NCBI RefSeq assembly: GCF_000519265.1
Contig: NZ_KI912608.1
Coordinates: forward strand, 1,731,582 to 1,795,581
Reading direction: 5' to 3'
DNA: 64,000 nucleotides
From: Desulfonatronum lacustre DSM 10312
Lineage (GTDB): Bacteria > Desulfobacterota > Desulfovibrionia > Desulfovibrionales > Desulfonatronaceae
The notes under the pieces are model-generated. The model was not told the origin of the DNA. It saw nothing but the letters and a program-made list of their open reading frames with translations, and made no database searches. Made by a program: the position numbers and the translations under genes. Within the stretch, counting starts at the first letter, position 1; each line of letters begins with the position of its first letter. Shown in pieces: positions 1 to 64,000 of this stretch.

Positions 1-183
1 CTTCAACCCGTCTTGCAATTCCGCGTTCAGGGTCCGGTAGAACTCACCTTGCATCAGAGATCGGCTGATGTTCTTCTGCAATTCTCTTTCCAGAGCCTGG
101 ACCATGGTTCCGCGTAATTCTTCGGAAATACGCGCGGCAATCCGATCCATGACCCGATCAGCCATTTCATCATTGCTGAGCAT
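1..183 (-). CDS. Conserved hypothetical protein, N-terminal 61 residues (cut by window edge)
   Basis: Reading leftward from ATG at 183, an open frame runs off the window. It begins MLSNDEMADRVMDR and continues as a charged, helix-forming protein with no Cys and no membrane segment. A GAGGAG ribosome binding site lies about 5 bases upstream of the ATG, which supports the start. The frame holds whole codons to base 1. It is the gene downstream of the SH3-domain protein, separated by 81 bases. I do not recognise a function; the acidic amphipathic pattern suggests a soluble helical protein. Confidence 0.6.
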   Translation of the reverse strand, partial: MLSNDEMADRVMDRIAARISEELRGTMVQALERELQKNISRSLMQGEFYRTLNAELQDGLK

Positions 184-264
184 GGTGCTCCTCGCTGTGT
201 TGCGGCCCATTAACCGTGCTCGCGTACGGCGTTCAGGCCTTGTGTTGTTCAAATTGCTTCGCGA

Positions 265-948
265 TCAGGTATATTGCAGGGTATTCCGCCGCTTGCCCTG
301 CAAACGCCCGGTGATCACTCCGGCCAGCCAAGCCACCAAGAAGACCGCTCCGCCGGCGAGAAACCAGTAAAAACGGTCCCAGGACTTCAACTTGCTGTTT
401 TCTTGGCGCAAGGTCTCGACCTCGACCTGAATATCGGCCAAGTCAGCCACTGTCTGATCGTAACGTTGCCGCAAATCGAGAACATTGGACGCATCCAACT
501 GGAGAGCTGCATATTCACGGTCCAGATCCAGAAGCTTGTTGGAGGTTTCGGATAAGGTTTCCAAGAGGTTCCGGTTAACCTCTTCCAGTTCGGCGATCCG
601 TCCCAGAGCCCCGCTGGATGCTGCATAAAGTTCATCATATTCCTCGCGAAGCTCCTGATATTTCAACGATACCGGAAGTTCCGCGCTGGTGAAGCGTTTC
701 AGCACCCATCCTTCAATGCCGTTCGGACCGCGGACCCGCAACCATCCCGACTGTTCGGTCAAAGCTTCCATTTTCGCCCCGGCGGGGAGCATCTGAAGAA
801 TCCGATGTTCAGTGGATGGTCCGGCTCGTTTGGAAATCTCCCGGACATCGGACACGTACACGGTTTCCGCCGTGGCAGTGCTCGGGGGGAAGGCAACGAC
901 GATTACCAGGACGACGGCGACAAACAGCATGATCAGACAGCTTTTCAT
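265..948 (-). CDS. SH3-domain, coiled-coil, C-terminally membrane-anchored protein (TIGR04211/YgiM-like)
   Basis: This 227-residue protein has an N-terminal hydrophobic segment (about 5-27) ending in a likely signal cleavage site, TATAE. A bacterial SH3 domain follows at about 28-90 (VYVSDVREISKRAGPS ... GWLRVR ... GWVLKRF). Next come a long coiled coil (about 95-195), a transmembrane helix (about 197-217) and a short basic tail. This order matches the YgiM/TIGR04211 family, thought to be envelope proteins facing the periplasm; their exact role is unknown. The start ATG has GAGG seven bases upstream. The 180 bases between it and the TRAP genes show no clear terminator. Confidence 0.85.
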   Translation of the reverse strand: MKSCLIMLFVAVVLVIVVAFPPSTATAETVYVSDVREISKRAGPSTEHRILQMLPAGAKMEALTEQSGWLRVRGPNGIEGWVLKRFTSAELPVSLKYQELREEYDELYAASSGALGRIAELEEVNRNLLETLSETSNKLLDLDREYAALQLDASNVLDLRQRYDQTVADLADIQVEVETLRQENSKLKSWDRFYWFLAGGAVFLVAWLAGVITGRLQGKRRNTLQYT

Positions 949-1128
949 CGGTGAACCTCAGTAAAATAATGGGCTTGGGTATACGAAACGCGTCTTTTCG
1001 TAACACTGAACCATGCCCAAAGACAACGCGTCCAACCACTCTTTTCCCGGGCGAACCGGTGGGATCAGGCATGCAAACCACCCATTTTCACGGCACGGAA
1101 CGTATCTCGCCGCGACAGCATTTCCGAC

Positions 1129-2433
1129 CTAGATCAGACCGGGCAAAAACGTGGTCAGAGCGGGAAAGGCCAGCAGAATGGCGATGCAGACGATCAACGC
1201 GGCCAAAAACGGCCAGATCCCCTTAAAGATGGTTTCCAGCGGGACGTCTGCGGCGATTCCCTTGACGATATAGACGTTCATGCCCACAGGGGGCGTGATC
1301 ACCCCCATGGCCACGACCAAAACCATGATCACCCCGAACCAGATCGGATCATATCCCAAGACATTGACTACCACGGGGTAAAAGATGGGAATGGTCAACA
1401 AGACCAAGGCCAGGGCGTCGATGAAGAATCCCAGAACAAGGTAGATCAACAGGATCAGGGCCATGACCACGTAGGCCGGCAAATCCAACTGCCCGGCCCA
1501 GGACGCCAGCTCGAAGGGAACGCGGCTCACGGCCATGAACCGCCCGAAAATCACCGCCCCGGCCACCAGAAGCATGATCATGGCCGTGGTCCGGGTGGAG
1601 TCGGCCAGGGCGCGCTTCAATCCTTCCCAGCGCAACTTGCCCTGGACCAGGGTCAGAAAAAACACACCGGCCGCCCCCACGGCTCCGGCCTCGGTGGGGG
1701 TGAACCATCCGGCGAAGAGACCGCCCAGGGACAAGGAAAAGATAACGAATACTTCCCAGATTCCGCCCTTCAACGCCGCGAAGCGATCCTTCCAGCTGAA
1801 CACCGGTCCGGGAGGACCGAGCCGGGGATTGCGCCGAGCCATGAGGAAAATGGTGGCCATGTAGAGAAACATCAACAAAAATCCAGGGATGATCCCGGCC
1901 ATGAACAGCTTGCCGATGGATTGCTCCGTGGCCATGCCGTAGACGATGAAGATCACGCTGGGCGGAAACAGGACTCCCAACGCCCCTCCGGCGGCCACGC
2001 TGGCCGTGGAAAGGGTGTCCGCGTACCGATATTTCTTCATCTCCGGGATGGCGATGGCCCCGATGGTCGCGGCCGTGGCCGTGTTCGACCCGCAAACCGC
2101 GCCGAACAACGCGCAGGTTGCCTGGGTGGCGATGGCCAACCCTCCGGGATAGTGGCCCATGGTCCGATAAGCGAAGGTGAACAGCCTGGCCCCGATCCCG
2201 GAGTAGAACGCCAAAAATCCCATGAAGATAAACATGGGGATCACGCTCAGGGAATAGGAGGAAAACGTTGCGTACAAATCCTTGGAAACGACCCGGAACG
2301 CCGCATCCGGAGAAACCAGCCAACTGAATCCCAGAAATCCGGTCAGGGACATGGCATAGGCAATGGGCATCCGCAGGATCAGAAGCACGAAAAACAGGCC
2401 GATGCCGGCCAGGCCGACCAGTGTCGGGCTCAT
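1129..2433 (-). CDS. dctM: TRAP transporter large permease (DctM)
   Basis: The 434-residue protein is almost entirely hydrophobic with about 12 membrane segments, as expected of DctM, the ion-coupled translocation subunit of tripartite TRAP transporters. Family-like stretches include RMPIAYAMSLTG near the N-terminus, SNTATAATIGAIAIPEM near 100 and VITPPVGMNVYIVKGI near the C-terminus. An upstream in-frame start at 2487 would add a Pro/Gly-rich leader. I chose ATG at 2433 because it overlaps the dctQ stop as ATGA and begins directly at the first helix. It works with dctQ and dctP in the inner membrane; the substrate is not readable but is usually a carboxylate. Confidence 0.95.
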   Translation of the reverse strand: MSPTLVGLAGIGLFFVLLILRMPIAYAMSLTGFLGFSWLVSPDAAFRVVSKDLYATFSSYSLSVIPMFIFMGFLAFYSGIGARLFTFAYRTMGHYPGGLAIATQATCALFGAVCGSNTATAATIGAIAIPEMKKYRYADTLSTASVAAGGALGVLFPPSVIFIVYGMATEQSIGKLFMAGIIPGFLLMFLYMATIFLMARRNPRLGPPGPVFSWKDRFAALKGGIWEVFVIFSLSLGGLFAGWFTPTEAGAVGAAGVFFLTLVQGKLRWEGLKRALADSTRTTAMIMLLVAGAVIFGRFMAVSRVPFELASWAGQLDLPAYVVMALILLIYLVLGFFIDALALVLLTIPIFYPVVVNVLGYDPIWFGVIMVLVVAMGVITPPVGMNVYIVKGIAADVPLETIFKGIWPFLAALIVCIAILLAFPALTTFLPGLI

Positions 2434-2942
2434 CGGCGCACCGCCATGCCCACCATTTCCACGGCGCGCAGGATCAGGATCAGGCAAAGCAGCCCAAGGG
2501 CAGCGGCAAGTCCGTAAACAAACGGATAAAAAGGAATTTTCGTGGTCAATCCCACCTCTCCGCTGGCCGCGAAGCTCTGGGCATAATCCAGCATGTGCCA
2601 GGAGCAGAACACGAAAAACACCGCGGCCGTGATGTTGGTCAGGCCGTCGATGCAGGCCCTGATCCGCTCGGGAAGCTTAGCCACCAGAAAGCCCACGGCG
2701 ATATGCCCGTTCTTCAGTGCGCAATGGGCCAGGGCCAGACCCACGGCCAGGGAGGTCAGAAACCCCACGAATTCATATGTTCCAAGAATCGGATTCTTGA
2801 AGAACGCCCGCAGGATAATGTTCAGGACCACCAGAAACATCACAGCCAGAAGACTGATTCCGGCCACGGCGTCAAAGACCTTGCTGGCGGCCCAGACGTA
2901 TTTTTCGGCGAGTTGAAGATAACGTTTCGAACGTGACGGCAT
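2430..2942 (-). CDS. dctQ: TRAP transporter small permease (DctQ)
   Basis: The 170-residue protein has four predicted membrane helices, the usual size and topology of DctQ, the small membrane subunit that pairs with DctM. The segment ILRAFFKNPILGTYEFVG contains the conserved R-x-F-F...P..G..E pattern of the family. The stop overlaps the dctM start by four bases, indicating translational coupling. No strong ribosome binding site is visible upstream of the ATG. The gap to dctP is 145 bases, so the permease genes may have reduced or separate expression relative to the binding protein. Confidence 0.93.
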   Translation of the reverse strand: MPSRSKRYLQLAEKYVWAASKVFDAVAGISLLAVMFLVVLNIILRAFFKNPILGTYEFVGFLTSLAVGLALAHCALKNGHIAVGFLVAKLPERIRACIDGLTNITAAVFFVFCSWHMLDYAQSFAASGEVGLTTKIPFYPFVYGLAAALGLLCLILILRAVEMVGMAVRR

Positions 2943-3087
2943 TGAGGATAAGTGGAAAGCTGTTGAGAAGAAACACAGTCGCGCGTTCAGACGCTTTGCA
3001 AGCCAGCGAATGAACGCGCGCCGTGTTCAAGAAAAAACATATATCCGCGCCGAGAACGTTCCGGCACGGCAAAAAAGTCCCGTATGG

Positions 3088-4128
3088 TCAATACCGGGCG
3101 TTGTACTTCTCGGACAATTCGATCACCAAGTCCAGGGCCTCTTGCCCGGGCAGCCCACGACCAGCCATATCCCGGAGAAACTCGGCCTGGATCGGCAGGA
3201 CCAGTTCGGTCCAGCGGGCCGTTTCCTCATCGGTAAGGTGGATCACCTGTTGGCCCGTGGTTTCCACGGCATAGGTCAGGGCCGCTTCGTTCTGCGCATC
3301 CCACAACCCCTTAGCCACGTCCAGGAAGAACTGTTCGGAAATCTCGGTGATCACCGCTTGCAGGTCCTCTGGAAGCCGATCCCACGCGCGTTGGTTCATG
3401 GTCACGAAGAACAAGGTATTGTAAAGAAACGGGGTCATGGTCAGATAGTCGGTGACCTCGGCGTGCCGCCAACCCTGCAAAACCTCCAAGGGCGAAAGAT
3501 TGCCCTTGACCAGCCCGCGCGACAGGGCCTCGTAGGCCTCGGACTGAGGCATGGCCACGGGGATGGCGCCCAATGCGGCCAGAGTCTTGGCGCTCAGCCC
3601 GGTGGCCCGAATTTCCAAGCCTTGCAAGTCTTCCAGGGTGCGCACGGGCGATTTGGTGAACAGATCACCGGGTCCGGTGGCCAGGACCATCAGCAGCTTG
3701 GTGTCCTGGACCTCCGCCGGGTTCAAGGTCTTGATCGCGTCCCAGGCCACTTGGCTGGCGACCTTGGAATTCTTGTAGGTCACGCCGGGCAGTTCGAACA
3801 CTTCCAGCAATGGAAAACGACCCCTGGTATAGGCAAAAACGGACAGGCCGATATCCGCGATCCCCGTGACCACGCCGTCATAAATCTCGGGAGCCGCGAG
3901 CAGAGTCTGGCCCGGATAGCTGACCACGTCGATTCGCCCGTCGGACGCCTCGGCCAGAGCCTTGGCCCAGCCTTGGACCAGTTCCGTCTCAGCCGGGTGG
4001 GTCGCCGGGAAAAAGTGCGCCAAGCGCAAGGATACCGGACGCTGCGCCATGGCGGCGGTCGCGGTGAGCATCAGCGCCAAAAACGCCGCCAACAAAATCA
4101 TCAGGCACGTCAAACCCAATCTGTTCAT
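3088..4128 (-). CDS. dctP: TRAP transporter periplasmic solute-binding protein (DctP family)
   Basis: The 346-residue protein begins with a signal peptide (about 1-28, ending TATAAMAQ). Its mature part resembles DctP receptors: LRLAHFFPATHPAE at the start, LLAAPEIYDGVVTGIADIG, and GLEIRATGLSAKTLAALGA, whose Arg is the family residue that pairs with a substrate carboxylate. It should capture a carboxylate in the periplasm and hand it to DctQM. A G-rich stretch just before the ATG can serve as ribosome binding site. The nearby ACT-domain and acyl-CoA ligase genes suggest, but do not prove, an aromatic or 2-oxo acid ligand. Confidence 0.93.
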   Translation of the reverse strand: MNRLGLTCLMILLAAFLALMLTATAAMAQRPVSLRLAHFFPATHPAETELVQGWAKALAEASDGRIDVVSYPGQTLLAAPEIYDGVVTGIADIGLSVFAYTRGRFPLLEVFELPGVTYKNSKVASQVAWDAIKTLNPAEVQDTKLLMVLATGPGDLFTKSPVRTLEDLQGLEIRATGLSAKTLAALGAIPVAMPQSEAYEALSRGLVKGNLSPLEVLQGWRHAEVTDYLTMTPFLYNTLFFVTMNQRAWDRLPEDLQAVITEISEQFFLDVAKGLWDAQNEAALTYAVETTGQQVIHLTDEETARWTELVLPIQAEFLRDMAGRGLPGQEALDLVIELSEKYNARY

Positions 4129-4257
4129 CTCTGCCCCCTATTTTTCTATTTGCGCTCAACATGACTCGACCAGCCAGGACAGGCTCGGGGTCGATATCGA
4201 TCCTGCCTCCAATGCCAAGTTGAACAGCAACACGTTACGGTCGTCATGTTCCGCGGC

Positions 4258-4689
4258 CTACAGATTGTAGAGTTCGTCCCCGGGGATGATCCGAATCTTG
4301 TTGGCTTGTAATATCTCAACGGCCTGATCCGTCCGGTCGAACCGGAAGATCATAACCGCGTCTTTTCCGGTCTGCTGAACAAAGGCGTACATGTATTCCA
4401 CGTTGATCTGGTTATTGCTGAGCAGTTCCAGAATGAAATGCAGTCCCCCGGGCCTGTCGTCCACTTCCACGGCCACCACGGAGGTCCGGCCAACGGTGAA
4501 ACCGTTTTCCTTGAGCAACTGCTTGGCCCGTTCATGGTCCGTGACGATTAACCGTAAAATCCCGAAGTCCGACGTATCGGCCAAGGACAACGCCCGGATG
4601 TTGATCCCGCCCTGGGACAAGACCCTGGTCACGTCCGTCAGTCGCCCGGCCCGGTTCTCCAAAAAAATCGAAATCTGTTCCACTTTCAT
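4258..4689 (-). CDS. Tandem ACT-domain protein
   Basis: The 143-residue protein contains two ACT repeats. The first (about 3-68) reads [34 protein letters not shown]; the second (about 72-140) reads [36 protein letters not shown] domains bind small ligands, usually amino acids, and there is no catalytic domain here, so this is a stand-alone regulator or sensor. It lies 62 bases downstream of the phenylacetate-CoA ligase gene. That pairing is common in anaerobes, often with indolepyruvate ferredoxin oxidoreductase, which is not in this window. A role tied to aromatic amino acid breakdown is inference. Confidence 0.88.
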
Positions 4690-4751
4690 TGTTCTGCCCT
4701 CCCTGTAAGGGATTCAGGTTCTATGACGGATTGGGAAACCGTGATGCGCTC

Positions 4752-6056
4752 TCAGACCTTGGGCCGCTGGTCGATGATCCGTTTGGCCTTGCCTTCGGAA
4801 CGAGCCAGGCTGCGCGGCTCCACCAGTTTGACCTTGGCCGTCACACCGAGAAACTCCTTGATGTTCCCCTGGATCTTGCCCTCCAGGCGCTGCAGATGGC
4901 GCACCTCATCGGAGAAAAGCTTTTCATCCACCTCCACCCGCACCTCCAGGGTGTCCATGGCGCCCTGGCGGTCCAGGATCAACTGATAGTGCGGGGTCAG
5001 GCCCTCGGTTTCCAGCAGCAGGGCTTCGATCTGCGACGGAAAGACGTTCACCCCGCGAATGATCAACATGTCGTCGCTACGCCCTTTGATCCGGCTCATC
5101 CGGACATGGGTCCGGCCGCAGCGGCAGGGAACGTAGTTGAGGGAGGTGATGTCCCGGGTCCGGTAACGGATCAGAGGCTGGGCCTCCTTGGTCAGGGTGG
5201 TCAGGACCAACTCGCCGGTCTCGCCGGGCGGTAACTGCTCGCCGGTGATCGGGTCGATGATTTCCGGTAGGAAATGGTCCTCGAAAATGTGCAGGCCTTT
5301 TTGGGCCACGGCGCACTCCATGGCCACCCCCGGTCCCATGATCTCGGAGAGTCCGTAAATGTCCAGGGCGATCAGACCCAGCTTGGATTCGATGTCGTGG
5401 CGCATCTCCTCGGACCAGGGTTCCGCTCCGAAGATGCCGACGCGGATGGGCAGCTCACTGAACGGGATCCCGGCTTCCTGGGCTGCTTCGAACAGGAACA
5501 GGCTGTAGGACGGGGTACTGCACAGCACCGTGGGGCCGAAGTCCCGAAGCAGCATCACCTGACGCCTGGTGCCTCCGCCGGAAATGGGCACGATGGTCGC
5601 CCCCAGCTCCTCCGCGCCGTAATGCACGCCCAGCCCGCCGGTGAACAAGCCGTATCCGTAGGCATTATGCACGACGTCGCCTCGGTTGACCCCGGCTGCC
5701 ATGAAGGCCCTGGCCATCAGGGAGGCCCAATTCCGGACGTCGCGGTGCGTATACCCCACCACCGTGGCTTTGCCGGTGGTACCGGACGAGGCATGGATGC
5801 GCACGACGTTTTCCTTGGGCACGGCAAACAGACCGAAGGGATAGTTGTTGCGCAAGTCCTGTTTCTCCGTAAACGGCAGGTACTTCAAATCGTTGAGGCT
5901 CTTGATCTGTTCGGGACGTATGCCGGTTTCTTCGAACTTACGCCGATAAAACGGCACGTTGGCGTTGACCCGTTCCACCAGGTTCCGGAGCCGGGACAAC
6001 TGCAACGGCTCCAGATCCTCCCGGGGCGCGGTCTCTTTCTCGATGTCGAAAATCAC
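4752..6056 (-). CDS. paaK: Phenylacetate-CoA ligase family AMP-forming enzyme
   Basis: The 434-residue protein has the length and motifs of PaaK: the adenylate-binding loop [16 protein letters not shown] (about 89-104), [56 protein letters not shown], and a C-terminal ACT-like lid with [13 protein letters not shown]. It activates an aryl carboxylic acid, classically phenylacetate, with ATP and CoA in the cytoplasm. The start is GTG with AAGGAGG seven bases upstream. The gene is followed by the ACT-domain protein and the TRAP operon, which fits uptake and activation of an aromatic acid or salvage from amino acid fermentation. The exact substrate is unproven. Confidence 0.93.
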
Positions 6057-6151
6057 GAACTATCCTCCTTGAACAATTGGAAATTCAGAACTGATCCGGG
6101 TGTTAGCGGCCCACGAAGCAACGCATGCCCGTGATATCCCGACCATGTCCG

Positions 6152-6817
6152 TCACGCGAAATGGCTGAACCAGTAATACCCTCCGGCCAGGGCCACCGCC
6201 CCCAGCAGCAGGGCGTAGACCCTGCGCGAGCGCAGGGAAAGCAGAACCCCGACGGTTCCGATCATCCAGACCATCGGCCAGGTAATGGGCAGCATCAGGA
6301 CACGCCCGCGGAATTGCTGCAAGAACACGTCGGTGAGCGGCACGAGCAGGGCCATGACCACGATAAACGCCGTCAGATTCACCGCGACGGATTGGAGCAG
6401 GGCCATTCCCGCTGGATTCATCGGGGAGGTGGTTGCATCCGCGCCACCCCGCGTGGACTGAAGCATTTGCGTATACACGGCGTTTTGCCTCCGGCGCTGC
6501 AACAATTCGAGACGGCTGCCCAAAAGGGCCGTGGGCGCGCACAACAACATGACCATGAAGATCACCGGAGCCTGGACGAGATCGAAGACGTTCATCAAGG
6601 CTAAGGATGTCAGCAGGGCAAAGGGGCCATGCGGGGGAATGTACGTCCCGATGGGAAAGAGATCCAGAAAAAGCAGTTCGAAAAACAGCGCCACGGGCAA
6701 GGCCGTTTCCCACTGGCCGGTCACGGCCGCCCACAGCATACCGATCACCAGGGGCCGATCCAGAAATCCGAGATTCAGGCCGAATCGGGCCAGGGAAAAC
6801 AGGACAAAAAAAAACAC
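6152..6817 (-). CDS. PTS system mannose-family IIC component, 5' end out of frame at a run of nine T
   Basis: The 221-residue frame is a polytopic membrane protein like PTS(Man) IIC, with LDRPLVIGML and FELLFLDLFPIGTYIPP near the N-terminus. The in-frame start is a GTG at 6817 with no ribosome binding site, and it removes half of the first helix. A better start, ATG at 6852, overlaps the IIB stop as ATGA and gives MSMDALAWAGLACFF, but leaves the IIC frame at the T9 run (6806-6814 on the minus strand). One extra T, or a -1 slip, joins the two frames exactly. This may be a sequencing error, a slippage-controlled gene or a true mutation. No IID, HPr or enzyme I gene lies in the window. Confidence 0.75.
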   Translation of the reverse strand: MFFFVLFSLARFGLNLGFLDRPLVIGMLWAAVTGQWETALPVALFFELLFLDLFPIGTYIPPHGPFALLTSLALMNVFDLVQAPVIFMVMLLCAPTALLGSRLELLQRRRQNAVYTQMLQSTRGGADATTSPMNPAGMALLQSVAVNLTAFIVVMALLVPLTDVFLQQFRGRVLMLPITWPMVWMIGTVGVLLSLRSRRVYALLLGAVALAGGYYWFSHFA

Positions 6818-6848
6818 GCCAAGCCCGCCCAGGCCAGCGCGTCCATGC

Positions 6849-7328
6849 TCATCCCCACCATGAGGTCTTCACCTGCGTCGAATCGTTGGGAACACAGCGA
6901 AAATCCAGATGAATGCCCCGTTTGGCAAAGGCCTTCAGACAGCCGATGTCTTCGCTGCTCAGAGCCACATGCGGACAGAGTTGCTGTTTGCCCGGGGAAT
7001 AATGCAGGTTGCCGATGTTTACGGTGCTCAACGCAAACCCGGCCTGCAAAGCCCGTTGCACGTCGCCGCACGTGGCGAACAGCAGCAGCGTGTCGCCACG
7101 TGGGTGGACGACCCGGCCGTGCTCATCCAAATGCTTGGCGATGCGCTCGACCCCGACGAAGGTGAGCTCCACGCCGCTGGGCACGGCCAAGCGGATGATC
7201 TCCTGACGCAGATCGTCGGCGGCCAGTTCGTCGTTGACCACGAGAATGTACCTAGCCCCCAGATACGGCACCCAGGCTTCGATGACCTGGCCGTGGACCA
7301 GACGATTGTCGATGCGCACCCAGTTCAT
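6849..7328 (-). CDS. PTS system mannose-family IIB component
   Basis: The 159-residue cytoplasmic protein begins VRIDNRLVHGQVIEAWVP. This is the IIB(Man) signature, and its His (about residue 13) accepts phosphate from IIA. The rest follows the family, with LVVNDELAADDLRQEIIRLAVPSGVEL and a C-terminal domain ending near the IIC start. GGAG lies five bases upstream of the ATG. The IIA stop is 12 bases upstream and the IIC start overlaps, so the three genes form one operon. With RapZ, PtsN and RpoN genes adjacent, a regulatory role is as likely as sugar transport. Confidence 0.92.
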   Translation of the reverse strand: MNWVRIDNRLVHGQVIEAWVPYLGARYILVVNDELAADDLRQEIIRLAVPSGVELTFVGVERIAKHLDEHGRVVHPRGDTLLLFATCGDVQRALQAGFALSTVNIGNLHYSPGKQQLCPHVALSSEDIGCLKAFAKRGIHLDFRCVPNDSTQVKTSWWG

Positions 7329-7340
7329 GATCGCTCCGGC

Positions 7341-7757
7341 CTACTCCTTGGCCACCTTGCTGCGCAGAATATCCCCGGCGACGACGATTCCCTGGGATCC
7401 GGCCGCCTTGGCCTCCTTGGCCAGTTCGGCCAGGGACAGCTTGCGCGAACCGAGCACGCGCAGCAGCATGGGCAGGTTCACGCCGGTGATCACTTCCAAC
7501 TGATGCTCGCTTTTGTTCAGCAGCGACAGACTCAAATTGGTCGGCGTCCCCCCGAACATATCCGTCAGAATGACCACCCCGGGACCGTGATCCGCGCTTT
7601 TGACGCTCTTTCTGATCTCTGTCAGGGACTTTTCCACTTCCTTGGTCACATCCACGCTGACGAAGTAGCAATCCTGCTGAGGACCGAGAATCAGCTCCGC
7701 GGCCTTGAGCAAGTACGCGCCGTACTCCGTATGCGTGACCAATACGACTCCAATCAC
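7341..7757 (-). CDS. PTS system mannose-family IIA component
   Basis: The protein (138 residues from GTG at 7757) has the EIIA(Man) fold motifs: IGVVLVTHTEYGAYLLKAAELI with the phosphorylatable His near residue 9, then VVILTDMFGGTPTNLSLSLL. A TTG at 7772 would add five residues, but it has no ribosome binding site. The GTG at 7757 has GGGGGA eight bases upstream and starts where ManX proteins start. It should take phosphate from HPr and pass it to IIB. It sits between rapZ (17 bases after the rapZ stop to the TTG alternative) and IIB, in the same direction. Confidence 0.9.
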   Translation of the reverse strand: MIGVVLVTHTEYGAYLLKAAELILGPQQDCYFVSVDVTKEVEKSLTEIRKSVKSADHGPGVVILTDMFGGTPTNLSLSLLNKSEHQLEVITGVNLPMLLRVLGSRKLSLAELAKEAKAAGSQGIVVAGDILRSKVAKE

Positions 7758-7789
7758 CGCATGTTCCCCCAAAAAACCGAAATCCGCTG

Positions 7790-8689
7790 CTATCCCAGAT
7801 TCAGGTGACGATGTTCAATGGTAACGGAAAATCCGACGGCCGTCAGCGCGGCCGACACGGCCTGGGACACGGCCACCGAGCGATGCCGCCCTCCGGTGCA
7901 TCCCAGGGCCATGGTCAACCGATACCGGCCTTCCACCGCGTACAACGGCAACAGATACCGTAAAAAATCCTCGAACCGACCGATAAAGTCCTTTCCCGGG
8001 TCGTCCCCCAGCACGTAGCGGGCAATGGGCTCGTCCAGACCGGACAGGGGGCGCAGTTCCGGGTCGAAGTAGGGATTGGGCAGAAACCGCAGATCAAAGA
8101 CCAGATCCGCCTCCAGAGGAACGCCGTACTTGAAGCCGAAGGAAATCAAGTGAATGCGCATCCCTTCGCCGAGTTTCTGATCCAGGGGCCATTTCTCCTG
8201 AAACACCCGTCGCAGGTCGTGGATGGAAAAATCCGACGTATCCACCACCAAGTCGGCGTGCTTGCGCAACCCCTCCAGCATGATCCGCTCACGGAAGATG
8301 GCTTGGTCCAATCCCATGCCCTGGGCTTCCAGGGGATGCGGACGGCGGGTGGTGGCGTAACGCCGGATCAGCACGGCATCCCGGGCCTCCAGAAAGACCA
8401 GTTTCGGACACATCCCGGCCAGGTCCATCCGCTCCACGAACTGCTCCCATTGCAGGGCGAAGTCCGGTTGGCGCACATCCAGCCCCAGGGCCACCCCGGC
8501 GTACTGGTTCAGCTTCATCTCCTCGGACAGGGTCAGCAACCGTCCGGCCAGCCCGGCCGGCAGACCGTCCACGCAGTAGTACCCCAGATCCTCGAAGACG
8601 TTCAGGACCGTACTTTTTCCGGCCCCGGACTGTCCGGTGATCATGACCAGGGAGAGTTCGCACGGTTTTCGCGGTTGGTCTGCGCTCAT
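7790..8689 (-). CDS. rapZ: RNase adapter protein RapZ (YvcJ family nucleotide-binding protein)
   Basis: The 299-residue protein has a Walker A loop GQSGAGKST (about 19-27), followed by VFEDLGYYCVDGLPAGL, typical of RapZ/YvcJ. The C-terminal half carries LISFGFKYGVPLEADLVFDLRFLPNP, CTGGRHRSVAVSQ and a final IEHRHLNLG, all diagnostic. In E. coli RapZ guides RNase E to the GlmZ small RNA. Here the RNA target is unknown, so the family call is firm and the exact role inferred. The clustering with ptsN, hpf and rpoN matches the enterobacterial rpoN operon. A GTAGGGGC hairpin separates it from ptsN. Confidence 0.95.
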   Translation of the reverse strand: MSADQPRKPCELSLVMITGQSGAGKSTVLNVFEDLGYYCVDGLPAGLAGRLLTLSEEMKLNQYAGVALGLDVRQPDFALQWEQFVERMDLAGMCPKLVFLEARDAVLIRRYATTRRPHPLEAQGMGLDQAIFRERIMLEGLRKHADLVVDTSDFSIHDLRRVFQEKWPLDQKLGEGMRIHLISFGFKYGVPLEADLVFDLRFLPNPYFDPELRPLSGLDEPIARYVLGDDPGKDFIGRFEDFLRYLLPLYAVEGRYRLTMALGCTGGRHRSVAVSQAVSAALTAVGFSVTIEHRHLNLG

Positions 8690-8707
8690 CGCGGTTTGCC
8701 TTTTGGG

Positions 8708-8735
8708 GTAGGGGCACGGTGCGCCGTGCCCCTAC
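8708..8735. repeat. REP-like GTAGGGGC hairpin between ptsN and rapZ
   Basis: GTAGGGGCACGG (8708-8719) and CCGTGCCCCTAC (8724-8735) form a perfect 12-bp stem around a TGCG loop. The same GTAGGGGC/GCCCCTAC ends recur at 39714-39864 and, degenerate, inside two kinase genes. It sits in the only sizeable gap of the hpf-ptsN-rapZ run and lacks a following T tract, so it is a dispersed palindromic repeat rather than a standard terminator. Confidence 0.8.
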
Positions 8736-8757
8736 GGTGTGGACGAATAAAATACCA

Positions 8758-9207
8758 TCACGCCGAACTGAGGGCGTCCCAGAAAAGCTCCTTGTCCTGG
8801 GCCGTGAGAAAGGCATGCCGAAAGGTCTCGTCCTTGAGCAGCCGGGTGATGGACGCCAGGATGCGCAGGTGCATTCCGGCGACCTGTTCCGGGGCCAGGA
8901 CCATGAAAAAAATATGGCACGGTTTGCGGTCCAGGGCGTCGAAATCCACGCCTTCGGAACTGCGTCCGACCACCAGCACGATCCTGTCCAGCCCCTCCAG
9001 CTTGCCGTGGGGAATGGCCACTCCTTCGCCGATGCCCGTGCTCCCGAGACTTTCCCGGTCCTTGAGCACCCGAAAGGCCGCCTCGGCATCCAGACTCGGC
9101 ACGTTTTGGGCCAGCACGGCGACCAATTCCGCCAGCACTTCCGTCTTGTTCCTGGCTTGCAAATCGGGGAGCAGCAAGTCCTTGCTCAAGAAATCCTTGA
9201 GGACCAT
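8758..9207 (-). CDS. ptsN: Nitrogen-type PTS IIA protein (PtsN)
   Basis: The 149-residue cytoplasmic protein is a single fructose/mannitol-type EIIA domain. The active-site region STGIGEGVAIPHGKLEGLD contains the phosphorylated His (about residue 66), followed by IVLVVGRSSEGVDFDALD and HIFFMVLAPEQVAGMHLRILASI. PtsN proteins regulate metabolism and potassium or nitrogen physiology by their phosphorylation state, usually fed by PtsP and NPr, neither of which is here. The start lies three bases beyond the hpf stop, so the two genes are likely coupled. The ribosome binding site is weak. Confidence 0.93.
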   Translation of the reverse strand: MVLKDFLSKDLLLPDLQARNKTEVLAELVAVLAQNVPSLDAEAAFRVLKDRESLGSTGIGEGVAIPHGKLEGLDRIVLVVGRSSEGVDFDALDRKPCHIFFMVLAPEQVAGMHLRILASITRLLKDETFRHAFLTAQDKELFWDALSSA

Positions 9208-9210
9208 CGA

Positions 9211-9756
9211 CTAGATACCCGGGTCGATCAGACCGAAATCGCCGCTTTTCCGGCGGTAGATGACGTTGACGCGCTCGATGTCCGCGTTGAAGAAAACCAG
9301 GAAATCGTTGCCCAGGGCTTCCAATTGCATGGCCGCCTCGTCCACGGACATGGGCTTGGGCTCGAAATTGTCGGTTTCCGTGATGGTCTGGGCCCGCTTG
9401 CCGGTCTCGTCCTGGGTAAAGGTGATCACGTCCACCCGCGCGGACTGGCTCTTCTGACCGCGACGATGGTCCTTGTTCTTCTCTTTGGTCTTGCGCACCT
9501 GAGCCTCGAGCTTGTCCAGGACCAGGTCGATGGTGGAGTACATGTCCTCGCTTTCGGTGGTGGCGGAGAAATGCATGTCCTTGCCCGTGAGGATCACCTC
9601 GGCCATATGCCGATACTTTTCCACGGAAAGGTTGACGGCCAGTTCGCCCTGATCTTCAGGACGCAGGTAACGGTTGATTTTATTGAAACGCTCGCCGGCG
9701 TAGCCCTTGAGGTGATTGGACGGCTCGAAATTCTTGAAAGTAAAAGTTATTTCCAT
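9211..9756 (-). CDS. hpf: Ribosome hibernation promoting factor, long form
   Basis: The 181-residue protein has an N-terminal S30AE/HPF domain (about 1-105), with FEPSNHLKGYAGERFNKINRYL and HFSATTESEDMYSTIDLVLDKLEAQV. A basic linker leads to a C-terminal dimerisation domain (about 125-180) with DNFEPKPMSVDEAAMQLEALGNDFLVFFNA and VIYRRKSGDFGLIDP. The two-domain length marks the long HPF type that pairs ribosomes into 100S dimers in starvation. A GGAGG ribosome binding site precedes the ATG. It lies between rpoN and ptsN, a common placement. Confidence 0.95.
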   Translation of the reverse strand: MEITFTFKNFEPSNHLKGYAGERFNKINRYLRPEDQGELAVNLSVEKYRHMAEVILTGKDMHFSATTESEDMYSTIDLVLDKLEAQVRKTKEKNKDHRRGQKSQSARVDVITFTQDETGKRAQTITETDNFEPKPMSVDEAAMQLEALGNDFLVFFNADIERVNVIYRRKSGDFGLIDPGI

Positions 9757-9829
9757 GCGACACCTCCGAAGTAAAACGGGTTCTGGGTTGGTTTGAGGTT
9801 GTTCGCTCCGTTGGGAGCATCCGGGATGG

Positions 9830-11263
9830 CTAAAAAATGGCCTTGCGCTTGGAAGACGACTCGATGTTCAACGCCATGCGGTACTTGGCCACGGTACGGC
9901 GGGCGATGTTCACGCCCAGGGACTTTTTCAAAAGTTGCGAGATCAGTTCGTCGCTGAGCGGACGCTTGGGGTCCTCTTCGGAAATCAGCTTCTTGATCTC
10001 CGCCTTGACGCTTTCCGAGCCGGCCTCCGACCCGTCGTCCATACCCAGGGCGCTGTTGAAGAAAAATTTCAGTTCATACGTTCCATGGGGCGTGCTCATG
10101 TATTTGCTGGTCGTGATCCGGCTGACCGTGGACTCGTGCATGTTGATGTCCAGGGCCACATCCTTGAGGATCATCGGCTTCAGATGCGTCACCCCATGGC
10201 GAAAAAAATCAATCTGGAACCGGACGATGCTTTCGGCGACCTTGTGCAGGGTCCGCTGGCGCTGGTACAGGCTTTTCATCAACCAGTGAGCGGATCGGAC
10301 CTTTTCCTGAATGTAGTCCCTGGTCCCCTTGTCGTGAACGGACAGCTCCTTGGCGTAGGCCTCATTGACCATCAAACCCGGTATCTCGTCCTCGTTCAGA
10401 ACCACGATGAAATCGCCGCCGTGCTGGAGGATGTAAACGTCCGGGCTGGTGAACTGAGGATCATCGGAGCCGAAGCTCTTGCCGGGCATGGGGTCCAGGC
10501 GCTGGATGCAGTCCAGGTAGTGTTTGATTTCCTCCATGGAGAGCTTGAACTTCTTGGCCAACGGCTTGTAGCGACGTTTTTCCAGCTCCTCCAGATGATC
10601 CTTGACCAGGGAGACCAGAATCGGGTCGTCCAGCCCCAGTTCGTCCATCTGGACCAGCAGGCACTCCCGCAGGTTCCTAGCGCAGACCCCCACGGGGTCC
10701 AGGCGTTGCATGATCCGCAGGATCCGCTCCGCCTCCTCCGTCTCGCAGCCGGCCATGGCGGCGATGTCCTCAATGGATTCGCAAAGATACCCCACGGCAT
10801 CCAGGTTGCCAAGGATCACCTCGCTGACGGCCAATTCCCGCTCCGACAAGGCCGAAAGCCGCAACTGCCAGGAAAGATGGCCGATCAGCGTGGACTTGCC
10901 GGCCAGCCGGGCCTCGAAACTCATGCCCTCTTCCGGGACTTCCCAGTCCCGGCCCTGGATCTGTCGACTGATGCTGGAAAATTCTCCCAGGTAGTCCTGC
11001 CACTCCGAATCGTGAAGCTGCCGGGGCTCCTCGACGTTGACGGACTGGAACCGATCCTCGGCAGGGTCTTTTATCGGGGTCTCCACCGTCTCATCGATGC
11101 CTTCCGGCGCGATCTCCAATACGGGATTCTCCAGCAATTCCTGCTGGATGCTTTCCACCAGCTCCAGCCTGGAAAGCTGAAGCAGCTTGATGGCTTGTTG
11201 CAGTTGGGGGGTCATCACCAACTGCTGCGTCAACTTCAGTTGCTGGCGCAGTTCAAGAGCCAT
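9830..11263 (-). CDS. rpoN: RNA polymerase sigma-54 factor
   Basis: The 477-residue protein contains the Gln/Leu-rich activator-interaction region I (MALELRQQLKLTQQLVMTPQ), an acidic region II, the core-binding domain, and the C-terminal RpoN box ARRTVAKYRMAL that contacts the -24 element. A TTG start at 11326 would add 21 residues of unlike composition. ATG at 11263 begins exactly at region I and has GGAGG upstream. It directs transcription from -24/-12 promoters with AAA+ activators; one such activator (22054-23460) and one good promoter (21761-21776) lie in this window. The gene follows lptB by 63 bases. Confidence 0.97.
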   Translation of the reverse strand: MALELRQQLKLTQQLVMTPQLQQAIKLLQLSRLELVESIQQELLENPVLEIAPEGIDETVETPIKDPAEDRFQSVNVEEPRQLHDSEWQDYLGEFSSISRQIQGRDWEVPEEGMSFEARLAGKSTLIGHLSWQLRLSALSERELAVSEVILGNLDAVGYLCESIEDIAAMAGCETEEAERILRIMQRLDPVGVCARNLRECLLVQMDELGLDDPILVSLVKDHLEELEKRRYKPLAKKFKLSMEEIKHYLDCIQRLDPMPGKSFGSDDPQFTSPDVYILQHGGDFIVVLNEDEIPGLMVNEAYAKELSVHDKGTRDYIQEKVRSAHWLMKSLYQRQRTLHKVAESIVRFQIDFFRHGVTHLKPMILKDVALDINMHESTVSRITTSKYMSTPHGTYELKFFFNSALGMDDGSEAGSESVKAEIKKLISEEDPKRPLSDELISQLLKKSLGVNIARRTVAKYRMALNIESSSKRKAIF

Positions 11264-11326
11264 GTCGCGTTTTCGCCTCCATGACCGGGCTGACCGGTTG
11301 GAACGCCAATCCCGATTGTTGATCAA

Positions 11327-12052
11327 TCATAAGCAAAAGTCCTCACCGAGGTAAACTTTCCGAGCGATGGAATCGGCCACGATGGCTTCCGGAGACCCTT
11401 CAAAAATGGCCCGTCCTTCGAAGACGATGGATGCTCTGTCGCAAATCTTCAGCGTTTCGCGGACGTTGTGATCCGAAATCAACACACCGATCCCCCGCTC
11501 CTTGAGGGACATCACGATCTCCTGGATGTCGTCCACGGCCAGGGGGTCGATACCCGCGAAGGGTTCGTCCAGCAACATAAATTTCGGATTCCGGATCAGG
11601 GCCCGGGCGATTTCCAGACGGCGGCGCTCCCCGCCGGAGAGAAACATGGCCTTCTGGTCGGCCAGTTTGGAGATGCCCAGTTCCTCCAGCAGGGCCTCGG
11701 CCTTTCTGCGCTGCATGGCCGGGGTGAAGTCCGTGTACTCCAGGATGATCCGCAAATTCTGCATCACGGTCAGCTTTTTGAAGACCGAACTCTCCTGGGG
11801 CAGGTAGCTCAGCCCCAGCCGGGCCCGCTCATGCAGCGGCCAAGTGGTGATCCGCTTTCCGTCCAGGTCCACCACCCCGCTGGTGGGCTTGATCACCCCG
11901 ACCAGCATGTAGAACGTGGTGGTTTTCCCGGCTCCGTTGGGACCTAAAAGGCCGACGATCTCCCCCTGCTCGACCCGGATGGAAATATCCCGGACCACCT
12001 CTTTCTGGCCGAAGCTTTTGCGCAGACTCTTGCCGGAGAGAAGGGCCTTCAC
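11327..12052 (-). CDS. lptB: LPS export ABC transporter ATP-binding protein LptB
   Basis: The 241-residue ATPase has Walker A GPNGAGKTT (about 36-44), the Q-loop in SYLPQESSVFKKLTV, signature LSGGERRRLEIARAL, Walker B FMLLDEPFAGIDPLAV, and the switch His in LISDHNVRETL. LptB-specific features are FAGIDPLAVDDIQ and the C-terminal AxKVYLGEDF-like end. It powers LptFG extraction of lipopolysaccharide from the inner membrane. The start is GTG overlapping the lptA stop as GTGA. LptF and LptG are not in the window. Confidence 0.97.
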   Translation of the reverse strand: MKALLSGKSLRKSFGQKEVVRDISIRVEQGEIVGLLGPNGAGKTTTFYMLVGVIKPTSGVVDLDGKRITTWPLHERARLGLSYLPQESSVFKKLTVMQNLRIILEYTDFTPAMQRRKAEALLEELGISKLADQKAMFLSGGERRRLEIARALIRNPKFMLLDEPFAGIDPLAVDDIQEIVMSLKERGIGVLISDHNVRETLKICDRASIVFEGRAIFEGSPEAIVADSIARKVYLGEDFCL

Positions 12053-12612
12053 CGCGCCCCCTGTTCCCGAGGCAAAAGAAACATTCCTTCCACTCGACGA
12101 TCGGTGCGTCCCTGCACATCCACCTCTCTTTCTTCAACATTGAGCGTGATCACGTTGCCTTCCAACCGGGTCCCGCCTTCTTCCACCCGGGCGTTGCCTT
12201 CCAGACGCAGGACGCTCTGGTCCACCCAATAGGTGGCCATGTCGCCGTGGCCGACACGGTCCTCGTGCTTCAGAAAGACCTGGCCAAAAGCGATCATTTG
12301 TTCAATGTCCACTTGAGCTTCCATGTCCTGTTCCGGAGCCATGCCCTCGGGTCGAGCCTCCCGGGGAAGGGTTCGCAAAAGCACTACCAGCCGCTCCGAA
12401 CGGAGCTGAAAATTCGGCCTGTCCACCCGCACGTCCCCCATGAACTCGATCTGGTGATCGCGATGGGAGTAGCGCAGCCGCTCGGACGTGATCCGCGTCG
12501 GGATGGCCTGCTCTTCCGCCGAAGAACTCCAACCCGGAAACAGGAACAGCGCCACAAAAACGACCGGAAACGTGACCCGCAAAAGCCAGGTCAATGAAAA
12601 CCGAGTTTCCAT
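12049..12612 (-). CDS. lptA: LPS transport periplasmic protein LptA
   Basis: The 187-residue protein has an N-terminal signal sequence (about 1-32). An OstA-type repeat domain follows: ITSERLRYSHRDHQIEFMGDVRVDRPNFQLRSERLVV and later AFGQVFLKHEDRVGHGDMATYWVDQSVLRLEGNARVEEGGTRLEG. LptA forms the periplasmic beta-jellyroll bridge between LptC and LptD. It is encoded directly between lptC, whose stop abuts its ATG, and lptB, which it overlaps by four bases. The order lptC-lptA-lptB-rpoN is the classic arrangement. Confidence 0.93.
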   Translation of the reverse strand: METRFSLTWLLRVTFPVVFVALFLFPGWSSSAEEQAIPTRITSERLRYSHRDHQIEFMGDVRVDRPNFQLRSERLVVLLRTLPREARPEGMAPEQDMEAQVDIEQMIAFGQVFLKHEDRVGHGDMATYWVDQSVLRLEGNARVEEGGTRLEGNVITLNVEEREVDVQGRTDRRVEGMFLLPREQGAR

Positions 12613-13173
12613 TTACAACCCGTGTCCGAAACTGTCTTTGGCAATGATCACTTCCACTCCGCCCTCGGCGTTGACCACCCAGGTGTGCAGGTCAACGTCG
12701 CCCCGCTTCGAGCGCAATTGCAGTCCTTGGCGGTCCAGGAGGATGTCACCGTGCAGAAAAATGGTTTCATCCACCTGAACGAAAACAGCCTCGTCGGAAT
12801 TGAGATACGTCGGACCATATTCCATATGCACTCCGGACCAAAGCCGGATATCGCTGGTGGCCTGATCCACCTCCCCCAGGGGGGCGCTGACGATCACGGG
12901 AATGTCCCGACCATCCAGACTTTTTACGATGGTCGGGGCGTTGAGCAACACCATCTGTTGGCCTTGGTCGTAGGACGCGGACAGAGCCCGCAGGGTCCAC
13001 AGGGTTCGCCCCTCCTGGCCCAGGCGCATCTCCACGCCGCTCATGCTCACGTCCGTGTCCGCTCCGCCGGCGATGGGACCGACGGTACGCCGCTCCTCGG
13101 GTGCATCACCGGAAAAGAAATACAAACCAAGCACGAACAGGATCAACGCTCCGGCAATGACTTTCCGACGCAC
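12613..13173 (-). CDS. lptC: LPS export system protein LptC
   Basis: The 186-residue protein has a single N-terminal membrane anchor (about 4-21, VIAGALILFVLGLYFFSG) and a periplasmic beta-jellyroll domain, with GVEMRLGQEGRTLWTLRALSASYDQGQQ and DIRLWSGVHMEYGPTYLNSDEAVF, as in LptC. It links the LptB2FG pump to LptA. The start is GTG with a very strong GGGGAGGAGG ribosome binding site. It is the first gene of the minus-strand lpt-rpoN operon, so the promoter should lie in the 250-base gap shared with the divergent pseudouridine synthase gene. No promoter there is convincing by eye. Confidence 0.9.
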   Translation of the reverse strand: MRRKVIAGALILFVLGLYFFSGDAPEERRTVGPIAGGADTDVSMSGVEMRLGQEGRTLWTLRALSASYDQGQQMVLLNAPTIVKSLDGRDIPVIVSAPLGEVDQATSDIRLWSGVHMEYGPTYLNSDEAVFVQVDETIFLHGDILLDRQGLQLRSKRGDVDLHTWVVNAEGGVEVIIAKDSFGHGL

Positions 13174-13425
13174 GCCTCCTCCCCTTTGAATCGATAAAAA
13201 ATGGAGAGTACAATCTTTGCAAGAGAAAATCGAGTGCCGATTTTCCTTCGAAATCGTTCACAAAAATACAACCGCCGCGTATCGACGGCCTGAAACTCCG
13301 ACGTAATACCGACCAACGCCTATAGACGCCCCTGACCATGTGGTCAAATCAGAACTGGAATCGGAAGGAAAAAGGAAATCCTCCACACCTTGACCCTTCG
13401 GCGATCACGGACCTATTCTCTCCAG

Positions 13426-14274
13426 ATGAACAGTTCGGAGGAGCATGATTCGGCGGCGAACACCACGAAGGTCGGACAGGCCATCCGGCTGAACAAGGCC
13501 CTGGCCCGGGCCGGGCTCTGTTCCCGCCGGGCCGCGGACGATCTGATTCTGGCCGGAGCGGTCATGGTCAACGGAACCGTGGCCGCCTCGCCGGGAATCC
13601 GCGTCGATCCAGCCGTGGACCATGTCCGGGTCCACGGACGCGAGATCCGCCTTGGTCCAGTCCAGCCGTCGGACCACCTCTATCTGGTCCTGCACAAGCC
13701 TCCGGGCGTCGTCACCACGGCCCATGACCCTCAAGGCCGCAAGACCGTCCTTGATCTGCTTGCGCCGGACATCCGTGGTCGTCGCCCTTTTTCCGTGGGC
13801 AGACTGGACCTACTTTCCGAAGGCCTGCTTCTGCTGACCACGGACGGAGAACTGGCCCTGCGCATGACCCATCCCCGCTGGGAACACCCCAAGGTCTACC
13901 ATGTCCGCGTTCGTGGCCGGGTCACCCCGGAAAAACTGGCGACCATGCTCAAGGGGATGCGCCTGGCCGAGGGGGACCAACTCGCGCCGGTCCGGGCGCG
14001 GGTCATCGAGGACCGCTCACCCCGAGCGCCGGACAACGCCGTGACCCTGGAGATGACCCTCCGCCAGGGGGTTAATCGCCAGATCCGCCGGATGTGCCGC
14101 GACCTGCGGCTGCACATCGTCCGCCTGCGACGCGTCTCCCAAGGACCGATCCGTCTGGGCGACCTCCCTCCCGGCGCGATCCGACCCTTGACCGGCCGGG
14201 AACTCAAGGCCCTGCGCGCTTCCCTTGACCTCCCTCTTGACCCTGTCCTTGCCCTCCACCGGGAGCCCTCATGA
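13426..14274 (+). CDS. RsuA/RluB-family rRNA pseudouridine synthase
   Basis: The protein (282 residues from ATG 13426) has an N-terminal S4 RNA-binding domain (IRLNKALARAGLCSRRAADDLI, about 20-75). The catalytic domain carries HKPPGVVTT and the active-site motif GRLDLLSEGLLLLTTDGE, whose Asp attacks uridine, and then MTLRQGVNRQIRRMCRDLRLHIVRLRRV. It isomerises uridine in rRNA; RluB, RluE, RluF and RsuA cannot be told apart by eye. A TTG 36 bases upstream is in frame, but ATG is preferred. The stop overlaps the next start as ATGA. Confidence 0.93.
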   Translation: MNSSEEHDSAANTTKVGQAIRLNKALARAGLCSRRAADDLILAGAVMVNGTVAASPGIRVDPAVDHVRVHGREIRLGPVQPSDHLYLVLHKPPGVVTTAHDPQGRKTVLDLLAPDIRGRRPFSVGRLDLLSEGLLLLTTDGELALRMTHPRWEHPKVYHVRVRGRVTPEKLATMLKGMRLAEGDQLAPVRARVIEDRSPRAPDNAVTLEMTLRQGVNRQIRRMCRDLRLHIVRLRRVSQGPIRLGDLPPGAIRPLTGRELKALRASLDLPLDPVLALHREPS

Positions 14275-15188
14275 TCCATCTTTTCTTCTGCCCGCAAATG
14301 ACCGAAACGGCCCTGCGCATCCACACGGCCCACCCGGATCGGATCACCCTGGGTCGCATCGACTGGTCCTATTTCCGAGACGGCTTTCCCAACCTGCGCA
14401 TCGAGAACGCGCCCGGGCTGCGCAACCGCGACGTGGCTTTCCTGAGCACCCTGACAACCCCTGCGGAGATGTTCGCCCAACTGGCCGTGCTCTTTGAGCT
14501 GCCTCGCTACGCGGTGCGCTCCTTCAAGCTGATCCTGCCCTATTTTCCCACCGGAACCATGGAGCGGGTGGAGGAGGAAGGCCAGATCGCCACGGCGGCC
14601 ACCCTGGCCCGCCTGCTCTCGGACATTCCTCTGACCATGTCCGGTCCGGCCCAGATCGTGATCTACGATATCCACGCCCTGCAGGAACGATTCTACTTTT
14701 CCGACAGCGTAATCCCCAGGCTGGAAACGGCGATCCCTCTGCTCAAGGACCGGGTTCGCGACGAGCCCGACCTGTCCATCGCCTTTCCGGACGAGGGTGC
14801 CTGGAAACGCTTCGGTCGCCTGTTTCCGGAATTTCCACAGATCGTCTGTCTCAAAGCCCGCCGGGGTGATCGGCGCGGAGTCCTGATCAAGGAAGGCGAC
14901 CCGGTGAATCGGCACGTGCTCATCGTGGACGACCTGATCATGTCCGGCGGAACACTGATCGAATGCAAGAACCTCTTGTTGGAAAAAGGAGCGGCCCGAG
15001 TCAGCGCCTTCGCCACACATGGCGTCTTCCCCAATTGTTGCTGGCACCGCCTGGAGGACGAGAGTTTTGAGACGATCTGGATCACGGATTCCTGCCCGGA
15101 ACAGGCCGAGGCCGTCCACAGCAGGCCGCCGTTCCAGGTCATTTCCCTGGCCCCGGATATTGCCAGAATCGTCCTTGAACCGCTATGA
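14271..15188 (+). CDS. Class II (plant-type) ribose-phosphate pyrophosphokinase homolog
   Basis: The 305-residue protein contains the PRPP-binding loop HVLIVDDLIMSGGTL (about 221-235) of phosphoribosyltransferases. The stretches LPYFPTGTMERVEEEGQ, DIHALQERFYFSD and VIPRLETAIPLL closely resemble, from memory, plant PRS3/PRS4, the phosphate-independent class II PRPP synthetases. It lacks the classical bacterial Prs N-terminus. It likely makes PRPP from ribose 5-phosphate and a nucleotide, or acts as a related pyrophosphotransferase. It is translationally coupled (ATGA) to the pseudouridine synthase, with GGGAG upstream, and precedes gcvH after a repeat-containing gap of 81 bases. Confidence 0.8.
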   Translation: MIHLFFCPQMTETALRIHTAHPDRITLGRIDWSYFRDGFPNLRIENAPGLRNRDVAFLSTLTTPAEMFAQLAVLFELPRYAVRSFKLILPYFPTGTMERVEEEGQIATAATLARLLSDIPLTMSGPAQIVIYDIHALQERFYFSDSVIPRLETAIPLLKDRVRDEPDLSIAFPDEGAWKRFGRLFPEFPQIVCLKARRGDRRGVLIKEGDPVNRHVLIVDDLIMSGGTLIECKNLLLEKGAARVSAFATHGVFPNCCWHRLEDESFETIWITDSCPEQAEAVHSRPPFQVISLAPDIARIVLEPL

Positions 15189-15214
15189 ACCCAACCTTTG
15201 CCCCGCGAACTCTT

Positions 15215-15250
15215 GAACCGTTGGACCGTGAACCGTTGAACCGTTGAACC
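15215..15250. repeat. GAACCGTT short tandem repeat upstream of gcvH
   Basis: Units of 7-8 bases run GAACCGTT, GGACCGT, GAACCGTT, GAACCGTT, GAACC. This is the reverse complement of the GGTTCAC/AACGGTTC arrays at 33932-33969 and inside kinase genes at 43153-43335 and 48105-48157. It occupies the gap between the PRPP synthetase homolog and gcvH, just before the gcvH ribosome binding site AAGGAG. Confidence 0.85.
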
Positions 15251-15269
15251 CGCCTCCAAGGAGCCCTTG

Positions 15270-15650
15270 ATGATTCCCAATGATCTGCTCTACACCTCGT
15301 CCCATGAATGGGTCCGCGTCACCGACCAGGAAGCCCTGATCGGCATCACGGATTTCGCCCAGTGCCAGCTTGGCGACATCACCTTCATCGAACTGCCTTC
15401 CATGGGCGACACCGTTGTTCAGGGCCGGGAAATGGGGAGCATCGAGTCGGTCAAGGCGGCCAGCGAGTTGAACAGCCCGGTTTCCGGGACCGTCGTCGAA
15501 GTCAATGCCGAGTTGGACGGCGCGCCGGAAAAAATCAACCAGGACCCTTACGGCGCGGGCTGGATGATCCGAGTGCGGCTCAGCGAGCCTCCCCAGGGCC
15601 TGCTGTCCCCCGAGGAATACAAAGCCATCGCCGAGTGTAGCGACGAGTAG
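15270..15650 (+). CDS. gcvH: Glycine cleavage system H protein
   Basis: The 126-residue protein is a lipoyl-carrier domain. The motif [18 protein letters not shown] holds the Lys that is lipoylated, and the N-terminus [11 protein letters not shown] and C-terminus [13 protein letters not shown] are typical of GcvH. It shuttles the methylamine group from the P protein to the T protein. ATG at 15270 is chosen over the TTG three bases earlier; AAGGAG lies seven bases upstream. The gcvPA start follows eight bases after the stop. No gcvT or dihydrolipoyl dehydrogenase gene is present in the window. Confidence 0.96.
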
Positions 15651-15658
15651 AATAAACC

Positions 15659-16990
15659 ATGCCCTACATTCCCCACACCCCGGACGAACAGCGCCGCATG
15701 CTGGACGTCGTCGGCGTCGCCGACATGGACGCCCTGTTCGCGGAGATCCCCGAGGCCCTGCGGCCCAAAAGCTTCGACCTGCCGGAAGGTCTCGGCGAGC
15801 ACGAGGTCATGCGGCACCTGGAAACTCTGGCGGACAAAAACAACACCCGGCTCGTTGGGTTTCTGGGCGCGGGCTTTTACGACCACGCCATTCCCGCCGC
15901 GGTGGACTTTCTGACCTCCCGCGGCGAGTTCGCCACGGCCTACACCCCCTACCAGCCGGAGGCCTCCCAGGGGTCGCTCCAGGCCATATTCGAGTACCAG
16001 ACCGCGGTCTGCCGCCTCCTGGACATGGAGTACGCCAACGCCTCGGTCTACGACGGGGGGACCGCCCTGTACGAGGCCATGATGATGGCCGTGCGCCACA
16101 CCAAACGCCGCAAGATCGTGGTGGACGAGTGCGTCAACCCCATCTACCGCAGGATGCTGGATTGCTACACGTCCAACCTCCATCTGGAGATGACCGTGGT
16201 CGCCCACCGGGAAGGCGGCTCGAACCTGAAAGCCTTGTCCGCGGCGGTGGATACCGATACCGCGGCGGTCATCGTCCAGAACCCGAACTTCTTCGGCGTC
16301 CTGGAGGACTTCTCCGGCCTGTTCACCCATGCCCGGTCCCAGGGGGCCCTGAACATCATCTCCGTCTACCCGCTGATGCAGGCCGTCCTGAAGACCCCCG
16401 GGGCCATGGGCGCGGACATTGCCACGGCCGAAGGACAGAGCCTGGGCCTGCCCCTAAGTTTCGGCGGGCCGTATCTGGGCATGATGGCCTGCACCAAGGC
16501 CCTGATCCGCCAGATGCCCGGCCGGATCGTCGGGCGGACCACCGACTCCCAGGGCCGAACCGGTTACGTCCTGACCCTCCAGGCCCGTGAGCAGCACATT
16601 CGCCGCCAAAAAGCCACTTCTAACATCTGCTCCAACCAGGCCCTCTGCGCCCTGCGCGCCATCACCTACCTCTGCCTGATGGGCCCCCGTGGGCTGGCCA
16701 ACACCGCCACACACTGCTCCGAACTGGCCCACTACGCGGCCAGGCGCCTGCTCAAGCTCCCCGGAGCCAGACTGCTCAGTCAACGCCCGTTCGCCAATGA
16801 GTTCGCCCTGGTCCTGCCCAAGCCCGTCTACCACGTCATCGACCGCCTGACCCGACGCGGCTTTTTGCCCGGCTTTCCCCTGGGTCGCTACTACCCAGGC
16901 CTGGAAAACGTCCTGCTCATCGCCTGCACGGAAAAAAACACCCGCGAAGACATCGGCATCCTCAAGGAGTTGCTGGGAGGCGCGTTATGA
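15659..16990 (+). CDS. gcvPA: Glycine dehydrogenase (decarboxylating) subunit 1
   Basis: The 443-residue protein is the alpha half of the split P protein. Typical segments are YIPHTPDEQRRMLDVVGV at the N-terminus, FLGAGFYDHAIPAAVDFLTSR, AYTPYQPEASQGSLQAIFEYQ and ASVYDGGTALYEAMMMA. It has the aminotransferase-like fold but not the PLP lysine, which is in subunit 2. With GcvPB it decarboxylates glycine and passes the aminomethyl group to lipoyl-GcvH in the cytoplasm. The stop overlaps gcvPB by four bases. The ribosome binding site is weak, suggesting coupling to gcvH. Confidence 0.96.
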   Translation: MPYIPHTPDEQRRMLDVVGVADMDALFAEIPEALRPKSFDLPEGLGEHEVMRHLETLADKNNTRLVGFLGAGFYDHAIPAAVDFLTSRGEFATAYTPYQPEASQGSLQAIFEYQTAVCRLLDMEYANASVYDGGTALYEAMMMAVRHTKRRKIVVDECVNPIYRRMLDCYTSNLHLEMTVVAHREGGSNLKALSAAVDTDTAAVIVQNPNFFGVLEDFSGLFTHARSQGALNIISVYPLMQAVLKTPGAMGADIATAEGQSLGLPLSFGGPYLGMMACTKALIRQMPGRIVGRTTDSQGRTGYVLTLQAREQHIRRQKATSNICSNQALCALRAITYLCLMGPRGLANTATHCSELAHYAARRLLKLPGARLLSQRPFANEFALVLPKPVYHVIDRLTRRGFLPGFPLGRYYPGLENVLLIACTEKNTREDIGILKELLGGAL

Positions 16991-18438
16991 AGACCATATT
17001 CGAACAATCCGTTTCCGGACGCCCCGGCGTCGGGCTGCGGGAGTTGAAGAAAGACTTGACCGGTTTGATCCCCCAGGAGCTGGCCCGGGACGGACTGCCT
17101 TGTCTGCCCCAGGTTGGCGAACTGGACGTGGTTCGCCATTTCACGCGGCTTTCCCGGCTCAATTTCGGCGTGGACAGTCACTTTTACCCCCTGGGCTCCT
17201 GCACCATGAAGTACAACCCCAAATTCATGGAACAGGCCGCGGCCCTGCCGGGCTTCAGCCGCCTGCACCCGCTGGTGCCCCAGTTCCGGGGAGCGGGCCA
17301 TTTCGCCCAGGGCGCACTGGAAGTGATTTTCGAAACCGAACGGCTGCTCTGCGAAATCACGGGCATGGCCGGTTTCACGGTCCACCCCATGGCCGGGTCC
17401 CACGGCGAGCTGACCGGAGCGATGATCATCGCCGCCTACCACAAGGACAAAGGCCGCAAGCGGACCAAGGTCGTGGTCCCGGACTCGGCCCACGGCACCA
17501 ACCCGGCTTCCGCGGCCATCGCCGGCTTTGACGTGATCAGCCTGGAATCCAGGGACGGGATCGTCGATCCTCAAGCCCTGGAAGCCGTACTCAGCGAGGA
17601 CGTGGCCGCGGTGATGATGACCTGCCCCAACACCCTGGGCCTGTTCGAGCAGCATCTGCCCCGGATCGTGGAACTGGTCCGCTCCGTGGACGCCCTGCTC
17701 TACTACGACGGCGCGAACCTGAACGCCATTCTGGGCAAGATGCGCGTGGGCGACGCGGGTTTCGACGTGGTCCACCTGAACCTGCACAAAACCTTCGGCA
17801 CCCCGCACGGCGGCGGCGGTCCGGGCTCCGGTCCGGTGGGCGTATGCGAGCGGCTTGTGGACTTTTTGCCGATTTCCCGGGTGGTCAAGCTGGAGGACGG
17901 CCAGTTCTTTCTGGATTACGACTACCCCAGATCCATCGGCTACGTGGCCCCGTTCTACGGCAACTTCGGCGTCTACCTGAAAGCCTACGCCTACATTCTG
18001 CGTCTGGGCAGGGAGGGGCTGATCCGGGTTTCGGAAAACGCGGTTCTCGCGGCCAATTACCTGCGCAAGCGCCTCGAAGAGCATCTGGAAATCCCGTTCA
18101 ACCGGATCTGCATGCACGAATTCGTGGCCTCGGCCGTGCGCCAGGCGGCCAAGGGCGTCCGGGCCCTGGACATTGCCAAGGCCCTGCTGGACAAAGGCCA
18201 TCACGCCCCCACGGTCTATTTTCCCTTGATCGTCAAGGAAGCCCTGATGTTCGAGCCCACGGAAACCGAGTCCCTGAACACCCTGGACCAGTTCGTGGAC
18301 GACCTGATCGCCATCCTCGAACAGGCCGACCAGGACCCCGCCGCGGTTCAATCCGCGCCCCAACAAACCCCGGTCAGCCGCCTGGACGAAGTCAAGGCCG
18401 CCCGCAATCTGGAACTGACGGACCATTGCGGGCTTTGA
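16987..18438 (+). CDS. gcvPB: Glycine dehydrogenase (decarboxylating) subunit 2
   Basis: The 483-residue protein is the PLP-binding half of the split P protein. VVHLNLHKTFGTPHGGGGPG (about 261-280) contains the Schiff-base Lys. Other typical segments are GVDSHFYPLGSCTMKYNPK near 60-78 and VPDSAHGTNPASAAIAGF. GGAGG precedes the ATG, which overlaps the gcvPA stop. It completes the gcvH-gcvPA-gcvPB unit. The transcript runs toward the signalling island on the opposite strand, with a strong hairpin between them. Confidence 0.96.
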   Translation: MKTIFEQSVSGRPGVGLRELKKDLTGLIPQELARDGLPCLPQVGELDVVRHFTRLSRLNFGVDSHFYPLGSCTMKYNPKFMEQAAALPGFSRLHPLVPQFRGAGHFAQGALEVIFETERLLCEITGMAGFTVHPMAGSHGELTGAMIIAAYHKDKGRKRTKVVVPDSAHGTNPASAAIAGFDVISLESRDGIVDPQALEAVLSEDVAAVMMTCPNTLGLFEQHLPRIVELVRSVDALLYYDGANLNAILGKMRVGDAGFDVVHLNLHKTFGTPHGGGGPGSGPVGVCERLVDFLPISRVVKLEDGQFFLDYDYPRSIGYVAPFYGNFGVYLKAYAYILRLGREGLIRVSENAVLAANYLRKRLEEHLEIPFNRICMHEFVASAVRQAAKGVRALDIAKALLDKGHHAPTVYFPLIVKEALMFEPTETESLNTLDQFVDDLIAILEQADQDPAAVQSAPQQTPVSRLDEVKAARNLELTDHCGL

Positions 18439-18489
18439 GGCCCAGTCTTCCCGCTCGGTAACTACTCAGCACAGAGGAATTCTGTTGCC

Positions 18490-18593
18490 GGGGTCGGAAT
18501 CGGAATCGGGATCGGGATCGAAAACGCTGGGATGCGTTCAAAATTTTTCCTGTTCCGATTCCGATTCCGATAGCGACCCCGACTCCGATTGCC
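18490..18593. repeat. Inverted pair of hexamer (GGAATC) tandem arrays
   Basis: Left array 18490-18519 has five 6-base units (GGGGTC, GGAATC twice, GGGATC twice). After a 35-base spacer, the right array 18555-18593 has six units of the complement (CCGATT type). The two arrays can pair into a long imperfect hairpin. A second pair with the same plan but GGTATC/GGCATC units lies at 23512-23608. The region is between convergent gcvPB and the chemoreceptor gene. Confidence 0.85.
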
Positions 18594-18633
18594 GGAGCAA
18601 GGGCGGATACAAAATGTGCTGAGTAGATACAAA

Positions 18634-18677
18634 ATCGGGCCACCGGCCGAGGCGCATGCCTCGGCCGGTGGCCCGAT
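18634..18677. terminator. 20-bp perfect hairpin, probable bidirectional terminator
   Basis: ATCGGGCCACCGGCCGAGGC (18634-18653) pairs perfectly with 18658-18677 around a GCAT loop. A short T5 run follows on the plus strand (18689-18693) and AAAA precedes on the left, giving T residues for minus-strand transcripts. It sits between the convergent ends of gcvPB and the chemoreceptor gene, as expected of a shared terminator. Confidence 0.75.
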
Positions 18678-18727
18678 ACGAATCTCCGTTTTTCGCCCTC
18701 ATTCAGATGGCTTCGGGAGATTCAGCT

Positions 18728-20764
18728 TCACCCCTGCTTCATCCGCTGTACCACCTCTTGCAGTTCCACGGCCTGCCTGGCCAGTTCGGAGATGGCCTGG
18801 GCCGACTGGTTCATGACCTCGCTGGTTTCCGAGGAAATCCGGTTGATATCCTCCACTCCGCGGTTGATTTCCTCGCTGGTGGCGGACTGTTGTTCCGCTG
18901 CCGTGGCGATGGACCGAACCTGATCCGCGGCCTGTTCGGCCAGGGCCAGGATTTCCCGCAGCGCGTCCCCGGATTGGTTGGCCAGTCTGGTGGCGTCCTC
19001 AATGGCGGTCACGGATTGGTCCATGCCCCGGATGTTGGCCTGGGTGCCTTGCTGAATGGCGGAGATGGCTTCGCCCACTTCCTTGGTGGCATTCATGGTC
19101 TTCTCGGCCAGCTTGCGCACCTCGTCGGCCACCACGGCGAATCCACGTCCCGCGTCCCCGGCCCGTGCCGCCTCAATGGCCGCGTTCAGGGCCAGGAGGT
19201 TGGTCTGGTCCGCGATGTCCTCGATCACAGTCATGATCTTGCCGATCTGTTCGGCCTGCCGTCCGAGATGATCCAGGTTGTTCTTCATTTCCTGGGCCTT
19301 GGTCTGCACCGTGTTGATGGCTTCCACCGAGGCACTGACCACCTTGGCGCCGTCCCCGGCCTTGGTCCGGGCCTGGTCCGAGGCTTCGGCTGCCTGGGAA
19401 GCGTTCTTGGCCACTTCCAGCACCGTGGCGTTCATCTCCTCCATGGCCGTGGCCGTTTCCCCGGTACGGCTCGTCTGCTCCTCCGCGCCCCGGCTGGCCT
19501 CTTCCACCTGGGCCGACAATTCCTCCGAGGCGGAAGTCATTCGCTCCACCACGCCCTCGATATTGGTCGCGGCCTCAAGCATGCCGTCGCGTTTGGCCGT
19601 CTCGGCCTGGGCTCGGGCTTCCTCGGCCTCTCGCGTGGCGACCTGGGCTTTTTCCGTCTCTTGTCGGGCCAGTTCGGACTGGTGCTCGGCCTCCTTCATT
19701 TTTTCGATCAAGGATTGAACCATGGCCTGAATGCTCAGGTTCAAGCGCCCGATTTCGTCTTTCTGGTCAATGCCGGACCGAGCCTGCAAGTCGCCCTTGG
19801 CCACGGCGTCGGCGTACGTCATCAGACGACTCACCGGGCCGGTGATGGCGCGACTGACCAGTAGGGCGATAATGATGCCTACACCGAAGAAAACCAGGGA
19901 AGCGATGGCCACGGCCCAACGCAACTGATACACCGGTGCCAGCACGTCGTCCTGCATGGCCCCCACGGCAATGGACCAACCGGTGCCGGGAATAGGCGCG
20001 AACCCAAAAAAACGGTCCGTCCCCATGAACGGGTACGCATCAAAACCCGACTCGCCTCGAACCATCCGCTGGAACATGGCCGCCAACGGGGCGAACTGGG
20101 CATCCGTCCGCGCCTCTTCGATGAAGTTGCGCTGGTCCATCACGAACTGCCTGTTGCCATGGGCGATCAAGGCCCCCTTGTCGTCGATGATGTAGGAGTA
20201 CCCCGCCGCCCCGTATCCGATCTCGTCCGTGATCTCGCTGAGCATCGTGGCGTCCAGGCGGGCCATAAGCACGGCCTGGACCTGCCCCCGGTCTCCCCTG
20301 ATGGGCGTGGCCAGAATCAACACCGGTTGATTGGTCACGCGACTGATAATCACGTTGGAAAAGACCGTCCGGCCTGCCATGGCATCTTGGAAATACGCTC
20401 TGTCGCTCAGTTCCGCCGTGGTTCCGTCCGGATAGCGGGCCAAGCCGTTCGGGGAGATGACCCCCATTCCCAGATAGTTCAATCGGACGGTCTCATTTTC
20501 CAGGGCAGGCCGCTGCTGCATCCAGTCCATGGAGCGGATCACATGGCGGTTGGCAATGCCTTCCAGAGCCAAAATGTGATAATCCAGCTGACTCCTGACA
20601 AGCTTGGCTCCATCCTCGGCCATCAGCGGAATATTTTCCTCCACCTGGGCGACCACGGCACGGGAGGCGCGATCGTAGGCAATGTACCCCAACCCGCCGC
20701 AGACCAGGACCAGCAAGGTCAAAAAGCCGCCAAGCAGCTTGATTCCAATAGGTATGTTTTTCAT
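18728..20764 (-). CDS. Methyl-accepting chemotaxis protein with dCache sensor
   Basis: The 678-residue receptor has membrane helices at about 9-30 and 283-305 enclosing a periplasmic dCache domain. That domain contains [32 protein letters not shown] and [21 protein letters not shown], typical of amino acid or carboxylate sensors. A HAMP domain, a coiled coil and the signalling domain follow, with the hairpin tip [21 protein letters not shown]. There is no C-terminal pentapeptide. GAAGGAGA precedes the ATG. The gene is last in a receiver-cheW-receptor operon; cheW ends 37 bases upstream. A likely sigma-54 promoter drives the unit. No CheA is encoded nearby. Confidence 0.96.
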
Positions 20765-20800
20765 GTTTCATCTCCTTCGTTTTATAATAGTTTCCGTGTA

Positions 20801-21283
20801 CTAAATGCTCTTCAACATGCTTTGTTCGCCTTTGCTCAACAGACTGTCCAGATCCAGCAAGATCAGCAACCGATCCGCCAGCTTTCCCACCCCCCGGATA
20901 TATTCCGATTCGATCCCGGAAATAATCGGCGGTGGCGGTTCCACCGTATTACCTGGAATGCGCAGCACCTCGGACACCGAGTCCACCACGAAGCCGATGA
21001 TGACGGCGTTGATTTCAATGACGATGATCCGAGTGTGCTTGTCGTGCTCCTGGGCGGCCATGCCGAAACGTGTCCGCAGGTCAATAATAGGAATGACCTT
21101 GCCCCGCAGATTGATCACGCCTTCCACGAAATCCGGGGCCTTGGGCACCCGGGTGATGCCCATCATCCGGATGATCTCCTGAACCTTAAGGATCTCCACC
21201 CCGAACTCCTCCTCGCCGATGTGGAACGTGACCAGTTGCAGGAGATTGCTGTCTTTTTTTTGGTCCGATTCGTGTTGTTGCAT
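20801..21283 (-). CDS. cheW: CheW-like chemotaxis scaffold protein
   Basis: The 160-residue cytoplasmic protein is a single CheW domain: LVTFHIGEEEFGVEILKVQEIIRM, VINLRGKVIPIIDLRTRFGM and VDSVSEVLRIPGNTVEPPP. It should couple the adjacent chemoreceptor to a CheA kinase encoded elsewhere. It is the middle gene of the receiver-cheW-receptor set, 82 bases after the receiver stop. A short ACT/Gln-rich N-terminal extension (MQQHESDQKKDSN) precedes the domain. A second cheW lies at 39149-39652 and is clearly a different copy. Confidence 0.95.
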   Translation of the reverse strand: MQQHESDQKKDSNLLQLVTFHIGEEEFGVEILKVQEIIRMMGITRVPKAPDFVEGVINLRGKVIPIIDLRTRFGMAAQEHDKHTRIIVIEINAVIIGFVVDSVSEVLRIPGNTVEPPPPIISGIESEYIRGVGKLADRLLILLDLDSLLSKGEQSMLKSI

Positions 21284-21365
21284 GGTTTCTCCTTCGTATC
21301 GATAGTATCAGATTTCCGATTCAAAAAATGGTTGTTCACGGCAAATGCCGCTTGTCACCGGCCAG

Positions 21366-21749
21366 TCAACTCTCCGCCAGGGCCGGACGAATCGCGGCGA
21401 TCAACTGTTCGCCGTCAAACGGTTTATGGAGCACGCCGCACACTCCCATTCCCTGAAGCAGCGACATGGTTTCCCTGTCGCCGTATCCGGTCATGACCAA
21501 GATATTGATCGGATCATCGGACTGCTTGAGGATCTTAATGAGTTCCAGACCGTCCATGACGGGCATCTTGATGTCGGTTACGACCAAGTCGACCCTCTGA
21601 ACCTGCTCCGGCGCCTTCGCCAAAATCCGCAGAGCTTCCAAGCCGTTATCCGCTTCCAGCACCTGGAACCCGTGATGCTTGAGAATCAGCGCCAAGGTGA
21701 AACGAACCCTGGGCTCATCGTCAACGATGAGGATAAGCTTTCCGTCCAT
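21366..21749 (-). CDS. Single-domain response regulator
   Basis: The protein (127 residues from ATG 21749) is one CheY-like receiver. It has the acidic pair Asp10-Asp11, phosphoacceptor Asp59 in VVTDIKMPVMDG, Thr87 in VMTGYG and Lys109 in HKPF. There is no output domain, so it is either a phosphate relay or a protein-binding regulator like CheY. An in-frame ATG at 21797 would add 16 unlikely residues. The putative sigma-54 promoter at 21761-21776 would start the transcript within a base or two of the chosen ATG, implying a leaderless message. It heads the operon with cheW and a chemoreceptor. Confidence 0.9.
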   Translation of the reverse strand: MDGKLILIVDDEPRVRFTLALILKHHGFQVLEADNGLEALRILAKAPEQVQRVDLVVTDIKMPVMDGLELIKILKQSDDPINILVMTGYGDRETMSLLQGMGVCGVLHKPFDGEQLIAAIRPALAES

Positions 21750-21760
21750 GCCCTTGCGTA

Positions 21761-21776
21761 AGCACAAGGTGTGCCA
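21761..21776 (-). promoter_or_regulatory. Probable sigma-54 (-24/-12) promoter of the receiver-cheW-receptor operon
   Basis: On the minus strand the sequence is TGGCACACCTTGTGCT. It matches the sigma-54 consensus TGGCAC-N5-TTGC with the correct 10-base spacing between GG and GC; one position of the -12 box differs. Transcription would begin near 21750. Palindromic activator-like sites lie about 100-205 bases upstream, and an NtrC-type activator gene is next upstream. Confidence 0.6.
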
Positions 21777-21853
21777 CGGGCTCGCAGCAGCATACAAATC
21801 TGGAATAAAAGGAAATATGTGAAAGACCGGGGCGAAAGGAGACAGCCAAAGCC

Positions 21854-21956
21854 GTCAACCCTGATTGTCAAAGGGGATGTTTGGACCGGAAAGGTCAAGA
21901 AAGGCGAGTGATGCAGCCAGGGTTGACGAAAGTTGAAGGCGTCAACCCGGGTTGAC
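21854..21956. promoter_or_regulatory. GTCAACCC/GGGTTGAC palindromes, probable enhancer sites for the NtrC-type activator
   Basis: A perfect 16-base palindrome GTCAACCCGGGTTGAC lies at 21941-21956. A half-site GGGTTGAC lies at 21920-21927, and an imperfect copy (GTCAACCC followed by TGATTGTC) at 21854-21869. They fall between the activator gene end (22054) and the receiver gene, at the distance usual for sigma-54 enhancers. The whole 304-base gap (21750-22053) shows no other gene. Confidence 0.6.
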
Positions 21957-22053
21957 ATTCTTGAATGAAAGGGGTTGTGAAAACGCGGGAATAAATTGGC
22001 GGCAACGCCTCCCTATACGTCAAAAGCCTCTGGACGAAAGAAGCGGATTGGGG

Positions 22054-23460
22054 CTACCGCGCCTTTTTAACCCGCTTATTCAATGCTTGCCGGGTAATAC
22101 CAAGGATTGCCGCTGCCTTGGACTGATTACCGTTGGTTGTCCGCAGCGCCTGTTCCACCAGCATGTCGCCGGCTTGTTCCAGGGTGGGGAGGGGGTCGGG
22201 GTACTGCCATGACGCGGAGCGGCGGTCGGGATTTCGTTGCCTCGCGACCGGGCCGGCCAGACCGATCCCCGTGAGGTCGGCGACCCGTTTTCCCAGGATC
22301 GCCATGCCGCCTTCGGCCATGGCCGCGAAGACAAGCGAGCGAAGCTCCCGGATATTGCCTGGGAAACCATACGACGCCAACAGTTCCGCGACACGAGGAG
22401 ACAGCGGTTCCCGGTTCACGTTCAGTTCGGAACCGGCCTCGGCCAGGAAGAACTCGGTCAGGAACGGAATATCGCCCTTCCGCTCCCGCAAGGGCGGAAG
22501 ATGGATGTGATAGGTGTTGATTCTGTACAGCAAATCCTCTCGGAACTGGCCGTGCTTCTGAGCCGCCTTCAGGTCCCGGTTGGTGGCGGCGATGATTCTG
22601 GCCGTGCACGTCTTGGGCGTGTCCGATCCCAGGGGATAGTAAACGCGGTCCTGGATGAGTTTGAGCAGTTTGACCTGCGAAGCCGGGGTCAGATCGCCGA
22701 TTTCATCCAGAAACAACGAGCCGCCCTCAGCCTGCTCCACAAGCCCTTTCCGGGCTTCGCGGGCATCGGTGAACGCCCCCTTGACGTGCCCGAACAGCGT
22801 GTCCGCGAAGACATTGTCGTCCAGGCCGGCAGCGTTCAGCCCGATGAACCGGCCCTTGCGCCCGCTGGCTTCGTGCAGGGCCGCGGCCAGCAAATCCTTG
22901 CCGGTCCCGGTTTCTCCGGTGACGAGCACGGGAGCGGACAAGGGAGCGACGACCTCAACATAGCTGAAGATTGCCCGCATCCGAGGATCCTGGGTGATGA
23001 TCCTCCGGAAAACATCCGGCTGATCCAGGTCGCCTGTGAGCAATTTTCGTCTCAATCGGCTATTCTGCTCCAGAACCGAAGCATGGCTCATGGCCCGGCG
23101 CACCGTGGTCACCAGCCTGTCCGGCTCCACGGGCTTGACCAGATAGTCGAACGCTCCGGCCTGGATGCACCGCACCGCCGTATCCGCCTCGTTGATCCCG
23201 GTGACCACCACCACCTGCACCAGCGGACTGCATTCCCGAACCCGTCCCAGGACCTCCTCCCCGGGCATGCCCGGCATGGAAAGATCCAGCAAGAGCACCC
23301 CGCTTTCCTGCTCTGAAAAATGGTCCAGGATTTCTCGGCCGTCATGAAACGTCCGGACGTCCGCGAAGCCGAATGATTTCAGCGTCAACAAAAAGCTTCG
23401 CGTCAGAGCCTGCTCGTCGTCGAGGATGTAAACGGGAAGATGAGACGTGGAATCAGGCAT
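22054..23460 (-). CDS. NtrC-family sigma-54-dependent response regulator
   Basis: The 468-residue protein has an N-terminal receiver (about 8-120, phosphoacceptor Asp59 in LLLDLSMPG). The AAA+ domain (about 150-380) has Walker A GETGTGKD, the sigma-54 contact loop GAFTDA in place of the usual GAFTGA, and Walker [11 protein letters not shown] Fis-type helix-turn-helix ends the protein ([22 protein letters not shown]). It activates sigma-54 promoters. The kinase gene 200 bases upstream is its likely partner, and the palindromes just downstream are its likely targets. AAGGA precedes the ATG. Confidence 0.95.
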
Positions 23461-23511
23461 GATCGTCCTTGCGTGTGGGTAACACCATTTCTAACTCAAA
23501 GCTTCTCTTTC

Positions 23512-23608
23512 GGTATCGGCATCGGTATCGGCATCGGGGTCGAATTAGGATTATTGGCGAACAAACAGTATCGATACCGATACCGATACCGACGCCGACC
23601 CCGATAAC
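23512..23608. repeat. Inverted pair of hexamer (GGTATC/GGCATC) tandem arrays
   Basis: Left array 23512-23541 has five 6-base units (GGTATC, GGCATC, GGTATC, GGCATC, GGGGTC). Right array 23573-23608 has six complementary units (GATACC three times, GACGCC, GACCCC, GATAAC). A 31-base AT-rich spacer lies between, so the RNA could fold into a long hairpin. It occupies the 200-base gap between the kinase stop and the NtrC-type regulator start, and shares design with 18490-18593. Confidence 0.85.
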
Positions 23609-23660
23609 TGCATTTTCTCAAGCGAAAAACGCATTGCCGAAGTAGAATTGGTAAACCGCG

Positions 23661-25976
23661 CTACTCCGGGACGCTCAGGAGCACGGTGACCATCGTGCCC
23701 TGCCCCGGACTGGATTCAAAATGAATGTCGCCCCCATGATCCTGGATGATCGCGGAACTGATGGACAATCCCAGCCCGGTCCCTCCGGTTTTGTGTCGCG
23801 TGCTGTAGAACGGATCAAGGACGCGGTTCATGTCTTCGGGACGAATCCCCTCGCCCTGGTCCGTGATCCGGACGGCCACGGCCTTGCGCTCCGGGACATG
23901 GTGCGTCTCCAGAACAATGGATTGTTGCTTGTCGGTCAAGGCCTGACAGGCATTCAGCAACAGGTTGACCACCACCTGCTCCAGCTTGTGATGGTCCCCC
24001 TGGATCAGCGGCAAATCCGACGAGAGCGTTACGCTGAAGTTGTCCGTGTACCTGGAGACGGCCTTCCCGATCAAAACCAGAGCCGATTCGACCACCTCGT
24101 TGATATTTACTTGGGCTGCCATATCCAAAGGCGTCTGACGGCAAAAATCCTTCAGTTCATTGATAATCTTGGCAATACGCCTGCTTCCTTCATTGATCCC
24201 GGAATACAATTCCAGGGCGTGCTCGCGCATCTCGCCAAAGGGAATTCCGGCAAGTTTGAGGTCGGGGTTGGTCCGCCAATACTCTTCCAGTATGGACGAC
24301 ACGTCCCTCCAGGCCCGCTCCAAGAGAGGCGCGTTGAGCATGATCAGATTGTTGGGGTTGTTGATCTCGTGAGCCACCCCGGCCACAAGGGTGCCCAGGG
24401 CGGTCATTTTGGAAGCCTGTGCCAGCTGCTCCTCCTGTTCCTTCTTGGCGATTTCCAACTGTCTTTTCTCGGTTATGTCCTGAAGCATGCCAATGATCGT
24501 CACGGCCTTGTCGCCATTATCGACCTTCACGTCCCCAAGGACCCTGACCCATTTCCGTTGGCCTCGGACAACGACCCGCAGTTCAAAATCAAATGCCTGG
24601 GGAGACCGCAAGAGCTTGTCCCGGGTCATGACCGTGAACTCGCGATCATCTTCATGGATGATCCACAAGACGTCATCAAAAAGAAGTTCTCCCTCTCCTT
24701 CCATGCCGATAATGCTGAACGCTTCTTCCGACCCCGTGAAAACATCGCGAACCGGATCGTATTTCCAACTGCCCATGCGGGCCAATCGCTCCGCTGCTTT
24801 CAGGTCGGCGTTGCTTTTCTGGAGCGCCGCCTCGGCCTTCTTTCGCTCGGTGACGTCCCGAGAACTGAAGAGGAGTTCCTTGGGATTGCCCTGGTCGTCA
24901 AAAATAAAGCCTCCCACCGTCTCAAGCCAAAGGTAGCTTCCGTCGGCCCGAGAACATCTCAGCTCGGCCTTTCGCGCACCGTCCTTGACGGCCAGAAAAT
25001 CCTCAAAAGCCGCCATGATCTTCGGCTTGTCCTCCGGGTGGACGAACTCCATGATGTTCCTGCCCAGCCGGGAATCGACGTCATGCCCCAAAAGACTGCC
25101 GGACCTGCTGAGAAACAAAATTTTGCCCTCCAAATCGGTGAGGGTCACCATGTCGAGCATGTTGTCCGTGATTTTCCCCAGAAGGCGGGTCTGTTCCTTC
25201 AAAGCCTCCTGGGATCTTCTGAGATCCGTGACGTCCCGGACAATGGCCAAAAAATGCTCGCCACAGCCCGTCATCCGGCTTTCGTAACACTTGGTTTCAC
25301 CGTTAAAGACAAGTTCATATCCGTAGGAAACGCATGCCCCCGTTTCAGCAACCCGGTCGATGTGCCGGAGGCTCTGCTCAGCGATATCCGGGCCAAGGAC
25401 ATCCCGCACATTACGGCCCAGAAACATGTCCGGCTCCATCAGGAGAGCGCCGCATGGCGCATGGTAATCCAAAAACACCCCGCTCCGACTGAAGAGGAAC
25501 ATAAAATCCGGCAGGGCGTTGAGCAGGGCCTTGTTTCTGTCTTCGCTTTCCAGCAGTTTCTCATGATCCAGTTTGGCCTCGGTAATATCCGTGGTGAATC
25601 CCTGATAACAAGCAATCTCTCCGTTTTGATCCCGGACCACCCGTGCATTCACGGACACCCAAAAAACAGAACCGTCCCGGTGCAGCCGACGGCCCTGATG
25701 GTTCCAGACCTGGCCGTGTTCTTCCAGGAGCCGCTTGAATTCCTCCCTGTCCGTGGGATCGACGTAGACCTGACCGGGGATGTCCTGGACCGCCTCCAGA
25801 AACTCCTGGGGAGATTTATAGCCGAACATCCTGGCCAAGGCGGTATTGACCGAAAGGTACTTTCCCTCAGGCGTGGAGGTGAAGATGCCGATGGGGGCGT
25901 GATCGAAGAAATCCGGATCGTTGAAGCCGATCACGCCGCCGACGTCATGGCGACTTTGGGGGCATGTGGTGAACAT
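23661..25976 (-). CDS. Four-PAS histidine kinase (NtrB/ZraS-like)
   Basis: The protein (about 771 residues from ATG 25976) has no membrane segment. Four PAS domains (about 15-135, 145-260, 270-390 and 400-515) precede a HisKA helix with the phospho-His motif AGVAHEINNPNN and an HATPase with NLLLNACQAL, DQGEGI and GTGLGLSIS. It is therefore a cytoplasmic sensor kinase. ATG at 25976 has GGAG eight bases upstream; an ATG ten codons earlier lacks one. It lies directly upstream of the NtrC-type regulator, its probable partner. The first PAS ([16 protein letters not shown]) is nearly repeated in the kinase at 36667-39057. Confidence 0.93.
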   Translation of the reverse strand: MFTTCPQSRHDVGGVIGFNDPDFFDHAPIGIFTSTPEGKYLSVNTALARMFGYKSPQEFLEAVQDIPGQVYVDPTDREEFKRLLEEHGQVWNHQGRRLHRDGSVFWVSVNARVVRDQNGEIACYQGFTTDITEAKLDHEKLLESEDRNKALLNALPDFMFLFSRSGVFLDYHAPCGALLMEPDMFLGRNVRDVLGPDIAEQSLRHIDRVAETGACVSYGYELVFNGETKCYESRMTGCGEHFLAIVRDVTDLRRSQEALKEQTRLLGKITDNMLDMVTLTDLEGKILFLSRSGSLLGHDVDSRLGRNIMEFVHPEDKPKIMAAFEDFLAVKDGARKAELRCSRADGSYLWLETVGGFIFDDQGNPKELLFSSRDVTERKKAEAALQKSNADLKAAERLARMGSWKYDPVRDVFTGSEEAFSIIGMEGEGELLFDDVLWIIHEDDREFTVMTRDKLLRSPQAFDFELRVVVRGQRKWVRVLGDVKVDNGDKAVTIIGMLQDITEKRQLEIAKKEQEEQLAQASKMTALGTLVAGVAHEINNPNNLIMLNAPLLERAWRDVSSILEEYWRTNPDLKLAGIPFGEMREHALELYSGINEGSRRIAKIINELKDFCRQTPLDMAAQVNINEVVESALVLIGKAVSRYTDNFSVTLSSDLPLIQGDHHKLEQVVVNLLLNACQALTDKQQSIVLETHHVPERKAVAVRITDQGEGIRPEDMNRVLDPFYSTRHKTGGTGLGLSISSAIIQDHGGDIHFESSPGQGTMVTVLLSVPE

Positions 25977-26028
25977 GATCAGTACTCCATGAGATTCGCC
26001 TGCCATCTGGTTGAGTCCGGGACGGGCC

Positions 26029-28473
26029 TCACTCCCTCCCCAGCGCCTCCCGCACCGCGGCCTCCAGTTCCTTCAACTGATACGGCTTGCCGATGAAGCC
26101 CGCTGCCCCGGATTTTAGGCTTTCCCTAGCCTGACCGTTGGCCGAATAGCCGCTGGAGATAAGCACCCGAACAGCCGGGTCGAGGCGGAGCAGTTCCTGG
26201 AGGCATTTGTGGCCGCCCATGCCGGGCATGTTCAGGTCCAGCAGGACCAGGTCGATGGTTTGGCCGTGCTCCTGGTAGATATCCAGGGCTTCTTCCCCGT
26301 TGGCCGCGTGGAGCACGACATAGCCGAAGTCTTCCAGGGCCTCCTGAGTCAGCTCCCGGATTGTCGGCTCGTCGTCCACCACCAGGATGGTTCTGACGTC
26401 GTTGTCGCCGTCCATATCGGCCTTGGGCTTGGCTTCGGGTTGATGTGGCTCGCCCGACCCTTCCTCGAAGGGATCGGCGGCCGGCAGGAAAATCCGGAAC
26501 GTCGTGCCTTGGCCGGGTTCGCTGTAACAGTGAATGTAGCCGCCATGGCTTTTGACGATGCCGTAGACCGAGGCCAGCCCCAGGCCGGTGCCCTGGCCCA
26601 CTTCCTTGGTGGTGAAGAAGGGGTCGAAAGCCTGCTTGAGCGTTGCCTCGTCCATGCCGCATCCCGTGTCGGTGACCGTCAGGAGCACGTGACATCCCAC
26701 GGACGAGCCGGGATGGCTGACAACGAAATTTGAGTCCAGTTCCACATTGCTGGTTTCGATGATCAACCGACCGCCCTCGGGCATGGCGTCAACGGCATTG
26801 TTGGCCAGGTTGAGCAGGATCTGTTCCATCAGCACCGGGTCGCCGGATATCGGACGGACCGCCGGATTAAGGCGCAGTTCCAAGGCGATCATCTTGGGAA
26901 TGGTCCGCTCCAGCATCTGGGCCGCCTCGCGAACTTCCTGGTTCAGATCGACCGGCTCCTTGCCGGATTCAGCCTTGCGACTGAAGAGCAGAAGCTGTTG
27001 GACAAGCCTGGCTGCCCGGTCCAGGGACTTGGTGACGGATTCCATCCGGGCCGCACTTTGGGAGTCGCTGGATACGCTCCGGATCAATAACTCGATATTG
27101 CCGCGCATCACATGGAGCAGATTGTTGAAGTCGTGGGCCACGCCCCCGGCCAGAATGCCCACGGATTCCATCTTCTGGGCCTGAAGCAACTGGGCCTGGA
27201 TCTTGGCTTTCTGGGCCAGAACCATGTTTGATTTCGCGCCGATCTCGCGCAACTCGGCGATGCGCAGCGCGTTCAGATCCACCGGCGTATCCTCGCCGCT
27301 TTCGCTGCGGGAGACGATCAGATCCAATTCACGAGAGAACCAGGCGGCCATGCGATGGCTGACCAGCAGCACCAGCATTGCCGTAACGCAAAGAGCGATT
27401 CCGGCAATCAGGACATTGACGACCAGACGTTGGTTCATGCCCGCCTGCACTTCGGCCAACCGCGCTTCGATATCCTCAATGTACACGCCTGTCCCCAACA
27501 CCCAGCCCCAGTCGTCCACGGACCGGACAAAGCTGAGCTTCTTGGCCGGTTCGCCTGTGCGCGGATCAATGGTGGCCACATATTCCAGGAACCCACCGCC
27601 GGGCTGTCGGCCGACGCGATCCAGCTCCTGCACCAGTTTCATGCCGGACGCGTCCAGCAGTTCCCAGCGGTTCCGGCCGATGTTCTCCTTATTGACATGA
27701 TTGAGGCAGACACCCTCCCGCGTGTGATTGAATATATATCCGACCTCTCCGTAGCGGACGGCGGCAATACGCCTGATCATGGCCTCCTGGGTTTGAGCTT
27801 CGACATCCTCCACGTATTCCCCAACGCCGATCACCCAGTTGTACGGCTCGAACAACTGAAGGTAGGCAATTTTCTTCCGCCCCAGCTGCCGGTGGTAACG
27901 CTCGTCGATCTCTGGTTTGCTCCAGTAATAGTCGACAAACCCGCCTCGCGAATCGGACAAGGCCGCGGCGACGAAACTCTGGATCAGCAATTGCCCTTGG
28001 CTGTCCACAAGATCGGTGTCGTCCCCCCCAATGGACCCTTCACGAAAAGGGTGGGCCACGAGAATATGGTCCGTGTCGTGAATCCAATAGTAGCCGCGGC
28101 CATTAAAAAAACGCAGCGGCATCAAGGCGTCGATGATCAGTTGCCTGACCTCGGCCTCGTCGCGCGACCCGCTTTCCCGGGCATGGATCGCCGTGGCGAT
28201 GTCAATGGCCACGCGGACCTTTTCAAGAATATTCCGCTTCAGCCGATCCTCGACTTCGGCCTGATGAAAGGCTATTTCTTCAACCAGTTGCTGGACAATG
28301 GCCCGGACCTCGGCCTTGCGCAGGGCGAAATGGTCTTCATGGATGCGCTGCATCGTCTCGAGCTGATACTGGTGCTCGCGCTTGATCCAGAAGTAGCCCA
28401 CGACCGTGCCGGAGAGCAGCAGGATGGCGACGACCACGACCTGGAAAACCTTTTTGTAGCTGTATGTTTTCAT
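26029..28473 (-). CDS. Double-Cache hybrid histidine kinase with C-terminal receiver
   Basis: The protein (814 residues from ATG 28473) has membrane helices at about 10-29 and 335-360. These flank two Cache-type repeats, each with a GYxW/GYIF motif (FNGRGYYWIHDTDHILVAHP and GEVGYIFNHTREG) and KSFVR/YVEDVEAQ-like ends. A HisKA domain follows (AGGVAHDFNNLLHVMRGNIELL), then an HATPase ([32 protein letters not shown]) and a receiver (DDEPTIREL, DLNMPG). A start at 28602 would add a Pro/Arg-rich leader. The periplasmic Cache pair implies an external small-molecule ligand. No separate regulator is obvious. Confidence 0.93.
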   Translation of the reverse strand: MKTYSYKKVFQVVVVAILLLSGTVVGYFWIKREHQYQLETMQRIHEDHFALRKAEVRAIVQQLVEEIAFHQAEVEDRLKRNILEKVRVAIDIATAIHARESGSRDEAEVRQLIIDALMPLRFFNGRGYYWIHDTDHILVAHPFREGSIGGDDTDLVDSQGQLLIQSFVAAALSDSRGGFVDYYWSKPEIDERYHRQLGRKKIAYLQLFEPYNWVIGVGEYVEDVEAQTQEAMIRRIAAVRYGEVGYIFNHTREGVCLNHVNKENIGRNRWELLDASGMKLVQELDRVGRQPGGGFLEYVATIDPRTGEPAKKLSFVRSVDDWGWVLGTGVYIEDIEARLAEVQAGMNQRLVVNVLIAGIALCVTAMLVLLVSHRMAAWFSRELDLIVSRSESGEDTPVDLNALRIAELREIGAKSNMVLAQKAKIQAQLLQAQKMESVGILAGGVAHDFNNLLHVMRGNIELLIRSVSSDSQSAARMESVTKSLDRAARLVQQLLLFSRKAESGKEPVDLNQEVREAAQMLERTIPKMIALELRLNPAVRPISGDPVLMEQILLNLANNAVDAMPEGGRLIIETSNVELDSNFVVSHPGSSVGCHVLLTVTDTGCGMDEATLKQAFDPFFTTKEVGQGTGLGLASVYGIVKSHGGYIHCYSEPGQGTTFRIFLPAADPFEEGSGEPHQPEAKPKADMDGDNDVRTILVVDDEPTIRELTQEALEDFGYVVLHAANGEEALDIYQEHGQTIDLVLLDLNMPGMGGHKCLQELLRLDPAVRVLISSGYSANGQARESLKSGAAGFIGKPYQLKELEAAVREALGRE

Positions 28474-28505
28474 GGAGGTATGGGTTGGTTCAGGGTTCAG
28501 CTCCC

Positions 28506-30158
28506 TCAGGCCTCCGGCAACGTGAAATACACCGTCGTACCGTGGCCGGGGAGGCTTTCCAGCCGGATTCGGCCTCCGTGCTTTTCGATAAACTGCTTGC
28601 ACAGCACAAGCCCCAGGCCGGTTCCCTTTTCGCCATCCGTTCCCAGCTGTCGTTTTCCTTTTTCCAGGGTGAAAATGGAGGACAGCACCTGCTCGCTCAT
28701 ACCTATGCCGTTGTCCTGAATCGCCATGGTCACTTTCCGGTCCGCTAGCCGGGCCGTGATGGCGATCTCGCCTCGGCGGGGGGTAAACTTGACGGCATTG
28801 AAGAGAACGTTCCGGATCACGGTCTTGATCATGGGCTGATCAACCAGAACGGTCAGCCCCGGAGGAATGTCCACGCGAAGGGAAATTTCCTTGCCCTTGG
28901 CCAGATCCTTGGCCGTGGACAACCCCATGTGCAGCAGGTTGTCCAGGCTGGTCGGCGTGGGTTCGAAATCGATCCCTCCCTGGCTCATCCGAGCCCATTG
29001 CAGCAGGTCTTCCAGGAGGTTGAAGGTGTTTCGGGCGTTCTTGTGCAGGGCGGTGGCAAGGAACCCGAAATCCCGCTCGGAAAAGATCTCCGGTTCCCGG
29101 GCCAGCATTTCCGTCGAGACCAAGAGGCCGGACATGGGGGATTTCAGGTCATGGGCAATGATGGCGAAGAGCATGTCTTTTTCCGCAATCGCCTGCTGCA
29201 ATTGTTCATTGATCTGTACGATTTCTTGTTCCGCCAGTTTGCGTTGGGTAATGTCGCGCACCGCGGCAACCCTCAGGGTTTCATCCCGGGTTATGAAATC
29301 TCGCGCTTCCAGCTCGGCGTAAAAAACCTCTCCGCTCTTTTTGACGGCCCGGACCGTGTAGGGCCGGGCATACTCCTTGACGATGTTGGACCTGACAATG
29401 TCCCGATCCTCCTCATGAATGAGCAGCTCCAGGATGTTCACCCCCAAAAGTTCATCCCGTTCATAGCCGAACAACCTGCTCAACGAGGGATTCAAGTCCC
29501 TGGCCACTCCATTTTTGTGGATGACGATCCCTTCCAGGGTCACATCGGAGAGCAACCGGTAGCGCTCCTCACTTTCGCGGCGCGCCGCCTCAGCCCGGAC
29601 CTGCTCACTGATGTCGGTGAGGATGAGCAGCAGATGCCGCCGGGCGTCATGAGCCGGCTGGTCCTGGCTTTCCTTTTCCATTCTCCCGACGCACCGCACG
29701 GTTGGACCGCCGTTTTGGCCATGCAGCCGGAAATCCAAATGCTTTCCCTGGGGATTCTTGAAAAAGGCCTTGAACCGTCCATAAAAAGCCGAGCGTTCCG
29801 TGGGATCAATACAGTCGGCCAGGGCCTTTCCGGACAGGTACGCGGGCTCCCGCCCGACCATCCCGGCAAAGGTCTCATTGGTCTGGACGATGATCCCGGT
29901 TTCATCAATGGTCAAATACCCGACCGGCGCATCGTTAAAGAGCCTGGCGTATCTATCCCTGACCAGTTCCAACTGCTTCTGGGTTTCGCGCAATTCCTCG
30001 TTTTGGATTTCCAGTTCGATCTGATGAACCTGATAATCATGGATCAAGTCCTTGATCTCCGGCCCGGAGAGCTTGTCAACCGGCTGGGATGCCTTTTCCA
30101 GGCGCGCCTCAGCCTGGGTGCGCAAACGTCGCAGCCTTTCGTCAAAACCATCACGCAT
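28506..30158 (-). CDS. PAS-domain histidine kinase
   Basis: The protein (550 residues from ATG 30158) lacks membrane segments. An N-terminal coiled segment (LSGPEIKDLIHDYQVHQIELEIQNEELRETQ) is followed by two PAS domains (about 60-175 and 200-315). The HisKA domain has AIIAHDLKSPMSGLLVSTEML, and the HATPase has NVLFNAVKFTPRRGE, DNGIGM and GTGLGLVLCKQFI. The start overlaps the stop of the CheB-CheR gene by eight bases with AAAGGAAC upstream, so the two proteins are co-translated and probably work together. An upstream extension to 30398 is only the overlap with that gene. Confidence 0.92.
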   Translation of the reverse strand: MRDGFDERLRRLRTQAEARLEKASQPVDKLSGPEIKDLIHDYQVHQIELEIQNEELRETQKQLELVRDRYARLFNDAPVGYLTIDETGIIVQTNETFAGMVGREPAYLSGKALADCIDPTERSAFYGRFKAFFKNPQGKHLDFRLHGQNGGPTVRCVGRMEKESQDQPAHDARRHLLLILTDISEQVRAEAARRESEERYRLLSDVTLEGIVIHKNGVARDLNPSLSRLFGYERDELLGVNILELLIHEEDRDIVRSNIVKEYARPYTVRAVKKSGEVFYAELEARDFITRDETLRVAAVRDITQRKLAEQEIVQINEQLQQAIAEKDMLFAIIAHDLKSPMSGLLVSTEMLAREPEIFSERDFGFLATALHKNARNTFNLLEDLLQWARMSQGGIDFEPTPTSLDNLLHMGLSTAKDLAKGKEISLRVDIPPGLTVLVDQPMIKTVIRNVLFNAVKFTPRRGEIAITARLADRKVTMAIQDNGIGMSEQVLSSIFTLEKGKRQLGTDGEKGTGLGLVLCKQFIEKHGGRIRLESLPGHGTTVYFTLPEA

Positions 30159-33100
30159 GTTCCTTTCCCCCGACGAGTTGGGTCTTCTCACCCTCGAGTC
30201 TTTTGCGCTCCGTAATCTCAAAGGCGCTCTCCAGCCTGACCATCCTGCCGTCCGTCCACTGAATGGCCCTGTCAAAGCAGTGGTACCATTTTCCCGTCTT
30301 CTCGTTGAAAAACTCCCAGGAGTGAACCCCGGTCGGACTGCCCTGGGCGTCCAGAAGCTTATGGTTGGTGCAGAAATCACAGGGTCCTTGTTGATCATCC
30401 TGGAGGACGCTCCAACACTTTCTACCGATCGCGTCGCCGAAATCCCCTTGACCGTACCTGTTGATGAACAGAATCTCGTGGGTCTCCATGTCCGCGACGT
30501 AGATCAGGGCATTGATGCTGTCCAAAACCGTCACCAACCGTTGCTGCGCGGACCGGGCCTGTTCTTCCGCCAGTTTGCGATCCGTGATGTCCGCGAAGAT
30601 GCAGGCAAATTGACGCGGAGCAGGTCGGAAAGCCGAGACCTGGAAATACTTGTCCAATTCCTTGGTATAATTTTCAAATGTAACCGACTCCCCGGTCTTG
30701 GCCACCTGTCCATAGGTCTCGATCCAGTGCTTTTCCGTGGCCGGAAGAACGTCACGGACAGTCCTGCCGACAATCTGTTCGCCCTTGAGCCCGGTCATTT
30801 TCTCAAAGGCGGGGTTCACGGCAAGAAATCGATAGTCCACGGGATCACCCAGAGGGTCGCGGATGATCTCATGCACCGCGAAGCCGTTGAGCATTTTGTT
30901 GAACAAGGTTTGGTAATCCTGCTCCGCCTTGCGCTTTTCCGTGATGTCTTCAAATGTTGCATAGACCTGAAAGGGTGTTGCTTCGCCGGGCTGAAAAAGC
31001 GGCGTCGCGGTAATGACCAGCCAGATGTGCGCGTTCTTGTCCGGGTGAAAGACGCCCCGGATCACGGGCCCCAGCTTTTGCCCCGTGCGCAGGGCGATCA
31101 TGGCCGGATGATCCGTCCCCGGCACCTCGTCGCCGTCCTCAAGAATCATTCGCCAGCGCGGATCCATGGACGTCTTGCCCAGCATCTGTTCCAGGGTCAG
31201 GCCAAGAATCTGCTCGGCCGCGGGATTGGCTGAGATAATCGCGCCATCCACGGAGTGATAGACCACCCCCTGGGACATGGTTTCAAAGAGCCGGCGATGC
31301 TTGGCTTCGCTGGATCGCAGAGCGTCTTCGGCCTCCTTGATTTTGGTGATGTCCACAAAGGAGATCAGCGTTCCGGAAATAACCTCCGGGCCCACGACAT
31401 AGGGAATGACCCGCATCAGATGCCACCGCCCACCCCCGGCGCGAACCTCGTGCTCTTCCAGCCTGCCGTGGCCTTGCACCGCCTCGATGATCCGCACCGG
31501 ATCGACTTCCTCCAGGTTATGGGAAATGTGGGTCAGCGGGCGCCCGATGTCGCTCTCCAAAATTTTAAAAATATTGGAAATTTTGGGTGAAAACCGTCGG
31601 ATTTCCATGTTCTCGTCCAGCAGGAGCTGTCCGATCTGGCTGGCACTCAGCAGGTTGTCGACATCATTATGCAATTCGCTCAGTTCCATGATCTTGGACT
31701 GGTATTCGGAATTCACCGTATACAGCTCTTCGTTGGTGGACTGCAGCTCCTCATTGGTGGACTGCAATTCCTCATTGCTCGCCAGCAGCTCTTCATTGGT
31801 GGCCTGCAGCTCCTCGTTGGACGTCTCCAATTCTTCCACCGTGGCCTGGAGGTTTTCCCGGGTGAATTGCAGTTCCTGCTCCAGATCGCTGATGCGCTGT
31901 TCGGCCTCGTGAGAGACGTCATAGGTCTGTGTGGTCTGCGCCGCATCCGGGGTGGCCGGCTTTCTGACCTCGTTCAGAAAAACGGCCACCAGTGGCTCCT
32001 GGCCTTTTATTTGGGGCAAAGGCTTGATGCGCAAATCCACCATCCTGAATCCATCCTGGTGGCGCAGCCTGATGTTCGAAAAGCGCAACGCCTCCTGCTT
32101 GCGAAAAACCTTTTGAATGCCCGTGGACAAGGGAATGGCCAGATCCTTGGCCGCCATCTTGGAAATATCCGTGGACAGCCTGCCCGAGGGCAGCTTGAAG
32201 TAGCCTTCGGTCTCGCCGATAATATGCAAGACCTCCATCTGCTCATTCACGATAACGGCCAGGTGATCCAGGTCTTCGCTGAGCGCCTCGATGAACCGTT
32301 CCAGAACACGGTCCTCGCCGCGCTGATCCCGACGCACACCGGCAAAAGGCCTTCCGGCTTCCCGATAGTTGCGGCTCGGAACCTGGGGGAGTTCACTGGA
32401 ATCCTTGATGTGCCTGAGTCGCCCCCGGGTCCGATACACTTTGCGCTTTTGATCCACATTTTCAAAATAGTCGCCCATGTCGCCGATGGTCTCGCTGGTG
32501 CCCAAAACCAGCAATCCACGCAGGTTGAGAGAAAAATTGAAAAACTCGAAAACCTTGCGCTGCAAGACCGGCTGAAAATAGATGAGCAGATTGCGGCAGG
32601 AGATCAGATCAATATTGGTAAAGGGAGGATCCTTGATCAGGTTGTGCTGGGCAAAGACGACCATTTCCCGAATCTCCCGGGAAATCTGATAACTGTCCTT
32701 CCTCTTGTAGAAATACTTGATCATCAGGTCTTCCGGAACATCCGCGACAATGCTTTCCGGGTAGACGCCGTTGGCCGCGAACTGCACGGCGTTGCGGTCG
32801 ATGTCCGTGGCGAATATCTTCAATTCACGGTTCACTCCGGACTCCAGCATGTATTCCTTGGCCAGGATGGCCAGGGTATACGCCTCCTCGCCCGTGGAAC
32901 ACCCGGCGACCCAGAACCTGCTTTCCCGATTCGCGGCCCTGTCCAGGACGTCGGGCAAACACTCCTGCCGCACAAAGTCGAAAACATCCCGGTCCCGAAA
33001 AAAGCGGGTCACGCCGATGAGCAGTTCCCGGAACAAAGTGGCCGCCTCGGCAGGATAACTCTGCATATAGGCCACATATTCCTTGATTTCGTCGATCCGG

Positions 33101-33894
33101 TTGATGGACATCCGCCGTTCGATCCGCCGGGTCACCGTGCTGGGCTTGTAATAGGTGAAATCCACCTTGAACTTCTCACGCAGGATGGAAAAAATGCGCG
33201 CCAGGGCGTCCTCGTCGCTGATCACGGTTTCGGAGCGCTCCGCCTTCACCACAAAGGGGTGCTTGGCATAGGACAGCAGGCGTTCGGGCATCTCGTCCGG
33301 CGGCAGGATAAAATCCACTAGGCCGGTGGAAACGGCCGCCCTGGGCATGCTGTCGAACTTGGCCGAATCTTCGCTTTGCACCATGGCCATGCCGCCGAAT
33401 TCCTTGATGACCCGGACCCCGCGCATCCCGTCGCTGCCTGATCCCGAAAGAATCACGGCCACGGCCTTTTCCCCCTGATCCTCGGCCAGAGAGCGCAGGA
33501 AAATGTCAATGGGCAGGTTGATGATTCCCCGGACGTGCTCCTGGTCATTCAAGAGCAGCTTGCCATGAAAAATGGTCAGGTTTTTCTTGGGCGGGATCAA
33601 ATAGACATTGTTGGGCAGAACCACCATCCCGTCCTCAGCCCGGTGGACCGGCATCGCGGTTTTCTTGGACAGGATTTCCACCATCAGGCTCTTGTAATCC
33701 GGTGAAAGGTGCTGGATGACCACGAAGGCCAGCCCGCTGTCCGGGGCCATGCCGGTAAAAAAGGACTCAATGGCCTCCAACCCGCCCGCGGACGCCCCCA
33801 CCGCGACATACAGGGAAGGAACCGCGGAGGCCGGAGTGGGAGGCGATTGGCCTGAGTTTTTTTTTTTGGATGGAGTGGAATGTTTCCTGGGCAT
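30151..33894 (-). CDS. CheB-CheR-PAS fusion protein
   Basis: The protein (1247 residues from ATG 33894) carries a CheB methylesterase domain (about 28-215) with catalytic GASAGGLEAIE, VIQHLSPDYKSLM and SGSGSDGMRG. A CheR methyltransferase (about 230-500) has LLIGVTRFFRD and VAGCSTGEEAYTLA. Next come a PAS-like region, a coiled coil of ELQSTNEEL-type heptads (about 690-770) and three more PAS domains. There is no kinase domain; the coupled gene downstream supplies one. It likely adjusts receptor methylation and senses signals through PAS. An A11 run at codons 10-13 could cause slippage. GAGG precedes the ATG. Confidence 0.95.
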   Translation of the reverse strand: MPRKHSTPSKKKNSGQSPPTPASAVPSLYVAVGASAGGLEAIESFFTGMAPDSGLAFVVIQHLSPDYKSLMVEILSKKTAMPVHRAEDGMVVLPNNVYLIPPKKNLTIFHGKLLLNDQEHVRGIINLPIDIFLRSLAEDQGEKAVAVILSGSGSDGMRGVRVIKEFGGMAMVQSEDSAKFDSMPRAAVSTGLVDFILPPDEMPERLLSYAKHPFVVKAERSETVISDEDALARIFSILREKFKVDFTYYKPSTVTRRIERRMSINRIDEIKEYVAYMQSYPAEAATLFRELLIGVTRFFRDRDVFDFVRQECLPDVLDRAANRESRFWVAGCSTGEEAYTLAILAKEYMLESGVNRELKIFATDIDRNAVQFAANGVYPESIVADVPEDLMIKYFYKRKDSYQISREIREMVVFAQHNLIKDPPFTNIDLISCRNLLIYFQPVLQRKVFEFFNFSLNLRGLLVLGTSETIGDMGDYFENVDQKRKVYRTRGRLRHIKDSSELPQVPSRNYREAGRPFAGVRRDQRGEDRVLERFIEALSEDLDHLAVIVNEQMEVLHIIGETEGYFKLPSGRLSTDISKMAAKDLAIPLSTGIQKVFRKQEALRFSNIRLRHQDGFRMVDLRIKPLPQIKGQEPLVAVFLNEVRKPATPDAAQTTQTYDVSHEAEQRISDLEQELQFTRENLQATVEELETSNEELQATNEELLASNEELQSTNEELQSTNEELYTVNSEYQSKIMELSELHNDVDNLLSASQIGQLLLDENMEIRRFSPKISNIFKILESDIGRPLTHISHNLEEVDPVRIIEAVQGHGRLEEHEVRAGGGRWHLMRVIPYVVGPEVISGTLISFVDITKIKEAEDALRSSEAKHRRLFETMSQGVVYHSVDGAIISANPAAEQILGLTLEQMLGKTSMDPRWRMILEDGDEVPGTDHPAMIALRTGQKLGPVIRGVFHPDKNAHIWLVITATPLFQPGEATPFQVYATFEDITEKRKAEQDYQTLFNKMLNGFAVHEIIRDPLGDPVDYRFLAVNPAFEKMTGLKGEQIVGRTVRDVLPATEKHWIETYGQVAKTGESVTFENYTKELDKYFQVSAFRPAPRQFACIFADITDRKLAEEQARSAQQRLVTVLDSINALIYVADMETHEILFINRYGQGDFGDAIGRKCWSVLQDDQQGPCDFCTNHKLLDAQGSPTGVHSWEFFNEKTGKWYHCFDRAIQWTDGRMVRLESAFEITERKRLEGEKTQLVGGKEHA
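33857..33867 (-). repeat. A11 homopolymer near the 5' end of the CheB-CheR gene
   Basis: The coding strand has eleven consecutive A (plus strand T, 33857-33867) at codons 10-13, encoding Lys-Lys-Lys-Asn just before the CheB domain. A one-base change in length would shift the frame near the start of a 1247-residue protein. Confidence 0.9.
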
Positions 33895-33931
33895 ATCAGT
33901 ACCTCTGTTGAGAGGGTTTACGGTTATTGTT

Positions 33932-33969
33932 GGTTCACGGTTCACGGTTCAGTGGTTCACGGTTCTTTG
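33932..33969. repeat. GGTTCAC short tandem repeat upstream of the CheB-CheR gene
   Basis: Units run GGTTCAC, GGTTCAC, GGTTCAGT, GGTTCAC, GGTTCTTTGGTTGG. This is the same family as the arrays at 15215-15250, 43153-43335 and 48105-48157. It lies in the 136-base gap between the kinase stop at 34031 and the CheB-CheR start. Confidence 0.85.
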
Positions 33970-34030
33970 GTTGGTTGAAAAGGGTTCTGAAATCCTTTCA
34001 GGGAGATTGAACAACAACATCTCACGACAA

Positions 34031-36670
34031 CTACAGGCCGTCCGAAAGATTGGAGGGCACCTTGAAGGGCAGAACGACATGCACGGCGGTGCCTTGGCCG
34101 ACGGTGCTTTCAACATGGATGTTGCCGTTCATCAGTTCCACCAATCGACGCACGATGGCCAGGCCCAGTCCCGCGCCCTGGTACGAGCGGGTGTAGGAGC
34201 CGTCCGCCTGGACAAAGGGCTTGAACATGTCGTCCAGTTTCTCCTCCGGGATGCCGATGCCCGTGTCCGTGACCGAGAATGACACACGGATTCCCTGCCC
34301 CTCGGGCGTGAAGAGAGACGTCATCTGTATCCGTACGGAGCCTTTGTCGGTGAATTTCAGGGCGTTGCCCACCAAATTGAACAACACCTGTCGGCTCCGG
34401 GCCTCGTCTCCGATCAGCTTGGCGGGGATGGCCGGATCAATGTCGCATTTCAGTTCGAGTCCCTTGTCCCTGGCCATGACCGTGAACAGGTCCGTGACCG
34501 ATTGACCAAGCTCGCTGACTTCGAATTCGGCTTCGTAGAGCGCCATCATCCCTGCCTCGACCCGGGACAGGTCCAGGATATCCGAGAGCAGGCGGGTCAA
34601 CCTGTTGACCGAGGTGACGGCCAATTGGACGTATTTGCCCTGATTGGGGTCCAGATCCGTGGTTTCCAGGAGCTGCATCATGCCCATGATCCCGTTCAGC
34701 GGGGTGCGGATTTCGTGGGACATATTGGCCAGAAACGCGGATTTAGCCTGGTTGGCCGCATCGGCCTGCTCCTTGGCCGCCAGCAATGCCGCTTCGGCCT
34801 GCTTGCGGTCGGTGATGTCCGAAAAAATGGAAGCGAACTGACCGGTTGTCGGGCTGAATGCCGTAACCACGAAATGCTTTTGAAGTTCAGCGGCATAATT
34901 GTCAAAGACCGCAGGCTCCCCGGTCAAGGCCACCCTCCCGAAGATCTCGATCCAGGATCGCTCCGTGCCTGGAAGGACTTCCAGCACGGTTTTGCCGATG
35001 AGGTCCTCTCCACGCAGCCCGGTGGCCCTTTCGAAAGCAGGGTTTACGGCCAGAAACCGATAGTCCGTCGGCTCACCGGACTCGTTGCAGATGATTTCAT
35101 GCAGGGCAAACCCGTCCAGCATTTCGCGAAACAGCGTCTGGTATTGTTCCTCCGCCCATTTCCGATCAGATATGTCCTCAAAAATGGCATAAACTTGAAA
35201 TGGTTTTGATGTATCCGGCAGGAACAAAGGAATAGCGGTTATCGTCAACCAAATATGGACATTTTTTTCTGAATGAAACACCCCCCGCGTCACCGGTCCC
35301 GCGGTTTCACCCGTTCTCAGGGCGATCATGGCCGGGTGATCCGAGCCCACGACTTCTGAACCGTCTTCCAGGATCATCCTCCAGCGCGGATCCATTGACG
35401 TCTTTCCGCTCATTTGGTCGAACGTGAGCCCAAGAATCTTCTCGGCGGCCGGATTGGCGGAAATGATTGCGCCGTCGGCCGCATGATAAACCACCCCCTG
35501 GGTCATGGTTTCGAACAGTCGGCGATACTTTTCCTCGCTTTTCCGCAACTTCTCCTCAACACGCTTGCGCACTGCCAGTACGGACAAGAGCGCCGCAATG
35601 CACACGCCCATGAAGGCGATCACCGCCGATACGAGCCAGATCAACGCCTTGTGCCGGGCATAGAAAGTCTCGGGCAGGTTGATCACGATAGCGCCAGCGG
35701 GCAGATCCGCCACTTTCACGCCGAACCGCCGCATCTGCTGGTAATCGAACATGGGCATGTTCGGACTTTCCATGATCACCGGCAGGTGGTCCGGGTGCCG
35801 GCCGGCAAGGAGCTGGGCCGCCAGTTCCCCGGCCGCTCGGCCCTGCTCACGGGCACTGACCAGAAACCCACCCAGAGCGCCCAGCCCCATGTCGAAATCC
35901 CAGAAAGTCAGCACCGGCGCCGGGGATTCACGAGAAATAATATGCATGCTTTCCGACACGGAAAGATAGCCGCCCCGGCCATCCAGGAGGTTGTTCAACC
36001 GCAGGACAAGGCTGTTCCGGGGCAAGGCCCGCAGCACCTCCGGAGCCTCCTGGCCCGTCAGGTCCAGCAGCTCCCGCAAGTCCACCCGGGAGGCGAACTG
36101 GTCTGTCACGGCCCGGTACAGTCCCAGATTGGCCCGGCCCACGGCGGAATGCTCGTCCACCAGGGCAAAGATATGGCTGGTTTTGGGAAAGAGCCGCAGC
36201 GCCAGCTCCAGGTTCCGGGCGATGCTGATTTCCTCGTTGACCCCGGTAATGTTGGACTGCCCGGCAATACGCTCCGGGGTAAAGCTGTTGACCCCGGCAA
36301 AGACCACGGGCACGCGGGGAAACAGTGCCGCACGGACCCGGAACAGGAAATCCAGGGCGTCGTCGTCCGAGACAATAAGCAAATCCTGGGGCTTGCCACG
36401 GTACTTCCGCCAGAGAAAGGAGGTCACCCACTGTTGATATGCCTCCCCCGCATTCCGCCGCAGATCCAAATGCTCGATAGCCAGGTCCACATGCTCCATG
36501 CCCCCCAAAACATCCCGCACCCCCTGGACAATGCCGTCGTTCCAGGCATCTCCATGATGGTAGGAGGTGATCAGCAGCACCTGCTTGTGCTGCATGGCGG
36601 CCTGGGCAGCCGGGGACATCGCCAACCCGCAGCAGATCGCCGCAAGAACGCCAATAAGGACGCGGATCAT
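34031..36670 (-). CDS. Histidine kinase with periplasmic ABC-type substrate-binding domain and two PAS
   Basis: The 879-residue protein starts with a signal-like helix (about 1-24). A periplasmic domain of the ABC_sub_bind type follows (about 27-335: [46 protein letters not shown]), then a second membrane helix (about 345-368). Two PAS domains precede HisKA ([18 protein letters not shown]) and HATPase ([27 protein letters not shown]). There is no receiver. The two PAS domains are nearly copied in the CheB-CheR protein next door. The start overlaps the upstream kinase stop (ATGA), so the two kinases are coupled. It should respond to an external solute. Confidence 0.93.
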
Positions 36671-39057
36671 AATCGACCTCCTCGCGTCACCCTCTCCAGC
36701 ACCCTCGCCAAATCCTCCATCCTCACCGGCTTGGCCAAATAATCATCCATCCCCTCGACCAAAAACTTCTCCCGATCCCCGGACATGGCGTAGGCGGTCA
36801 GGGCGATGATGGGGATTCGTCGGGAAGGCTGAGGGCTGAAACCTGCAACCTGAAGGGGAAATGTGCTCTCTCCAGCTTCCGGCCCCTGACTCCTGACTTC
36901 TGACTCCTGACTCCTGATCATTTTCGTCGCATCCACCCCGTCCATCACCGGCATCTGAATATCCATCAGGATGCAGTCAAAGGATTGGGCTTGGAACAGT
37001 TCCACGGCATCATGGCCGTTTTCAGCCAGGGTGACGGTATGGCCGGCTTTTTCCAGCAATTTGCGGATGGGCAGGGCGTTGGAGGGGTCGTCTTCGGCCA
37101 GGAGGATGCGCAGGGAACGGGCTGGGTGGGCTGGGGGCGGGTCACACTGATGCGTGGTCGGCTTCAAGGCGTCCGGCAGTTTGAAGGGCAGGACCACATG
37201 CATGGTGGTGCCCTGCCCGGTGATGCTTTCCACGGCAATATTCCCGTTCATCAGGTCCACGATCCGCTTGACGATGGCCAGGCCCAGGCCCGCGCCCTGG
37301 TAGGAGCGGGTGTAGGAGCCGTCCACCTGGACAAAGGGCTTGAACAAGCCCGCCAGCTTGTCATCCGGGATGCCGACGCCCGTATCCGTGATCAAGCACA
37401 TCAGCCGGATATCGCCGCCCTTGGCCGGAGAAAGACTTGTCACCTCGAGCCGCACGGTACCGTTGTCCGTGAACTTCAGGGCATTGCCCACCAGGTTGAA
37501 CAGGACCTGCCGGATCCGGGTCTCGTCGCCGATGATGCCGTCAGGGACGGTGGGATCAACGACACACTCCAGGGCAATCCCCTTGTCTCTGGCTGGAATG
37601 GAGAACAGGTCCGCAATGGAATCGCAGACATCCCGGGCCCGGAATGCCGCTTCTCCCAGGACCAGCATTCCCGCCTCAACCCTGGAAAGGTCCAGAATAT
37701 CCGAGAGCAGACGGGTCAGGCGGTTGCCCGAGGTGACAGCCAGATCGACTTGCTCGGCCTGCTCGGGATCGAGAGAAGTGGTCCGCAAGAGCTGCATCAT
37801 GCCCATGATCCCGTTCAACGGCGTCCGGATTTCGTGGGACATGTTGGCCAGGAACGCGGATTTGGCCTTGTTGGCCGCCTCGGCCTGCTCCTTGGCCTGG
37901 GCCAGGGCCGATTGCGCTCGCTTCCGTTCGGTGATGTCCCGGGTTGCAGACAGAGCGTACGTTTGGCCATGCAACTGGATCCGGACGGTGACGACCTCCA
38001 CCGGAATTTCCGTGCCGTCCTTATGCAGATCCAACCCTTCAAAGGACGATATGATCAATTCCTCGTGGATGGTGTAACCTGCCCGGCCGCGGACCGAGGG
38101 TGCCTGGATGTCCGGCAACTTCATTTTCAGCAATTCTTCCCGTGTGTAACCCAAAAGCCGACACGCCGCATCGTTGGCGTCGTACAGGCTGTCGTCCAAG
38201 CGCCATATGGTGAGCGGATCAGGGTTTTCCTTGAAAAGAACATAAAAGCGTTCCTCGCTCTCCCGTAGCTCCTGCTCGGCCCGTTTGCGCTCGGTCACAT
38301 CCAGGACAGCGCCGACAAGGCCGGTAACAACCCCGTGCTCGTCGGTCAGGGCAGCCTTGTGAAAGATGACGTCCCGCACTTCGCCCCGGGCATTTTCCAC
38401 CTTGGAGTCGTAAACCTGGGTTCCAGGGTTCTCGAACAGCTCCAGATCCTTGGCATGGTAGATTTGCGCAAGAGCAGGCGGGTTGATGTCGAAAACGGAT
38501 TTGCCGATCAGGGCCTCCCTGCTCGTTCCGAAAAAATCCTCAAACGACTTGTTGAACCCTTGATAGCGCCCCTCCCTGCCCTTGTGGAACACGGCGATCG
38601 GGACGGTCTCCAGGAGCGAATTCAGGAAGTTGGCGTTGCTCAAGGCCCTGGCCTCGGCCTGTTTCCGCTCCGTAACATCCATTGTAAACCCCTGATAGGC
38701 AACGACCCGGCCATCCTCATCCCGCACCGCGCGGGCATTCCTGGACACCCAGAAAACCGTGCCGTCCCGTCGCCGCATCCGGCATTCCTGATTGACCACC
38801 TCCCCGGTGCTCTCCAACTGTCGCACAAAATTATCCCGATCTTCCGAATCGACATAGAGCTGCCTGGCGATATCCGTGAAGGATTCAATGACGGCCCGCG
38901 GGGACTCGTAGCCATACATCCGGGCAAAGGCCGGATTGACGGAGAGGAACCGCCCCTCGGGCGTGGAGGTGAAAATGCCGATGGGGGCGTGATCCAGGAT
39001 GTCCTGAGGCGAAAAACCCGGACGGATGGCGGTATCAGTGGATGGCGTTGGCGGCAT
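36667..39057 (-). CDS. Three-PAS hybrid histidine kinase with receiver containing a repeat-derived loop
   Basis: The protein (796 residues from ATG 39057) is cytoplasmic. Three PAS domains (about 20-140, 145-265 and 270-390) precede HisKA ([18 protein letters not shown]), HATPase ([27 protein letters not shown]) and a receiver (LLAEDDPSN, phosphoacceptor in [11 protein letters not shown]). Between the third helix and fourth strand of the receiver is an inserted loop, [17 protein letters not shown], encoded by a TGACTCC heptamer array (36887-36914). GGGAG precedes the ATG. An upstream extension to 39159 overlaps nothing else but has no motif. The stop is coupled to the next kinase. Confidence 0.93.
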
Positions 39058-39148
39058 GATCGGCTCCCATCGGGAAACAAGAGTGTAGAGGACAGGAGCG
39101 ACCGGCAGGTCGCCCCTGATAAGTGTTTTTGTATGCCCGGAGATTGTC

Positions 39149-39652
39149 CTACGCCGCAAGCGCCTCCTTGTCCCCGGTATTCATGACCACGGACAGTTCC
39201 TCGGCGGAAAAGACCTTGTCGATGTTCAGGATGATGATGAAATCCTCACCCTGTTTGCCCATGCCTTCGATGAACTCGGAATTGATCCGGGCGCCCAGCC
39301 GGGGGGCCGGCTCGATCTGATCCGGCTCCAGGTCGAAGACCTCCTGAACCGAATCGGCCAAGGCCCCCAGAACCGTGGCCTCCCCGTCCAGTTCCACCTC
39401 GCTGATGATAATGCAGGTGTTCACCGTGGGCTCGGTCCGGCTCATGCCGAACTTCAGCCGCATGTCCACCACGGGCACGGCCCGCCCCCGCACATTGATC
39501 ACACCGCGCAGAAACTCCGGCGTCCGGGGCACACGGGTGATCTCCGTGTACTCCAGCACCTCCCGGACCTTGGCGATGTCCATGGCGTAGAGTTCCTTGT
39601 CCAGGGTAAAGGTCAGGTATTGTCGGAGTGTCGTACTCAATTTGTCATCCAT
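39149..39652 (-). CDS. cheW: CheW-like chemotaxis scaffold protein
   Basis: The protein (167 residues from ATG 39652, with a perfect GGAGGAAAC ribosome binding site) is one CheW domain: YLTFTLDKELYAMDIAKVREVLEY, VINVRGRAVPVVDMRLKFGM and ALADSVQEVFDLEPDQIEPAP. The upstream in-frame stretch to 39772 is the GTAGGGGC repeat read through and is rejected. It follows the chemoreceptor gene 39888-41921 across a repeat-filled gap and should link that receptor to a CheA kinase not encoded here. Confidence 0.95.
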   Translation of the reverse strand: MDDKLSTTLRQYLTFTLDKELYAMDIAKVREVLEYTEITRVPRTPEFLRGVINVRGRAVPVVDMRLKFGMSRTEPTVNTCIIISEVELDGEATVLGALADSVQEVFDLEPDQIEPAPRLGARINSEFIEGMGKQGEDFIIILNIDKVFSAEELSVVMNTGDKEALAA

Positions 39653-39713
39653 GTTTCCTCCGGAAAGGATGAAAGGGTTCAGCGGTTCAGCGGAGATGGA
39701 ATCACGAGACGCG

Positions 39714-39864
39714 GTAGGGGCGGACCTATGTGTCCGCCCTTGCGGGTGGCCGACCGTTCCTGCATTGTTCAATAATTATGTGATGCCTGACCGCCCGTGC
39801 AAATATCGTCCATGCGATCTATCGCGTTAATCCGGATGGGACGCACACACAGGTGCGCCCCTAC
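39714..39864. repeat. Composite GTAGGGGC repeat element between the chemoreceptor and cheW
   Basis: GTAGGGGCG begins at 39714 and its complement CGCCCCTAC ends at 39864, so the 151-base element has 9-base inverted ends. Each end also folds on itself: GGGCGGAC with GTCCGCCC near the left end, and GGGACGCAC with GGTGCGCCCC near the right. The core is AT-richer. A short GGTTCAG pair (39677-39690) lies beside it. This resembles a non-coding, MITE- or REP-like dispersed element. Confidence 0.75.
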
Positions 39865-39887
39865 AAATTACCCCGTGAACCTCTCAC

Positions 39888-41921
39888 TCAGAACTTCTCA
39901 AACTCATCATCCCCACCCATATCCAGGGCCAGGCCGCCTTGGTTCTGCGTTTTCGCCGGGACGGCCTTGCGGGCCGGGACCATGAGGTTGCCGGGTTGGG
40001 GCTTGCGCTGCTGTTGTTTCCTCGACCCTGATCCGGACCCACTCATCTTGAAGAAGGCCATGGTGGCCTGGAGTTCCTCGGCCTGGCTGGAGAGTTCCTC
40101 GGAAGTGGAGGCCATTTCTTCGGCTGCCGAGGCGTTTTGCTGGATGACCTGGTCCAGTTGCTGGATGGCCTTGTTGATCTGCTCCACGCCGATGCTCTGC
40201 TCCCGGCTGGCGGCGTTGATCTCCTGGATCAATTCCGCGGTACGCTGGATATCCGGAACGATCTTGACCAGCATTTCCCCGGCCTGCTCGGCCACCTGCA
40301 CGCTGGACCTGGACAGTTCGCTGATCTCCGTGGCCGCGGAGCCGCTGCGCTCGGCCAGCTTGCGCACTTCGGCGGCCACGACCGCGAAGCCCTTGCCCGC
40401 GTCTCCGGCCCGGGCCGCCTCAATGGCCGCGTTCAGGGCCAGCAAATTGGTCTGCCGGGCGATTTCCTCGATGATGGATATCTTTTCCGCGATCTGCTTC
40501 ATGGCCGTCACGGTCTGGGACACGGCCTGCCCGCCTTCCTGGGCGTCCTTGGCCGCCTGCAGGGCGATCTTCTCGGTCTGGGCCGCGTTATCCGCGTTCT
40601 GACGGATGTTCGCGGTCATCTCTTCCATGCTCGAAGAGACCTCTTCCACAGCCGCGGCCTGCTCCGTGGCCCCCTGGGACATCTGCTCGGCCGAAGCTGA
40701 AAGCTGCTCGCTGCCCGACGCCACGTTCTCCGAAGCCGCCTTCACCTCGCCAACGATCTCCCGGAGCTTGGCCTGCATGTCCTGCATGGCCCTGCCCAGG
40801 ACACCGATCTCGTCCTTCTGATCCACGTCCAGATGAGCGTCCAGATCGCCTTCGGAAAGGTCTTCGGAGAACCGCACCCCCTTGTTCACGGGTCGGGTGA
40901 TGGCCATGGTCAGCAGGGTGCCCAGGGCCAGGGCCAGAATCACGCCAATGACGATCCCGGCAATGGCCACAATCTGGGCCATGGCCGCGTCGGCCGCGGC
41001 CTCAACCACGGCCTCACCGGCGATATCCTCGTTGATGTGCACAAGCTGATCGAGCATTTCCATGACATCCCGGGCCTCCGCGTAGATTGGCCCCATGACC
41101 AGGGTGTTGCTCCGATCCCGCAGGGCGTTGACCTCTTCGGCCATTTCAATCAACTGGTGAAAGAACCGGAAGACTTCCTCGGCCGCGGGCTGCAGCACGT
41201 ACTGGAACAAGCGTTGTGCCTCGGTCAGATTGCCGGTCCGGACAGCCTGTTGGAGCTGGCCCACAGTCTGGTGAAAGCGGTTATGCGGGGCCTGCATCTC
41301 CCGGAGAATGCTGACCAGTTGCGGATTTTCAAAGCGCACCTCGCTCAGCCAGCGCCCGAAATTACAGGCCGTGGGATCATCCCCGCCGGAAAACTCCTCC
41401 TGGTCAAAAATGCTGTTGGCCGCCCGCACCTCGACCTGATAGTGGTCACCCCGAAACAGCTGTAAATTTTCCATCAGATTGCCGGGATCGAGAATCCCCA
41501 GGGCATGAAATTCCCGCATCAGCTCCAGCCATTCGGTATTCCGCGCCTCCCAGTCGGCCAGTTCCCGTTCGATCTGCGCCGTAAGCCGGTCCTCCTCGGC
41601 CGTGGCCGGAAGGGTCTTGAAATACTCCCACTTCCTGTGCAATTCCGCCCGGGCCTCATTAAAATGCCCGAGTTGGCGCTGCCGCTGCTCCATGTCCAAG
41701 AACTCGACCATCAGCGTGCGCTGGGCGACCAGCATTTCCTCGATGGCCAGTTCCACTTCCAGCAACGATTCAATGCTCGGCAAACGAACCTGCCCGATTT
41801 CATTGACATGCCCCCCCAGCTTCCGCGCCTCCCACCAGCCAAACGCCCCCACCACGAACACGATCAGGGCCACGGCGACAAACCCGCCGACCAGTTTCAC
41901 ACCCAGTTTGATGTTCTTCAT
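39888..41921 (-). CDS. Methyl-accepting chemotaxis protein with CZB-like periplasmic domain and CheR-tether end
   Basis: The protein (677 residues from ATG 41921, AAGGAGA upstream) has membrane helices at about 8-28 and 322-346. The helical periplasmic part contains a pattern like the chemoreceptor zinc-binding (CZB) domain: a His in [11 protein letters not shown], Cys in [11 protein letters not shown], and two His in [14 protein letters not shown] and signalling domains follow ([19 protein letters not shown]). A flexible Gln/Pro/Lys-rich linker ends in EFEKF, which fits the aromatic-x-x-aromatic pentapeptide that tethers CheR. The CheB-CheR fusion nearby is a candidate partner. Confidence 0.94.
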
Positions 41922-41952
41922 CGGTCTTCTCCTTCGGTTGAGATTGTCGCCG

Positions 41953-44812
<2,860 letters not shown>

Positions 44813-44820
<8 letters not shown>

Positions 44821-45862
44821 GGATGTCCAATCGGATGGGGTACTGGCCCCACTTCCGGGTCGCTTCCCCAATGGCATGCAACACATCGTCCGGAACCTGG
44901 AAGGGAATTTCTCCGTGATTCTCCGCGAGGAGAAAACCACCGCCCGCAGCGGCCTTTGCGACGGCCCGGCGCACGTTGCGCTCAGCCTTGGCCGGATCCC
45001 ATCCGCGCATGGCCAAGCCATTGAGATTGCCGAGAATGCTTGCCTTTCCGGCGAAGGCCGACTTTGTTTCAGCCAGGTCTTCCTCGTTGCTGACGCCAAC
45101 CACTGCCGCGCCGGTCCGGGACACGAGGTCCGCGATGGGCAGGCAACGCCCTGAAGCAAAATGGATGGCCACCGGCCCTTTGATGGCCGCCAGCATTCGC
45201 TTGGCGCACGGAAATCCGGTTTCCAGATATTTTGTTCTGGGAACCATTGTCGGTGAAGACATCGGATCGAAATAGCAAATCGCGGTGGCGCCGGCGTCCA
45301 ATTGGGCATTGGCCCACTCGACGCAGAAGGCCTCGTTCAGAAGCAGCAACCGTTCGAATTCCAACGGCCGCTCATGCAGCAAATCCAGGTAGGGAGCAAA
45401 GCCCATCTGCATGACCGGCAGGGAAAAAGGAGACATGACAACCCCGATGATCGGCACGGTGTCGCCAACCTGTGCCTTGAGCCCGGCGATGGCGTCCAGA
45501 ACCTTGCGCAGGCATGGCGTGTTCCGGACATCGGGTGCGGACAATTGCCTGATTCTTTCCGGTGAGCCGATCAGGGGCTGCCCCGAGTTGGGAGGGCCGT
45601 CATCACGGTAGATGACTTCGCCGCCCCAAGCCTCCACCTCAACCGCGGCGTAGAAAAACGTGTACAGGCAGTCGTGTTTGAATTTCTCCCGGAGCCGCAA
45701 CTGGCCTTCAACCACATTCCTCGCGGTGTTGAAATATTCCCGGATTCCCAATCCCATCTCTTTGGCGCCGTGCATTGTGAGCAATAAAAACAGGGGGACG
45801 CGATCCGGTTCCCGGTGTGAGAGGGCCGTCAGCACCCGCTGCATGGATGTCATGGGGCTCAT
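44813..45862 (-). CDS. Uroporphyrinogen decarboxylase-superfamily (MtaA/CmuA-like) methyltransferase homolog
   Basis: The 349-residue protein has the URO-D/MtaA fold pattern: [19 protein letters not shown] at the start, [50 protein letters not shown] and a C-terminal [15 protein letters not shown]. MtaA-type enzymes move methyl groups between corrinoid proteins and thiols using zinc held by His-x-Cys...Cys. Here the site reads His234-Phe-Ala and the later Cys position is Glu-Asn-His (314-316), so the zinc site is altered or lost. Its start overlaps the corrinoid protein stop and its end overlaps the kinase start. A sensory or variant methyltransferase role is inferred. Confidence 0.9.
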
Positions 45863-46491
45863 GAACGACCTCCGAGTAGGGTGGTTAATACCTGAATGGA
45901 CTCCCTGGCATTGCCGGCGGTGGCATCCGCGCCGACCTCTTTCCAGAGCTGCTTGTCCAGACGATACGGCGCGCCGCCCACCAAGAGCTTTCCCCTGAAC
46001 CCCAGCTCCTGAAGACGCTTTTTCAAGTCCTTGACGGCCAGAGCCGAGGGAAGCATCAACGTGGACACCAGCAACGCATCAAGTTCATGGTCAACCGCGT
46101 CCGTGGCCAACGGGTCGATCTCCATGCGACCCCAGTCATCAATGTCGAATCCCGCAAGGCGCAACGACGAGAGAACAATCCGCTTGCCCAGCATGTGGTG
46201 ATCGTTGAGCACGGCGATGGCGCAACGCCCCGGAATTTTCGCCGCGCCTTCTTTGTGGGCCATCACGCCCGCCATCAGTTCCTCGCAGATTTTCCCGCTC
46301 ATATAGACCTGGGAAAGCGCCGCCTCACCGGTCTCCCACTCCTTGCCGATGATTTCCAGGGCCTGCACCACGGTGGATTCAACATCACCCGCCGAAAGGC
46401 CCATGGCCTGGGCGCGGGCCAAAACTTCCCGGGCCGCCTGCTTGTCCACAGCCAGCAAGGCCTCCGTAAAATCCTTCACAAAAGTGGACAT
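45859..46491 (-). CDS. Corrinoid (B12-binding) protein, MtbC/MtaC-like
   Basis: The 210-residue protein has an N-terminal helical cap (about 1-85; GKEWETGEAALSQVYMSGKICEEL). A Rossmann-like B12-binding domain follows, with the DxHxxG motif at Asp97, His99 and Gly102 (NDHHMLGKRIV), the LLVSTLMLPS strand-loop and LLVGGAPY. His99 would be the lower cobalt ligand. Family members carry methyl groups for methyltransferases. It is the first of a three-gene set with four- and eight-base overlaps, and starts eight bases after the large PAS kinase. GGGGGAAAG precedes the ATG. Confidence 0.93.
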   Translation of the reverse strand: MSTFVKDFTEALLAVDKQAAREVLARAQAMGLSAGDVESTVVQALEIIGKEWETGEAALSQVYMSGKICEELMAGVMAHKEGAAKIPGRCAIAVLNDHHMLGKRIVLSSLRLAGFDIDDWGRMEIDPLATDAVDHELDALLVSTLMLPSALAVKDLKKRLQELGFRGKLLVGGAPYRLDKQLWKEVGADATAGNARESIQVLTTLLGGRS

Positions 46492-46499
46492 CTTTCCCC

Positions 46500-49400
46500 C
46501 TATACCAACACCATGCGCAATTCCTCAAATCCTTCCACCAACGCTCCCATCCTCGCCGCAACCGCATCCAAGTCCCTCCCTTCGGCCGCGTCTTCCATTT
46601 CCTTGGCCAGTGCCCGCAGGGCCTCCGCGCTCAGATTGGCGGCCATGCCCTTGATGGTATGGGCCTGCATACGGGCGGCTTGGGCGTCGGCGGCATCCAG
46701 GGCCGTCTGGAGTTCCCGGATGTGCCGGGGCATGTTTTCCAGGGACAACTTCAGCACATCCCGAACCAGGTCCTCATCCCCCATGCAACGATCCAGAAAC
46801 GCGACGCGGTCGAACACGGGCGGAGCCGCGCCCTCCCCTGTCCGTTCCTTTGCCTCCCGCTCGCCACCCCCTTCTTTCCCCTCCCGACTTCTGACTCCTG
46901 ACTCCTGACTTCTCTCTCTTCCCAGCCACCTTCCCAGCACCCGGGCCAATTCATCCGGGTTCACCGGCTTGGCCACGAAATCATCCATACCGGCCTCGAA
47001 ACACAGCTCCCGATCCTCCGGCATGGCCCCGGCGGTCATGGCGATCACCGGCGTTCGCCGGGAGGGATGAGGGCTGAAACCTGAGGCCTGAGGATCGGAA
47101 CTCTGTCCTTTGTCTTCCGACTCCTGACTTCTGACTCCTGACTCCTGAATTCTTATCCTTCTCGTCGCCTCCAACCCATCCATCTCCGGCATCATCACGT
47201 CCATGAGCACCAGGTCGTAGGGGGTGGTTTGCAGGGCGTGGAGGGCGTGGAGGCCGTTGGAAACGGTATCGACATGAAGGCCGAATTTCCTGAGCATGCC
47301 CAGGGCCACCTGTTGGTTCACGGGGTTGTCCTCGACCACGAGGACCCGGCCGATGAAACGCGGACAGGCTGCCTGGCGGCGCTGGATTTCCCGCGCCAAA
47401 TGGCGGGTGATGATCGGCTTGGAGGCAGATCGCTCTCCCGTGTCGGCCATGACCAGGGCCAGAGTGTCGTACATCTCGGATTGGCGCACCGGTTTGTTCA
47501 GGTAGGCGGCAAAGCCCAGGTCCGCGAACAGGCGGGCATCACCGGGCCGCCCCAGAGACGTGAGCATGACCAGAGGGATGGGCCGAAACCGTGGATCGGC
47601 CTTGAGCAGCCGCCCCAGACTCCCGCCGTCCATGCCCGGCATCTGAAAGTCCACAATGGCCAGATCGTATGGATCGGCCCGGTCATGGGCCTCAGCCGCG
47701 GCCCGCAGGGCCTCTTCCCCGCCCTCGACGGCCTGGGGCCGCATCCCCCAGGCCGTAAACTGCTTCATAAGGATTTCCCGGTTGGTGGCGTTATCGTCCA
47801 CCACGAGAACATGCAGCCCCGTCAGATTCTCCACGGCCTCGGGCAGAGCCTCGTCCGTCGCCTCTTGAACACCGAACCGGGCCGTGAACCAGAACTCCGA
47901 ACCCTGACCCGGCATGCTGCTCAACCCTATTTCTCCGCCCATCATTTCCACCAATTGCCTGGAAATGGCCAATCCCAGCCCGGTGCCCCCGAACTTCCTG
48001 GTAATGGACGCATCCACTTGGCTAAACTTGTCGAAAAGCAGATCGATCTTGTCCTTGGGGATGCCGATGCCGGTGTCCCGGACCGTGAAGCGCAGCTTCA
48101 CGGTCCGGGGTTCAGGGTTCATCGGTTCACGGTCCAAGGGTTCACGGTTCACGGTTGGATACGTGGTAGGGTCGGGGTGTGTTGCGTTTGGCGTGACATC
48201 GTTGGGCGAAAGATTTTTCGCCCCTACGCCACCATCCGGTATTCCATCAGTCATTTCATCAATTCCAGCATCCCAGCATTCCAGCATTCCAGCATTTCCT
48301 TCCTGCCTCTCCACCATCACCACAACTTCCCCCCTCTCCGTAAACTTCACCGCATTTCCGATCAGGTTCGTCAAAATCTGGCGCAGTCTTCCGGGGTCGC
48401 CGCGAAGAAGGGTGGGGGCGTCGGGATGGATGGAGGAGATGAATTCCAGGCCTTTCTCGTGGGCTCGCAGAGCCATGACGGAAGCGATGTCGTCCATCAG
48501 GTTTTGCAAGTCGAAGTCCAGCAGCTCCATGCTGACCCGCCCGGCCTCAATCTTGGAATAATCCAAAATGTCGTTGATCAGGCTCAGAAGGGCCGCGCCG
48601 CTGGTCTGGATGGTTTCGGTATAGCGGCGCTGCTCTTCGGTCAGACCTGTATCCAAAAGCAGTTCGGTCATGCCGATCACGCCGTTCATCGGGGTGCGAA
48701 TCTCGTGGCTCATATTGGCCAGAAATTCGCTTTTGGCCCGAGTAGCCGCCTCCGCCTTGATCAGGGCCGCGTCCAGTTCCTGATTCTTCAGTTCCATCTC
48801 ATCGACCATCTGGTGCAATTTATCCTCGGCCTGCTTGCGGGCAATGACTTCCCAGGTCACGTCGGCCAAAAATATCAAGGCGTCCAAATCCTCCCGGGTG
48901 TAGTCCACGGGCTTGTTGCCCACGCCCATGATGGCCGCCACCGCATCATGGCGCATCACGGGAACGACCATTTCCCGAACCACCTCGGCATGGCCGTCCG
49001 GCAACCCTTTCTTGTGCGGCAGGGAGGCGTAGTCGTTGTGGACCACTCCCTTGCGCTCCCGGACGCACTCCACCCAGACCCCGGCCCGGTCGATGTCGTA
49101 GTGCAGACCTTGGCCAGGCGCATTGCAGAAACGTTCCTTCGTCGCCGTGGACCACTGCTGCAAGGACAGGGTCTTTTGATTCGGTTCCACGAAATGCAGG
49201 AAACTGATGGAGCTGTTCAGAAACCGTTCAACTTCGTCCAGTGCCTTGACCATCAATTCGGCCAATGTGTGATCGAAGGAAGAGGATACCAGCCTGAGCC
49301 GGATTTCCGTTTGCTGTTCGATCCGTTTGCGACTGGTGATGTCTTCCTTCACCGCGATGTAGTGGGTGGTCCGACCCCGCTCGTCGAAGATCGGCGAGAT

Positions 49401-50279
49401 GGAAGCGGATTCCCAATAGACTTCGCCGTTTTTCCGGATGTTCTTGAACTCGCCGCGCCACTCCTTGCCCGAAGTCAGAGCCTCCCACATTCCCCGATAT
49501 TCCTCCGGACTCTTGTCCGAAGACTTCAACACCCTCGGGTTCTGGCCGATCACCTCCTCCAAAGCGTAGCCCGTAACTTTGGAGAACGCCGGATTGACGT
49601 ACTCGATCGTGCCTTCCAGGTCGGTCAGGACGATGCTGGCGGGACTTTGCTCCACGGCCCTGGACAACATACGGAACCGTTCCTCGGCCCGCTTGCGGTC
49701 GGTGATGTCATGAACCATGCCGATGGATCGAATGATGCTTCCGGTAACACCGCGTTCGTGAACACAACGCTCTTGGACATGGCGAACCTCGCCTGTATCT
49801 TTGCGAACAACCCGGTGTTCGATCTCGTAACTATCCCTTCCTTCCCGCAACGATCCTGAATAAGCTTCGTCCACGGCCGCCCGATCGTCAGGGTGCACGA
49901 AATCAAGAAAGGCTTCATAGGTGGCTGCAAACTCCTGGGGCTCGCAGCCGAATATGCGGTAGACTTCGTCCGACCAAGTCAATTGGGTGGTGTTCAAATC
50001 AAGCGTCCAACTGCCGAGTTGGGCGAGGCGCTGCGACCTGCTCAGCAACGCCTCACTCTCCCGAAGCCGCATATCGCTCCGGCGCAACAGCCGCCCACCG
50101 ATCCTCAGGCCCGCCAAGCCCAGGACGCCAAGCAGCAGATGCGTCAGAACCAGCGCGGCATGGCCGCCGTGAGGCCAATTCCAGGCCAGGGAGGCCGCCA
50201 GCACGGCGAGCCAGATGATCGCTGCCGTCAGGGCCAGCCGGTTCAAGGTCAAAGAGGAAAGTATAGCTTGCGGATTCAT
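46500..50279 (-). CDS. Membrane-bound PAS-PAS-GAF hybrid histidine kinase with two receivers and HPt
   Basis: The protein (1259 residues from ATG 50279, AAGGGA upstream) has two membrane helices (about 13-33 and 40-62). Two PAS domains (about 80-200 and 205-325) and a GAF domain (about 335-515) follow, then HisKA ([18 protein letters not shown]) and HATPase with a long repeat-derived insert (ECWDAGI ... [10 protein letters not shown]). Two receivers come next: [12 protein letters not shown] with [10 protein letters not shown], and [12 protein letters not shown] with [11 protein letters not shown]. The HPt domain ([13 protein letters not shown]) ends the protein. The layout fits a BarA-like relay. 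It lies eight bases upstream of the corrinoid protein gene and is probably first in that operon. Confidence 0.94.
46885..46912. repeat. TGACTCC heptamer array in the receiver-HPt linker
   Basis: Units are CGACTTC, TGACTCC, TGACTCC, TGACTTC, encoding SQESGVRS-type residues on the coding strand. The position in the protein is equivalent to that at 42338-42365. Confidence 0.9.
47119..47153. repeat. TGACTCC heptamer array in the second receiver domain
   Basis: Five 7-base units (CGACTCC, TGACTTC, TGACTCC, TGACTCC, TGAATTC) encode [12 protein letters not shown], between the third helix and fourth strand of the receiver. Confidence 0.9.
48105..48299. repeat. Composite repeat element inside the kinase ATPase domain
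   Basis: A GGTTCAC-type array (about 48105-48157), a GGGCGAAA/TTTCGCCC hairpin followed by CTAC (48204-48227), and an ATTCCAGC 8-base array (48262-48299) lie in sequence. All are read in frame between the N and G1 boxes, at the same place as the element at 43153-43335. Confidence 0.85.
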
Positions 50280-50588
50280 GTCGTTGTCCCTTGATCTTTG
50301 AAATGGGCTCTCACGTGACGGATAAAGGCGGTTTGAGAGTCGCCCCCGCGAATGAACATCGACGAAAGGAGAAAGGCGCCGACATGGTCCGCGCCGAGAG
50401 AGGAAGACGGAGAGGAAGAGGGAGGCATGGCGGGCCTGCTCCGCGTTTGAGACGGCCAAACCGATCGAAAAGATCGGGAATCAACCATGCCATGCCGGAA
50501 AAAGTTATGCAATCATGTTCTAAATTGGTTGCTCAACATCCAATGTGGAAGATACCGGACACACCGGACGTGCCAGGCACCGTCGGCG
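50280..50588. other. Intergenic region between the large kinase and the RND pump
   Basis: This 309-base gap should hold the promoter of the minus-strand kinase-corrinoid operon and the end of the RND transcript. I see only a small hairpin, CCGATC-GAAAA-GATCGG (50461-50477), without a T run, and an AT-richer patch near 50505-50550. No convincing promoter, gene or sigma-54 site was found. Short open frames here show no motif. Confidence 0.5.
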
Positions 50589-53500
50589 TCACGCCGGCTC
50601 CCGGTCCTTGCCCCCATGCAACCCCAGGGCCGTTCCCGGGAGGCTTTTGGACAGGGAGCAGAGCACGGGCACCACGATCAACGTCAACAGCGTGGCCACG
50701 GCCAGGCCGAAGACCACGGCCACGGCCATTGGGCCCCACCATTGGGCCGACTCGCCGCCGATGCTCCAGGTCAGGCTCTTAAAGTCGAAACTGACGCCGG
50801 TGGCCATGGGCATCAGGCCGAGGATGGTGGTGACGGCCGTGAGCATCACCGGTCGGAACCGAACCATCCCGGCTCGGAGCAGGGCTTCGGTGCGTTCCAT
50901 GCCCCGCCCCAAAAGCTGCATGTAGTAGTCGATAAGCACGATGGCGTTGTTCACCACCACTCCGGCCAGGCTGATCACGCCGATCCCGGTCATGATGATC
51001 CCGAAGGCCGTACCCGTGACCAACAGCCCGAAGAACACGCCGATCAGGGAGAAGAGCACCGCGGCCAGGATGATCAGCCCGGGGATGATGGAATTGAACT
51101 GGGTGATCAGGATCAGGAAGATCAGGAAGATCACCGCCACAAAGGCCTTGCTCAGGAACTCCTGGGCTTTGGCCTGCTCCTCCTGCTCTCCGGTGAACTG
51201 GTAGGAATACCCCCGAGGCCATTCAAAACCGGCCAGAAGCCGCTCGATGTCCTCCAGCACGTCGTTGGCCAGGCGCCCGGAGACCGAGGCCGAAATCGTG
51301 ACCACCCGGCGCTGGTTCAGGCGCATGATGTCCCCCACGCCGCTGCCCAGTTCCACTTCGGCCACGCTGGTCAGCGGGATGGGCTCGCCCTGGGGCCCGG
51401 AAATGGTCAGTCGCTTCAGGGACTCCAGGGAGTTTCGGGCCTCCTCCGGAAGCCGGGCCGTGATGTCGTACTCGTCCCGGTCGTCGCGCAACACCCCCAC
51501 CCGCACCCCGCCGATGGCCGCCTTGACCGTATAGGCGATGGTGTAGGCGTCCAGCTCCATCAACGCTGCTTTTTCCTTGTCGATGTTGATTCGGATCTCC
51601 GGCTTGCCCTGAACGAAATTGTCCTTCAGGTCCACCAGTCCGGGGATATCCCGAATAGTCCGGCGAACCTGGGCCGACAGTTCGCCCAGGACCCGGATGT
51701 CCCGCCCGGAAATCTCCATGTTTACCGGCGGCCCGGTGGGCGGCCCCCCTTCTTCCTTTTCCACCTGGACCTCGGCCCCGGCAATGGTCGCCAGAAGGCG
51801 TTCGCGAATATCGTCCAGGGTCTTGGTGGAAGACTGGGCGCGATCGTGGAAATCCACGAAGTCCAGGGCCACCCGGCTCAGGTGCGTTCCCGGTCCGCCC
51901 GCGGCGAAGGGATCGCCCCCGGCGGAACCGATGTTCCCGATCACAAACTTGATGTCCGGGTATTCCATGACAATGTCTTCCACCTGGGCCACCAGCCGGT
52001 CCGAGGCGTCCAGGCTGGTGCCTTCCGGAGCGCGGATATGCACGTAGGCCCGGTTCGGGTCGGTCTCCGGGAAGAACTCCACCCCCTTGCCCCAGGTCCC
52101 GAAACCGACCATGGCCGCGACCAGCATCAGCACGGTCGTTCCCAGAACCACCAGCCGATGGCGCAGGGACCAAGACAGAAGACGGAGGTAGAGTCGCTTG
52201 ATCCAGGGCTCATGGACCTCTTCCTGGTCGAGGTTTTCCATATCCTCGCTTTGTCGGGGCTTGGCCGGCCTGACGACCTGGTACCGGGCGGAAAGCACCG
52301 GGTTGACCACCAGGGCCACGAACAGGGAAGCAGAGAGAACCATGATCAGGGTCTTGGGCAGGAACATCATGAACTCACCCACGATGCCCGGCCAGAACAG
52401 CAGCGGGATGAACGCGGACAGGGTGGTCAAGGTGGCCGTGATCACTGGCCAGGCCACCTGATCCGTGCCGATCCGGGCCGCGACGGCCCGGGGCCGGCCC
52501 TGCTGCATGTGGCGATAGATGTTCTCCACCACGACGATGCCGTTGTCCACGAGCATGCCCAGGGCCAGGATCAGGGAAAAGAGCACCACCATGTTCAGGG
52601 TGATCCCGAACCCGGAGAGCAGGGCGAAGCCGATGAACATGGAATACGGGATGGCCAGGGCCACGAACACGGCCGAACGTCCGCCGATGAAGGCCACGAT
52701 CACGGCGAGCACCAGAATCAAGCCGGAAAGAATGTTATTCTCCAGCTCGGAGACCATGAACCTGACATCCTCGGACATGTCCGAGGTGATGTCCAGGACC
52801 AGGTCCGGCGGCAGATCCGGCCTGAGCCGGTCCACCATGGCCCGGACCTCGTCACAGATCCGGACGATGTTCTCCCCGCTACGCTTTTGCACCGAAAGGG
52901 TCACACTGGGCCGCCCGTTAATCCGGCTGCGGGTCAGGGGGTCCTTGTGGGTGTCCTCAATCCGGGCCACGTCGCGGAGGTAAACGGGTCGTCCGTCGCG
53001 GACAAAGGCCACGATGGAAAAAATATCCGCCGGGTGTTTGAAATCCTCGGGAACCCGCACCAGATAACGGGTCTCGCCGATGTCCATACTCCCGCCGGGC
53101 ATGTTCACGTTGCTCTGGGTCACGGCCTGGATCATGCTGGAAAAGGGCACGTTGTAGGCCCGGATGCGGTCCAGGTCGAACTCCACCCGGATTTCCCGAT
53201 CCAGCCCGCCGCTTTCCAGGACGTTGAGCACCCCGGGGATGGTATCGATCTCGTCCTTGAGATCCTCGGCCCAGGTCTTCAGCCGGGCCAGGGAGTACGG
53301 GCCTGAGAGAACCACCCGGATCACCGGGATGTCCGAAAAATTGACCTCCGCCACCACCGGGTCGTCTTCCAGGTCCGAAGGCAGGTCCGCTTTGGCCTCG
53401 TCCACCTTGACCCGGACCTTCTGCAAGGCATCGTCGATGTCCACCGAGGGAATGAACTTCACCGCCACCGTGGACAACCCCTCGGACGAACTGGCCCGAA

Positions 53501-53738
53501 TCTCCTCCACCCCGGACAACCCCTTGAGCTTGCGCTCAATGGGCATGGTGATCAACGTCTCCATGTCCTCCGGCGCCACGCCCTCATAGGTCGTGGTCAC
53601 GAACACGTACGGAATGGTGATGTCCGGGAAGGCCTCCCGCGGCAAAGTCAGATAGGAATACACGCCGATGATCACCAGGAACACCAGCAAGGTCAGGACC
53701 GTGGCCTGGCGGCGCAAGGCCCATGTGTTGACGATCAT
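50589..53738 (-). CDS. RND family efflux transporter, inner membrane pump subunit
   Basis: The 1049-residue protein has the AcrB-like plan: helix 1, two large periplasmic loops and 12 membrane segments in two halves. Recognisable stretches are LPREAFPDITIPYVFVTTTYEGVAPEDME, LALGMLVDNGIVVVENIYR in TM4 and GIGVISLAGVVVNNAIVLIDYY in TM10. The proton-relay Asp pair of AcrB (Asp-Asp) is Asp-Asn here, as in some RND subgroups. It exports drugs, lipids or other amphiphiles by proton motive force with the adaptor encoded just upstream. No outer membrane channel gene is adjacent. The start overlaps the adaptor stop by four bases. Confidence 0.95.
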   Translation of the reverse strand: MIVNTWALRRQATVLTLLVFLVIIGVYSYLTLPREAFPDITIPYVFVTTTYEGVAPEDMETLITMPIERKLKGLSGVEEIRASSSEGLSTVAVKFIPSVDIDDALQKVRVKVDEAKADLPSDLEDDPVVAEVNFSDIPVIRVVLSGPYSLARLKTWAEDLKDEIDTIPGVLNVLESGGLDREIRVEFDLDRIRAYNVPFSSMIQAVTQSNVNMPGGSMDIGETRYLVRVPEDFKHPADIFSIVAFVRDGRPVYLRDVARIEDTHKDPLTRSRINGRPSVTLSVQKRSGENIVRICDEVRAMVDRLRPDLPPDLVLDITSDMSEDVRFMVSELENNILSGLILVLAVIVAFIGGRSAVFVALAIPYSMFIGFALLSGFGITLNMVVLFSLILALGMLVDNGIVVVENIYRHMQQGRPRAVAARIGTDQVAWPVITATLTTLSAFIPLLFWPGIVGEFMMFLPKTLIMVLSASLFVALVVNPVLSARYQVVRPAKPRQSEDMENLDQEEVHEPWIKRLYLRLLSWSLRHRLVVLGTTVLMLVAAMVGFGTWGKGVEFFPETDPNRAYVHIRAPEGTSLDASDRLVAQVEDIVMEYPDIKFVIGNIGSAGGDPFAAGGPGTHLSRVALDFVDFHDRAQSSTKTLDDIRERLLATIAGAEVQVEKEEGGPPTGPPVNMEISGRDIRVLGELSAQVRRTIRDIPGLVDLKDNFVQGKPEIRINIDKEKAALMELDAYTIAYTVKAAIGGVRVGVLRDDRDEYDITARLPEEARNSLESLKRLTISGPQGEPIPLTSVAEVELGSGVGDIMRLNQRRVVTISASVSGRLANDVLEDIERLLAGFEWPRGYSYQFTGEQEEQAKAQEFLSKAFVAVIFLIFLILITQFNSIIPGLIILAAVLFSLIGVFFGLLVTGTAFGIIMTGIGVISLAGVVVNNAIVLIDYYMQLLGRGMERTEALLRAGMVRFRPVMLTAVTTILGLMPMATGVSFDFKSLTWSIGGESAQWWGPMAVAVVFGLAVATLLTLIVVPVLCSLSKSLPGTALGLHGGKDREPA

Positions 53739-54817
53739 CGCACCACCACCGCCGTACCTTCATCCACTTCGCGGTGCCCGGCCACGATCAGGCGGTCGCC
53801 GGGGTGCAGGCCGCTGGTGATCTGGATGCGGTCGCGTTCGATGACCCCGATCTCCACCTGGCGGGCCCGGGCCAGGCCGTCTTCTTCCACGTAGACCAGG
53901 CGCTCCCCGCCCCGGTCGATCAGTGCGGACAGCGGGATGGCCAGGGCGTCGGGGATGATCCGGCGCAGAAAGAGCACCCGGGCGATCATCCCCGGACGAA
54001 TCCGGCCCTCGGGATTGTCCATGACCACCTGGGTGCGGAAGGTCTTGGTGGCTTGGTCGCCCCGAAAGGCGATGAAGTCGATGACGCCCGGAAACTCCTG
54101 GCCCTGAAAAGCATCCACCATCACCAGCACGGGCAGGCCCACCTCCAGAAAGCGGACATCCATTTCCGGAACCTGGACCTGGACCTTGATCTTATCAATG
54201 TCCACCAGTTCGACGACCACCTGGCCGCGGTCCACGAACTCGCCGACCTCGATCAACAGATCGTTCACCCGACCGGAGCTTGGAGTCCGGACCAAACCAC
54301 GGTCGTACTCGATTTCAGCCTGACGCAACGCCTCCCTGGCCTGAACCTTCTCGCTGCGGATCTGGTCCAGTTCCTCCTCGGAAATAATCTGATCCTGGAA
54401 CAATCGTTCCCGCCGTCGCAGCTGGTCCTCGAACAGCTCGAAGGCCGCCCGTGCCCTGGCCATGCCCGCGCCCAGGGCCGTGACGTCGACCTGGGCGATG
54501 ACCTGACCGGGCCGGACGTGATCGCCCTCGCGCACGGAGAGCTTTTCAACCCTGCCGGCGGTCTCCGCGGCCAAGGCCACGCTCAGCCAGGGGTCCGCCG
54601 AACCGGGCAGCACGACCGCGTCTCGAATCTCTTGCGGCACGATCTCCTGAATCACCACGTTGACCCGACGCGGAGGGGCCGGTTCCCCAGACTCTCCTCG
54701 GGGTTCTTCGCCGGACGAGGGGGAACAGCCGGAGAGCGGAGCCAGACCGGCCAGAATCAGCAAAGCCAGCAGAATCAGCCGGACGAATGAAAACAAGAAA
54801 TGCGTCGTCTTTTGCAT
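53735..54817 (-). CDS. RND efflux periplasmic adaptor (HlyD/MFP family), lipoprotein
   Basis: The protein (360 residues from ATG 54817) has a lipoprotein signal with lipobox LSGC. A biotinyl-lipoyl-like half (LSVREGDHVRPGQVIAQVD ... GRVNDLLIEVGEFVDRGQVV), a short alpha-hairpin (about 115-165) and beta-barrel regions (VLVMVDAFQGQEFPGVIDFIA) follow. It joins the RND pump to an outer membrane channel. An upstream frame to 54910 has no ribosome binding site. The 256-base gap to the divergent mechanosensitive channel gene should hold both promoters, but none is clear. Confidence 0.94.
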   Translation of the reverse strand: MQKTTHFLFSFVRLILLALLILAGLAPLSGCSPSSGEEPRGESGEPAPPRRVNVVIQEIVPQEIRDAVVLPGSADPWLSVALAAETAGRVEKLSVREGDHVRPGQVIAQVDVTALGAGMARARAAFELFEDQLRRRERLFQDQIISEEELDQIRSEKVQAREALRQAEIEYDRGLVRTPSSGRVNDLLIEVGEFVDRGQVVVELVDIDKIKVQVQVPEMDVRFLEVGLPVLVMVDAFQGQEFPGVIDFIAFRGDQATKTFRTQVVMDNPEGRIRPGMIARVLFLRRIIPDALAIPLSALIDRGGERLVYVEEDGLARARQVEIGVIERDRIQITSGLHPGDRLIVAGHREVDEGTAVVVR

Positions 54818-55073
54818 GTGCGAATCCCCGCCTCGGGGGGAGAAAGATGGAGGTGGTTGCAAGGAAAGTCTTGATGGGATAAGAAATAAGGATATTGAAT
54901 GTCGCGTCAACCGTCCTGATTGCCCGGCCTATCTACTCCCTTCCATGACCATGTTCAAGCTTTCCTTCACAGCGACCGGATACCGCGATCACCGTCGCAT
55001 CAAAATAGGAAAGCCATATCACTGATGCCGACGGCTTTGCGCCGCCTCGGCTCAAACGTCCCTGGAGAGATGC

Positions 55074-56840
55074 ATGCGCTCCTTCCCTTCTCTTTATTCA
55101 TTTCACCGTCCGTTCCTGGCCCTGTTTTTCGCACTGGCCCTTGTCTGCGTTCCGCAGGCCGCGCTGTTCGCCCAACAAAACCCCGCCCCGGCACCCGACC
55201 TTACGGTCGCCACGGCCCCCGACGGTCCGGCCCAGGACCTGGAAGCCCGTCTTGACTCCGTCCGGTCGCAACTGGCTAATATCGCCCAGTCCATTCAGGA
55301 CCGCCGCCAACACCTGGACGTCATGCGCCAACAAATGGCCGACGCGCAAACCGCCTCGGAACGCGCGGAGATGGAAGCGGGAATCGTCGAACTGGAGCGC
55401 TTGATCCAGGCTTCCAGGGCCACCTTCGAATCCGTGGCCACCGGCGGAGTGGACAGCTCCATCTTTCGCCACGAACCGGAAAGAGATTTTAATTGGCAGC
55501 AAGAACTTTTCGAAATCATCAAGCCTTTTCTGGATCAGCTCAATCAATTCACGGAAACCCCGCGCAACATCGAGCGGATCAACCGTGAAATATCCCAGGA
55601 TCAGGCCAGGCTGAACGTGGTCAACCGGGCCCTGGCCAACATCGTCAACGTCAGCGCCGGAGTTCAGGACGAGCACTTGCTCGACCGTTTGCTGGCCCTG
55701 GAAAAATCCTGGCTGCAACGCAAGTCGGACCTGGAACTGGAAATCAACCTGCAACAGCTCCAACTCCAGGAACTGCGGGACGAGCAGAAAACCTTCTGGG
55801 ACATGCTCCACCAGGGCATGCTTTCCTTTGTCCAGGGCCGCGGCCTGATCCTGATCCTGGCGGTCCTGGTCACCGCCGGGGTCTGGTTCCTGCTTCAGAC
55901 CCTGCCCAAGGTCGCCCGCCGGAAGGAGGACGATGCGGTCGTCCTGAAACGCAAGCCCCACGCCAAACTGTTCTCCGTGGGCTATCAGGCGATTTCCGTC
56001 ATCCTCGCCCTGTGCGCCCTGCTCCTGGTGCTCTACGTTTCCGGAGACTGGCTGCTTCTGGGCCTGGCCATGATCATTCTCGTCCTGGTTGCCGTGGGGT
56101 CCAGGACCTACCTACCCAAGTTCATGACCGAGGTCCGGATGTTGCTGGATATGGGGCCGGTCCGGGAAGGGGAGCGGATTTTCCTGAACGGAATTCCTTG
56201 GGAGGTCAAAAACCTGAACATGTACTCGACCTTGTACAATCCGGAGCTGCAAGGCGGCGTGCTGCGCGTGCCCCTGGGCGATCTGGCCAGCCGGATATCC
56301 CGCCCGGACGACCCGGAGGAACCCTGGTTTCCGACACGCAAGGACGACTACGTGATGCTTTCCGACGGCACCTACGGGCAGGTGCTGCTCCAGACGCCGG
56401 AGGTGGTTCAGATCAAGCACGTCGGATCCGTGCGCACCTTTTCCACGGGCTCCTTCCTCGGATCCTCGCCGCGCAACCTGACCCGCGACGGCTTCGGCTA
56501 CGCCGTGACCTTCGGCATCGACTACCAGCATCAGGCCATCTGCCTGGAAGAGGTGCCGGGCATCTTCGAGACCGCGGTGACGGATGCCCTGAAGGCCTCG
56601 TTCAACGACGGCCTCGAATCCGTGTTGGTGGATTTCAAGGAAGCCGGGGCCTCATCCCTGGACTATCTGATCTACGTGATGATGAACGGCAAAACAGCCG
56701 GCTCCTACTGGGCCGTGGGCCGGATCATCCAGCAATCCTGCGTCCGGGTCTGCAACGAACGTGGCTGGATCATCCCCTTCACCCAACTCACCGTGCATCA
56801 GGGAGACGGCTTTGAGGCCCTGCGCACCGTTCGATCGTAG
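55074..56840 (+). CDS. MscS-family mechanosensitive channel with periplasmic coiled-coil domain
   Basis: The 588-residue protein has a signal peptide (about 1-34) and a periplasmic coiled-coil region (about 55-245). Membrane helices follow at about 255-280, 305-325 and 330-350. The MscS beta domain has FLNGIPWEVKNLNMYSTLYNPELQGGVLRVPLGDL, and the C-terminal region ends GWIIPFTQLTVHQ, which resembles the MscS alpha-beta end. It should open under membrane tension to release solutes. GGAG lies six bases before the ATG. The tamA start lies inside its last ten codons. Confidence 0.85.
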   Translation: MRSFPSLYSFHRPFLALFFALALVCVPQAALFAQQNPAPAPDLTVATAPDGPAQDLEARLDSVRSQLANIAQSIQDRRQHLDVMRQQMADAQTASERAEMEAGIVELERLIQASRATFESVATGGVDSSIFRHEPERDFNWQQELFEIIKPFLDQLNQFTETPRNIERINREISQDQARLNVVNRALANIVNVSAGVQDEHLLDRLLALEKSWLQRKSDLELEINLQQLQLQELRDEQKTFWDMLHQGMLSFVQGRGLILILAVLVTAGVWFLLQTLPKVARRKEDDAVVLKRKPHAKLFSVGYQAISVILALCALLLVLYVSGDWLLLGLAMIILVLVAVGSRTYLPKFMTEVRMLLDMGPVREGERIFLNGIPWEVKNLNMYSTLYNPELQGGVLRVPLGDLASRISRPDDPEEPWFPTRKDDYVMLSDGTYGQVLLQTPEVVQIKHVGSVRTFSTGSFLGSSPRNLTRDGFGYAVTFGIDYQHQAICLEEVPGIFETAVTDALKASFNDGLESVLVDFKEAGASSLDYLIYVMMNGKTAGSYWAVGRIIQQSCVRVCNERGWIIPFTQLTVHQGDGFEALRTVRS

Positions 56841-58698
56841 CCGCCGATTGCCGCGACTTCTCGTTTTCGCCCTGCTGCTGGCCGGCTTGGTCGCATCGAC
56901 CAGGCCGGCCCAGGCCCAGTTCGACAACCTGCGGGCCCTCGTCCCGGAGACCCTGCACCAGACCTTGTTCGGCACGGACGCGTATCAGGTGGTGTTCGAA
57001 GGCGACCTGGACTCCGGTCTTCGGGACGTCCTGCGCTCGGTGTCCGAATCCCACGCCCTGCGCGAGCGCATACCGGCCACGGACCAGATGTTCCAGCGCC
57101 GCGCCCGGGCCGACATCCCCAACCTGCTTCGCGCCCTGCGCTCCGAAGGCTACTACGACGGACGGGTCGAGGCCCATGTCGATCCGCACGCTTCGCCGCC
57201 CCGGATTGTTTTTCAGGTCCAGCCAGGGCCTGCCTATCTGCTGAAGGCCGTGCATTTCGACGGCCCGGATTCCGAAGAGGGGTTCGGCTTTCCTCCTCCC
57301 GGTCCGGCCACTGCGGGCCTCGCCCTGGGCAGCCGGGCCAGAGCGCCGGAAATCAGCGGGGGCAAGGACATGTTCCGCGAGTTCCTGCGCGAAAACGGCC
57401 ACCCCTTTCCCTGGGTCGCGCTCCGGGAAGTTCAAGTGGACCATGAATCCCAAACCCTTTCCGTATTCTACACCTTCAACCCCGGTCCTTCGGCCCGGTT
57501 CGGCCCGGTGATCGTGGAAGGCGAAGAGCGGGTCTCGCCGCGCTACATTTTGGACCAGGTTCCCTGGTCCGAGAACCAGCCGTTCCGGTCTTCCCAACTG
57601 CAAAGGCTGCGCGCCACGCTGATGCAGACCGGCCTGTTCACCATGGTGGACGTCTCCCATCCGGGATCGATCCCCGAGACATCCGTGTACAACGACCTCG
57701 GGAACAACGAGCTGCCCGTCACCATTTCCGTGGTGGAGCGCGTCCCCCGAACCGTCAAGGCCGGGGTGGCTTACGAAACCGACACGGGATTCGGCACGGC
57801 CCTGGAATGGGAGCATCGCAACATCCTCGGAAGCGGCGAACAATTTCGCACCCGACTCCACTTGGCCGAAAAACGGCAAATGCTCGAAGGCGAATTCCAG
57901 GTACCGGAGTTTCCCGACCCGTCCCAGTCCCTGACCATCCAGGGCAATATCGGCCAGGAAACAACCGACGCCCTGGAAAAAAAGGAGGCCGCGGCCGGGG
58001 CCATGATCAATCGCCGGCTGGACCGCTTCTGGTCCGTGGGCCTCGGGGCCACCTTCCGGTACTCGGAAGTTACCCAGCTCGGAAAAACCGAGACCTACGG
58101 CCTGATCTCCACCCCGGGCGAGCTGACCTGGGACATGCGCGACAACGTGCTCAACCCGGCCAGGGGCTGGCGGGTCCAGCTCCGGGCCGAACCGTTTCTG
58201 GACACGCTGGAATGGAACACGACCTTCTTCAAGCTGTCCGGCTCCCTCAGCGCCTATCTGCCCATCCTGGCCGAAGACCGCCTGGTCCTGGCCGGACGGG
58301 GGGCCCTGGGGTCGATTACCGGCGAAACCAACATGAACCTCCCCCCTGATCAACGTTTCTACGCCGGCGGAGGCGGCTCGGTCCGCGGCTACGCTTACCA
58401 GTCCATCGGACCGGAGGTGGACGGCAAGATCGTGGGGGGCAAGAGCATGGTGGAGGTGGGCACGGAACTGCGGCTGCGCCTGGAGAACAACATCGGTCTG
58501 GTGGCCTTTCTGGACGGCGGACAGGTGTTCAGCGAAACGGAACTCCAATTCCAGGACGATTTCCTCTGGGGAGCGGGTCTGGGGCTGCGCTACTACCTGG
58601 ATTTCGGCCCCATCCGCCTGGACCTGGCCTTCCCGCTGAACCGGAGGGACAAGGACAGCGCGTTCCAGGTCTATGTGAGTATCGGGCAGGCGTATTGA
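56812..58698 (+). CDS. tamA: Translocation and assembly module TamA (Omp85 family)
   Basis: The protein (628 residues) starts best at TTG 56812, where AGGGAG lies six bases upstream and a good signal peptide begins (RPCAPFDRSRRLPRLLVFAL ... ending AQA); the GTG at 56761 adds 17 unlikely residues. POTRA domains (about 45-300) include IVEGEERVSPRYILDQVPW. The outer membrane barrel has the Omp85 motif VRGYAYQS and ends VSIGQAY. With TamB it inserts or transports envelope components. It overlaps the MscS gene by 29 bases and is followed by tamB after 27 bases. Confidence 0.92.
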   Translation: MRPCAPFDRSRRLPRLLVFALLLAGLVASTRPAQAQFDNLRALVPETLHQTLFGTDAYQVVFEGDLDSGLRDVLRSVSESHALRERIPATDQMFQRRARADIPNLLRALRSEGYYDGRVEAHVDPHASPPRIVFQVQPGPAYLLKAVHFDGPDSEEGFGFPPPGPATAGLALGSRARAPEISGGKDMFREFLRENGHPFPWVALREVQVDHESQTLSVFYTFNPGPSARFGPVIVEGEERVSPRYILDQVPWSENQPFRSSQLQRLRATLMQTGLFTMVDVSHPGSIPETSVYNDLGNNELPVTISVVERVPRTVKAGVAYETDTGFGTALEWEHRNILGSGEQFRTRLHLAEKRQMLEGEFQVPEFPDPSQSLTIQGNIGQETTDALEKKEAAAGAMINRRLDRFWSVGLGATFRYSEVTQLGKTETYGLISTPGELTWDMRDNVLNPARGWRVQLRAEPFLDTLEWNTTFFKLSGSLSAYLPILAEDRLVLAGRGALGSITGETNMNLPPDQRFYAGGGGSVRGYAYQSIGPEVDGKIVGGKSMVEVGTELRLRLENNIGLVAFLDGGQVFSETELQFQDDFLWGAGLGLRYYLDFGPIRLDLAFPLNRRDKDSAFQVYVSIGQAY

Positions 58699-58725
58699 GC
58701 ACCAACACAAGGACGACAACGACGC

Positions 58726-61700
58726 ATGACCGAATCGAATGCATCTTCAGCGCGGCATCCCGGGATAAAGAATCCACGTCGATGGTGGCCCTATCTGCTC
58801 CTCGCCCCGGTGGGACTGTTGATCACGTTTGTTCTGATCATCATCATCCTGCTCCGCACCGACTACGGCCTCAACCGCCTGGAAACCCTCCTCAACAACA
58901 CCTTGGCCGACGTGGGCGGCCAGCAGGTCGCGCTATCCGGGCTGCATGGCCGGTTTCCCTTCGACCTTCGGCTTCGTGAATTGCGTTTAGCCGATGCCGA
59001 GGGGGCGTGGCTGGAGATCGATGAGGTCGTTCTGCGCTGGTCAGGACGGGATCTGCTTGCGGCCCGGGTGCGGATTCATGAACTCAGCGTGGACCGGGCG
59101 GAGCTGTTCCGCATACCCGCTTCGGACGAGCCCAAGCCGACCTCAGAGCCGGTCAAACCGGAATCCTGGGAGGCGCTCCTGGATTTTGAACCGCCTACGG
59201 CCTTTCCAAGGATGGCCCTGGACAATCTGGACATCCGGCGGATCATCCTGGCCCAAGCCGTGGCCGGGGACCGGATCGTCCTTCGCCTTCACGGCGACCT
59301 GGATGCCGGGGAGCACGGTGCCCGGATGAACCTCAGCGTGGACTCCCTGGCCGGACCAGCCGACGAGGCCGGCCTGCTCAGCCTGCGGGCCGGGTTTGTC
59401 CCGGAGACCGACCTCCTGGATCTGCGGCTGGCCTTCACCGATCCGGGCGGCTCCCTGGTCCCTCTGCTCGGCCTGCCCCCGGCCACGCCTCTGGAAGTGA
59501 CCCTGGAGGGCGACGGGCCGCCCCTGGCCTGGGACGGCGTATTTTCGGTCCAGGCCGGAGAGCTGTTTTCCCTGCAAAGCAACCTGGGCTTGGCCTGGCC
59601 GGATCATCCCAGCCTGACCTGGCACGGGGAATTCACTCTCGCCCCCTCCCTGCTTCCCGACCCCGCCCAGGCCTTGCTGCCTCCCACGACGTTCCAGGTC
59701 CAGGCGTCCATGCCCAGGCCGGATTCGGTTCACCTGGCCGGATTCACGTTGCGCAACGCCCTGTTGGACCTGCATGTGGATGCGGAGGTGAATCTGGACC
59801 ACTCCACCCTGCGCGGGGGGCTGCGCCTGGACGTGCTGGATACGGCCCCCCTGGCCGAGCTGGCCGGAGTGGAATTGGGGCCGCGCATCGGTCTGCGGGG
59901 CGACGTTTCCGGCCCCTTGACCAGCCCGGACATCCAGCTTGCCCTGCACCTGGCCGATATCTTCGCCGACCCGGTCCGAGTCGGCGGGCTGGACCTGGAC
60001 GCCGCGATCCGGTTCAGCGACCCCGGCGAGACGCCGGACGCCCGGGTCATCTCCGTCGCGGGCACCATGACAACCCAGGGGCTGTACGTTCCGGACACGG
60101 CCCTGCCCCCGGACCTGACCGCGAACTTCGACGCGGCCTATCGCCTGGCGGACAATTTCCTGGACGTAACGTCCCTGAACCTGCTCGGCCAGGGCGTGGA
60201 CATCCACGTCGCCGGGGGATACGGCCTGGACACTAACCGACTGGACGCCCATCTGGAGCTGCGGCCCAGCCCGATTCAGCCCTGGCTGGCCCCGTACGGA
60301 CTAGAAGACGTCGCTGGCGAAGCCGACCTGCGGGCCACGGCCCAGGGCACGGTCCAGCCTTTGCGCCTGGATGTTGATCTGGACGCGGGACTGACCCACC
60401 TCGCGGGCCTGCCCGACCCGCTGCCTCAGCTCCTGGGCGCGGCTCCCCGGCTGCGCGGTCAGGTCCGGCTTGTACCGCCCAAGGACGATTCCGCGACAGG
60501 TCAGGGGCCGGGGATCATTCAGGCCCGGGACGTGCGCCTGCAAGCCCCCGGCCTGGGCCTGAGCGCGGAGGCCGACTTCACCCCGGCCACCGGCGAGCTG
60601 TCCGCCCAGGCCGCCCTGACCCTTCCGGACCTGAGCCTGGCCTCGCCGAACCCGGACCCGGACCCAGGTCTGGGCCTGGCCGGAGCGGCCGTGCTGAACA
60701 TCCAGGCCCAGGGCGACGTCAGCCAGAATTTGGTCCTGCATCTCGATCTGCACAGCGACGACCTGCGCATTGCCGACCTGGAAGCCTTTCCGCTCCAACT
60801 GCTCGCAACCATCCACTCCCTGCCCGCGGCTCCCCGCGGCGAGCTGACTCTGTCCGCCTCGCCCCTGCAAGCCCCCCTGCTCCTGGAAACGGCCTTTGCC
60901 CTGGACGACTCCCTTCTCCGCCTCTCGGAGCTGGAATTGATCGTTCCCGAGGGCGCGCTGCACGGCCAAGGCGTCGTGGACCTGGACAGTCAGTTGGTCA
61001 CGGCCCGCCTCCAGGGCCGCATCCGGGACATCGCGCCCCTGAGCGCCCTGGCCGGCCAGTCCCTGCACGGCGCTCTGGACCTGGACGTGGAACTCCAGCC
61101 GGACGTCACGCCCGATAATCAATCGGACGACCAATCGGACGACCAATCGGATGAACAGCCAAACGGCCCAGCCCCGGGCACCCAGAACGTCCGCTTGAGC
61201 GCAGGCCTGATCAATTTCCAGGCGGACTTCGGCACTCTGGCCGAACTGAACCTGAATGGCCGGATCCAGGACGCCTTGAGCGCCCAGGACGGACCGAAGC
61301 TGCACCTGGACGTGGCAGTCAAAGATTTTCAAGCCGGAGAAACCAGCGTCAATTCCCTGGACGCGACCATCACCGGATCACTCGCGGACCTGGTCCTGAA
61401 CGCCACGACCCGGGGCCACGCCCTGCACCCCTTCACCCTCCGACTCGAAGCCGCCTACGCCGACCGGGATGGAAGCCATTCCGTGGAACTGCGCGATCTC
61501 ACCGGTGACTGGGCCGAACAGCCCCTGCTGCTCACCGCTCCCGTCCACATCACCCTGGGAGAGCAGGAGCAGACCGTCTCCCCATTGCACCTGGAGTTCG
61601 GGCCGGCCATCGTCCGCGGCGATGCCCGGATCGGACCGGAAGACGCAGACCTGCGCCTGGGAATCGAAAGCCTGCCTCTGTCGCTCTTCACTCCGGATAT

Positions 61701-63285
61701 TCTGGGCACGGTCACCGCCGGGGCGGTGCTCCAGGGTCCCACCTCGGCCTTGCGCGGCGACCTGACAGTGCTGGGCGAGAGCCTCCAACCAACGGGCACC
61801 AATCTGGAGAACGTTCCGTCCCTGGCTATCCAGGCCGACGCAGCCCTGGACGGAACAGCCATCACTCTGACGGCCGTGCTTCGCGAAAATGACACGACCA
61901 CCCCCTTGCTCCAGGCCCAGGGGCATGTGCCCCTAACCCTCGGTCTCACCCCCGCAGGCCTGGACCTGCCCTCCGATGCTCCAATGAGAGCCACTATCCA
62001 AGGCGATTTGGACCTGGGCTGGCTGGGGAAAATCTTCCTCACGGACAGCCAGCTCCTGGCTGGGACGCTCAAGTTGGATTTCCAGCTCAGCGGCACCCTG
62101 GACGCCCCGCAACCCGCGGGAAGCATCCTGATCCGCCAAGGGAGCTACCAGCATCTCCTCCAGGGCGTTCTGCTCCAGGACATAGAGGCCGACGCCCAGG
62201 TCACGGACAAACGGTTCGAACTGACCTCCCTCTCCGCCACGGACGGCGGCCAAGGTCGCCTGCATGTCACGGGAGGGGTCGATCTCGACCCAGGGCAAAG
62301 CTTTCCCTTTCTGTTTTCAGTCCAAATGACCAGCATGAACATCCTGGACAGCCCCATGGTCCAAGCCAGGCTGGCCAATGTCGACCTGGCCGTCTCCGGC
62401 TCCACCGCGACCCAGGAGGTCAAGGGCGAAGTGGTCCTGGACCGTGTGGAAATTTTCCTCAAGGATCTGGGCGGCCCCCAGGTGGTGGATCTGCCGGTGG
62501 TGGAGACCAACAAACACCATGCCGCTTCAGCGGAACCCGTAACTCCGCCCACCCCCGCCCCGCCCCTCGTCCTGGACCTGGAAGTCCGGTTCCCGGCCCG
62601 GGTCTTCGTCCGCGGCCGAGGCCTGGATTCGGAATGGGGCGGCAACCTGCGGATCACCGGCACCGCCGCCCAACCGGTCATTCGCGGAGAGATCAGGCCC
62701 CAACGCGGCCGCCTGGATCTGCTGGGCAAACGGTTCACCGTGGCCCCGGAGAGCGTGATCCAATTCACCGGCGGACAGCCTCCCCTGCCCTTCGTCAACC
62801 TGACGGCCTATCAAACCCGGCGAGACCCGGACGGAGAGAAAACCTTCACCGTGCACATCAGCGGCGTCCCTCCGGACATTCCGCCCCCGACATTGACCTC
62901 CGACCCGCCTCTGCCCCAGGATGAAATCCTGTCCCAGATGCTCTTCGGCCGGTCCCTGTCCCGCATCTCCGCCACCCAGGCCGCCCAGCTGGCCCTGGCG
63001 GCCCGGGAACTGGCCGGTCACGGTTCCGGACTAAACCTGATGGGCACGGCCCGCGATCTGCTCCAGCTCGACGACCTGGACCTGATCTCCGGACAAGCCG
63101 AAGACATGACCCTGCGCGCCGGAAAATACATCCACAACCGCGTCTACCTGCGCCTGGACAGCGACCTGAAAACCGGCGAGGAAACAGCATCCGTGGACGT
63201 GGAACTCACCCCCCGGATCAACCTGGAAAGCACCCTCGGCCCCAAGGGAGGCGGGCTGGGATTGTTTTGGAAGCGGGATTATTGA
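58726..63285 (+). CDS. tamB: Translocation and assembly module protein TamB
   Basis: The 1519-residue protein has an N-terminal membrane anchor (about 25-46, [18 protein letters not shown]). A very long beta-rich, Leu/Asp-rich periplasmic region follows, typical of AsmA-like lipid-transfer proteins. The C-terminal TamB domain (DUF490) is near 1180-1519, with [58 protein letters not shown] and a final Lys-Arg-Asp-Tyr end. It spans the periplasm and works with TamA. A 12-base tandem repeat encodes an Asp/Ser/Gln-rich spot near residue 800. Confidence 0.95.
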
Positions 63286-63365
63286 CCGCGTTCGTTGCAC
63301 GGACCAAGGAAAGACGACGTGGAGTCCGCGAAAAAGAACGAGATACAACTCAAGGGAGGACGATC

Positions 63366-64000
63366 ATGGATTATGTTCAGGCTGGAACATTGCAAATTGC
63401 CAAGCCGTTTTACGACTTCATCGTTCAGGAGGCCGCGCCTGGGACCGGGGTGGAGCCGAAGCACTTCTGGAGCGCCCTGGAGCGAATCGTCCGGGAGTTC
63501 GGACCGCGCAACGCCGCGCTGCTGCGAAAACGCGACACCCTGCAGGCGGCCATCGACCAATGGCACCGCGACCGGCCCGGACAACCCCACGACGCCGCGG
63601 CCTACAAGCAGTTTCTTCTGAATATCGGCTATCTCTTGCCCGAGAGTGAATCTGATGGCCCGGATTTCCAGATCACCACCGAAAACGTGGACCCGGAAAT
63701 CGCCGCTATTGCCGGGCCGCAGCTCGTGGTTCCGGTGACCAACGCCCGGTACGCGGTCAACGCGGTCAACGCCCGCTGGGGCAGCCTGTACGACGCCCTG
63801 TATGGCACTGACGTTGTCGACGAGGATCAGGGCGCGGAAAAAGGGGAGGCCTATAATCCGGTACGCGGGGCCAGGGTCATGGCCGGGGCCGCCGCGTTTC
63901 TGGACCGGGCCGTCCCATTGGCCGCCGGCCGCCACGCCGACGTGGTCCGCTACATGGTCGCCCCAAGCCCATCCACGCCGGAGGGGCGGACCCTGGTCGC
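63366..64000 (+). CDS. glcB: Malate synthase G, N-terminal part (cut by window edge)
   Basis: The first 211 residues of a longer protein are visible. They match the start of Glc[74 protein letters not shown] and FLDRAVPL. Malate synthase condenses glyoxylate with acetyl-CoA to malate in the cytoplasm. The catalytic residues lie beyond the window. GGAGG precedes the ATG by six bases. No isocitrate lyase or glycolate oxidase gene is seen nearby, so whether this serves the glyoxylate shunt or glycolate use is open. The 80 bases after tamB show no clear terminator. Confidence 0.94.

Follow-up and report, generated by a model that had tools for sequence, protein, structure and literature searches.

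The window analyzed here is a 64,000-nucleotide stretch of the Desulfonatronum lacustre DSM 10312 genome, in which a run of signaling genes lies entirely on the minus strand, from a hybrid kinase to a methyl-accepting chemotaxis protein (MCP). First in the run is a dCache_2 hybrid histidine kinase with a receiver (28602-26029), a possible further input to the system, and a similar kinase is found in locus L171. It is followed by a PAS histidine kinase (26006-23661), the likely partner of the next gene product, an NtrC-type response regulator (23460-22054) that we propose as the activator. Beyond an intergenic gap of 304 bases (21750-22053) lie a single-domain receiver (21749-21366; its ATG begins at 21749), cheW (21283-20801) and an MCP with dCache_1, HAMP and MCPsignal domains (20764-18728), the latter two each with a strong Shine-Dalgarno site. 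The gene for sigma-54, rpoN, is also located inside the window on the minus strand (9830-11326; PF04552 match, 3.9e-60). In a separate part of the window, five stretches of 140-300 bases within 41979-43795 recur 4.5-5 kb further on, within 46526-48756, at 75-84% identity and with 14-base short repeats between them, an arrangement that we read as a diverged duplication.

Sigma-54 promoters follow the consensus TGGCAC-N5-TTGCW. The intergenic gap contains a -24/-12 element, TGGCACACCTTGTGCT, at 21776-21761 on the minus strand, which carries the GG and GC elements at the set spacing, deviates from the consensus at one position, and is the sole match with at most one mismatch in the 64 kb. Taken alone the match is weak evidence, since matches with up to two mismatches are not enriched in the 64 kb (25 observed versus 29.8 expected) and shuffling the intergenic stretch 20,000 times gave a site with at most one mismatch on the minus strand in 257 cases. 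A like element recurs in relatives, about 85-120 bases from the proximal activator site, and this recurrence, together with rpoN, which such a promoter requires, argues for a sigma-54 promoter. A first-pass annotation of this DNA had described a correctly spaced -24/-12 element just upstream of the receiver-cheW-MCP operon, had read it as a sigma-54 promoter, and had named the activator and its likely kinase as the next genes; its coordinates and its reading agree with the present analysis, in which the next genes upstream are the activator (22054-23460) and the PAS kinase (23661-26006).

The proposed activator consists of a receiver, a sigma-54 AAA+ domain and a Fis-type HTH domain (PF00072, PF00158 and PF02954, in that order), with GETGTGKD as its Walker A motif. 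The exact GAFTGA loop is absent from it; at this position it has GAFTDA, a natural variant found in 14 of the 15 regulators of its clade, the exception being a paralogue from the same genome, with GAFTGA. PMC4641369 places GAFTDA among the loop variants held to keep activity. Thirteen of the 14 other clade members examined have a kinase resembling the PAS kinase next to their regulator, and the remaining one (L163) sits at a contig start. In the genome as a whole, 101 matches to the regulator are found at E <= 0.001, some of which share only part of it.

Palindromic sites upstream of the promoter

Activator sites of sigma-54 promoters are typically located some 80-200 bp upstream. Three putative binding sites of the form GTCAA-N6-TTGAC fit this placement, and relatives have sites at like places. 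Site 1, the most distal, is the perfect palindrome GTCAACCCGGGTTGAC at 21941-21956 (no strand assigned), centered at about -198 from 21750. Site 2, also distal, has a single good half, GTCAACCCTGGCTGCA on the minus strand, at 21927-21912 (center about -169), where several relatives likewise have a site. Site 3 is proximal, GTCAACCCTGATTGTC at 21854-21869 (center about -111), with one mismatch in ten fixed bases. A perfect palindrome and two further sites about 100-205 bases upstream had been annotated before: all three are present and the first is indeed perfect; sites 2 and 3 are imperfect.

Across the 3.76 Mb genome, a search that the first-pass annotation had itself proposed, GTCAA-N6-TTGAC occurs only once, at 21941-21956, and the reversed control pattern occurs twice. 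Among 20,000 shuffled versions of the intergenic stretch, 5 contained a perfect palindrome and none combined a perfect palindrome with a second site of at most one mismatch. A matrix built from 21 perfect sites of relatives only ranks 21941 first and 21854 second in the 64 kb.

A further block, TATTCCAG, at 21800-21807 on the minus strand (about -57 from the predicted start), may weakly indicate an IHF-related element. The pattern TATT[CT]CA[AG] is found at this fixed distance of about -57 in 6 of 11 loci, and an IHF-like stretch is present near -55 in 7 of 11. The latter is missing from the window within two mismatches, so that IHF is only a hint here.

Related regulators and their target operons

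We searched for the regulator in 348 genomes of the order and compared the closest 15, the window included, which form one group with 100/100 support in a tree against six hand-picked outgroup rows. A perfect palindrome is located within about 550 bases downstream of nine of the 15 (G000, G038, G039, G007:C1, G003, G006, G004, G002:C3 and G031), and a site with one mismatch accompanies two more, G007:C6 and the paralogue from D. lacustre itself. No palindrome was found in the DNA examined for the other four (G002:C38, G034, G041 and G042), which for G042 amounts to no more than about 620 bases up to the end of its contig. The receiver of G042 is encoded on a different contig, behind a -24/-12-like element without a palindrome and some 95 bases of leader. 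The D. lacustre paralogue (L102/L177) has two imperfect sites, with one and two mismatches, lacks a clear -24/-12 element and is followed by a different gene. Its surroundings (L177, G000:C1:2614000-2632000) comprise a paralogous kinase, the GAFTGA regulator and then another sigma-54-activator-like protein; the palindromes are degenerate and the target differs.

Site or sites, -24/-12 element and receiver or MCP gene follow each other in this order in nine loci besides the window (L164, L166-L171, L173 and L176), the element having one mismatch in four of them and two in five (L166, L167, L169, L170 and L176). In the clearest loci (L164, L168 and L169), three perfect palindromes lie at about -210, -183 and -111. 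The recurrence of sites at the same places spans two families.

The sites are also found at operons that lie away from the regulator. In genome G002, the regulator (82% identical to that of the window) is encoded on a 32 kb contig (L163) where no palindromes and no receiver operon follow it, and the receiver-cheW-MCP operon is inside a 129 kb contig (L165, C9), where it has kept a perfect palindrome, two weaker sites and a -24/-12 element; its receiver, cheW and MCP are 73%, 92% and 96% identical to those of the window. Another cheW and another MCP gene are appended to this operon. Genome G039 has a second receiver-MCP operon (L219, G039:C117) with two perfect palindromes, a weaker one and a promoter. 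Its single regulator at E <= 1e-110 is on contig C3, not on the contig of L219, and in the 3.4 kb around L219 the one frame other than the receiver and MCP genes measures 114 aa and lies on the opposite strand. As no regulator is present there, the activator of L219 probably acts in trans. The palindromes at the displaced operons of G002 and G039 indicate that the palindromes go with the target. In G038 (L171), the MCP gene comes first and is preceded by three perfect palindromes, with a leader. The earlier attribution of the palindromes to the adjacent activator thus gains support from comparative sequence, as they recur downstream of most close relatives and upstream of displaced receiver operons.

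Distance between the promoter and the receiver start codon

Counted 12 bases from the last C of TGGCACACCTTGTGCT, transcription is predicted to start at 21750 on the minus strand, one base before the receiver ATG. A pyrimidine followed by a purine, here C then A, is the usual pair at start sites, so the A of the ATG (21749), a purine after a conserved C, may itself be +1. Either position would make the receiver message leaderless, as had been predicted from a start near 21750.

In the tree, the regulator of the window falls into a clade of six (window, G002:C38, G007:C6, G039, G038 and G041). The spacer between the -12 C and the ATG measures exactly 12 bases in the four receiver-first operons associated with this clade (window, G002:C9, G007:C6 and G039:C3), which were grouped with this geometry already in view. 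The alignment of their receivers, used as a search query, returned, apart from the four themselves, one further strong match, G039:C117 (4.3e-50), which also has 12 bases; it is the sole out-of-sample fit to the 12-base spacer, and all five operons share ancestry. The predicted leaderless start is supported by an identical -12-to-ATG distance in five operons of four genomes.

Three properties of these five operons bear on the prediction. First, every one of the five spacers ends in C (C|ATG), and the other 11 bases average 36% identity over the 10 pairs. The distance between the proximal palindrome and the promoter varies (93, 91, 88, 115 and 118 bases). Second, three of the five receivers have an in-frame stop two to four codons before the ATG without an intervening start codon, which excludes an upstream start in those three. 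Third, when the three bases touching the ATG are omitted, the receivers pair with the anti-Shine-Dalgarno sequence at energies of +0.5, -3.9, +1.2, +0.7 and -0.9, whereas nine cheW and MCP starts downstream reach -6.9 to -12.1; in the window the receiver has a duplex energy of +0.5 versus -8.8 for cheW and for the MCP. The only Shine-Dalgarno-like bases at the window receiver, AAGGG, end one base before the ATG, closer to it than a Shine-Dalgarno site would normally work.

The other seven receivers found by the alignment search are not of the 12-base kind. Up to the likely start, L216-L218 have leaders of about 63-66 bases; those of L220 and L214 measure about 105 and about 95 bases, and that of L215 more than 200. 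The receiver of L213 is not the first gene. In clade B (L164 and L168-L170), the likely receiver start is about 63-66 bases from the predicted transcription start. Each of the four clade-B loci also has a different ATG that begins 12 bases on from the -12 C, with 11 bases intervening. It opens short or overlapping frames before the receiver, and in L169 a frame that continues into the receiver with 22 extra codons; this ATG may mark an upstream ORF or start that is leaderless.

The idea that sigma-54 promoters of D. lacustre give leaderless messages as a rule was considered and rejected: among 20 of the 49 genome pattern matches, many of which may not be promoters and which do not include the window's own, none has an ORF of at least 60 aa that starts at +1 or +2. 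Eight of the 20 have an ORF with an AGGA-type site 26-75 bases on, and two more have one at 104 and 157 bases. Locus L184 is ambiguous, since a 64-65 aa frame opens at -1 or +3 next to an ORF with a leader; in L196 the ORF lies at +10 and lacks a Shine-Dalgarno site. By eye, L186 and L188 (G000:C1 996872 and 2814321) have similar -24/-12-like elements followed by a similar leader and Shine-Dalgarno site and then by small proteins whose starts resemble signal peptides.

Alternative readings and the proposed circuit

The alternative that survives best, though we consider it unlikely, accepts sigma-54 control and holds that the working message is leadered, produced from a second promoter further up or by read-through from the kinase and regulator genes, so that the fixed distance is an inherited accident. 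Read-through is possible, because no intrinsic terminator was found in 21700-22100, a range that includes the sequence between regulator and receiver. When all 22 bases are counted, the pairing energies of the window and G002 receivers become -4.2 and -5.0, so that a leadered message could be translated weakly from their modest Shine-Dalgarno-like bases, and the leaders of the clade-B relatives also speak for this alternative. However, the other three receivers keep their values (+1.2, +0.7 and -0.9) and are thus without real Shine-Dalgarno pairing, and no sigma-70-like promoter was found in 21700-22100. Moreover, the spacer has retained its length though its letters diverge, and the distance from the proximal palindrome to the promoter has not been held constant.

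We judge it improbable that some other DNA-binding protein, such as a repressor or a different activator, recognizes the palindromes and that the adjacent regulator acts elsewhere. The four clade regulators without a nearby palindrome would fit such an arrangement, but a tandem pattern of two palindromes 27 bases apart, searched with up to two mismatches allowed, is found in 5 of the 348 genomes, in each case with no mismatch and beside this regulator family (reversed control, one match). The presence of receiver relatives also tracks that of the regulator, as the 10 of 348 genomes with a relative at E <= 1e-33 are all among the 12 genomes that have one of the 15 regulators. Among 31 more distant regulator homologues (32 of 80 loci examined, L013 being counted under G041, apparently the same contig), none has a perfect palindrome in the DNA examined, and they were therefore not used as footprints.

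Far less probable still is that the palindromes are RNA hairpins acting as a terminator or attenuator of the upstream operon. A perfect inverted repeat shortly after the regulator gene could suggest this, but no terminator-like site was detected, no known RNA family reaches the Rfam gathering score in 18600-28700, the inner six bases vary among the 21 perfect sites of relatives, several of them without complementarity, and sites also precede operons that are not downstream of a regulator. Chance coincidence of an unrelated -24/-12 match and palindromes, which the shuffled -24/-12 matches and a genus-wide palindrome frequency not above the reversed control (23 versus 24 in eight genomes) might favor, is refuted by the comparison and practically negligible, given that no shuffle combined a perfect with a near-perfect site, that the sites recur at the same places in two families, and that placement differs, with 16 of the 23 perfect palindromes located where these regulators or receivers are encoded.

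The sequences themselves show the sites and how they recur, also at displaced target operons, the fixed promoter-ATG distance and the weak Shine-Dalgarno pairing of the receivers. From the comparisons, we regard it as very likely that sigma-54 control is exerted through the intergenic stretch 21750-22053 and that the operon is controlled by the adjacent regulator. Control by the regulator and a leaderless start, taken jointly, are favored with modest confidence as a sequence-based prediction. On the narrower proposal that sigma-54 drives a leaderless message, and that the 12 bases between the -12 C and the ATG were fixed by selection to make the phosphorylation-triggered start coincide with the start codon, our judgment is evenly divided.

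In the proposed circuit, the upstream kinase or kinases would phosphorylate the NtrC-type regulator, which would then bind the GTCAA-N6-TTGAC sites about 110-200 bases upstream, that is, the distal pair and the proximal site. The bound regulator would loop to sigma-54 RNA polymerase at 21776-21761, perhaps with help from IHF near -55, for which the indication is weak. Transcription of receiver-cheW-MCP would start on the receiver ATG or one base before it, and the receiver would be translated from a leaderless 5' end, with cheW and the MCP translated from the same message via their Shine-Dalgarno sites. The operon itself lacks cheA, so its three products presumably enter a chemosensory complex that is formed elsewhere.

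The targets of DVU2106, a regulator of Desulfovibrio vulgaris, are reportedly the orp operons. In PMC4641369, DVU2106 is listed with a GAFTDA loop, the same variant as in the activator of the window, and with two target operons; the word "leaderless" does not occur in its main text. The orp operons are described as transcribed by sigma-54 with a need for IHF (PMC3897727). Unlike DVU2106, which PMC4641369 presents as a single-component regulator of cell-division genes, the regulator of the window bears a receiver and would control receiver-cheW-MCP genes. More broadly, the D. vulgaris NtrC-family regulators studied by DAP-chip are described in PMC3333781 as having mostly palindromic sites, with inverted repeats of 4-6 bp that are 3-8 bp apart, and 7 of the 21 regulators with a found target had it in adjacent operons. 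The window regulator resembles these sigma-54-dependent response regulators, and a GTCAA-N6-TTGAC palindrome adjoining the regulator gene fits the description; the strings GTCAA and TTGAC were not found in its main text.

With its predicted 5' end at or next to the ATG and no usable Shine-Dalgarno site, the receiver message would resemble leaderless bacterial mRNAs, as portrayed in PMC3847290, PMC3616915, PMC4842269, PMC5243855 and PMC12403871. PMC3847290 and PMC4842269 link leaderless genes to -10 motifs of the sigma-70 type, whereas the promoter predicted here is of the activator-dependent -24/-12 kind. Within the passages searched, leaderless genes go with sigma-70-type promoters or with none, and a leaderless gene assigned to sigma-54 was not found among them; such cases may exist.

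The arrangement of regulator, sites and promoter is of a known kind, and sigma-54 with a predicted leaderless start is the unusual part. The locus offers a complete and testable circuit, with one activator, one or two target operons and sites recognizable by eye. Should the leaderless start prove real, a single promoter would combine sigma-54 control with leaderless translation, and the ratio of receiver to receptor could then shift with the state of the translation machinery.
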